Shown: positions 1 through 33,828 of the stretch, in pieces
Position numbering within the stretch: the stretch's first letter is position 1
Layout of the letters: every line of letters starts with the position of its first letter
NCBI GenBank assembly: GCA_001775395.1
Contig: MEWP01000099.1
Span: 1 to 33,828, forward strand
DNA from: a candidate division Zixibacteria bacterium RBG_16_53_22
GTDB lineage: Bacteria; Zixibacteria; MSB-5A5; UBA10806
DNA: 33,828 nt
Reading direction: 5' to 3'
Position numbers and translations under genes: made by a program
Notes under the pieces: model-generated
What the model saw: only the letters and a program-made list of their open reading frames with translations
What the model was told of the DNA's origin: nothing
Database searches by the model: none

Positions 1-689
1 GCGAGTATCAAATTCCGCCGGCGATAAACAGTATCATCGGGTTTGAATTTCTCCAGATCGACCCCGTTATAAATGACTTTGATTTTATCGAAATCTATAT
101 CGGGGGCACGCTCGATCAGGTAGTCGTAGTTATAATTGGTGACAGTCACTATGAACCTGGCGGCCTGAAGTTTTTCCCGAATCATATGTTCATCCAAATT
201 ATATACAAAAATGTCCTTGGCGTGGGCCGTGAAGCTGAAAGGTGTCCCCGATATCAGGGAGGCCAGATAGGCGATCGAGCTGGGAATGCTCGCGAAATGC
301 GCGTGGAAGTGCTCTATCCCGAGCTGTCTCGCCTGGGCCGTGACCCAGGCTGCCGCCATCAGAAGCTCGATCCTTTCCGTATCCTGTCTCGATAGAGCCT
401 CGCCCAGAAGGCCCAAGAATCTCTGCTGATATGGCTCGATATCGTTCCAAATCCGGCCCAGCCAGTTCGGCCATTTGCGGGGGTCGAGATCCTCGAGATA
501 AAATACTCTCGCCCTAACCTGCGCGACCTGCGGGTGAAAATGCCCTTCGTTCGGCTTTTTATAGGAAAATATCGTGATATCTGCGCCGAATTTTTCATGT
601 TGGAGAATCTCATTTAGTATAAAGGTCTCCGACAGCCGGGGGTACATCTTCACGATATAGCCGATCTTTGGGGCGCCTCGCGAAATCAT
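1..689 (-). CDS. GT4-family glycosyltransferase, N-terminal part (cut by window edge)
   Basis: Reading the minus strand from ATG at 689 gives an open frame to the window edge (229 codons, C-terminus missing). The protein starts MISRGAPKIGYIVKMYPRLS followed by ETFILNEI, the typical opening of GT4 (group 1) glycosyltransferases of the colanic-acid/exopolysaccharide type. Further on are HFHAHFA, the acceptor-side FSFTAHAKDIF and VIYNGVDLEKF, which begins the second Rossmann domain. A GAGGAG ribosome-binding site lies 8 bases upstream. The start overlaps the stop of the upstream glycosyltransferase (ATGA), so the two are translationally coupled and share a transcript with ugd. Likely role: transfer of a sugar from a nucleotide-sugar donor in surface polysaccharide assembly; the sugar is unknown. 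Family call is firm, substrate is not. Confidence 0.85.
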   Translation of the reverse strand, partial: MISRGAPKIGYIVKMYPRLSETFILNEILQHEKFGADITIFSYKKPNEGHFHPQVAQVRARVFYLEDLDPRKWPNWLGRIWNDIEPYQQRFLGLLGEALSRQDTERIELLMAAAWVTAQARQLGIEHFHAHFASIPSSIAYLASLISGTPFSFTAHAKDIFVYNLDEHMIREKLQAARFIVTVTNYNYDYLIERAPDIDFDKIKVIYNGVDLEKFKPDDTVYRRRNLIL

Positions 690-2005
690 CTGGATATCTC
701 CTCAGGGGCTTTCAAGTTTGAAAAAATCGTCCGGCAGTATTCCGCCAGTTGTTCTGCTCCATTAAGCTGAATAGTTCCATTGATCCTTGCCCTTTCCAAC
801 GGCTCATCCCGGCTCAGAAGCTGTTCGGTTATGGCATCGAATAAAGTTTCCGGGTTGATATTGTCGGGATGTATCAGGCTCACAAGACCGAGATCCTTCA
901 ACCTCTGGGCGCGCAGAAGCTGCTCGTTGCGATACAAGATCCTCGGGATGATAAGCGCTCGCCGTGCGAATGTGAGTATTTCGGTGGTGGTATTGTACCC
1001 ACCCGTGGATATTACCAGGTCGCTTTTCTGTAAGAATGGCCTGGTATGTCCGACGAACTTTCTGATAGCGACCGGCAATCGGCGCGATTCCGAGCGGTAT
1101 TTGCGCCAGAGCTCCTCCGAAATGAATGGTCCGGTAATAATCAGGCTGTTGAAATCGATACGGCTCTCGAACCTCTTCAGCATTTCCATAAACGTTCCGA
1201 CAACAGCCTCGCCGGCGCCATCGCCCCCGCCAATGGTCACCGTCACGAATTTACCGGTGCTGTCCGCCTTATTCATGCGTGCTTTGCGGGAATTCGGGCC
1301 CGGCTCGGAAATGTAGCCGCAGAAACTGGTCTTCCGGGCAATATCTTCGGGGAACTCATACGAAATCACGGGGTCAAACACGATGGGGCATCCATATATC
1401 AAAATGCCGTCATAAAATTCCCTCAGGGAGTCATAGATCGATTGCGCCTGCCACTGCTTCACGACCTTCTCCGGCTCATCGATAATATCCCTTAGGCCGA
1501 GTATCGTGAAAGTCTCCGGATTTTCGCTTTTCAGCCATTCCAGGGATGGCTTTATCTCGCCTTTCATGCCGAGTGGGGAATGGTCCACCAGCAGAATGTG
1601 CGGCGAAAATTGTCTCGTGGTTTCCAGCAGCAACCGGCTTCTGAGATTAAATATGCGCCTGAATGATGTCTTGATGCTGCGTGGCTCGTATTGCTCGTCG
1701 GCCGTCTTTCGCACGGCCGGCAATTTGATATAATCCAATCCGGCCGGAAGACGATAGCGATGAACCTGGGGCGAGCCGGTGACAAGCAGGATGGAAAGAT
1801 CGGGAAACTGCGCCTTCAATGCCTGTGAAATCTTCAGGCAGCGCCTGAGATGGCCAAGGCCGAATGTGTCGTGCGAATAAATCAGCATGCGCAAACCGGC
1901 GCCGGTTCCCCGATATTGCGCTTGCGAAAACGCCTGATATCGATTACCGCGCCTATGATTTATGGCGCTATACAGGCCGGAGTTTGCCTCCCCCTCGGAT
2001 CTCAT
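686..2005 (-). CDS. MurG-like (GT28-type) predicted glycosyltransferase
   Basis: The protein contains MLIYSHDTFGLGHLRRCLKI near its start, and later VTIGGGDGAGE, LIITGPFIS and DLVISTGGYNTTTEIL, which match the predicted glycosyltransferases with a MurG-like C-terminal domain (COG4671 type). The frame is open upstream to 2149, but that part overlaps the ugd coding region. I chose ATG 2005, which follows the ugd stop by two bases and fits translational coupling. ATG 1888 is an attractive alternative because it places MLIYSHDTFG at the very N-terminus, as is usual in the family; the intervening 39 residues look non-conserved. The gene sits between ugd and a GT4 glycosyltransferase and overlaps the latter by ATGA. 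Probably a cytoplasmic or membrane-peripheral enzyme of polysaccharide or glycolipid synthesis; donor and acceptor are unknown. Confidence 0.8.
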   Translation of the reverse strand: MRSEGEANSGLYSAINHRRGNRYQAFSQAQYRGTGAGLRMLIYSHDTFGLGHLRRCLKISQALKAQFPDLSILLVTGSPQVHRYRLPAGLDYIKLPAVRKTADEQYEPRSIKTSFRRIFNLRSRLLLETTRQFSPHILLVDHSPLGMKGEIKPSLEWLKSENPETFTILGLRDIIDEPEKVVKQWQAQSIYDSLREFYDGILIYGCPIVFDPVISYEFPEDIARKTSFCGYISEPGPNSRKARMNKADSTGKFVTVTIGGGDGAGEAVVGTFMEMLKRFESRIDFNSLIITGPFISEELWRKYRSESRRLPVAIRKFVGHTRPFLQKSDLVISTGGYNTTTEILTFARRALIIPRILYRNEQLLRAQRLKDLGLVSLIHPDNINPETLFDAITEQLLSRDEPLERARINGTIQLNGAEQLAEYCRTIFSNLKAPEEISR

Positions 2006-2007
2006 TT

Positions 2008-3393
2008 TTACACTTGCCCCGTGCTCAGATATTTGAAACCGTAATGATGAGCCACCTCCGGCGAAAGCAGGTTGCGGCAATCCACCAGGTTTCGATGGCG
2101 CATGCGCTCGGCCATGCTCCACCAATCCAGGAGTTGGAATTCGGGCCACTCCGTCAGAATTACAATGCAGTCGGAATCGGGGGCCACATCTGATGCCTGC
2201 GGGGTAATCTCGATCATTGGCAGAAGTTGGGCCGCCTCCCTGGATGCCGCCGGGTCAAAGGCTTTTATCGTGGCGCCTGCCTCGAGCAACATGCTGATTA
2301 TCGGTATTGTCGGGGAACCTCGCATATCGCTTGTGCCCGCCTTGAACGACAGCCCCAGCACGCCTATCTGCTTTCCATCCAATTCGCCGACAAGCTTTCT
2401 AACCTTATCGACAACCGATTCGAACTGCCTGTGATTGGCCTCGACCACGGCCCTGGCTATATGAAGCTGCACCCCATGAGATTGGCCCTGGCCGATAAAT
2501 TCCGAAATATCCTTGGGCAGGCATGATCCGCCCCAGCCCGGGCCCGGATTAAGGAAATCGGGCCCGATTCTTGGATCCAGCCCCATCGCATGGGCCACCT
2601 CCAGGACATTGACCCCCACCTGATCGCACAGTCCTGCCAGCTCGTTTACGAAACCGATCTTTGTTGCCAGGAAAACATTCGAGGCGTACTTTATCATTTC
2701 CGCGGTGGCGTTATTGGTGACCACAATCGGCACCGGATGTGTCATGCCCAGCCTGTAAATATGCTTTACATACTCAATCGCATCCGGCGAGTCGCCGCCG
2801 ATCACTATTCTCTGGGGATGAAAGAAATCGTAGACCGCTGTTCCCTCGCGAAGAAATTCCGGATTGTTGACTACCGGCACAGTCCTGTCGCCATAACCGT
2901 TGCTCGCCAGAATCTCTTTGACACGACTGGCGGTTCCGATCGGCACTGTGCTCTTGAGAACGATAATCTGCCCGGTCTGCACTGAACGTGATAATACTTC
3001 TATCACCTCGTGCAATGCCCCGAGATCGGCCCGACCGCTTGACGATGGAGGGGTGCCGACTGTAATAAATATCGCCTCCTGGCCATCTACCGCCTCCTCC
3101 AGATCTTTCGAGAATGACAGCCGATTGCAGTGCATATTGTTTCGTATCAATTCCTCGAGGTCGCGCTCGAAGAACGGCACTCTGCCCGCCTGAAGCTCGG
3201 CCAGCCTGGCTGAATCATTTTCAAGGCAGACTACCTTATGGCCGAATTGGGCAAATCCGGCCGCGGTCACCAATCCCACAAAACCGCCGCCAATCACGCA
3301 AATATTTACCCCTACAAGTGGTCCGGAAATAGGGGAATGCCCTTGAATGGCATGATAGGCTGGATCGGGTAGTGGATTTTTGGGGGAGGTCAT
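2008..3393 (-). CDS. ugd: UDP-glucose 6-dehydrogenase
   Basis: 461 residues, usual for the family. It oxidises UDP-glucose to UDP-glucuronate with two NAD+. Visible signatures: the NAD-binding GGGFVG (about residues 35-40) after ICVIGG, FITVGTPPSSSGRADL, LKSTVPIGT, NPEFLREGTA, AEMIKYASN with the conserved lysine near 235, and the catalytic cysteine C291 in PGPGWGGSCLPKDI. The N-terminus is about 28 residues longer than usual before the Rossmann strand; an internal GTG at residue 28 is an alternative start. ATG 3393 has GAAAGGA ten bases upstream, so I keep it. First gene of a three-gene polysaccharide operon. The gene product most like it could be a UDP-ManNAc dehydrogenase, but the motifs fit Ugd best. 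Confidence 0.93.
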   Translation of the reverse strand: MTSPKNPLPDPAYHAIQGHSPISGPLVGVNICVIGGGFVGLVTAAGFAQFGHKVVCLENDSARLAELQAGRVPFFERDLEELIRNNMHCNRLSFSKDLEEAVDGQEAIFITVGTPPSSSGRADLGALHEVIEVLSRSVQTGQIIVLKSTVPIGTASRVKEILASNGYGDRTVPVVNNPEFLREGTAVYDFFHPQRIVIGGDSPDAIEYVKHIYRLGMTHPVPIVVTNNATAEMIKYASNVFLATKIGFVNELAGLCDQVGVNVLEVAHAMGLDPRIGPDFLNPGPGWGGSCLPKDISEFIGQGQSHGVQLHIARAVVEANHRQFESVVDKVRKLVGELDGKQIGVLGLSFKAGTSDMRGSPTIPIISMLLEAGATIKAFDPAASREAAQLLPMIEITPQASDVAPDSDCIVILTEWPEFQLLDWWSMAERMRHRNLVDCRNLLSPEVAHHYGFKYLSTGQV

Positions 3394-3492
3394 GCGATTA
3401 TGTTCCTTTCAAATCTGAACTTGCCAGTTCATTAAATATCATTCCGAAAATGCCATTGGCAAGCGATAATTAAATTCGTCGTCTAATATGTG

Positions 3493-3508
3493 GGAAATAA
3501 TTGTGCCA
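3493..3508 (-). promoter_or_regulatory. possible sigma-54-type promoter upstream of ugd
   Basis: On the minus strand TGGCAC is followed by five bases and then TTTCC. The -24 element is perfect for the sigma-54 consensus (TGGCAC-N5-TTGCW), but the -12 GC is TC here. It points at ugd, about 100 bases upstream of its ATG, and the adjacent gene encodes a sigma-54 activator. A TTGCCA / GATATT pair (16-base spacer) nearer the gene could instead be a sigma-70 promoter. The rest of 3394-3623 holds no gene that I can see. Confidence 0.25.
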
Positions 3509-3623
3509 CAACGGATATTATTTCATTAGTCATTGAGCCTTAAAAAGATATGGAGAATGGCAGAAATTCAAATGGAGAGTGATTCGGTCTACATAATTGT
3601 TTATTAGAGCCAATTGGCCTATT

Positions 3624-5018
3624 TCAACCAATTATGTCCACCTGCTTGGCAATCGCATATTTAGTAATCCGATATCTTAGCGCCTCCCGTCCAATCTTCA
3701 GTTTGCGAGCCGCCTCGCTGACATTCCCGCCGCAATGACGCAGAGTGGCGATAATGATTTCCTTCTCAACCGCTTCGAGATCGATTGAGTCGGATGACAG
3801 ATCCAGGGCGAGCGTAAAATCACCTCCGCCCATTGCCTCCCTTTTCCTGGATGGGAGATTCAAATCATCGGCGGTGATAATTTTATCTTTAGTCAAGATC
3901 GCAGACCTCTCTATCAATTGGCGAAGCTCCCTGACATTTCCGGGCCAGTTATAGCTCAATATCGCCTGCCCGGCATCATCGCCGAAACTTCTTTCGATAT
4001 TGAACTTCAGACACGATTGCTTGAGGAAGAGCTCCGCCAGGCTCAAGATATCCTCGGCGCGTTCTCTCAAGGGAGGCACCTCAATGGTAAGATGGTTGAG
4101 TCTGTGATATAGATCCCCTCTGAATTGCGCCCTGTCCTTGAGATCCCGGTTGGTGGCCGCGATTACTCTGACATCGACTGCGATATCTTTCAATCCGCCA
4201 AGTCGCCGCAGGGTTTTGCGCTCGATTACGGTCAGAAGCTTCACCTGGGCCTCCAACATAAGCTCGCCAATTTCATTGAGGAAGATCGTTCCGCCCGTGG
4301 CCGCCTCGAATAACCCTCGCTTGCTGCGATTGGCTCCGGTAAAGGCCCCTTTTTCATAGCCGAAAAGTTCAGCCTCCTCGAGACCCCGGGGGAGAGTCGA
4401 GCAGTTGACCTCGATGAATGGTTGACGGGCGAATTTACTGCTGTAATGTATGATCCGGGCCATAAGGTCTTTTCCGGTGCCGGTTTCCCCGAGTATCAGC
4501 ACCGGGGGGTAATCCGATGGTGTTGCCAGATCCATCGAGATAATCTTATCGAGCATGTTCGAGACGACTTTGAGCCGCGGGGAGTTGCAAATCAGCCTGT
4601 CCTCGTCGACCTTCTCGGCCTCACGGCTGTGATAATATGACACCGTCTGCCTGAGCCTGGCATTGGCCACAGCCCGGTCGATAGCAATCGCAACTTCCTC
4701 GGTATCTAGCGGCTTACGAAGGAAATCGCTGGCGCCGGCGCGCATGGCCTCAACCACCGATGCCATCGTGCCATAAGCGGTGGCCATGATGACCACAATA
4801 TCAGGATCGATTCGCCTGATATGCTCTATGGCCTCGATCCCCGACATCCCCGGCAACTGCAGGTCCAGGAGCACAATATCGACCGGAGTCCTTTCGAGCA
4901 ACCGCAGGCCATCCTCGGCGGTAGTGACTGTCATGCAATCATGTCCCCGTGCTCCCAAAGAGCGGCAAAGCGATTTTGCCAGCAGGACCTCGTCCTCGAT
5001 TATCAATAACTGCGCCAT
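3624..5018 (-). CDS. NtrC-family sigma-54-dependent response regulator
   Basis: 464 residues with three domains in order. The receiver (1-120) has the acidic pair E8/D9, phospho-acceptor D52 in LLDLQLPGMSG and K102. The AAA+ domain (about 140-375) has Walker A GETGTGKD (177-184), the sigma-54 contact loop GAFTGA (224-229) and arginine-rich LRERAEDI. The C-terminal Fis-type helix-turn-helix is at about 432-456 (GGNVSEAARKLKIGREALRY). It should hydrolyse ATP to open sigma-54 promoters after phosphorylation by the kinase encoded 18 bases upstream. Oddity: Walker B reads IFLNEIGE, with N248 where most family members have Asp. The gene ends 230 bases before the polysaccharide operon, which may be a target. 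Confidence 0.93.
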   Translation of the reverse strand: MAQLLIIEDEVLLAKSLCRSLGARGHDCMTVTTAEDGLRLLERTPVDIVLLDLQLPGMSGIEAIEHIRRIDPDIVVIMATAYGTMASVVEAMRAGASDFLRKPLDTEEVAIAIDRAVANARLRQTVSYYHSREAEKVDEDRLICNSPRLKVVSNMLDKIISMDLATPSDYPPVLILGETGTGKDLMARIIHYSSKFARQPFIEVNCSTLPRGLEEAELFGYEKGAFTGANRSKRGLFEAATGGTIFLNEIGELMLEAQVKLLTVIERKTLRRLGGLKDIAVDVRVIAATNRDLKDRAQFRGDLYHRLNHLTIEVPPLRERAEDILSLAELFLKQSCLKFNIERSFGDDAGQAILSYNWPGNVRELRQLIERSAILTKDKIITADDLNLPSRKREAMGGGDFTLALDLSSDSIDLEAVEKEIIIATLRHCGGNVSEAARKLKIGREALRYRITKYAIAKQVDIIG

Positions 5019-5036
5019 TTTCGCCCTCTCGCCCTC

Positions 5037-6506
5037 TTATTTTCCGGATGTCTCAGTGCCGGACCTTTTCAATGGTACCATGATGACGACTTTCGTGCCC
5101 GGCGACAGGCTTTCGATTTCGATCGAGCCGCCATGCAGATCGACTATTTTTTTCGCCTGAGCCAGCCCGAGGCCCGTGCCGCTTTCCTTACTTGATATAA
5201 ACGGCTTGAATAATTTCTGTTGGATATTTGCCGGTATGCCCACGCCGTTATCTGTCACCGCGATGACACCCCACGGCTCGGAATCGTGCCCGGCATGTCT
5301 CCGGGTTTCTATTTCGACGATGCCATTGCCGTCCATGGCCTCGAACGCGTTGGCGGCAATGACATGGACTGCCTGCTCAAAAAGAACGCCATCGACCTCA
5401 GCCTCCAGCGGTTCATTCGCAAGTCGAAGCCGCAACTCGACCTTCCCCGCGTACGGCCGCCGGGCCATCGTGCCAACCTGCGAGGCAATTTGATTGAGGT
5501 CGTGGCGATCGATTTCCAGGTTCAGAGGTTTGGCATAGGAAAGAAACCTGATTATCCAAAGGTCCATTCTGTCGACAGCCCTGATGATCTCATTAAGCGC
5601 ATCCGATGTTTCGGGATGTGCGCCGGCGGGTTCACCCAGGGCTACCTGGGCCGCCGCCCTGATACCGGCCAGCGGATTTCTCAAATTATGGGCGGTGTAA
5701 GAGCCGATCTCTCCCAGCGCGGCCAATCTTTCCTGAAACAATAGCTTCTGCTGCGAATTCTTCAAGGCTTTCGACATCTCGTTTATGGCCAGGGCCAACT
5801 GCCCCCACTCGTCGGACGATTCTATCGATACCTGGCTGTCGAGGTTTCCGCGGCTAATCTCGCGCGTGGCCCGGTTTACAAGAGTTATGGGATATGCCAG
5901 CCATCTTTGAAGAAGATATATAATGGCTATAAGTTGCAGGACAGCCAGTACGGCCGCCGAGGCTATAACAGTCATGGCGATAGTTCCAGCCCGGTTGCCC
6001 CCGGCAATATTCCGATTTTCCATCGACCGGTAGTATTGTATTATCGCGGCAATATCGTCTGAAACCTCGTCCGAGATCTCCCGGAGCCGGTTTCGCGCGG
6101 CCTCCCGCTCATCCTGGTCATCTGGCGGCGCCCCGCGGTCAAAGAAACCTCGCATCACCCAGACAAGTTCGTATTGGGTCTCCTCGAGCCCCCTGATATG
6201 GTCCAATTCGTTTTCATTGGCCGCATCGTTCTTCAGTTCCTTCAAGAGCTGAGCGGTGATTTCCTCGGCGCTCCAAAAATCGCCTTTTCCCGTAGAGTCC
6301 CCATAAATGAATTCGCGTCCATAATTAATCTGGCGGACCATGTTGGACCGCAATCTTTCGGCCAGAAGCACCCTCGAGTAGGTCTGGGAAAGCTCTTTGG
6401 CGGCGCGGCTCCATCGCAGAATCGACCAGACCGATGCTGTCCCTATGGCCAGCACCACGGCCAGCATGACGGCATAGCTGAATATCAGTTTCGAGCGAAT
6501 TGTCAC
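5037..6506 (-). CDS. membrane sensor histidine kinase (NtrB/ZraS-like)
   Basis: 489 residues. Transmembrane segment one at about 8-30, a mostly helical periplasmic region (31-173) rich in charged residues, transmembrane segment two at about 174-198, HAMP at about 200-250, then the kinase core. The H box reads YTAHNLRNPLAGIRAA with H273 as phospho-acceptor, in place of the more common HEIRNPL. The N box has N386 (ANAFEAM), G1 is DNGVGIP (419-425) and the F/G2 boxes are FKPFISSKESGTGLGLAQAK. The start is supported by a sigma-70-like promoter 94-122 bases upstream. It is the partner of the sigma-54 activator immediately downstream. The signal is unknown; no PAS or CACHE motif is recognisable. 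Confidence 0.92.
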   Translation of the reverse strand: MTIRSKLIFSYAVMLAVVLAIGTASVWSILRWSRAAKELSQTYSRVLLAERLRSNMVRQINYGREFIYGDSTGKGDFWSAEEITAQLLKELKNDAANENELDHIRGLEETQYELVWVMRGFFDRGAPPDDQDEREAARNRLREISDEVSDDIAAIIQYYRSMENRNIAGGNRAGTIAMTVIASAAVLAVLQLIAIIYLLQRWLAYPITLVNRATREISRGNLDSQVSIESSDEWGQLALAINEMSKALKNSQQKLLFQERLAALGEIGSYTAHNLRNPLAGIRAAAQVALGEPAGAHPETSDALNEIIRAVDRMDLWIIRFLSYAKPLNLEIDRHDLNQIASQVGTMARRPYAGKVELRLRLANEPLEAEVDGVLFEQAVHVIAANAFEAMDGNGIVEIETRRHAGHDSEPWGVIAVTDNGVGIPANIQQKLFKPFISSKESGTGLGLAQAKKIVDLHGGSIEIESLSPGTKVVIMVPLKRSGTETSGK

Positions 6507-6599
6507 TTTGCTTGTCGACCCGACTTAAACATGGTTATCGGCGTTTCGGCCTGGCGCTGTAATGAGGGATGTGAAAATTAAGGAAATTCACGATGTTCG

Positions 6600-6628
6600 A
6601 TAATAAATGATATCGGGCCTCTTGCCAA
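6600..6628 (-). promoter_or_regulatory. sigma-70-type promoter for the two-component operon
   Basis: Minus strand: TTGGCA, 17-base spacer, TATTAT. Each hexamer matches five of six consensus bases. The predicted transcript starts near 6593 and reaches the kinase ATG (6506) after a leader of about 87 bases. Confidence 0.55.
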
Positions 6629-7104
6629 GTGAATTCTGCGTTCGAGAAATTACGTTTATCGTCAACGGCAATTATTCTTGAACAGTTTTCATCGAGTATT
6701 GATTATTAACGTCGCCATCAAATGAGTGGTTTCGGAAAACTCCAAGATCGAAAACGGCGAATTCGAGTGGAGTCGCAGTCGCTCTACAAGGCCGGACAAT
6801 AAATGCCGAATTGCCGAAACCCGCGGCCATCGTCGGTCGATGACGCGACGTCGCGCTAACGCCGGGCGGCTATTCCCGGCACTGCCTCGATAATCGCATT
6901 GCCCGCCAGAATATCGGGCGCATGGCAAGACCAGGTCGATAAGAGGCGCGGCTCCAATAATGAAATAAGACCTCATTTGCGGCAATACGGGAACAGTTGG
7001 AATCGTATCGTGGTCTATGACTGGCCGGGCCAATTGCCCGGACGGTTTTAAATGCGATAGTTCATTAGCAATGTGCGATAACGCGTAACGAAAGGATTCC
7101 CAGT
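6629..7104. other. intergenic region without a recognisable gene
   Basis: Nothing convincing is encoded here. A 142-codon minus-strand frame (6689-7117) has no ribosome-binding site, no family resemblance and low-complexity Arg/Ser-rich content. A small inverted repeat, CCGGGC-CAATT-GCCCGG (7025-7041), followed by GGTTTTA, lies 64 bases before the NmrA-like gene. It could be an operator or a short hairpin in the leader. Confidence 0.5.
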
Positions 7105-7962
7105 ATGGATAGAACAAATAAGATTCTTGTCACGGGGGCAACCGGCCAGCAGGGCGGCGCGGTCGCCAGAGAATTGCTGACTCGAGGATACAAAGTATTG
7201 GCGATGACACGAAAGCCCGACAGTGAAAAAGCGAGAGAGTTGGCAAGTCGAGGCGCGGAGGTTGTGAAGGGGGACCTGGACGACGCGGGCTCGCTGCGGC
7301 AGGCGGTCAAAGGGGTCTGGGGCGTTTTCGCAGTTCAAAACACATGGGAAGCCGGAGTCGAGAAGGAAGAGGAGCAGGGTAAGCGAATGGCGGAAATAGC
7401 CCGCGAGGCCGATATCCGGCATTACGTTTATTCCTCGGTTGGATCGGCTCACCGCCAGACCGGAATATCGCATTTCGACAATAAATTTCGAGTAGAGGAG
7501 AAGATACTATCGCTGAGATTCCCGTCATACACCATTATGAGGGCCGTTTTTTTCATGGAGAATCTCGCCTCGCCGTGGTTTAAGCCGGGAATCGATCAGG
7601 GTAATGTCATGGCTCCGATGAAGCCTGAGACCAGCCTTCAGATGATTGCGGTCGATGATGTCGGGAAATATGGCCTCTGGGCGTTTGAAAAGCACGAGAT
7701 GCTGAACGGACGGGCATTTGATATCGCGGGTGATTCGCTAACCATGCCCGAGGTTGCCAGGATTTTAAGCACCATGTCCGGGCGCAAGATCGGTTACATG
7801 CGGATACCAATCGAGGAGGTGCGCAAATTCAGCGTGGAGGCGGCCGCCATGTACGAGTGGTTTGATCGGGTCGGATATGATGCCGACATAGCGGGGATTT
7901 CTCGGGAATCTGGTATCCGGCCGACACCATTTAAAAAGTGGGCTGCGGCAGTCAAATGGTAG
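7105..7962 (+). CDS. NmrA-like NAD(P)-binding protein (atypical short-chain dehydrogenase family)
   Basis: 285 residues. The N-terminal Rossmann motif is ILVTGATGQQGGAVARELL (glycine-rich loop at about 10-16), followed by MTRKPDSEKARELASRGAEV and VVKGDLDDAGSLRQAVKGV, the standard pattern of NmrA-like proteins where an acidic residue follows the third strand. YVYSSVGSAH and YTIMRAVFFMENL continue the family pattern; the catalytic Tyr-X3-Lys of classical dehydrogenases is not evident. Such proteins act either as NAD(P)H-sensing regulators or as quinone/aldehyde reductases; I cannot decide. AAAGGA lies eight bases upstream of the ATG. It stands alone on the plus strand and ends before a hairpin terminator. 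Confidence 0.85.
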   Translation: MDRTNKILVTGATGQQGGAVARELLTRGYKVLAMTRKPDSEKARELASRGAEVVKGDLDDAGSLRQAVKGVWGVFAVQNTWEAGVEKEEEQGKRMAEIAREADIRHYVYSSVGSAHRQTGISHFDNKFRVEEKILSLRFPSYTIMRAVFFMENLASPWFKPGIDQGNVMAPMKPETSLQMIAVDDVGKYGLWAFEKHEMLNGRAFDIAGDSLTMPEVARILSTMSGRKIGYMRIPIEEVRKFSVEAAAMYEWFDRVGYDADIAGISRESGIRPTPFKKWAAAVKW

Positions 7963-8072
7963 AACGGGGGAGGACTGCCGATGCGCCTTCATGGCGCGGG
8001 CGGTAAATTCGAATCAGGCGCATGATAATCCGCCGGTCCGCTCTATTTACAATATCTAAAGTGGAAAATGCA

Positions 8073-8096
8073 AGGGGCGTATCGCCATACGCCCCT
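8073..8096. repeat. REP-like hairpin element
   Basis: A perfect ten-base inverted repeat, AGGGGCGTAT / ATACGCCCCT, with loop CGCC and TACAT following. It sits between the NmrA-like gene and the terminator and has no U-tract. Sequences of this form (GGGGCGTAT...ATACGCCCC) recall short dispersed palindromes common in bacterial genomes; only one copy is seen in this window, so repeat status is inference. Confidence 0.45.
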
Positions 8097-8151
8097 ACAT
8101 TAAGATTCGCGACATTTCGATTAATCAAAATGCCGGTTTGTCATCAATCTT

Positions 8152-8189
8152 AGGCTGTTCCGCCACGGAACAGCCTTCGTTATTTTTAT
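8152..8189 (+). terminator. intrinsic terminator between convergent genes
   Basis: An 11-base stem AGGCTGTTCCG / CGGAACAGCCT with loop CCA is followed on the plus strand by TCGTTATTTTTAT. It would end transcription from the NmrA-like gene. The same stem lies just beyond the stop of the minus-strand secreted-protein gene, but there it lacks a U-tract. Confidence 0.7.
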
Positions 8190-8201
8190 AGGGATTTTCC
8201 G

Positions 8202-8621
8202 CTATTTTACATCTACGACGTTATAAGGAACGAACCACCGACCGCCGTCGAAATCCTTTGGATTCTCGGCGATCTGGCAGAGGTTCGTTTGCAGCGCCTC
8301 GGCCACAATCTCGGCGATCTCCACTGTGCTGGGTTCGAAGTAGAACATCAGCTCGGCGCCCTCATCGAATACAACGGTGCCCCCGATCCAGCTGGGGTCG
8401 ATGCCGCATTCTTTAGTTGGATCTTCCGGCCCTGCCACGAGGCATAGGATCTGGCAGCACGTGAGACTGTCTGTGACGGAAATCCACTTGGATTGGCCGC
8501 AGTCATCCTCGTTGAGGACCTCAATGGGCTTGTACTCGCATGGTTCCAGTTCCGCCAGGCAAATGGCAAACGCGAACAAGACCGATGACGTTGCCAAAAT
8601 GATGGCAATTGTCTTTTTCAT
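8202..8621 (-). CDS. small Cys-rich secreted protein of unknown function
   Basis: 139 residues. The first 23 residues (MKKTIAIILATSSVLFAFAI, then CLA) form a good signal peptide. The mature part has seven cysteines (28, 41, 55, 56, 60, 72, 115), including a CCQILC cluster, which suggests disulfides or metal binding in the periplasm or outside the cell. C21 inside LFAFAICLAE could conceivably be read as a lipobox, but the -3 to +1 pattern is poor. I recognise no family. The start is well supported by AAAGGAGG eight bases upstream and by a promoter at 8658-8686. Reality as a gene is likely; function is unknown. Confidence 0.75.
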   Translation of the reverse strand: MKKTIAIILATSSVLFAFAICLAELEPCEYKPIEVLNEDDCGQSKWISVTDSLTCCQILCLVAGPEDPTKECGIDPSWIGGTVVFDEGAELMFYFEPSTVEIAEIVAEALQTNLCQIAENPKDFDGGRWFVPYNVVDVK

Positions 8622-8657
8622 ACAAATCCTCCTTTAATTGGTATTATGAGACTGTCC

Positions 8658-8686
8658 ATAATGCCACTAAAGCGAAGTTGTGTCAA
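8658..8686 (-). promoter_or_regulatory. sigma-70-type promoter for the secreted-protein gene
   Basis: Minus strand: TTGACA, 17-base spacer, CATTAT. The start of transcription would be near 8651, giving a leader of about 30 bases that contains the strong ribosome-binding site. Confidence 0.6.
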
Positions 8687-8758
8687 GATGTTTTTATGGA
8701 GAAACCGTTCGTTCATCCGAGCGGACGGATTTAGGCTGCCGGGACTGGTCGCAGCCGG

Positions 8759-9385
8759 CTAATCATCCGATTGAGCGGGCATCGCGCAGTAGGCGGTAAC
8801 CAGATCGCCTGCCAGTCTCTCCAGACGTTTCCAGCCGAAATTAGAGTGGAGATCGATACCCATATGTTTATCGGAGAATTTGGAGCGGAGCACCATGTAA
8901 GAGATCCCGGCGCTGAGCAGCGCCAGGAGAGCCTCGATATCTTTGTCCATTAGCCAGCTCTTGGTCATCGAGAGCTTGTTGAGCAAGTCCGATTTCTGCT
9001 TTTCCCTTGTCTCTGAAAGGGAGCGTGTGAGCGCGTTTTCGGTAAATATTTCGGCTCGCATCACCTCCTGGGTCACCTTGCGACGGCGCATCTCCTTGAG
9101 TTGGTTGAGAAGGAACTCGCCCAGGATACTTCTGGTATTGTCGGTTCGGCTGATATGCCCCGATTCTCCGATCAGATCGGAAATATCGGGCCACAAGCTG
9201 GACTCTTTGGCATAGGCCAGCAGAAGCCCGTCCAGGCTGCCAAAGTAGCGGTATATCAGGGCCTTGTCGACATCGGCCCGCCGAGCGACGGCGTTGACGC
9301 CGAGGTTATTCGCTCCGCTTTGGCTTAGCACCTGCCCGACAGCATCCAATATTTTCTTCATTGTCTGGGTTTTATTACGAGACAT
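8759..9385 (-). CDS. TetR-family transcriptional regulator
   Basis: 208 residues from ATG 9385. The N-terminal helix-turn-helix is clear: ILDAVGQVLSQSGANNLGVN then AVARRADVDKALIYRYFGS, ending with the TetR-typical YRYFGSLDGLL. The ligand domain that follows is not assignable. I chose ATG 9385 over the GTG at 9400 because that GTG lies inside the Shine-Dalgarno sequence GTGAGGAGG seven bases upstream of the ATG. A 16-base palindrome 43 bases upstream of the start is a good autoregulatory operator. No same-strand partner gene: the next plus-strand gene is hdrC, 650 bases away. Ligand and targets are unknown. Confidence 0.9.
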   Translation of the reverse strand: MSRNKTQTMKKILDAVGQVLSQSGANNLGVNAVARRADVDKALIYRYFGSLDGLLLAYAKESSLWPDISDLIGESGHISRTDNTRSILGEFLLNQLKEMRRRKVTQEVMRAEIFTENALTRSLSETREKQKSDLLNKLSMTKSWLMDKDIEALLALLSAGISYMVLRSKFSDKHMGIDLHSNFGWKRLERLAGDLVTAYCAMPAQSDD

Positions 9386-9427
9386 GGGAAACCTCCTCAC
9401 CTGATCCGCACAATCCTCGGCCTAACA

Positions 9428-9443
9428 TATATCGAAAGATATA
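9428..9443. promoter_or_regulatory. palindromic operator candidate upstream of the TetR gene
   Basis: TATATC-GAAA-GATATA, a perfect 6-4-6 inverted repeat 43 bases upstream of the TetR start. Position and size suit autoregulation by a TetR dimer; the assignment is inference. Confidence 0.45.
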
Positions 9444-9986
9444 AAATGGCGCGCATAAATCGAGACAATTTCGAGAAAATCCGCAGAAAGCCGCCAGATA
9501 TAGGGAATCAAATATGGCAGTATCGAGGAAAACGAGGATATGAGCATGTCCGACTCTTGCGGGATAATTCTTGCCTTTCCAGACTGCGGCGATAGAGATC
9601 AGGCTGGAAGATCTCTTGTCAAGGTGCTATTAGAAAAGGGGATTGCGAAAAATATGTCACTACTTAGTGACCGGCAGAAATATCAGTCACCTTAGGGTGA
9701 CTTAGAATTTATATAATTGCTAATTATTACTAAACTCATTATCATTCAATGCATTAGCGGGTCATAATTGTTTGTCCTGGTTGTTATTATATTCTCTAAT
9801 TCGAAAAACGCCTACGAAATCCTGCGGCTTTTCGTTATCGAGGCTAACATGTTATTTTTGTTATTCAGGCTATGCCATAATGGCAGGATGCAGCACCGCC
9901 CCATGACCCTGCCAACTAAAATCACTTGACACAAAACCAGTGGCAACGCTACCATTTCGCGAAGTCGATAATTTTATCTTTATGCC
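9444..9986. other. long AT-rich intergenic region upstream of the hydrogenase-Hdr operon
   Basis: No gene is supported here; a minus-strand frame at 9870-10235 overlaps hdrC and has no ribosome-binding site. The region holds two spaced dyads (9656-9701), a TATAAT at 9712-9717 just downstream of them, and a TTGACA (9926-9931) with TACCAT 18 bases on. It is the largest gene-free stretch in the window, consistent with a complex control region. Confidence 0.5.
9656..9701. promoter_or_regulatory. two direct-spaced dyads sharing GTCAC/GTGAC half-sites
   Basis: Dyad one (9656-9671) is GTCACTA-CT-TAGTGAC. Dyad two (9686-9701) is GTCACC-TTAG-GGTGAC. Both are 16 bases long with the same outer half-sites, and their centres are exactly 30 bases apart, about three helical turns. 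A TATAAT follows at 9712-9717, so the second dyad would cover the -35 region of any promoter there. Likely operators of a dimeric regulator that binds cooperatively; the regulator is not identified. Confidence 0.5.
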
Positions 9987-10015
9987 TTGAGTTAGGGGCG
10001 AAAGAATTTTATAAA
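9987..10015 (+). promoter_or_regulatory. candidate promoter of the hydrogenase-Hdr operon
   Basis: TTGAGT, 17-base spacer, TATAAA. Transcription would start near 10022, 16 bases before the hdrC ATG, with GAGG in the leader. TTGACA (9926) with TACCAT (18-base spacer) is an upstream alternative. Confidence 0.4.
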
Positions 10016-10037
10016 ACCTGTAGCCGAGCGAGGTGCT

Positions 10038-10625
10038 ATGAAAGAAACCATCATGACGTTTCCCAAAAAAGAGGCGGATCTTCGCGCCGCCTTTTGGGAC
10101 CAGGTTTCGAGTTTCCCCGACGGAGAGAAGATCAAGCTCTGCCTGCAATGCGGGACCTGCACGGGTGCATGTCCCGTTTCCTATGCCATGGACATCACGC
10201 CGCGGCAGACGGTGGCGCTTTTTCGGGCGGGTCATATCGAGCGGATTCTTCGCAGCCGAACAATCTGGCTGTGCGCCTCGTGTTACTCATGCACGGTACG
10301 TTGCCCGGTGGGAATAAAGGTCACCGACACGCTCTATGCGCTCAAGAGGATCGCCATGGACAAGAAAATTTATCCGGCGCGATTTCCGGTGCATACGCTT
10401 TCGAGATCGTTCACGAAGAATGTTTACAAATACGGGCGGAATTATGAATTGGGGCTGGGCCTGAGGTATTTTTTTGCAACCGATTTTGTGAAATTATTCT
10501 CAAACTTCGGGTTCGGCCTTTCGATGATCAGGCGAGGCCGGATGGGTCTTTTTCCCAAGAAACTCAAGAGAGTCAATCAAATCAGAGCCATCATAAAAAA
10601 AGCGGATGAATTTGGAGAAGCGTGA
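10038..10625 (+). CDS. hdrC: heterodisulfide reductase subunit C-like ferredoxin protein
   Basis: 195 residues. Two [4Fe-4S] motifs: C35-x2-C38-x2-C41-x3-C45-P in LCLQCGTCTGACP and C79-x2-C82-x2-C85-x3-C89-P in LCASCYSCTVRCP. In the Hdr family HdrC relays electrons from HdrA to HdrB. The second half (100-195) is basic and helical, with KRIAMDKKIYPARFPVH as in bacterial HdrC proteins. The start has GAGG four bases upstream; a second ATG (codon 6) is possible. First gene of a ten-gene operon in which nearly every junction overlaps. In bacteria the Hdr substrate is generally unknown, so no heterodisulfide should be assumed. Confidence 0.92.
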   Translation: MKETIMTFPKKEADLRAAFWDQVSSFPDGEKIKLCLQCGTCTGACPVSYAMDITPRQTVALFRAGHIERILRSRTIWLCASCYSCTVRCPVGIKVTDTLYALKRIAMDKKIYPARFPVHTLSRSFTKNVYKYGRNYELGLGLRYFFATDFVKLFSNFGFGLSMIRRGRMGLFPKKLKRVNQIRAIIKKADEFGEA

Positions 10626-11506
10626 TGCTTGAATATGCCTACTATCCGGGATGCAGCCTCGAGCATTCCGCCAGCCCCTACGACCAGTCGATCCGGGCCG
10701 TTTTCTCGGCGCTCGGTATCGGCCTTCGCGAAATAGAGGACTGGAACTGCTGCGGGGCCACGATGTACATGTCGGTCAAGAAGATCATAGGTTACGCCAT
10801 AAGCGCCAGGAATCTGGCGATTGCCCAGGATATGGGATTGGAGGTTTGCGCTCCTTGCAGCAGTTGTTACACGATCCTGCGCAAGACCAACCGCCATATC
10901 GCCTGGGAGCCAAAAGAGCGGCAGAAGATCAATGAGGCCCTGGCCGCCGCCGGCCTTTCCTATAACACCATTGTCGAGGTTCGTCACCCGGTCGATATCC
11001 TGGCGGTCGATTTTGGGGTGGACGAGCTTAAGAAAAGGGTTAAGGCGCCATTGAAAGGACTCAAGGTGGCGCCCTATTATGGATGTCAGATAGTCAGGCC
11101 GCACGGGCATATCGACGATATCGACGATCCGGTCAAGATGGATAAGCTCTTGACCGCGGTAGGGGCTGAGCCGGTCCATTACCCGCCCAAAGTTCGCTGT
11201 TGCGGCGGCATGCTCATGACCACCCAGGAGGACGTGGCGTTGAAACTTAATCTCGAGCTCCTCCAGGCGGCCGAGGACAATGGCGCTCACATGATTGCCA
11301 CGGCTTGCCCGCTTTGCCAGATGAACCTCGAGGGTTACCAGAAGAAAATCAATAAGTCATTCAGACGGGATTTCAATTTACCGGTAGTTTATTTCAGCCA
11401 TGTTCTGGGAATCGCGTTAGGTATAAGGCCGGAGGCGATGGGTTTGGACAAGCTTCTGGTTCCGCCGCTGAAATTGAACGCCTTTGCCGAGGGGGCCCGC
11501 GTATGA
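10625..11506 (+). CDS. hdrB: heterodisulfide reductase subunit B-like, two noncubane-cluster motifs
   Basis: 293 residues from ATG 10625, whose A is the last base of the hdrC stop (TGATG). Two CCG domains are intact: C10, C42-C43-G, C78-x2-C81, and C154, C192-C193-G, C228-x2-C231. In structurally studied HdrB these bind two noncubane [4Fe-4S] clusters, where the disulfide is cleaved. Both motif sets being complete argues for a catalytically competent subunit and not a bare electron relay. Length is typical. The protein starts MLEYAYYPGCSLEHSASPYD, the standard HdrB opening. The natural substrate in this organism is unknown. Confidence 0.93.
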   Translation: MLEYAYYPGCSLEHSASPYDQSIRAVFSALGIGLREIEDWNCCGATMYMSVKKIIGYAISARNLAIAQDMGLEVCAPCSSCYTILRKTNRHIAWEPKERQKINEALAAAGLSYNTIVEVRHPVDILAVDFGVDELKKRVKAPLKGLKVAPYYGCQIVRPHGHIDDIDDPVKMDKLLTAVGAEPVHYPPKVRCCGGMLMTTQEDVALKLNLELLQAAEDNGAHMIATACPLCQMNLEGYQKKINKSFRRDFNLPVVYFSHVLGIALGIRPEAMGLDKLLVPPLKLNAFAEGARV

Positions 11507-12474
11507 GCAGCAAAGTTTATGACGGCAACGGCAATTTCAGGGTGGGAGTCTACATTTGCCATTGCGGCACGAACATCGCCAAGACCGTTGACGTGGTCCG
11601 GGTCGCTGAGGCGGCGGCCAATGTTCCGGGAGTGATTGTTTCCCGGCACTACCGCTTCATGTGCTCCGACCCCGGACAGGAGCTGATTCAGAAAGATATC
11701 AGGGAACTGATGCTTAACCGCGTGGTGGTGGCGGCCTGCAGTCCGCTGATGCACGAGCCGACTTTTCGCATGGCGGTCGAGGGGGCAGGATTGAATCGTT
11801 ACTATTTCGAAATGGCCAATATCAGGGAACAGGTCAGTTGGGTCACTGTCGATCCTCGCGCCGCCACTCAAAAAGCGATCGCATTGATAAAGGGCGCCAT
11901 CGCTCGCGTGAAGCTGCACGAAGCTCTGGAGATGAGGCGAGTGCACATAACCAGGCGAGTGATGGTGGTCGGCGGCGGGATCGCCGGTATCGAGGCGGCA
12001 TTGCAGGTCGCCGACGCCGGCTTCGAGGTTATCCTGGTCGAGCGCGAGCCCTCCATTGGAGGTCACATGTCGCGTTTCGATAAGACTTTCCCGACACTCG
12101 ACTGCGCCGCCTGTATCCTGACGCCCAAGATGGTCTCGGTCGGCAAGCATCCCAATATAAAGCTTATCACCTGGGCCGAGATCGACGAAGTGAAGGGGTA
12201 TATCGGCAATTTCAAGATTAAGGTTCGTAAGAAGGCCCGCTATGTCGACACGACAAAGTGCAACAGTTGCGGCACTTGTTACGAGGCTTGCCCAAGCCGT
12301 CCGTTCCCGCAGATGCGCAGGCTTAAGCTGGGAAAGGACATCATCAAGGAAGGCAGGGCCCTGGAGCTTAGGCATACCAGAGTGCTTGGTCCCGAATACG
12401 ACCTGACAGTTCTGACCGGAGCTCAGCCGATGCCGGAGGCCGCATTGACACCATCCGAAGGGGGTCGGCGATGA
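11503..12474 (+). CDS. hdrA: N-terminal half of HdrA (FAD-binding first half, two FeS sites)
   Basis: 323 residues, about half of a canonical HdrA (roughly 650). The N-terminal domain has the cluster cysteines C19, C21, C54 and C79 in YICHCGTN, MCSDPGQE and AACSP. Next are the Rossmann FAD motif VVGGGIAGIEAAL (about 156-167), PSIGGHMS, and LDCAACILTPKM (C201/C204). Then comes one ferredoxin motif, C253-x2-C256-x2-C259-x3-C263. After this the HdrA homology stops and a 60-residue basic tail follows. The missing part (FAD second half, further clusters) is found at 15014-16771, downstream of nuoE and nuoF. The start overlaps hdrB (ATGA). It must pair with the other half to build an FAD site; this is inference from motif distribution. 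Confidence 0.9.
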   Translation: MSSKVYDGNGNFRVGVYICHCGTNIAKTVDVVRVAEAAANVPGVIVSRHYRFMCSDPGQELIQKDIRELMLNRVVVAACSPLMHEPTFRMAVEGAGLNRYYFEMANIREQVSWVTVDPRAATQKAIALIKGAIARVKLHEALEMRRVHITRRVMVVGGGIAGIEAALQVADAGFEVILVEREPSIGGHMSRFDKTFPTLDCAACILTPKMVSVGKHPNIKLITWAEIDEVKGYIGNFKIKVRKKARYVDTTKCNSCGTCYEACPSRPFPQMRRLKLGKDIIKEGRALELRHTRVLGPEYDLTVLTGAQPMPEAALTPSEGGRR

Positions 12475-12992
12475 CAACGGCTACTATCAATCATTACGAT
12501 ATCGATAAGGCGATTGGAGAGATTGTCGAGAAGTATGAAGCCAAGCCGACAGCCTTGATAATGATCCTGCAGGATATCCAGAAGCATTATCGCTACCTGC
12601 CGGTCGACGCGCTCAAGCTGGTGGCCAGGAAGATGAACCTGCCCCTGGCGCAGATTTACGGCGTGGCGACGTTTTACAAATCGTTCAGCCTGAAGCCCAA
12701 GGGCAAACATCATATTTGCGTTTGTACAGGGACAGCATGTCATGTCAGACAAGCTATAACTGTAATCGATACTTTCGAACGCGAATTAAAGATCAAAATT
12801 GGCGAGACTACTGCAGATAAGGAATTCAGCCTGGAAACCGTCAATTGTCTGGGGGCGTGCGCCTTGGGGCCGCTAGTCACGATCGACGAGGTGTACTACG
12901 GTAATATGACTGTTACAAAGACCAGCAAGATATTGGATAAGATTCGCACGGGCTCCGATGGAGAATACGAAACTGAGGAGGAGACAGAATGA
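12471..12992 (+). CDS. NuoE/HydC-like [2Fe-2S] thioredoxin-fold subunit
   Basis: 173 residues. An N-terminal helical part (IMILQDIQKHYRYLP, LPLAQIYGVATFYKSF) is typical of the 24-kDa Complex I subunit and of HydC. The [2Fe-2S] ligands are C85-x4-C90 (CVCTGTAC) and C126-x3-C130 (NCLGAC). It carries electrons beside the FMN subunit NuoF. Its start overlaps the hdrA(N) stop (ATGA), and its stop overlaps nuoF. The C-terminal tail is strongly acidic (GEYETEEETE). HydC, HoxE and NuoE are equally possible names; the neighbours favour a HydABC-type module. Confidence 0.93.
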   Translation: MTTATINHYDIDKAIGEIVEKYEAKPTALIMILQDIQKHYRYLPVDALKLVARKMNLPLAQIYGVATFYKSFSLKPKGKHHICVCTGTACHVRQAITVIDTFERELKIKIGETTADKEFSLETVNCLGACALGPLVTIDEVYYGNMTVTKTSKILDKIRTGSDGEYETEEETE

Positions 12993-15001
12993 TCCCAACA
13001 AAGATTTTATCCTCGAAGGATCTTGACTCTCTTCGAAGCCACTTACTTAGGCAACGCCAGCAAAACCAGACGATAATCAGCGTTTGTGGCGGAACCGGTT
13101 GTTTGGCCTGTGGCTGCGAGGCGGTTCTGGGCTCATTACGCACAGAGTTGAAGCACAGCGGATTAGAAAATAAGGTCGAGATAAAGGTCACAGGGTGTCC
13201 TGGCCCATGTGAATGGGGCCCTTTGATGACCATTTATCCCGAAAAGATATTTTATATTAAGGTAGCTCCACGGGATGTTCCCCTCATTGTCGACCAGACT
13301 ATAAAAGGAGGAAAGGTCGTCAAAAAATTACTCTACAAAGACCCGATTACCAAACAAACCGCCATTCATGAAGACGAAGTGCCCTTCTTCAAAAAACAGA
13401 TGCGGCTTCTGATCGGAAACAATAACCGCATTGATCCAACGTCGATTCACGATTACATGATCTTGGGTGGGTATCAATCTGTGGCAAAAGCTCTCGGCAC
13501 CATGTCACCGGAACAAATAATCGATGAGGTCAAGAGGGCGGGGTTGAGGGGCAGGGGAGGCGGTGGTTTTCCCACCGGCAAAAAATGGGCGACATGTAGA
13601 AAAGCTCCCGGGGAACCAAAGTATGTCATCTGCAACGCCGACGAGGGGGATCCCGGGGCATTCATGGACCGCTCCCTCCTGGAGGGAAACCCACATTCGG
13701 TGATTGAGGGGATGATTATCGGCGCCTACGCGATAGGCAGCCCCCAGGGGTTCGTTTATGTTCGCAATGAATATCCTCTGGCCGCAAAAAACATTGCCAT
13801 AGCTATCAATGCCGCCAAGGACTACGGCCTTCTGGGCAAGAATATTATGGGGACTGGATTTTCATTCGATATCGAAGTCTCACGGGGAGGCGGCGCCTTT
13901 GTTTGCGGCGAGTCGACGGCGCTAATGGCCTCGCTGGAGGGGAAGACAGGCGAGCCGCGGGCCAAGTATATTCATACAGTGGAATCGGGCCTCTGGGAAA
14001 AGCCATCCAACCTGAACAATGTCGAGACCTGGGCCAATGTCCCGATCATAATCGAGAAGGGGGCCGGTTGGTTTTCGTCGATAGGCACGAAAGGCTCCAA
14101 GGGCACCAAGGTATTTGCCCTGACCGGCAAGGTGAACAACACCGGCCTGGTAGAGGTGCCGATGGGGATAACGCTGCGCGAAATCCTCTATGACATTGGC
14201 GGAGGAGTACGCGGAAAACGCAAATTCAAAGCCGTTCAAACCGGGGGGCCATCGGGCGGTACCCTAATCGTGGAGACCAGCGAACCGAAAGTTCATGCCA
14301 GCCTGGTGGCGCACGGCGATATCCATGAGGATGAGGAAATAGTCAGCCTGCTCGATCTGCCTGTTGATTTTGACGAGCTTACCAAGGCCGGTTCAATGAT
14401 GGGTTCAGGGGGTATGATCGTCATGGACGAGGACTCCTGCATGGTCGACATCGCTAAGTATTTCCTCAACTTCCTGCAGGAAGAATCGTGTGGTAAGTGC
14501 CTGCCCTGTCGCGAGGGGATACGGACCATGCTTGGTATCCTGACCCGCATCAGCGAGGGAAAAGGTGAGATGCGGGACCTGCCTCTCCTGGAGGAGCTAT
14601 CGCAGGTGATTATCGATACCAGCCTGTGCCAGCTTGGCGGCAGCGCTCCCAACCCGGTGCTTTCCACGATCAGGTATTTCCGGCAGGAGTACCTGGCCCA
14701 TATCAGGGACAAGCGCTGTCCGGCAGGGATCTGCAAGGCGCTGGTTTCGCATGCCATAGACGAAAGCTGTATCGGCTGTCACGCCTGTGTCAAGCCTTGC
14801 CCGACCGGGGCCGTGGTTGGTAATGTCAAGGAATTACACTATATAGTCCAGGATAAATGCATTCAATGCGGGGCCTGCTACCAGATTTGTAAATACGACA
14901 GCATCAAGCGCGTCAAGCGGGGGGATGGAGACACTCTTCAAGCGCGCGCCAAAGAACTTTGGCAGCCCAGAGCAAAAACCCAGGCCGCGGCCGTCGCATA
15001 G
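12989..15001 (+). CDS. NuoF/HydB-like NAD(P)H- and FMN-binding subunit with extra FeS domains
   Basis: 670 residues, longer than NuoF (about 440) and like HydB of bifurcating hydrogenases. Domains in order: an N-terminal thioredoxin-like [2Fe-2S] region (C33, C38, C41/C43, C70, C74); the FMN/NAD core with GRGGGGFPTGKKW (188-200), CNADEGDPGAF and the FMN-proximal [4Fe-4S] site SCGKCLPC with C501, C504, C507 and distal C547; and a C-terminal 2x[4Fe-4S] ferredoxin with C594/597/600/604 and C624/627/630/634. The reaction is NAD(P)H oxidation or NAD(P)+ reduction coupled to the FeS chain. The first 170 or so codons look visibly AT-richer than the rest of the operon. The start overlaps nuoE by ATGA. 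Confidence 0.94.
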   Translation: MIPTKILSSKDLDSLRSHLLRQRQQNQTIISVCGGTGCLACGCEAVLGSLRTELKHSGLENKVEIKVTGCPGPCEWGPLMTIYPEKIFYIKVAPRDVPLIVDQTIKGGKVVKKLLYKDPITKQTAIHEDEVPFFKKQMRLLIGNNNRIDPTSIHDYMILGGYQSVAKALGTMSPEQIIDEVKRAGLRGRGGGGFPTGKKWATCRKAPGEPKYVICNADEGDPGAFMDRSLLEGNPHSVIEGMIIGAYAIGSPQGFVYVRNEYPLAAKNIAIAINAAKDYGLLGKNIMGTGFSFDIEVSRGGGAFVCGESTALMASLEGKTGEPRAKYIHTVESGLWEKPSNLNNVETWANVPIIIEKGAGWFSSIGTKGSKGTKVFALTGKVNNTGLVEVPMGITLREILYDIGGGVRGKRKFKAVQTGGPSGGTLIVETSEPKVHASLVAHGDIHEDEEIVSLLDLPVDFDELTKAGSMMGSGGMIVMDEDSCMVDIAKYFLNFLQEESCGKCLPCREGIRTMLGILTRISEGKGEMRDLPLLEELSQVIIDTSLCQLGGSAPNPVLSTIRYFRQEYLAHIRDKRCPAGICKALVSHAIDESCIGCHACVKPCPTGAVVGNVKELHYIVQDKCIQCGACYQICKYDSIKRVKRGDGDTLQARAKELWQPRAKTQAAAVA

Positions 15002-15013
15002 GAGGTGAGAGAG

Positions 15014-16771
15014 ATGTCAATGATCAAGATAAAGATAGACGGTCATCAGGTGGAAGCAGAGGAGGGATCATTCGTTCTCGAGGCGGCACGAAACCTCGGT
15101 ATATATATCCCCACGCTTTGCTACTACCCCTATATGACACCGTACGCGGCCTGCCGCATCTGCGCAGTGGAGGCCGGCGATGGCAAGGGGTGGTCGAAAA
15201 TCGTCACCTCGTGTAACTACCCTGCCTGGGACGGGCTCGAGATTCTGACCAGCACTCCCCGGGTCATGAACGCCCGCCGTGTCAACCTTGAGATGCTCCT
15301 TTCCCGGTGCGCGCCGGTGCCGGTTTTGCAGCAACTGGCCGAGCAATTCGGGATAGTCAAGCCTCGCTGGGGTTCCGGCGAGGACACCTGTATTCTGTGC
15401 GGCCTCTGTGTGCGGGTCTGCGATGAAGTTGTCGGGGCGCATGCCCTGGCCTTCGGCGAAAGGGGCATTTATCGCAACGTTGTGACACCGTTCGGGCAAC
15501 AGAGCGACGACTGTATCCTTTGCGGCGCTTGCGCCAAGGTTTGTCCGACCGGCCATATCACGATGGAGGAAATAAGCAACCGCGAACTTGTCCATAACGA
15601 AATGACGCTGGGGCCGAATTCGGCCATTTCGCTTCCGTTCCGACAGGCGGTGCCGAACGTGCCGGTCATAAACCCCGAGCACTGCATTCATTTCAACACC
15701 GGTGGATGCAAGGTTTGCTCCAAGGTCTGTCCTAAAGACTGTATCAATTACGATGATACGGATACATTCGAGGAGATCGAAATCGGGGCTGTGATTATGG
15801 CGACCGGGTTCGACAATTTCGATCCCACGCCCATGAAGCAATATGGTTACAGCCGGTATCCCAACGTCATCACGGCCGAGGAGTTCGAGGTCATGAACAA
15901 CGCCGCCGGTCCGACCGGGGGCAAGATTCTCCTCGAAAACGGTGAGGAGCCGCGGGCAATTGCCATTCTGCATTGCATCGGCAGCCGCGACGAGAACTAT
16001 CACAAATATTGCAGCCGGGTCTGCTGCATGTATGCATTCAAGTTCTCTCACCTGGTGAAAGAAAAAACCAGCGCTGAGGTCTACCAGCTCTACATCGACA
16101 TCCGCAGTTTTGGCAAAGGGTACGAGGAGTTCTACCAGCGGATTCTGCATGAGGACGTCAACGTCATCCGTGGCAAGGGCGCCGAGATCGTGCCATCGGG
16201 TTACGCTCGCGGCTCCGAGGGCCACCTCCTCGTGCGGTGCGAGGATACGCTGATCGGCAAATGGCGCGAGATACCGGTCGACATGGTGATTCTCTGCACA
16301 GCCCTCGAGGCCAGGAAGGACGCCAAGGAGACCGGGCGCAAATTCAATATCTCTACCGGCGCCGACGGCTGGTTCATCGAGGCTCACCCCAAGCTGGCGC
16401 CGGTTTCGACTACCACTGACGGAATTTACCTGGCCGGCGCCTGCCAGGGGGCTAAAGATATTCCCGACACAGTCGCTCAGGGCGGCGCCGCGGCCTCGCA
16501 TGCCATGAAATTACTGTGCCAGGGGGAAATCCTCATGGACGCCGCCTGTGCCACCGTGATGGAGGAGTATTGCAGCGGTTGCCGTATCTGCAACGATCTC
16601 TGCTCATACAACGCCATCGAGTTCCTGGAGGATAAGAAGGTTAGCTCCATCAACTCGGCCATGTGCAAGGCCTGCGGGACCTGCGTCGCCGCCTGCCCAT
16701 CGGGCGCGATCGTGGGAAAGCATTTCACCGACCAGCAGATATTCGCTCAAATTGAAGGGATGCTGTCATGA
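15014..16771 (+). CDS. fusion: NuoG/HydA-type FeS N-terminus + C-terminal half of HdrA
   Basis: 585 residues from ATG 15014 (GGAGG eight bases upstream; GTG 15005 would lie in that site). Residues 1-75 are a plant-type [2Fe-2S] domain with C36, C47, C50 and C67. Residues 120-180 hold two [4Fe-4S] motifs, C126/129/132/136 and C167/170/173/177, as in NuoG, HoxU and HydA. The His-Cys cluster motif expected around 85-115 is absent; only C99 remains. From about residue 207 (PFRQAVP) the protein is HdrA: C224-x7-C232-x2-C235-x3-C239, IMATGFDNFDP, YPNVITAEEFE, CIGSRDENYHKYCSRVCC, FYQRI, and the FAD second-half motif GIYLAGACQGAKDIPDTVAQ. Two final ferredoxin motifs follow, C520/523/526/530 and C551/554/557/561. 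The chain likely links the NADH module to the Hdr module. Confidence 0.93.
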   Translation: MSMIKIKIDGHQVEAEEGSFVLEAARNLGIYIPTLCYYPYMTPYAACRICAVEAGDGKGWSKIVTSCNYPAWDGLEILTSTPRVMNARRVNLEMLLSRCAPVPVLQQLAEQFGIVKPRWGSGEDTCILCGLCVRVCDEVVGAHALAFGERGIYRNVVTPFGQQSDDCILCGACAKVCPTGHITMEEISNRELVHNEMTLGPNSAISLPFRQAVPNVPVINPEHCIHFNTGGCKVCSKVCPKDCINYDDTDTFEEIEIGAVIMATGFDNFDPTPMKQYGYSRYPNVITAEEFEVMNNAAGPTGGKILLENGEEPRAIAILHCIGSRDENYHKYCSRVCCMYAFKFSHLVKEKTSAEVYQLYIDIRSFGKGYEEFYQRILHEDVNVIRGKGAEIVPSGYARGSEGHLLVRCEDTLIGKWREIPVDMVILCTALEARKDAKETGRKFNISTGADGWFIEAHPKLAPVSTTTDGIYLAGACQGAKDIPDTVAQGGAAASHAMKLLCQGEILMDAACATVMEEYCSGCRICNDLCSYNAIEFLEDKKVSSINSAMCKACGTCVAACPSGAIVGKHFTDQQIFAQIEGMLS

Positions 16772-17229
16772 GCTTCGAACCAAAGATAATCGGATTCTTG
16801 TGCAACTGGTGCAGCTATACCGGCGCCGACCTGGCCGGGACGGCCCGCATGAAATATCCACCAAACGTCATCAGCATCCGCGTCATGTGTTCTGGCCGGG
16901 TCGATCCCAGCTTTGTCCTTGATGCCTTTAGCAAGGGGGCCGATGGGGTTCTGGTCTGCGGCTGCCATCCCGGCGATTGCCACTATGTCGAGGGAAACTA
17001 CAAATGCATGAGACGCATTCCTCTTACGCTGAAAATCCTGGAATCGTTCGGGATTGACAAAGGGCGTTTAAGGCTGGAATGGGTCTCGGCCTCCGAGGGC
17101 GCCCGTTTCCAGGAGGTAATCAAGGAGTTTACCGAGCAGATCAGGGCATTGGGGCCGTTACAACTGAAGGAATGGACCTTCGAGCCACCCAAAGAGAGCG
17201 AGCATATGATTGAAATGGGGAGGGCGTGA
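16768..17229 (+). CDS. mvhD: MvhD-like [2Fe-2S] electron-transfer subunit
   Basis: 153 residues, starting MSFEPKIIGFLCNWCSYTGA, the standard MvhD/FlpD opening. Conserved cysteines C12, C15, C41, C64, C66, C71 and C80 occur in LCNWC, MCSGRVDP, VCGCHPGDCHY and YKCMRR. In methanogens MvhD passes electrons from the [NiFe] hydrogenase MvhAG to HdrA. Its place directly after the HdrA C-terminal half and before MvhGA fits that role exactly. Start and stop overlap the neighbours (ATGA, TGATG). Confidence 0.95.
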   Translation: MSFEPKIIGFLCNWCSYTGADLAGTARMKYPPNVISIRVMCSGRVDPSFVLDAFSKGADGVLVCGCHPGDCHYVEGNYKCMRRIPLTLKILESFGIDKGRLRLEWVSASEGARFQEVIKEFTEQIRALGPLQLKEWTFEPPKESEHMIEMGRA

Positions 17230-18200
17230 TGGCGAAACCGAAACTTGCAATCTACTGGGCCGCCTCGTGCGGGGGGTGCGACATCGCCATCCTCGATATC
17301 GAGGCAAAAATCCTGGACGTGGCTGATTTCTTCGATCTTGTCTTTTGGCCGGTGGCCCTCGATTTCAAATATGACGACATTCGCCGCATGGATGACAAGT
17401 CGATCACTCTGACCCTCTTCAACGGCGCTATTCGCAATGATGAGAATTTCGAGATCGCCAGGTTGCTGCGTCAAAAATCGGTGGTCATGTGCGCATTCGG
17501 CAGTTGTGCCACCGAGGGTGGTATCCCGGCGCTGGCCAATCTCTATGACAGGGAATCGATAATCGACTACGCCTTTCACAAATCGCCGTCCGTTGACAAC
17601 CCCGATCGAATCGTCCCGGAACCGATATACAAGGTCCCCGAGGGGACAATAACGATCCCGGCCATGTGGAATACGGTCAGGTCTTTGGGCCAGACAATCG
17701 ATATCGATTACATCATTCCCGGATGCCCGCCGCAATCGGACCAGATCATAAACGTGGTCGAGGCTGTGATCGACATCCTTTCGAACGGCAAACCGCTTCC
17801 GGCCAAGGGAACGATTCTGGGCGCCACCGATAAATCGTGTTGCGACGAGTGCAAGCGCCAGAGGAATATCAAGAAGATAAAGAAATTCATCCGGCCGTTC
17901 GAAAAAGTGCTCGATCCCGACCTCTGCCTTCTTGAGCAGGGGGTGGTCTGTATGGGTCCGGCCACGAGGGCCGGGTGCGGCGCCAAGTGTGTCAGCGCCG
18001 GCGTGCCGTGCCGCGGCTGCTATAGCCTGCCGACCAATATTCGTGATCAGGGCGCCAAAATGGCCTCGGCCCTGGCGAGTGTCATTGACTCCACCGACCC
18101 GGCCGAAATCAACGCAATCATCGAGACGATCCCCGATCCGATTGGAACTTTCTATCGGTTCAGCCTGGCGGAATCGATGTTAAGGAGAGTGCAGATATGA
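17229..18200 (+). CDS. mvhG: [NiFe] hydrogenase small subunit (MvhG-like, group 3c type)
   Basis: 323 residues from ATG 17229, sharing its first base with the mvhD stop. The proximal cluster ligands are C14 and C17 (AASCGGCD), the Cys of FGSCATEGGIPALAN and the Cys of IPGCPPQSD. The C-terminal half has further cysteines (SCCDECKRQ, then CLLEQGVVCMGPATRAGCGA and KCVSAGVPCRGCY) for two more clusters. There is no Tat signal, so the enzyme is cytoplasmic, as for groups 3 and 4. It carries electrons from the NiFe site to MvhD. Group 3c is inferred from context and motifs; a tree is required to confirm it. Confidence 0.94.
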   Translation: MAKPKLAIYWAASCGGCDIAILDIEAKILDVADFFDLVFWPVALDFKYDDIRRMDDKSITLTLFNGAIRNDENFEIARLLRQKSVVMCAFGSCATEGGIPALANLYDRESIIDYAFHKSPSVDNPDRIVPEPIYKVPEGTITIPAMWNTVRSLGQTIDIDYIIPGCPPQSDQIINVVEAVIDILSNGKPLPAKGTILGATDKSCCDECKRQRNIKKIKKFIRPFEKVLDPDLCLLEQGVVCMGPATRAGCGAKCVSAGVPCRGCYSLPTNIRDQGAKMASALASVIDSTDPAEINAIIETIPDPIGTFYRFSLAESMLRRVQI

Positions 18201-19681
18201 AAGAGATCACGATCGACCCGATCACCCGCCTCGAGGGCCATGGCAAGATACATCTATTCGTGAATGACGACGGCGGCCTGGCCAATGCCTATTTCCAGGT
18301 TCCGGAGCTGCGCGGATTCGAGAGGTTTTGCCAGGGGAGGCCGGTCGAGGAAATGTGCCGCATCACGACCCGAATCTGCGGGGTCTGCCCCGATGCCCAC
18401 CATATGGCCGCCGCCAAAGCCGCCGATGCCGTCTACGGCGCTACCATACCCTCGGCTGCCAGGAAATTGCGCGAGCTTGTTTATAACGGTTTTTATGCGG
18501 GCGACCACACCACGCACTTTTTTGCGCTGGGCGGCCCAGATTTCGTGTGCGGCCCCGATGCTCCCCCAGAGGAACGCAATATCCTCGGTGTCATAAAGAA
18601 GGTTGGCCTCGATGCCGGCAAGAAGGTCATCGCCCAGCGGGCCCGCGGCCAGAGGATTATAGAGATTATAGGCGGCAAGAAGGTTCATCCTGTCACCGCC
18701 TTGCCGGGAGGAATGTCGAAGAGGGTCACCAGGCAGGAACATGAGGAGATGATAAAAATCGGTCAGGAGATGGTCGAGTTTGGCAAGTTCGCGATCCAAG
18801 TCCTCAACGACGTGGTGCTGGCCAACAAGGCCTATGTCGACCTGATCCTGTCCGATATGTACACCCACAAGACCTACAACATGGGCCTGGTCGATTCCCA
18901 CAACAAGGTCAACTTCTATGATGGCCGGGTGCGGGTAACCGCTCCCGACGGCACCGAGCATGCCAAGTACGATCCGGAAGATTATCTTGATTATGTCGCT
19001 GAGCATGTTGAGCCGTACAGCTACCTGAAGTATCCATTCCTGAAGAAGGTCGGTTGGAAGGGGTTTGTCGACGGCATGGACTCCGGAGTGTACAAGGCCA
19101 CCCCGCTGGCCAGACTCAATGTCTCCGATGGCATGGCCACGCCCTTGGCCCAGGCCGAATACGAACGCTTCTACGAAACTCTGACGGGAGACCGCTCGGG
19201 ACGGATACCGGTGCATTCGACGTTGGCTACCCACTGGGCGCGCGTAGTGGAGTTGATGTTCGCCTGCGAGGCCGTAGCCCTGCAATCCCAGGATGAGGAA
19301 ATAATATCGGACCATATTCTCGATCCGCCGACGTCGATAGTCGGCGAGGGGATCGGTATCGTGGAGGCTCCGCGGGGCACGCTGACACATCACTACAAGA
19401 CCGACAAGAACGGCATCATAACCGAGGCTAATCTGATTGTCGGCACGACCAACAATAATGCTCCCATCACAATGTCGATTAAGCGCGCCGCCGAGGGCCT
19501 GATAAAAAAGGGGCAGGAGATCAGCCAGGGGGCGCTCAACAAAATCGAGATGGCCTTCCGGGCTTACGACCCTTGTTTCGGATGCGCCACGCATTCGCTG
19601 CCCGGCCAGATGCCGATGGAGCTGGTGATCCGCGACGCCGAATCCAGAGAGATCATCCAAATTATTCGGAGGAATTGCTGA
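18197..19681 (+). CDS. mvhA: [NiFe] hydrogenase large subunit (MvhA-like, group 3c type)
   Basis: 494 residues. RLEGHG is near the start, the L1 motif is TRICGVCPDAHH (C61, C64) and the L2 motif is DPCFGCATH (C460, C463, H466). All four Ni-binding cysteines are present, so this is a true hydrogenase and not a Complex I NuoD-like protein. A 28-residue tail (467-494, beginning SLPGQMPMEL) follows H466 and would be removed by an endopeptidase after Ni insertion, consistent with the protease gene directly downstream. The start overlaps mvhG (ATGA). No hyp maturation genes are in the window. Reaction: H2 = 2 H+ + 2 e-, passed to MvhG. Confidence 0.96.
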   Translation: MKEITIDPITRLEGHGKIHLFVNDDGGLANAYFQVPELRGFERFCQGRPVEEMCRITTRICGVCPDAHHMAAAKAADAVYGATIPSAARKLRELVYNGFYAGDHTTHFFALGGPDFVCGPDAPPEERNILGVIKKVGLDAGKKVIAQRARGQRIIEIIGGKKVHPVTALPGGMSKRVTRQEHEEMIKIGQEMVEFGKFAIQVLNDVVLANKAYVDLILSDMYTHKTYNMGLVDSHNKVNFYDGRVRVTAPDGTEHAKYDPEDYLDYVAEHVEPYSYLKYPFLKKVGWKGFVDGMDSGVYKATPLARLNVSDGMATPLAQAEYERFYETLTGDRSGRIPVHSTLATHWARVVELMFACEAVALQSQDEEIISDHILDPPTSIVGEGIGIVEAPRGTLTHHYKTDKNGIITEANLIVGTTNNNAPITMSIKRAAEGLIKKGQEISQGALNKIEMAFRAYDPCFGCATHSLPGQMPMELVIRDAESREIIQIIRRNC

Positions 19682-20139
19682 AGAGCGATGCGGTAATTTG
19701 CCTGGGCAACGAGATATTATCGGATGACGCCTTCGGGTATCATGTTGCGGAACTGCTGCGCTCGAGCGGCGAATTGCCCGAGGCGGAAATCATATTCGCG
19801 CCGTTGGCGGGATTCGGCTTGCTGGAGCTGTTCAACCGCCGCCGGCGCGTTCTCATTGTCGATACCATCGTGACCGGCCAGGATCCGCCCGGCACAATCC
19901 ACCTCAGCCCCCTGGGCCAATTCACGCCATCATATAACTTGACAACGAGCCATCAAATGAATCTCCCTACGACTCTCGAATTCGGCAGGCAAATGGGCAT
20001 GGCCATGCCCAACAGGATCGATGTGCTGACTGTCGAGGCCGCCGATATTGAGACCTTGAGTGAGAGCATGACACCTGCGGTAAAGGCGGCATTGGAGCCG
20101 GCCGCCGGCCGGATACGCGAGTGGGCCTCAGGCAAATGA
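19675..20139 (+). CDS. [NiFe] hydrogenase maturation endopeptidase (peptidase M52 family)
   Basis: About 154 residues. VICLGNEILSDDAFGYHVAE is the HycI/HybD/FrhD signature (GNxLxxDDxxG), with the Glu or Asp that senses nickel; VDTIVTG and TTSHQMNLP supply the other Asp and His ligands. It would cut MvhA after H466. The frame is open back to 19573, inside mvhA, but no ATG lies near the expected start. GGAGG (19668-19672) is followed by in-frame TTG 19675 and CTG 19678; CTG 19678 has the better spacing, TTG the better codon. It overlaps the mvhA stop, so coupling is likely. Last gene of the operon. Confidence 0.87.
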   Translation: MLKSDAVICLGNEILSDDAFGYHVAELLRSSGELPEAEIIFAPLAGFGLLELFNRRRRVLIVDTIVTGQDPPGTIHLSPLGQFTPSYNLTTSHQMNLPTTLEFGRQMGMAMPNRIDVLTVEAADIETLSESMTPAVKAALEPAAGRIREWASGK

Positions 20140-20146
20140 ATCCATA

Positions 20147-20176
20147 ATAGAAAAGGGCAGGAGTTGATTCCTGCCC
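20147..20176. terminator. bidirectional terminator between the redox operon and pilT
   Basis: Stem GGGCAGGA / TCCTGCCC (20155-20162 and 20169-20176) with loop GTTGAT. On the minus strand it is followed by TTTTCTATTATGG, a usable U-tract for the pilT transcript; on the plus strand the tail is only GATATTGCTT. It lies between two convergent stops. Confidence 0.6.
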
Positions 20177-20202
20177 GATATTGCTTATGTCGATGCTTGC
20201 CT

Positions 20203-21336
20203 CTAAAATGAGAGCTTTTCTTTGGGATTGGAGCGTTCCTCGAATTCGACCCAGCCGCGGTCAGAGGCTGACGTTATCCCCTTGACTCTCAAGTCGAAAT
20301 CGTCGGGATTGCTGCACTGGCCCAGGGCTTCCTCGTAGCTGATATGTCCGGAGCGGTATAGCCTCATAATCGATTGATCGAAACTCTGCATGCCATATTG
20401 AATCGCGCCCTGTTCGACAAGATCGATTATCGTATTGGTTTTCAGGGGGTCGATGATCGCCTCGCGTACCGATGCGGTCGAGATCAGCACCTCGACAGCC
20501 GGAATTCGTCCGGCGCCGTCATGGCGCGGCAGGAGTCGCTGGCAGATTATCGATTTGAGGGTGCCGGCAAGGAGCAGCCTTATCTGCTGATGCTGGTGCG
20601 GCGGGAAAAACGAAATTATCCTGGAGATGGTCTCGATGGCGTTAAGGGTGTGGAGCGTGGTCAACACAAGGTGGCCGGTGTCGGCAGCGGTCAGAGCGAT
20701 CCCCATGGTGTCGGCATCGCGGATTTCACCTATCAGAATAATATCCGGATCCTGGCGGAAGGCGTGCCGTAGAGCCGCCGAAAAGCTTTCGGTGTCGCCG
20801 CCGACTTCACGCTGCGAGATGATCGATTTCTTGTCGCGATAGATATATTCGATCGGATCTTCGATTGTCAGGATGTTCTCGGCCCGGGTGGCGTTGATAT
20901 GCTCCACCATCGAGGCCAGCGTGGTTGACTTGCCGGAGCCGGTGGTGCCAGTGACGATGACCAGGCCGCGCTTGTTGTTGGAGATATCCTTTACAACATC
21001 GGGCAGGTTGAGCTCCTGGAAGTTGGGTACCTTGGTGTTGACCTGCCTTATGGCAATGCCGATTGAACCCCTTTGCTTGTAGAGATTAATGCGGAAGCGC
21101 CCCATCTTCGAGATCGATAGGGCCAGGTCCATTTCGCGCTTCTGATGGAATCTGTCTTTTTGCTCCTGGCTCAGCACCTGGTTTAATATTTTGTCCAGGT
21201 CCTCGGGCATCAGTATTTGATCGTCGATATAGGCCAGCTTGCCATCAACCCTGACAGTCGGGCGAAGACCTACTCTGAGATGCATATCGGAGGCATGGCG
21301 ATTCAGCATCTCCTGCATCATCTGCTTAAATGTCAT
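20203..21336 (-). CDS. pilT: type IV pilus twitching-motility ATPase PilT
   Basis: 377 residues from ATG 21336, the usual PilT length. MTFKQMMQEMLNRHASDMHL is the family opening. Walker A GTTGSGKST (130-138), Asp box TIEDPIEYI, Walker B DIILIGEIRD with E204, and His box GHLVLTTLHTLNA are all present. The hexamer powers pilus retraction from the inner-membrane base. The frame extends upstream to 21567 over accB, but ATG 21336 has GCGAGGT about eight bases upstream and begins the conserved protein. The accB terminator lies between the genes, so pilT may have its own promoter. No other pilus gene is in the window. Confidence 0.94.
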   Translation of the reverse strand: MTFKQMMQEMLNRHASDMHLRVGLRPTVRVDGKLAYIDDQILMPEDLDKILNQVLSQEQKDRFHQKREMDLALSISKMGRFRINLYKQRGSIGIAIRQVNTKVPNFQELNLPDVVKDISNNKRGLVIVTGTTGSGKSTTLASMVEHINATRAENILTIEDPIEYIYRDKKSIISQREVGGDTESFSAALRHAFRQDPDIILIGEIRDADTMGIALTAADTGHLVLTTLHTLNAIETISRIISFFPPHQHQQIRLLLAGTLKSIICQRLLPRHDGAGRIPAVEVLISTASVREAIIDPLKTNTIIDLVEQGAIQYGMQSFDQSIMRLYRSGHISYEEALGQCSNPDDFDLRVKGITSASDRGWVEFEERSNPKEKLSF

Positions 21337-21358
21337 AGAATCGACCTCGCATTTTCTC

Positions 21359-21400
21359 CAAAAATGAATATTTCCAGGTCCTAATGGACCCGGAAATATT
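21359..21400 (-). terminator. terminator downstream of accB
   Basis: A long stem, AATATTTCC-a-GGTCC paired with GGACC-c-GGAAATATT (one A/C mismatch), loop TAAT on the plus strand. On the minus strand it is followed by CATTTTTGG. It lies 31 bases after the accB stop and just before the pilT ribosome-binding site. Confidence 0.65.
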
Positions 21401-21431
21401 ATCGGCAGGCTATGCGATAACTTTGGCGGCG

Positions 21432-21920
21432 CTAAGAGATTGGTTCTATGAGAAACAGCGGTTGGCCAAATTGCACCGGCTTGGTATTTTCCACCAAAAC
21501 CTCGACAATTCGCCCCGGCTGTTCGGCCTCGATTTCGTTCATCAGCTTCATGGCCTCGATGATGCACAGCACTTGGCCCGCCTTAATACTCTGGCCGACC
21601 TCGACATACGGCTTGGCATCGGGCGCCGGGGTCCGATAGAATGTGCCCACCATCGGCGACTTGATTTCGATAAGATCGGTCTTTACGGGCGCGGCCTGGG
21701 GTGCATGCATGGAGATTTCCAACTGGTCCACGCGCGAGTTTATCGGAGGGGCCTGAACCTGCGGCATGGGTTGGATGACGCTGTCGCGATGGCCGTTATC
21801 GTTATTCGAACCGACTTTTTTCCTTATACTGACTTTGCGGCCCCAACTGGACACCTCCAACTCACCAATATTCGACTCCTCAACGAGTTTAATAAGCATC
21901 CTTATCTTTGATGGCCTCAT
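21432..21920 (-). CDS. accB: biotin carboxyl carrier protein (AccB-like)
   Basis: 162 residues. The C-terminal biotinyl domain has [34 protein letters not shown] with biotin-accepting K125, and the closing [13 protein letters not shown], as in acetyl-CoA carboxylase BCCP. The N-terminus ([19 protein letters not shown]) is also AccB-like. A Pro/Gln-rich linker lies at about 45-75. GGGGGA is about nine bases upstream of the ATG. The preceding gene encodes a Xaa-Pro peptidase, matching the common pepP/Q-efp-accB-accC order, but efp and accC are both absent here: a terminator and pilT follow. It could serve another biotin carboxylase, but AccB is the best call. Confidence 0.9.
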
Positions 21921-21952
21921 AATAACATTCCCCCGTAAAACAGGTTTTTGCC

Positions 21953-23023
21953 CTAAAGCTCCACGAGCTCCTTAGGTAGCTTGCTTAGAATCTGGCCTCC
22001 ATTTGTCGTCACCAAAACATCATCCTCTATCCTCACTCCGCCCCAGTTGGAGATGTATATCCCCGGCTCGATAGTTACGACCATGCCGGGCTCGAGCACA
22101 TCGTTGGATTGCGGGCTCAAGACAGGCCTGTCATGCACTATCAAGCCGATCCCGTGGCCCAATCCGTGTCCGAAATTATCGCCATAGCCGGCCTTCATGA
22201 TTATATCGCGGGCCACGCTATCCAGGCGGCTGCAGGCCATGCCTGGTCTGACGGCCCTGCAGGCGGCTTTTTGCGCGGTAAGCACTATGTCGTATATTTT
22301 CTTCTGTTTCTCGGTGGCCTTACCCAGGACGACGGTGCGGGTGATATCCGATGCATATCCCTGGTAAAGGCAGCCGAAATCAAGCGTCACATAATCGCCC
22401 TTGCGCAGCTTTTTGTCCGAGGCCCGGCCGTGAGGCATAGCCGATCGCTGCCCCGAGGCGACGATTGTCTCGAAAGAGGCGTTCTCGGCCCCGAGTATGC
22501 GCATCTTGTATTCGATCTCCAGGGCGATATCCTTCTCTTTTACTCCCGGCTTGAGCTCATCGAGGATTTCCGAAAATGCCTTGTCGGCTATGCGAACCGC
22601 CTTGCGAATCTTGCCGATCTCGTCGCCATCCTTGACCACCGAGAGCGATTCAACCAACTGCGAAGTGGGCCTGAAAACGACCTGCGGCAGAAGCTCTTTG
22701 AGCTTCTCGAGCATATTGAGCGAAATGAAGTCGCCCTCGACTCCGACCCGCGTTCCCTTGGAAAAAACGGGAAGCTTGGGCAGTTCGGTTATGAGCTGAC
22801 GGTTGGCGATAACGATCTTGCAGTTCTTGACCTCTTTCTGGGCCTGCAAGCCATAGCGGAAATCGGTCAGGAAATACGCTTTGGGCGGCGATATGACCAC
22901 GATGCCATTGCTGCCCGTAAAACCGGAAAGGTAGTGGACATGATTTATCTCGGTGGCAACGAACGTATCGATGCCATTTTTCTTTAGCAGCCCGAATGCT
23001 TTTTTTATCCTCTGGTCAGTCAT
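21953..23023 (-). CDS. Xaa-Pro aminopeptidase / dipeptidase (M24B)
   Basis: 356 residues. The N-terminal creatinase-like domain (1-130) includes [13 protein letters not shown] and [10 protein letters not shown]. The pita-bread catalytic domain has the five metal ligands D215 (TLDFG), D226 (YASDITRTV), H290 ([10 protein letters not shown]), E319 (TIEPGIYI) and E333 ([10 protein letters not shown]). It removes N-terminal residues before proline in the cytosol; a two-metal (Mn or Co) enzyme. The start overlaps the end of the TPR gene by eight bases, so both belong to one transcript with accB. PepP or PepQ type cannot be fixed from sequence alone. Confidence 0.93.
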
Positions 23024-23579
23024 GCCTTCCCATTTTCTTTTTTAATTCGTCGATTTTTTTCTCGAGACCGGGATTATCGGGAAACTGCTCCTTGAGATCG
23101 CTGTATATCTTCAGCGCCTTGTTCAAGTAACCCTGTTTGACACAGATATCGGCATAAGTCTCGGTTTCGAATATCTCCTTGCCGATTCCCCGCTTCTCTT
23201 TGGCAATCTTCAGGGTTTCCGCCCTTAGGAGATCGCCCAGCAGGTCCTGGTCTGTCAATTCGGGAAATATCTCCTCGGCTTTCGCAAGGCCGTAATTCGA
23301 ACGCGCCTGATCCCCTTTCTTGTGATATACTTTCCCGAATAAGACCCAGCCGTTTAGATGCTCGGGGTCAAGCGCCAATAAATGCTTAACGAGCTGCTCG
23401 GATTTGGCCACGTCATCGAGTTCGAAAGCCATCCTGGCCGCCATATAAAACAGGTCGGTATCGCGCGCACCGGCTCTGATTTCCTTAAGAGCCAGATTCA
23501 GCGACTCCCGAAGGGAACCGGCTTCCCCGACCTGGTCGATATCGAAAGGCGTCAATGAGTTATTTTCGTCCCTGTTCAT
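23016..23579 (-). CDS. TPR-repeat protein of unknown function
   Basis: 187 residues from ATG 23579. Tetratricopeptide-like helices are seen at about 35-70 (LFYMAARMAFELDDVAKSEQ), 72-105 (WVLFGKVYHKKGDQARSNYG) and 140-172 (YADICVKQGYLNKALKIYSD), with a typical terminal EQFPDNPGLEKKIDELKKK. No signal peptide from this start, so it is a cytoplasmic or peripheral scaffold. The frame is open to 23699 (TTG), but that start would lie within the -10 to -35 spacer of the promoter at 23681-23709. The ribosome-binding site of ATG 23579 is weak (AGGA, distant). First gene of the operon with the Xaa-Pro peptidase and accB. Confidence 0.75.
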   Translation of the reverse strand: MNRDENNSLTPFDIDQVGEAGSLRESLNLALKEIRAGARDTDLFYMAARMAFELDDVAKSEQLVKHLLALDPEHLNGWVLFGKVYHKKGDQARSNYGLAKAEEIFPELTDQDLLGDLLRAETLKIAKEKRGIGKEIFETETYADICVKQGYLNKALKIYSDLKEQFPDNPGLEKKIDELKKKMGRHD

Positions 23580-23643
23580 CGATCGATGATGTATCCTAAC
23601 TAAGAAAAATGGGAACCAATCAATAAGATCGATAATCCCGTAA

Positions 23644-23674
23644 CCCTGAATCAGGCGCCGGGCGCCTATCAGGG
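23644..23674. repeat. nested inverted repeat at the 5' end of the TPR-pepP-accB transcript
   Basis: Outer arms CCCTGA (23644-23649) / TCAGGG (23669-23674) enclose inner arms AGGCGC / GCGCCT with a three-base loop. No U-tract follows on either strand. It starts at the predicted transcription start of the promoter at 23681-23709, so it would fold at the extreme 5' end of the mRNA or act as an operator. Confidence 0.45.
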
Positions 23675-23680
23675 GTAGAA

Positions 23681-23709
23681 AACATAATAGGGGGCGCAAG
23701 GGATGTCAA
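23681..23709 (-). promoter_or_regulatory. sigma-70-type promoter for TPR-pepP-accB
   Basis: Minus strand: TTGACA, 17-base spacer, TATGTT. The transcript would start near 23674 and have a leader of about 95 bases before ATG 23579, which also argues against the longer TPR reading frame. Confidence 0.55.
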
Positions 23710-23765
23710 TCTTTTTTATCCGCCGACAGGCTTTTTTGAGATGTAAGCTTATGAAACTCCGAAAC

Positions 23766-24245
23766 TTAGTTGGTGGTTTCCAGGATTCTTCTGATCAGCT
23801 TTGAGGACGATTTTCCTTTCACCAGCTTGACCCGGCGCACTTTGCCACCCCAGCCTTGGACCTCCGATGCCCCCACAATCTCCGCAATTGTGTAGTCGGC
23901 TCCCTTGGCCAGCACGTCGGGTCGAAGTTTCTTGATTAGCCGAAGCGGGGTGTCGTCGTCGAATTTGACGACCAGGTCGACTGGTGTCAGGTAAGAGAGG
24001 AGCAGGGCGCGCTCCTTGAACGTCATCAGCGGACGGCCGAAACCTTTCAGCCTCTCGACGGACCGGTCGCCATTCAGCCCGACAATGAGGAAATCGCCAA
24101 GTTTCCTGGCGGCATCCAGGTAGCGAGCGTGCCCGGAATGAATCAAATCGAAGCAACCATTTGTAAAGACAACGCGCTTGCCCGCTCGACGCAGCTTGTC
24201 TCTAATTTCGGCGGCGGCGGCCTCCGAAACGAGTTTCTTCTTCAT
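23766..24245 (-). CDS. D-glycero-beta-D-manno-heptose 1-phosphate adenylyltransferase
   Basis: 159 residues. VFTNGCFDLIHSGHARYLDA carries the HxGH nucleotidyltransferase motif; VGLNGDRSVERLKGFGRP and LRPDVLAKGADY complete the RfaE2 pattern, ending with the KGKSSSKLI motif in place of the usual GxSTT(R/K)I. It makes ADP-heptose from heptose 1-phosphate for LPS core synthesis. In enterobacteria this is the C-terminal domain of HldE; here it is a separate gene overlapping the kinase gene by ATGA. Other cytidylyltransferase-like enzymes are possible, but the kinase partner makes this the best call. Confidence 0.9.
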   Translation of the reverse strand: MKKKLVSEAAAAEIRDKLRRAGKRVVFTNGCFDLIHSGHARYLDAARKLGDFLIVGLNGDRSVERLKGFGRPLMTFKERALLLSYLTPVDLVVKFDDDTPLRLIKKLRPDVLAKGADYTIAEIVGASEVQGWGGKVRRVKLVKGKSSSKLIRRILETTN

Positions 24246-25225
24246 GCCTCATCCATCATGGCGGCTTTGAGTTCATTTCGAGTGATTCTGGCGGTTCCGA
24301 ACTGGGCTACCGCCAGACCGGCCGCGGAGTTGGCGAATATGGCCGCCTCATGCATGCTGGCCCCGGCGGTTCTGGCCACGGTCAGGGTCGCGATCACAGT
24401 ATCGCCGGCGCCGGTGACATCGTATACGGTTTTGGCCCTGGCCGGTATATGGGTCAGCTTGCGGTCCTTTTCGAATAGCGCCATCCCCTTTTCGCCGCGG
24501 GTTATGAGAAGCGACTCCAGGCTCAGCAGGTCCATCAGGTTCCAGCCAACATCGGCCAATACCGTATCGCTTGTGATCTTCTTGCCGGAAATGAAACCAG
24601 CCTCATGATGGTTGGGCGTAATGACGGAAACCTCGCGATAGTTCATGAAATGGACTTCCTTGGGGTCGACCGCGATGAACTTGCCGGCGTTTCTGGCGAT
24701 CGGGATAAGAGCCGAGAGGAGATCATACGTTATGACGCCCTTGCCATAGTCCGAGATAATGATGCCGTCGATTCCCTTCAGCATCTTTGTGATCCTGGCG
24801 ATGAGCTGCTCCACCAGCGGCGAGCCGATTTCCAGGGTGTCCTCCCTGTCGATCCTGACAACCTGCTGATTGTGGGCCACGATTCTGGTCTTGACAGTGG
24901 TCGGGCGGCCCTTGTCGATCAAGAGCCCGGTCGTCTTGAGGCCGTTTTCGACGAGATTTTCCTTGAGAATATCGGCCATCATGTCGTTCCCGACAATCCC
25001 CAGCAATGTGACATCGGCTCCCAGCGCCTGAACATTGGCGGCCACGTTGGCGCCGCCGCCGAGGTTGGTTGTCTCCTTCTTGATATGCACCACGGGAACC
25101 GGCGCCTCGGGGGAGATGCGATCGACATTGCCCCACAAATAGCGGTCGAGCATGATATCGCCCAGGACTACTATTTTGGTCTTGGGGAAATTATTCAGTA
25201 GGCGTGCGATTCTGTTCTTGTTCAT
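24242..25225 (-). CDS. D-glycero-beta-D-manno-heptose-7-phosphate kinase
   Basis: 327 residues from ATG 25225. PfkB-family fold: VLGDIMLDRYLWGNVDRISP and EAPVPVVH at the start, NLGGGANVAANVQALGA, then TPNHHEAGF, LLITRGEKGMALF, and the catalytic DVTGAGDT with D275. It phosphorylates heptose 7-phosphate at C1, the step before the adenylyltransferase encoded next. The frame is open to 25291, but that would put the start inside a promoter (25263-25291); ATG 25225 fits the family N-terminus MNKNRIARLL. The two genes together replace a fused HldE. It marks the organism as an LPS-producing Gram-negative or one using ADP-heptose for a related glycan. Confidence 0.93.
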   Translation of the reverse strand: MNKNRIARLLNNFPKTKIVVLGDIMLDRYLWGNVDRISPEAPVPVVHIKKETTNLGGGANVAANVQALGADVTLLGIVGNDMMADILKENLVENGLKTTGLLIDKGRPTTVKTRIVAHNQQVVRIDREDTLEIGSPLVEQLIARITKMLKGIDGIIISDYGKGVITYDLLSALIPIARNAGKFIAVDPKEVHFMNYREVSVITPNHHEAGFISGKKITSDTVLADVGWNLMDLLSLESLLITRGEKGMALFEKDRKLTHIPARAKTVYDVTGAGDTVIATLTVARTAGASMHEAAIFANSAAGLAVAQFGTARITRNELKAAMMDEA

Positions 25226-25247
25226 TCCAATACCGAGGTTAATTGCC

Positions 25248-25275
25248 TTGACATCGCGGCAGATGATACTAAAAT
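25248..25275 (+). promoter_or_regulatory. sigma-70-type promoter for the DUF3467 gene
   Basis: TTGACA, 16-base spacer, TAAAAT; transcription from about 25282 gives a 48-base leader to GTG 25330. It interlocks with the opposite promoter at 25263-25291. Confidence 0.55.
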
Positions 25276-25291
25276 TATGACGATATTGCAA
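25263..25291 (-). promoter_or_regulatory. sigma-70-type promoter for the heptose genes
   Basis: Minus strand: TTGCAA, 17-base spacer, TATCAT. Start near 25256, about 30 bases before ATG 25225. Overlaps the divergent promoter at 25248-25275. Confidence 0.5.
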
Positions 25292-25329
25292 CAGGATTGA
25301 ATACCAAAGCGTTAGCTAAAGGAGATAAG

Positions 25330-25644
25330 GTGAACCAGAAGCCCCAGCAGATCAATATCGAAATCGGCGAGAAAGAATCGGAGGGAATTTACTCCAACCT
25401 GGCACTGATTGTTCATTCACCCCAGGAAATAATAATCGATTTCGCCCGGGTCATGCCGGGTGTCCAGAAATCGAAAGTCTACGCGCGAATTGTCATGACC
25501 CCGGCCCACGCCAAGATGCTGCACAAGGCGCTCGAGGACAATCTAAAAAAGTTCGAGTCGCAGTTCGGCCAGATCAAGCTCCAGGGTGTCGAGGAGAAGA
25601 ATATCGGATTCCAGATGCCGAAGAACAGCACCGATATGCCATAA
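25330..25644 (+). CDS. DUF3467 family protein
   Basis: 104 residues from GTG 25330, preceded by AAAGGAG five bases away; the upstream TTG at 25297 lacks such a site. The body YSNLALIVHSPQEIIIDFAR, VMPGVQKSKVYARIVMTP and HAKMLHKALEDNLKKFESQF is the DUF3467 pattern, a small conserved protein of unknown function found in many phyla. No signal peptide or membrane segment. It stands alone between the divergent heptose operon and the convergent subtilase gene. The function is unknown, and I do not guess one. Confidence 0.85.
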   Translation: MNQKPQQINIEIGEKESEGIYSNLALIVHSPQEIIIDFARVMPGVQKSKVYARIVMTPAHAKMLHKALEDNLKKFESQFGQIKLQGVEEKNIGFQMPKNSTDMP

Positions 25645-25671
25645 CCGGGGTCCCCTTGGGACCTCTCGGTC

Positions 25672-27324
25672 CTATCTAACGAGATACGCCAGCTTTTCCC
25701 TGACAACGTCGCCGCCGGATTTAAGGATACATATGTATATCCCCGATGCCACCTGATTGCCGGCATCGTTGTGGCCGTCCCAGACATGAACCAAAAATGC
25801 GGCTGCCCCCACTCTGAATGTCCATTCGCGGACCACCGCCCCCGAAACATCGTGCACCGAGAGAACCGACTCGCCCGCTCCCGGCAGTTTGAGATAGAAG
25901 ACGACCGAATCGACAGCCGGGTGTGGCGCAACCGAAACGGCAATCAAGCCGCTCGGGCGGTATGGCTGCCTGCCGAAAGCATCCACGAGATTCGGCACAC
26001 CCCAACCATACTGATTGTTGGGCAGTGACGAGTGATCCGAGGCCTGCCGGAGCGCCGATCTGATATCGTAGTAATCCCAATCGGGGTGACCCTCCAGGAG
26101 CAGGGCAATCCCTCCGGCGATCAGCGGGGCGGCGAACGATGTTCCCGATGAGGTGGCATAGCCGCCGACATAATTGGCGTGGAAAACGGCGTTTCCCAGG
26201 GCGCAAAAATCGGGCTTGATACGGCCATCGGCTGTGGGCCCGCGCGATGAAAAGCTCAAAATCGCTCCCGACCTGTCGACACCCCCTACGGCGATGACGG
26301 AGTCACCGTCGGCGGGCGGGATAATCTTTCGCCAAAAGGCATTCCCCTCGTTTCCGGCGGAGTTCACCACGATGACCCCGAGCCCGGCGGCAATATCGGC
26401 GGCCCGGGTGATAACGGGCGTGTTGCCGTCGAGCTGAGTAGTGTCATACCAATCGGTGTATCCCACAGACGAGGAAATGATATCGACACCGAGCGATTCC
26501 ATCCATTCAGCGGCGGCCACCCAATAGTCTTCCTCGGCGCGAACTTCATCATTATATATTTCTGTCTTGGCCAGAATATACTCGGCTCCGTAAGCCGGAC
26601 CGATTAAGAATCCCTCGTCGAAGCCGCCCAGTACGGAGAAGACGGCGGTGCCATGAGATCGCTGATTGTCCCATAAATCCATCACATCGTCATCGCCGTT
26701 GATAAAATCGTGCGTGGCGATTATTCGGTCCTCGGCCCGCATGGCGGCGAAGGCGGCAAGGCTGGTGTCAAAACCGGTATCCATTATCCCGATGACAACG
26801 CCCAGACCTGAAAGCCCGGCATTGTGCAAGGAGTCGATCGCCAGCATGGAATCCTGGGCATATGACGGCCCATAATCAAAGAATGGAGTTTTGCCTGGCG
26901 CAAGATAGATCAGGTCATCGGGTAATAGAGGCTTGAGTGTGGATGATGACACCGGCGCTATTTTCGCCACAAACGGCAGGCCGGCGATCCGCCTTAGCGT
27001 CAGGCTGTCAGCCTCGACACTGACAGCGTTAAGCCAGCGGGAAACGACTCTGATCCTGCCTCCCATGGCCTCGATCAGCTTCGTTTGTTCGAGGCTTGGC
27101 GGCGTATCATATAAGCTGAAGTCAGTCAGGGTCGAGCGTGATATCCGACGCTCCCGGGCTCTCGATGAAATCGGGGTCGGCCGATATTCATGTTTTTGCG
27201 TATAAAATACCCAGCATGGCCTCGGATAATCGACCTGAGCATAAATATCGGATATGAAACAAGATGCGAAAGAAAATGCGATGAACGCACGACCTAATCG
27301 GCAAGAATTATTGGAAAAGCGCAT
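25672..27324 (-). CDS. secreted subtilisin-like serine protease with C-terminal FlgD/T9SS-like domain
   Basis: 550 residues. A signal peptide at about 1-29 (FIAFSFASCFISDIYAQ). Residues 35-130 resemble an I9-type propeptide. The S8 catalytic domain (about 150-455) has D182 (IMDTGFD), H224 (SHGTAVFS), N325 (NSAGNEG) and S396 (SSGTSFAAPL), so it is catalytically complete. The last 85 residues are a beta-sandwich ending with VWDGHNDAGNQVASGIYICI and a basic LAYLVR, like FlgD-Ig or type IX secretion sorting domains, suggesting export to the cell surface. The ribosome-binding site is weak (CAGGTTG). It is divergent from the ECF sigma gene, with 76 bases between them. Substrate unknown. Confidence 0.92.
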   Translation of the reverse strand: MRFSNNSCRLGRAFIAFSFASCFISDIYAQVDYPRPCWVFYTQKHEYRPTPISSRARERRISRSTLTDFSLYDTPPSLEQTKLIEAMGGRIRVVSRWLNAVSVEADSLTLRRIAGLPFVAKIAPVSSSTLKPLLPDDLIYLAPGKTPFFDYGPSYAQDSMLAIDSLHNAGLSGLGVVIGIMDTGFDTSLAAFAAMRAEDRIIATHDFINGDDDVMDLWDNQRSHGTAVFSVLGGFDEGFLIGPAYGAEYILAKTEIYNDEVRAEEDYWVAAAEWMESLGVDIISSSVGYTDWYDTTQLDGNTPVITRAADIAAGLGVIVVNSAGNEGNAFWRKIIPPADGDSVIAVGGVDRSGAILSFSSRGPTADGRIKPDFCALGNAVFHANYVGGYATSSGTSFAAPLIAGGIALLLEGHPDWDYYDIRSALRQASDHSSLPNNQYGWGVPNLVDAFGRQPYRPSGLIAVSVAPHPAVDSVVFYLKLPGAGESVLSVHDVSGAVVREWTFRVGAAAFLVHVWDGHNDAGNQVASGIYICILKSGGDVVREKLAYLVR

Positions 27325-27364
27325 ATAATTATCACAACCTGATCTAAGTATAAGGATATAAAAC

Positions 27365-27393
27365 TTGACAAAAATTTCCTATGGCATTAATTT
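27365..27393 (+). promoter_or_regulatory. candidate promoter of the ECF sigma gene
   Basis: TTGACA, 17-base spacer, TAATTT. The -35 is perfect, the -10 poor. Transcription would start near 27400, leaving almost no leader for ATG 27401 and favouring a downstream start (TTG 27416 or ATG 27428). Confidence 0.35.
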
Positions 27394-27400
27394 TTCCTAA

Positions 27401-28030
27401 ATGGGGGATGTTCACTTGGATAATTCTATGACAGAAAATAGGGCTGAGCAAGCAAAAAAGAAAGAATTCGAGGAGCTGTTCCTCCCCCTTTTGGATAACC
27501 TCTACAGTATCGCTCTTCGCATGACACGCAACGAAAAGGATGCCGAGGACCTCGTTCAGGAAACGTATCTGAAAGCCTTCCGTTTCTTTCATCGCTTTGA
27601 GCGAGGCACCAACGCCCGCGCCTGGGTCTTGACAATCCTGACCAACACATTCCGAACGAGATACCGTAAGAAAAAACAAGAGCCGAGCATGGTCGATTTC
27701 GAGGCCGTGGAGAATTTCTGCCTGGCCGATGAAATGGTCAAGGAGATTACGGCTTCCGACAAATCGGTGGCCCAGGGGGCCGAGATTGTAACCGCTATCC
27801 TGAAAGATTATGTATCCGACGACGTCATCGAGGCCCTGGAAAACGTCCCCGAACAATTCCGGATGGCGGTGCTGTTGTCCGATGTCGAGGGGTTCAGTTA
27901 CCAGGAGATTTCGGAGATACTCGGTATCAGCGTCGGGACCGTCAAGTCTCGCATATTCAGGGGGCGGAAAATCCTGCAAAAGCAGCTTTGGGAATTTGCC
28001 AAGCAGAGGGGTATACTGAAAGGGAAATAG
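27401..28030 (+). CDS. ECF-type RNA polymerase sigma factor
   Basis: 209 residues. Region 2 at about 25-95: LYSIALRMTRNEKDAEDLVQ, ETYLKAFRFFHRFERGTNAR, AWVLTILTNTFRTRYRK. Region 4 at about 145-200: DVIEALENVPEQFRMAVLLS, then YQEISEILGISVGTVKSRIF as recognition helix-turn-helix. Start uncertain: ATG 27401 has no Shine-Dalgarno and almost coincides with the predicted transcription start; TTG 27416 (GGGGGATG before it) and ATG 27428 are alternatives. The two-base gap to a small HX3CX2C protein suggests a sigma/anti-sigma pair. Its regulon is unknown; no matching promoter pair is obvious. Confidence 0.92.
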   Translation: MGDVHLDNSMTENRAEQAKKKEFEELFLPLLDNLYSIALRMTRNEKDAEDLVQETYLKAFRFFHRFERGTNARAWVLTILTNTFRTRYRKKKQEPSMVDFEAVENFCLADEMVKEITASDKSVAQGAEIVTAILKDYVSDDVIEALENVPEQFRMAVLLSDVEGFSYQEISEILGISVGTVKSRIFRGRKILQKQLWEFAKQRGILKGK

Positions 28031-28032
28031 GG

Positions 28033-28260
28033 ATGACCTGCGAGGAGGTTTTTAAGCGGCTTTATGAAGCCCTCAATTCCGGTGTCGAAAACCTGACATC
28101 GGAAGTCTTGACCAGGCATTACGAGATCTGCCAGACTTGCTGCAAATATTGCAGATTCGATGCCCAGGTCATCAAGGCCATGCAGGAGAATTGCTTTAAG
28201 GACAGGCCGGAATCGGACCTGCGCGTCAAAATCCTCAAAGATATCAACTTGCAGTCCTGA
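28033..28260 (+). CDS. small zinc-finger (ZAS-like) putative anti-sigma factor
   Basis: 75 residues, beginning MTCEEVFKRLYEALNSGVEN. It carries the HX3CX2C motif of zinc-binding anti-sigma domains (zf-HC2), RHYEICQTCC, with additional cysteines nearby (KYC). AAGGGA lies about eight bases upstream, and only two bases separate it from the sigma gene, so they are co-transcribed. It has no transmembrane segment, so a soluble anti-sigma factor, possibly redox- or zinc-responsive, is inferred. It resembles the protein at 28551-28778 in length and motif order. Confidence 0.82.
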   Translation: MTCEEVFKRLYEALNSGVENLTSEVLTRHYEICQTCCKYCRFDAQVIKAMQENCFKDRPESDLRVKILKDINLQS

Positions 28261-28550
28261 ACCGCGCTCGCTGCGGAAGGCTATGGCTAATCCAAGATGG
28301 AAATTCCAAGCACGACAGGAATGACAATCGGGCTTACCCCGACACATGGAGCAGCAAGTACATTACTGCAAATGCGATAGGAACATTCAGATCTGAAAAT
28401 GATGTTTAGGAGTTGGCGAAATTTACATGGGTTGATGAATTAATTGCCGATAATCAGCAAATAGACAACCGTCAGCGAAGGGGGGAGTTGTGATTGAAAG
28501 AAATCCGATGGTTTCTGGGTACGATCGCCAATGATGAAGAGGATCTTAGA
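28261..28550. other. intergenic region with one perfect palindrome
   Basis: No gene is supported in 28261-28550. A 12-base perfect dyad, TTCAGATCTGAA, lies at 28386-28397, about 155 bases upstream of the second anti-sigma-like gene. No clear promoter or terminator is seen. Confidence 0.3.
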
Positions 28551-28778
28551 ATGACATGCGAAGAAGCAGTACGGAAGCTGCACGAATATTTAGATCATGA
28601 GCTCGATCACGCCAGCGCCGAACAAGTCGAAAAGCACCTCGAGATTTGCAGAACCTGCTGCGACCATATGGAGTTCGAGAAACATATGAAGAAGCTGATA
28701 CACCAGGTTTGTTGTCAGCAAAAGGCTCCTGCTTTTCTCCGGGACAAGATCATGAATACCCTCAGTTCCGATGATTAG
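28551..28778 (+). CDS. second small zinc-finger (ZAS-like) putative anti-sigma factor
   Basis: 75 residues from ATG 28551 with GAGGAT seven bases upstream; the frame is open to 28494 but that TTG has no better site. It starts MTCEEAVRKLHEYLDHELDH and carries HLEICRTCC, the HX3CX2C zinc motif, followed by further cysteines (VCC at about 65). It is a paralogue of the protein at 28033-28260 (same opening MTCEE, same length, same motif position) and separated from it by 290 bases. Soluble, no membrane segment. It ends before a strong terminator. Confidence 0.8.
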   Translation: MTCEEAVRKLHEYLDHELDHASAEQVEKHLEICRTCCDHMEFEKHMKKLIHQVCCQQKAPAFLRDKIMNTLSSDD

Positions 28779-28808
28779 CCGGGCCAGTTAAATCGCTTCG
28801 GCCAATGT

Positions 28809-28845
28809 AAATGGGAGGTCACGGTCGACCTCCCATTTTGTATTT
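28809..28845 (+). terminator. intrinsic terminator between convergent genes
   Basis: A 12-base perfect stem AAATGGGAGGTC / GACCTCCCATTT with loop ACGGTC, followed by TGTATTT. It closes the sigma/anti-sigma region and lies 24 bases from the stop of the convergent cytochrome gene. Confidence 0.75.
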
Positions 28846-28861
28846 CCGGATTTACGAGAGA

Positions 28862-29431
28862 TTACTGCGTTTTGGCCTCAGGAAACATATGGGCGATCTT
28901 CGGCCACATTTCCTCGAATTTGAATCCCTTGAAAGTCGGGCTCTTCTCATTGTGACAGCCGACACAACCCTTTTCGGGATTTGCCACCAGGCCGGCGGCC
29001 GCGGCTGCCTCTTTGCTCTTCATGACCTTCATGTCCTTGTAATCGGAACCGGCGCCATGACAGGCCTCACAGCCGACGCCCTCAGTCTGGGCGAAGGTAG
29101 CTTCCTTGGTCTCGGCGGGAGCGGCAAAACCGGTCACGTGGCAAACCAGGCACTTCTCACTTGTCTGAGGACTGTCGACGCCGGCCTTGGTGCCGACCTC
29201 TTTGGCCTCGGGCGTTGCCAGTACCTCGAAAGCCTTGGCGTGCTTTGATTCTGTCCATTTCTTGAACTGCTCGCCTTTAGCAGGGCTATTGTGGCAGATC
29301 TTGCACTTGGCGGAGCCGATGAATTTATGGCTGGCCTTTGCAGGAGCCTCGGTTTTCTCCTGGGCCATTGACATCGCCGCAAAAGCAATTACCAATCCGA
29401 TCACCATCAGTATTACAGCTATTCTTTTCAT
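28862..29431 (-). CDS. periplasmic tetrahaem cytochrome c (cytochrome c554-like)
   Basis: 189 residues. A signal peptide (1-23, ending AAMSMAQ) directs export. Four CXXCH haem motifs: CKICH (43-47), CLVCH (94-98), CEACH (121-125), CVGCH (156-160). The HKFIGSAKCKICH opening, HAKAFEVL between the first and second haems, and EGVGCEACHGAGSDY are typical of the cytochrome c554 family. Role: periplasmic electron carrier, partner unknown. Ribosome-binding site GGGAGGTGA is strong. Transcription is from 29481-29509, where an FNR-like dyad overlaps the start site. Methionine-poor, lysine-rich, so a basic protein. Confidence 0.93.
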   Translation of the reverse strand: MKRIAVILMVIGLVIAFAAMSMAQEKTEAPAKASHKFIGSAKCKICHNSPAKGEQFKKWTESKHAKAFEVLATPEAKEVGTKAGVDSPQTSEKCLVCHVTGFAAPAETKEATFAQTEGVGCEACHGAGSDYKDMKVMKSKEAAAAAGLVANPEKGCVGCHNEKSPTFKGFKFEEMWPKIAHMFPEAKTQ

Positions 29432-29468
29432 TCAGTCACCTCCCTTAAGAGAATGAGCTTTAGGTGTT

Positions 29469-29482
29469 ATGATAAAAATCAT
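29469..29482. promoter_or_regulatory. FNR/CRP-family-like dyad over the cytochrome transcription start
   Basis: ATGAT-AAAA-ATCAT matches the FNR consensus TTGAT-N4-ATCAA at eight of ten positions, and it overlaps the -10 and start site of the cytochrome promoter. A repressor position is inferred. Confidence 0.4.
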
Positions 29483-29509
29483 ATTAAGAGTCATTACTTA
29501 TGCTGTCAA
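29481..29509 (-). promoter_or_regulatory. sigma-70-type promoter for the cytochrome gene
   Basis: Minus strand: TTGACA, exactly 17-base spacer, TAATAT. Start near 29474, leader of about 43 bases. The remainder of 29510-29753 holds no gene; a short AAGCGC/GCGCTT hairpin (29644-29663) without a U-tract is the only structure seen. Confidence 0.65.
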
Positions 29510-29753
29510 GGAATTTATTAATCTGTCAACGGGCCCGATCTTCTAATCTCAAATGTCCGCGCGACTTAGTAGATATTCGGGCCAGCCCATTCATAGCCAA
29601 TCGAGGCTCCAAAATGTAAAAAAATTAACAATCTCATCACCCTAAGCGCTATTATATGCGCTTGAATTTCAAAGGTTCCATGAATCAAGCAGGACATTCT
29701 AATGATGTCCGCCATTATTAATTCTCATGCCCTCTGTGGGACAAGCATGATAC

Positions 29754-32700
29754 TCATGACGTTATAGAAAAGGCCCAGCGCCACTCCAGGTTATCCTCAT
29801 CTGGCTGAGGCTTGGAAATCCATAGTGGCAAATGCAGACTTAACCTGCATTCGTTGAACAAAAGACCGAGGAAAGGCACCTCATAGGTGACGACAAGGCC
29901 CGCCTCATAAAGGAAATCGTCAGCCGTGTCGGCCGGGCTCCAGACTCGGCCGCCAGCAAAATAGAACTGCGGCCTGATGTTGGCCATTTGCCTGGTCAGA
30001 ACAGGGATTTTGAATGGCAATCTTGGACTGGGAAGATCGTTTGAGATTCCAACTGAAATGAGTCTGGCGCCCGAGCTGCCCTGTCTCAGATAACCACTCA
30101 AGCCGGCGCCTCCGGGTTTGAATAGGTGACCATCGTCTTTCCAGCGATCGGGCAGCGTGCCGCGGCTCCGGAACAGGGGCGAATCCCAAATATCATATGA
30201 GTCGGCGGTGGAGAGGGAAAAGCGTCTCTGGGACGGGATATCGCCATCGGCCCGGCCCAACTTCATTTGCAAATTCGTTTTTCCAACCCCGACGCCTTCC
30301 ACGGAGATGGCCAACCCGGCGGCCGCGCGCCTGAACTGGTAATCGCTCCCGAAAGTGGTGTTGGAGAGGCTGCCCTGCAAGATAATCACCCCGAACCGCT
30401 GGTCGAATCGTCGTGAGAAGCTCAAGTCGGCAGTGACGACATTTCCGGGTGACCAGCTATCGCCATAAAGGTAGGCAGAGTCAAAAAGGTAGTTTCTTTG
30501 AACCGCGAAGATCGCTTGAGTCATCCGCGGATCTTGCGGATCGAGCGATTCGAAGCGTGCCCCAATCGCCTGCCGCCCACGCCCCTCCAGTTCTTTCGAG
30601 GCGACGAAATATGAGAATCGGGGATCGCTTGGGACCAGCGCGTTATCGAAAGCGGCGGCGTAATCAAAATGTCCGCTTTGGATTCCAAGCGCAGCATTAA
30701 ACCTGAGTCTCTTGAAATATTCGAGGTAGGCGCCGTCGAACGCGTACCCCAGCTTAATACCACCCACAGAGTTATACCAGGCGGTGGGCCGATGGGCGAT
30801 CCGGTAGGAATCGACGAGATATTCGATATGATTCTTAGGATAGACGAATTTCGGCACCATGAATTGAAATGTCACCGGCGGCAGATGGCTTGACGAGTTA
30901 TTCAGACGGTTGATATCGGCCAGCATCAGATCGGAATCAATAGTGACTTTCGACGGCCTGGATTCGAAAAACACTGTCGTGTCGAAAGAATCGACGCCCT
31001 TCTGCCAGACTGAAACGGGGATGGTCAGCGTATCTGCGAGGGTATCCTTGTAATAAACGGTCAATTTCAGCGGGGCGATGCAACGGCCATTGTTCTTGAT
31101 GCGAATCGCATTGTTGAATCCGGTCCAGCCGCCCGAGTCCGCCTTTACTGAACGAACCGATTCGAGCGCGTAATCCAAAGTCCAGGTAGTATGAAACCAT
31201 TGATGGAAAAACCAATCCAGGTCGCCGCCATGAATTTCCTCGGCAAGGTCTTGGAAATTTGAAAAATAAGGGTGTTTGAATGCCCAGCGCTGAAAAAGAG
31301 CATCGATGAACTTGTCGAATTTATCATCACCCATGGCGAATTGTAGCATGAAATATACCGAGGCCGCCTTGTGATATGATGAAACGTAATAAGACCACCA
31401 ATCGCGAAATATCTCCGACGGTGTCGCCAGGGGATCTTCGGTTCCGGTCAAGGCTTTCTCGATGTACTTGGTTTGGGCCTCGTTGCGGTAGTTGCCGTTG
31501 GGCAAGAGCTCCTTTTGCCACCGGTGTTCGTATGTCAAGTCATTTTCGAATCGCCCATAATGATTCTCCATGTATTTGATTGTAAAGAACGAAGTCAGCC
31601 CCTCGTCGAGGAACGCCTCGGCCGTTTCATTGAATCCCAGAATGCCATAGAACCAGGCATGGCCGACCTCGTGGGCGATGGTGGCCTCCAGATCGTGATC
31701 GTAAGGATTATCAGCGCTGTATGACCCGGAGATCATTGTCAGGTCGGGGTATTCCATGCCCCCGGATGATACCGCGGCGACCACCGTGGAGTACTGATCG
31801 TATGGCCAGGGAAAACAACTCTCCGAGTAGAATCTTATCGCCCTGCGCGTATAATCGACCGCCTTGCGCTGCCAATGCCGTATGACCTCCGGAGTGTAAT
31901 ACGACTTGATAATCAGATCGCCATAGCGGCAGATATCGATCATGAATTGCGGGTCGGCGCAGAAGGCGAAATCGTGAATATTCGAGGCCCGAATTTTCCA
32001 GATCTTTAGATTCTGGACGTTTTGAAGGGTGGATCCCTTGCCTTGTTGCGCCGCGGACGTGACGGCTTTCTGAAGATCGGATTCGGCAGGGGCACTGTCC
32101 GCCCTGATATATTTCAGCGCGTCAACGATAACCGAATCGCCAACGGGCGACGGCAGCCTGGCGCCGAATACCTCTTCCTCGTTTTTCAACGTGCCGCAGT
32201 GAGCGATAATGAAGCTGTCGGGCATGGTAATCTCAACATCGAAATCGCCATATTCACCGTAGAATTCCCCGTTGGAAAGGTATTGATCGATGTGCCATCC
32301 ATACCTGTCATAGACAGCCGGTTTGGGGTACCACTGGGCGACATCGAAATGATTCCCGCTCCTGGCGGCCCGGAATCCCTGGGCAGGAATCTGGCTGGTG
32401 AATTCTGTGTAGAAGTAGGTGGAATCTCCCGGCGGCAGCGGATGAACGAGCGGCACCCGCATGATGGTGTTATCTATGGCATGATCTTTGACCTGGGCGC
32501 CGTCGTTCTTCAACAAGTCAATGTTGACGAATCCTATATCCCGCTCGGATGTTGATGCGATGCTGTAATCACCTTCTTCCTGAAATTGCCGGTCGAGATA
32601 GCTTCCAGCCTGAAAAGCATTAAAGTAAAGGTGGAAATAAACCTCGTGCAATGTATCGGGCGAGTTGTTGTAATAGTCGATGGCTTCAGTCCCGCTGAGG

Positions 32701-32825
32701 CGAGCTGTCGTAGGGTCCAGATCGACTTTGATCTTATAACTCACACGCTGCTGGAAATAATCGTCATCGGCGGGCGCGAGCGCGAACATGGCCGGCAAAA
32801 TCATCGCCGAGATGAACAACCTCAT
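29754..32825 (-). CDS. M1-family metallopeptidase with C-terminal outer-membrane-barrel-like domain
   Basis: 1023 residues. A signal peptide (about 1-18, [18 protein letters not shown]). The gluzincin domain has the exopeptidase-type motif [10 protein letters not shown] (355-359 as GGMEY) and zinc motif H385-E-V-G-H389 with third ligand E408 (HEXXH-X18-E), all complete. M1 core ends at about 600. The remaining 400 residues are alternating aromatic/polar strands with tight Gly/Asp turns ([13 protein letters not shown]-like stretches, [38 protein letters not shown]) and finish WRWAFSITS, resembling an outer-membrane beta-barrel. The barrel call is inference. The start overlaps the ABC ATPase stop by ATGA. 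Probably a surface-anchored aminopeptidase feeding peptides. Confidence 0.85.
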
Positions 32826-33556
32826 TTCAATACCTTAGAAAGGAACTCCATCGTACGGGGGTGCCTGGCGGAATTGAGGATTTCGGCTGTCGGACCGCAC
32901 TCAATGATCTTGCCCGATTCGAAGAAGGCGATCCGGTCGGCCACCTCGCGGGCGAACCCGATTTCGTGAGTCACCACCAGCATGGTCATGCCGCCCTGGG
33001 CCAGCCCTTTCATGACATCGAGCACCTCGCCGATCATCTCGGGGTCGAGGGCCGAGGTCGGCTCATCGAAAAGCATAATTTTGGGATTCATGCACAGGGC
33101 GCGGGCAATCGCGACACGCTGTTTTTGTCCCCCGGAAAGGTAGGCGGGATAGGCGCCGGCTTTGTCCTGAAGCCCCACGCGGCCCAGGTATTGGAACGCG
33201 GTCTGCTCGGCCTCGGCCATCGTTTTTTTGCGCACCACCCGTTGGGCCAGGGTCAGGTTATCCAGCACGGTCATGTGCATGAAGAGGTCGAACTGCTGGA
33301 AGACCATGCCGACTTCAAGGCGTATGTCGTGGATATTCCGGCCCCCCGAGTCGAGAACCTCGTTGTCGACCATAATCCGGCCGGAGTCAACCCGCTCCAG
33401 GGCGTTGATACATCGCAGGAATGTCGATTTGCCGGAACCTGAGGGCCCGATGATGACAATGACCTCGCCTTTGTCAACGTCGAGGGATGCGCCATCGACC
33501 GCTCGGGTAGGCCCGAAACTCTTGACGATATTCTCCACGCGAAGGATCGAAGTCAT
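32822..33556 (-). CDS. polar amino-acid ABC transporter ATP-binding protein (GlnQ/HisP type)
   Basis: 244 residues from ATG 33556. Walker [11 protein letters not shown]-loop VFQQFDLF, signature [15 protein letters not shown], Walker [14 protein letters not shown] and the switch His in [15 protein letters not shown] are all present. [20 protein letters not shown] is typical of glutamine/histidine-type importers. The ATG overlaps the permease stop (TATGA), showing operon structure; the downstream overlap is with the M1 peptidase. The frame is open to 33688, but that extension lies within the permease gene. Cytoplasmic, hydrolyses ATP; the substrate is likely an amino acid, not resolved here. 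Confidence 0.94.
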
Positions 33557-33828
33557 AGGCCGTGCCTTCCCAGGCCGGGGATCTGGTATCGCCTTTCCAA
33601 TACACGCGAGAACCGCGCCAGGGCCAGTGTCATGACCAGGTAGATGATCCCTACCATAAGCCAGGTGGCAAAATCGATATATGACCACGATAGATATTCA
33701 CGTCCGGCGCGGGTCAGCTCGCGCAGGCCGATTATCGAAACCAGCGACGAGTCTTTCAGGCAGGCGATGAATTCATTGGCCAGGGGCGGGATTACCAGAC
33801 GGCCGGCCTGGGGGATAATGACGTGCCG
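33553..33828 (-). CDS. polar amino-acid ABC transporter permease, C-terminal part (cut by window edge)
   Basis: 91 codons in frame from the window edge to TGA at 33555-33553. The sequence [20 protein letters not shown] continues as [20 protein letters not shown], the EAA-loop and following helix of HisM/GlnP-type permeases, and ends with one more transmembrane helix ([20 protein letters not shown]) and a short basic tail. Its stop overlaps the ATG of the ATP-binding gene. The start and the periplasmic binding protein lie outside the window. Confidence 0.9.

Follow-up and report, generated by a model that had tools for sequence, protein, structure and literature searches.

Two inverted repeats of 16 bp lie in the intergenic region between a gene for a TetR-family regulator (tetR) and the divergently transcribed hdrC, the first gene of a Hdr-NuoE/F-MvhD-[NiFe] hydrogenase run, in a genome of the candidate division Zixibacteria. 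With a probability of roughly 0.84, these dyads are read here as tandem operators of the divergently encoded TetR, which would control transcription from the tetR-hdrC intergenic region. As far as we are aware, not much is known about the switching of Hdr-hydrogenase operons in uncultured bacteria, and the arrangement offers for such operons a concrete candidate regulator, an operator open to testing and a residue that may set specificity. The window, meaning the whole stretch of DNA analysed, comprises 33,828 nucleotides (contig MEWP01000099.1), and the features on which the argument draws are given below; G123 and G127 are two other genomes of the phylum.

8759 to 9400, minus strand: tetR, a TetR-family regulator of 213 aa (Pfam TetR_N), the proposed binder of both dyads
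9653 to 9656, no strand: TATG at the outer end of dyad 1, its columns invariant in the three hdr-linked loci
9656 to 9671, no strand: dyad 1, GTCACTACTTAGTGAC, putative operator O1, arms of 7 and a loop of 2, aligning with a relaxed dyad in G123 and G127
9680 to 9708, plus strand: weak promoter-like ATATCA-17-TAGAAT (8/12 matches), its spacer filled by dyad 2
9686 to 9701, no strand: dyad 2, GTCACCTTAGGGTGAC, putative operator O2, loop of 4, aligning with a relaxed dyad in G123 and G127
9712 to 9717, plus strand: TATAAT, ten bases past dyad 2
9926 to 9955, plus strand: TTGACA-18-TACCAT, the best-placed hdr promoter candidate, 112 bp before hdrC
10038 to 19681, plus strand: hdrC, hdrB, the N-terminal half of hdrA, nuoE-like, nuoF-like, HdrA C-terminal half/NuoG-like, mvhD and the small and large [NiFe] hydrogenase subunits, a possible target operon

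The dyads had been pointed out in a preliminary description of this DNA, and their letters, coordinates, common GTCAC/GTGAC ends, 16-bp length and centre-to-centre distance of 30 bp were all correct on re-reading; the arms of dyad 2 also reach 7 if the flanking A/T at 9685 and 9702 is included. The same description placed them exactly three helical turns apart and took this as a sign of cooperative binding. However, 30 bp amounts to three turns only at 10.0 bp per turn, and at 10.5 bp per turn it corresponds to 2.86 turns, about 50 degrees off. Nor does the argument for cooperativity survive comparison: start-to-start spacing in related pairs varies between 29 and 33 bp (30, 29 and 33 bp), the sites on an Agrobacterium plasmid are spaced by 24, 23 and 56 bp, one homologue (in G521) has a single site before its gene, and the available part of a modelling study of TetR itself sees nothing to indicate that its two operators are bound cooperatively (PMC3037858). 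Fixed helical phasing of the dyads is not supported.

A scan of the whole assembly (3,858,847 bases, 96% complete) returned two perfect GTCAC-N6-GTGAC sites, which are dyads 1 and 2. When one mismatch was allowed, 38 sites were found genome-wide versus 35 for a reversed control pattern, and hence a wider regulon of this form is not indicated. This suggests that the dyads would serve as a local operator rather than as part of a GTCAC-N6-GTGAC regulon.

Within the phylum, only the window's own genome, one of 132, has the strict dyad pair. A relaxed form of the pair (GTNAC-N6-GTNAC, N12-16, GTNAC-N6-GTNAC) was found in 3 of 129 genomes, namely the window's own, G123 and G127, while the reversed control was found in none of the 129. 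These three are also the only ones of the 129 with a TetR orthologue at E <=1e-8 (50 and 48% identity for the G123 and G127 proteins). The divergent linkage of tetR and hdrC is kept in all three sampled phylum genomes with the orthologue, and in each the relaxed pair lies between the two genes, as GTAACCAATGGGTAAC and GTTACCGTATGGTTAC, 30 bp apart, in G123 and as GTAACCATCTGGTGAC and GTTACTATCCGGTGAC, 29 bp apart, in G127; the dyads of these two loci fit the relaxed motif only. Coincidence of two sets of three among 129 would be expected once in 349,504 if random, a figure that ignores kinship, G123 and G127 belonging to the same family and the three operons to one clade. In a tree of HdrC+HdrB built from 20 chosen rows (G015, G038 and most of the distant loci being left out), the hdr operons that carry tetR fall together on one side of a branch, with a support of 94/96 that narrowly misses the tool's mark of 95 and 80. 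Part of the co-occurrence of tetR and dyads is therefore common descent, and the same topology indicates a probable single, joint gain of tetR and dyads within this set.

In a three-way alignment of the intergenic regions the dyad block is the best conserved stretch, with 27 of 57 columns invariant; no stretch elsewhere exceeds 16, and 60 alignments of Markov-resampled sequences reach 20 at most. In a comparison of G123 and G127 alone the block is unremarkable (35 of 57 columns identical versus 34 elsewhere). Six close hdr operons lacking tetR (G067, G086, G015, G012, G021 and G027) have no relaxed dyad within 800 bp of hdrC; G038 stands outside this count, its contig ending inside hdrB. Conservation of the dyads upstream of hdr genes in relatives, a point raised in the preliminary description, accordingly holds in relaxed form for operons that carry tetR and fails for the tested operons that do not. 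A wider scan for strict dyads (<=1 mismatch, gaps 3-9) within 600 bp upstream of hdrC found no pair besides the window's in 100 of 111 loci, the remaining loci having no hdrC match at E 1e-20; two of the 100 rows are the window itself, L054 and L057 have no usable upstream DNA and several represent the same place twice. Seven rows besides the window had one isolated one-mismatch match. When the window's intergenic DNA was used as a query, it matched one of 58 relatives, which was itself.

Homologues outside the phylum carry similar sites. Among the genomes of 20 of 80 other hdr loci, a TetR homologue was present in one, G137, where it lies on a different contig from the hdr locus and adjoins ispG (GcpE), dxs and ispH (LytB). 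Directly before the start of this tetR stand GTCACTGATAAGTGAC and GTCACTGGTCGGTGAT, 33 bp apart, the only sites with <=1 mismatch within 12 kb, and the first of them plus one base fills the spacer of the coding-strand sequence TTGACA-17-TATATT (11/12 matches). G137 is itself the only one of 39 genomes of its phylum with a homologue. In 396 genomes of the phylum of G141, with at most seven candidates scored per genome, two homologues were found among the matches listed, in G521 and G404. In G521, GTCACTGTGTGGTGAC before tetR fills the spacer of TTGACA-17-TACTGT (9/12), and a dyad between promoter-like -35 and -10 elements, as in G137 and G521, has the placement of a repressor site. In G404 there is no dyad upstream of tetR, the start of which overlaps the end of the preceding ORF.

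A second perfect dyad of G521, GTCACCCATTGGTGAC (L158 6540-6555), lies 18 bases before a plausible ATG (6574) of the ORF that follows tetR, which makes this ORF a possible second target of the G521 homologue. An AGGAG-like stretch precedes this ATG, the listed ORF may instead start upstream of the dyad, and the predicted protein has by eye a signal-peptide-like start and no Pfam match.

Searches of plasmids returned two records for the G521 protein, three for the window protein and, for the Agrobacterium protein, only itself. The homologue on a plasmid of Agrobacterium sp. RAC06 is 35% identical to that of G521 and 29% to the window TetR, and four TCACY-N4-RGTGA cores occur in the adjacent 147-bp divergent intergenic region. 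Homologues on Chryseobacterium and Spirosoma plasmids (~26-29%) have no dyad upstream in strict or relaxed form. The core thus lies within 140 bp of the homologue's own tetR start twice in G137, once in G521 and four times on the Agrobacterium plasmid; among nine homologues including that of the window, four have the strict core (9 sites), two the relaxed form only and three nothing. For comparison, 0-0.0025 strict cores are expected per region of 665-700 bp, and the background is four sites in 926,372 bp from 138 other, partly overlapping, loci. As suggested here, the operator of a TetR subfamily may be assignable by comparing self-regulated homologues across phyla.

Four of these proteins (window, G137, G521 and G404) have VDK in the recognition helix and three (G123, G127 and Spirosoma) have VSK, while the Agrobacterium homologue has IDK and that of Chryseobacterium LHRK. 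Position 3 of the half-site is C in 12 of 12 half-sites of the VDK group (window, G137 and G521) versus 2 of 8 in the VSK group (G123 and G127), in a small sample in which half-sites from one genome are not independent and the VDK group was found by GTCAC-based scans; all 20 half-sites listed have a pyrimidine at position 6. The Spirosoma homologue, with its VSK helix, has neither the strict nor the relaxed form. The correlation between helix and half-site is what would be expected from direct readout by TetR, and counts as a lead, not as proof.

The window TetR matches the TetR_N helix-turn-helix (PF00440) at E 2.4e-10, with 40.5 bits against a cut-off of 24. Its start codon is GTG, with an ATG at codon 6 (9385). 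Seven named NCBIfam equivalogs matched it, all far under their cut-offs, the best being BetI (28 bits versus 201, over residues 15-64), and a search of PDB sequences gave one match at 1e-6, to the helix-turn-helix region of 3vuq. The predicted structure is all helical, but the mean pLDDT is 56.

In the proposed mechanism, one TetR dimer would sit on each 16-bp site, with the consensus GTCACY-N4-RGTGAC and the core TCACY-N4-RGTGA. Binding of TetR to the dyads is judged very likely and autoregulation of tetR only slightly less so, and in the simplest model TetR on the dyads would repress its own gene, the most likely effect. Several lines of comparison point this way: the co-occurrence of sites and TetR in the phylum, the tetR-less operons without sites, the cores before homologues and the promoter spacers of G137 and G521. 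The preliminary description had assigned the dyads to an unassigned regulator of the hydrogenase-Hdr operon or of tetR; that they are regulator sites tied to the tetR-hdr divergent region is supported, while co-occurrence, the homologues in other phyla and the helix correlation now point to TetR as the regulator.

Promoter-like sequences in the region are less telling than those of G137 and G521, as at least 8 of 12 matches are reached 13 times in the window's intergenic region and 19 and 22 times in the other two, and the best elements flanking each dyad in the window, G123 and G127 match at 6-8 of 12 positions, none being strong. On the minus strand, CATATT (9656-9651) may serve tetR as a weak -10 element, dyad 1 then lying in the spacer, a reading made by eye and with weak flank scores; its counterpart in G123 and G127 is CATAAA. 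The plus-strand ATATCA-17-TAGAAT around dyad 2 is not conserved in these two genomes, and its geometry is that seen before tetR in G137 and G521. As for the TATAAT after dyad 2, its position was given correctly, but reading it as a promoter is not supported: by reading of the sequence, no hexamer at 16-18 bp agrees with TTGACA at more than 2 of 6 positions, and neither G123 nor G127 has an equivalent at the aligned place.

Whether the dyads also act directly on the hdr operon is an evenly balanced question, in view of the distances and of a survey of widely spaced pairs in Streptomyces. Across the three hdr-linked loci, the distance from the pair is ~242-293 bp to the start of tetR and ~336-382 bp to hdrC. 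The hdr promoter candidate is conserved in position (in G123 it is TTGACG-16-TAGATT at -121, in G127 it is TTGACC-16-TAGATT at -118), and it is separated from the dyad pair by 225-262 bp, too far for a simple steric block. Direct control would need a second upstream promoter, looping or activation, and it is plausible that a small ligand would relieve or impose such control of the hydrogenase-Hdr genes. The intergenic regions of the three loci (637 bp in the window, 721 and 665 bp in the other two) fall outside the <200 bp range in which neighbour control was seen according to the available text of the Streptomyces survey, where three of four TetR-type regulators with >200 bp did not regulate their divergent neighbour and the fourth activated it (PMC3511530).

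The strongest alternative, to which a considerable though less than even probability is given, is that the dyads serve tetR autoregulation only and that hdr runs from its own promoter near 9926 without being a target. Besides the wide spacing, the pair lies closer to tetR than to hdrC in each of the three loci; the sites of G137, G521 and the Agrobacterium plasmid occur at tetR with no hdr gene in the stretches covered around it; and the hdr operons of G012 and G021 have TTGACA-type promoter-like sequences at -155/-152 without tetR and without dyads. Against this, tetR and hdrC have stayed divergent neighbours in two families, at 46-48% identity of TetR, while the genes beyond tetR differ (an ABC transporter in G123, a dockerin/thrombospondin-repeat protein in G127), and sites also occur by a second gene in G521 and on the Agrobacterium plasmid. 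Beyond the reading of the dyads as tandem TetR operators, a broader scenario is tentatively proposed, which is doubtful as a whole: a TetR subfamily with an (I/V)DK helix in four bacterial phyla would read one operator, TCACY-N4-RGTGA, and would in one Zixibacteria clade have been recruited to serve specifically as the switch of a Hdr-NuoEF-[NiFe] hydrogenase operon of the electron-bifurcating type, with action over >200 bp through looping, a long leader or activation, and with the D-to-S change in the helix having re-tuned operator position 3.

Binding of the dyads by an unrelated redox or metal sensor is improbable. The operon is redox-linked, and Rex is a usual suspect at redox operons. That the dyads are unlike Rex sites, as stated in the preliminary description, was confirmed: they have TGA/TCA elements in common with TTGTGA-N6-TCACAA, but the half-site order is reversed, TCAC...GTGA in the dyads versus GTGA...TCAC. 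GTCAC/GTGAC or GTNAC-like half-sites do appear in predicted sites of delta-proteobacteria, CGGTCACG-N14-CGTGACCG for ModE and GTGTTAC-N13/14-GTAACAC for NikR; however, in the part of that work available, their spacers are 13-14 bp rather than 6 (PMC545781). Sites of this kind moreover precede TetR homologues in other phyla with no hdr adjoining, and the six hdr operons without tetR are also without dyads.

Even less probable is that the dyads work at the RNA level, as hairpins forming paired terminators or attenuators, and not as DNA sites. In a simple scan both, with weak T tails, were terminator-like on the minus strand, two being found where shuffles gave 0.7 on average. However, position 3 pairs A/A and T/T in G123 and A/G and T/G in G127, changes without compensation on the opposite arm, which break or weaken the stems but leave the half-sites recognisable; the window has no Rfam match, and in G137 and G521 a dyad lies between promoter-like -35 and -10 elements, where it would be untranscribed from that promoter. 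Chance palindromes are very improbable: a matched pair (two dyads with arms >=6, loops <=4 and an identical outer 5-mer within 60 bp) did arise in 3 of 2000 dinucleotide shuffles of the window's intergenic region, but conservation and co-occurrence with tetR speak against chance.

Among known systems, NrdR boxes are tandem 16-bp palindromes about three turns apart, an architecture similar to that of the dyads, and the tet operators are likewise 30 bp apart from centre to centre, although their sequence differs from that of the dyads. In TetR/tetA, as far as the available text describes it, the regulator gene and tetA are divergent and flank two 15-bp palindromes (PMC3511530), and the window resembles this in having a TetR-family gene divergent from its neighbour and two palindromic putative operators in the intergenic DNA. 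It is unlike TetR/tetA in its 637-bp intergenic region and in its neighbour, which belongs to electron transfer and hydrogenase rather than being an efflux pump. QacR, CgmR, MS6564 and CprB place two dimers on one DNA stretch, as is proposed here; they recognise, according to the accessible portion of the source, one stretch of 22-32 bp (PMC4150764), whereas here two separate full dyads lie 30 bp apart, and G521 has a single dyad before tetR. Among open-licence PMC papers none was found that pairs the TetR family with hydrogenase and heterodisulfide reductase, and none on GTCAC/GTGAC TetR operator palindromes was recognisable, by title or abstract start, as concerning this subfamily.

Other elements of the window and its genome were also considered. 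A perfect dyad, TATATC-GAAA-GATATA, lies at 9428-9443, close before the tetR start; it was rejected as a TetR operator, no dyad of that form occurring upstream of tetR in G123 or G127. A 49-aa ORF running from 9546 through dyad 1 into dyad 2 was rejected as a gene, having no match in Pfam or NCBIfam and, besides itself, only matches at E >0.1 in 58 relatives. A genome-wide excess of dyads (22 versus 6) is largely due to a separate 18-bp family, GTCAC-N8-GTGAC, with copies such as GTCACAAT-N2-ATTGTGAC and GTCACAGC-N2-GCTGTGAC on contigs C97, C121, C165, C68, C61, C118, C12, C17, C46, C75 and C53 of the window's genome, G000 (L163-L174). Many of these copies are extended by matching flanks, for example GCGT/CCGC or GGGT/CCC, and the family looks like a REP-type repetitive palindrome distinct from the window motif.

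Several hdr genes show irregularities. In G123 the homology of hdrC (L122 7154-7738) extends over 195 aa while the ORF stops after 121 aa, either an interrupted gene or a sequence error, and in G015 the homology of hdrB (L148 4672-5537) falls into two pieces, residues 1-106 and 109-289, which suggests a frameshift or an assembly error. HdrA of the window is apparently split, with 11503-12474 matching HdrA2 positions 1-256 and 15005-16771 matching positions 262-640; the second part is preceded by a NuoG/HoxU-like front, and the nuoE-like and nuoF-like genes lie between the parts. The hydrogenase large subunit (18197-19681) is one continuous protein that matches VhuA over residues 1-437 and the VhuU selenoprotein-subunit model over residues 442-468.
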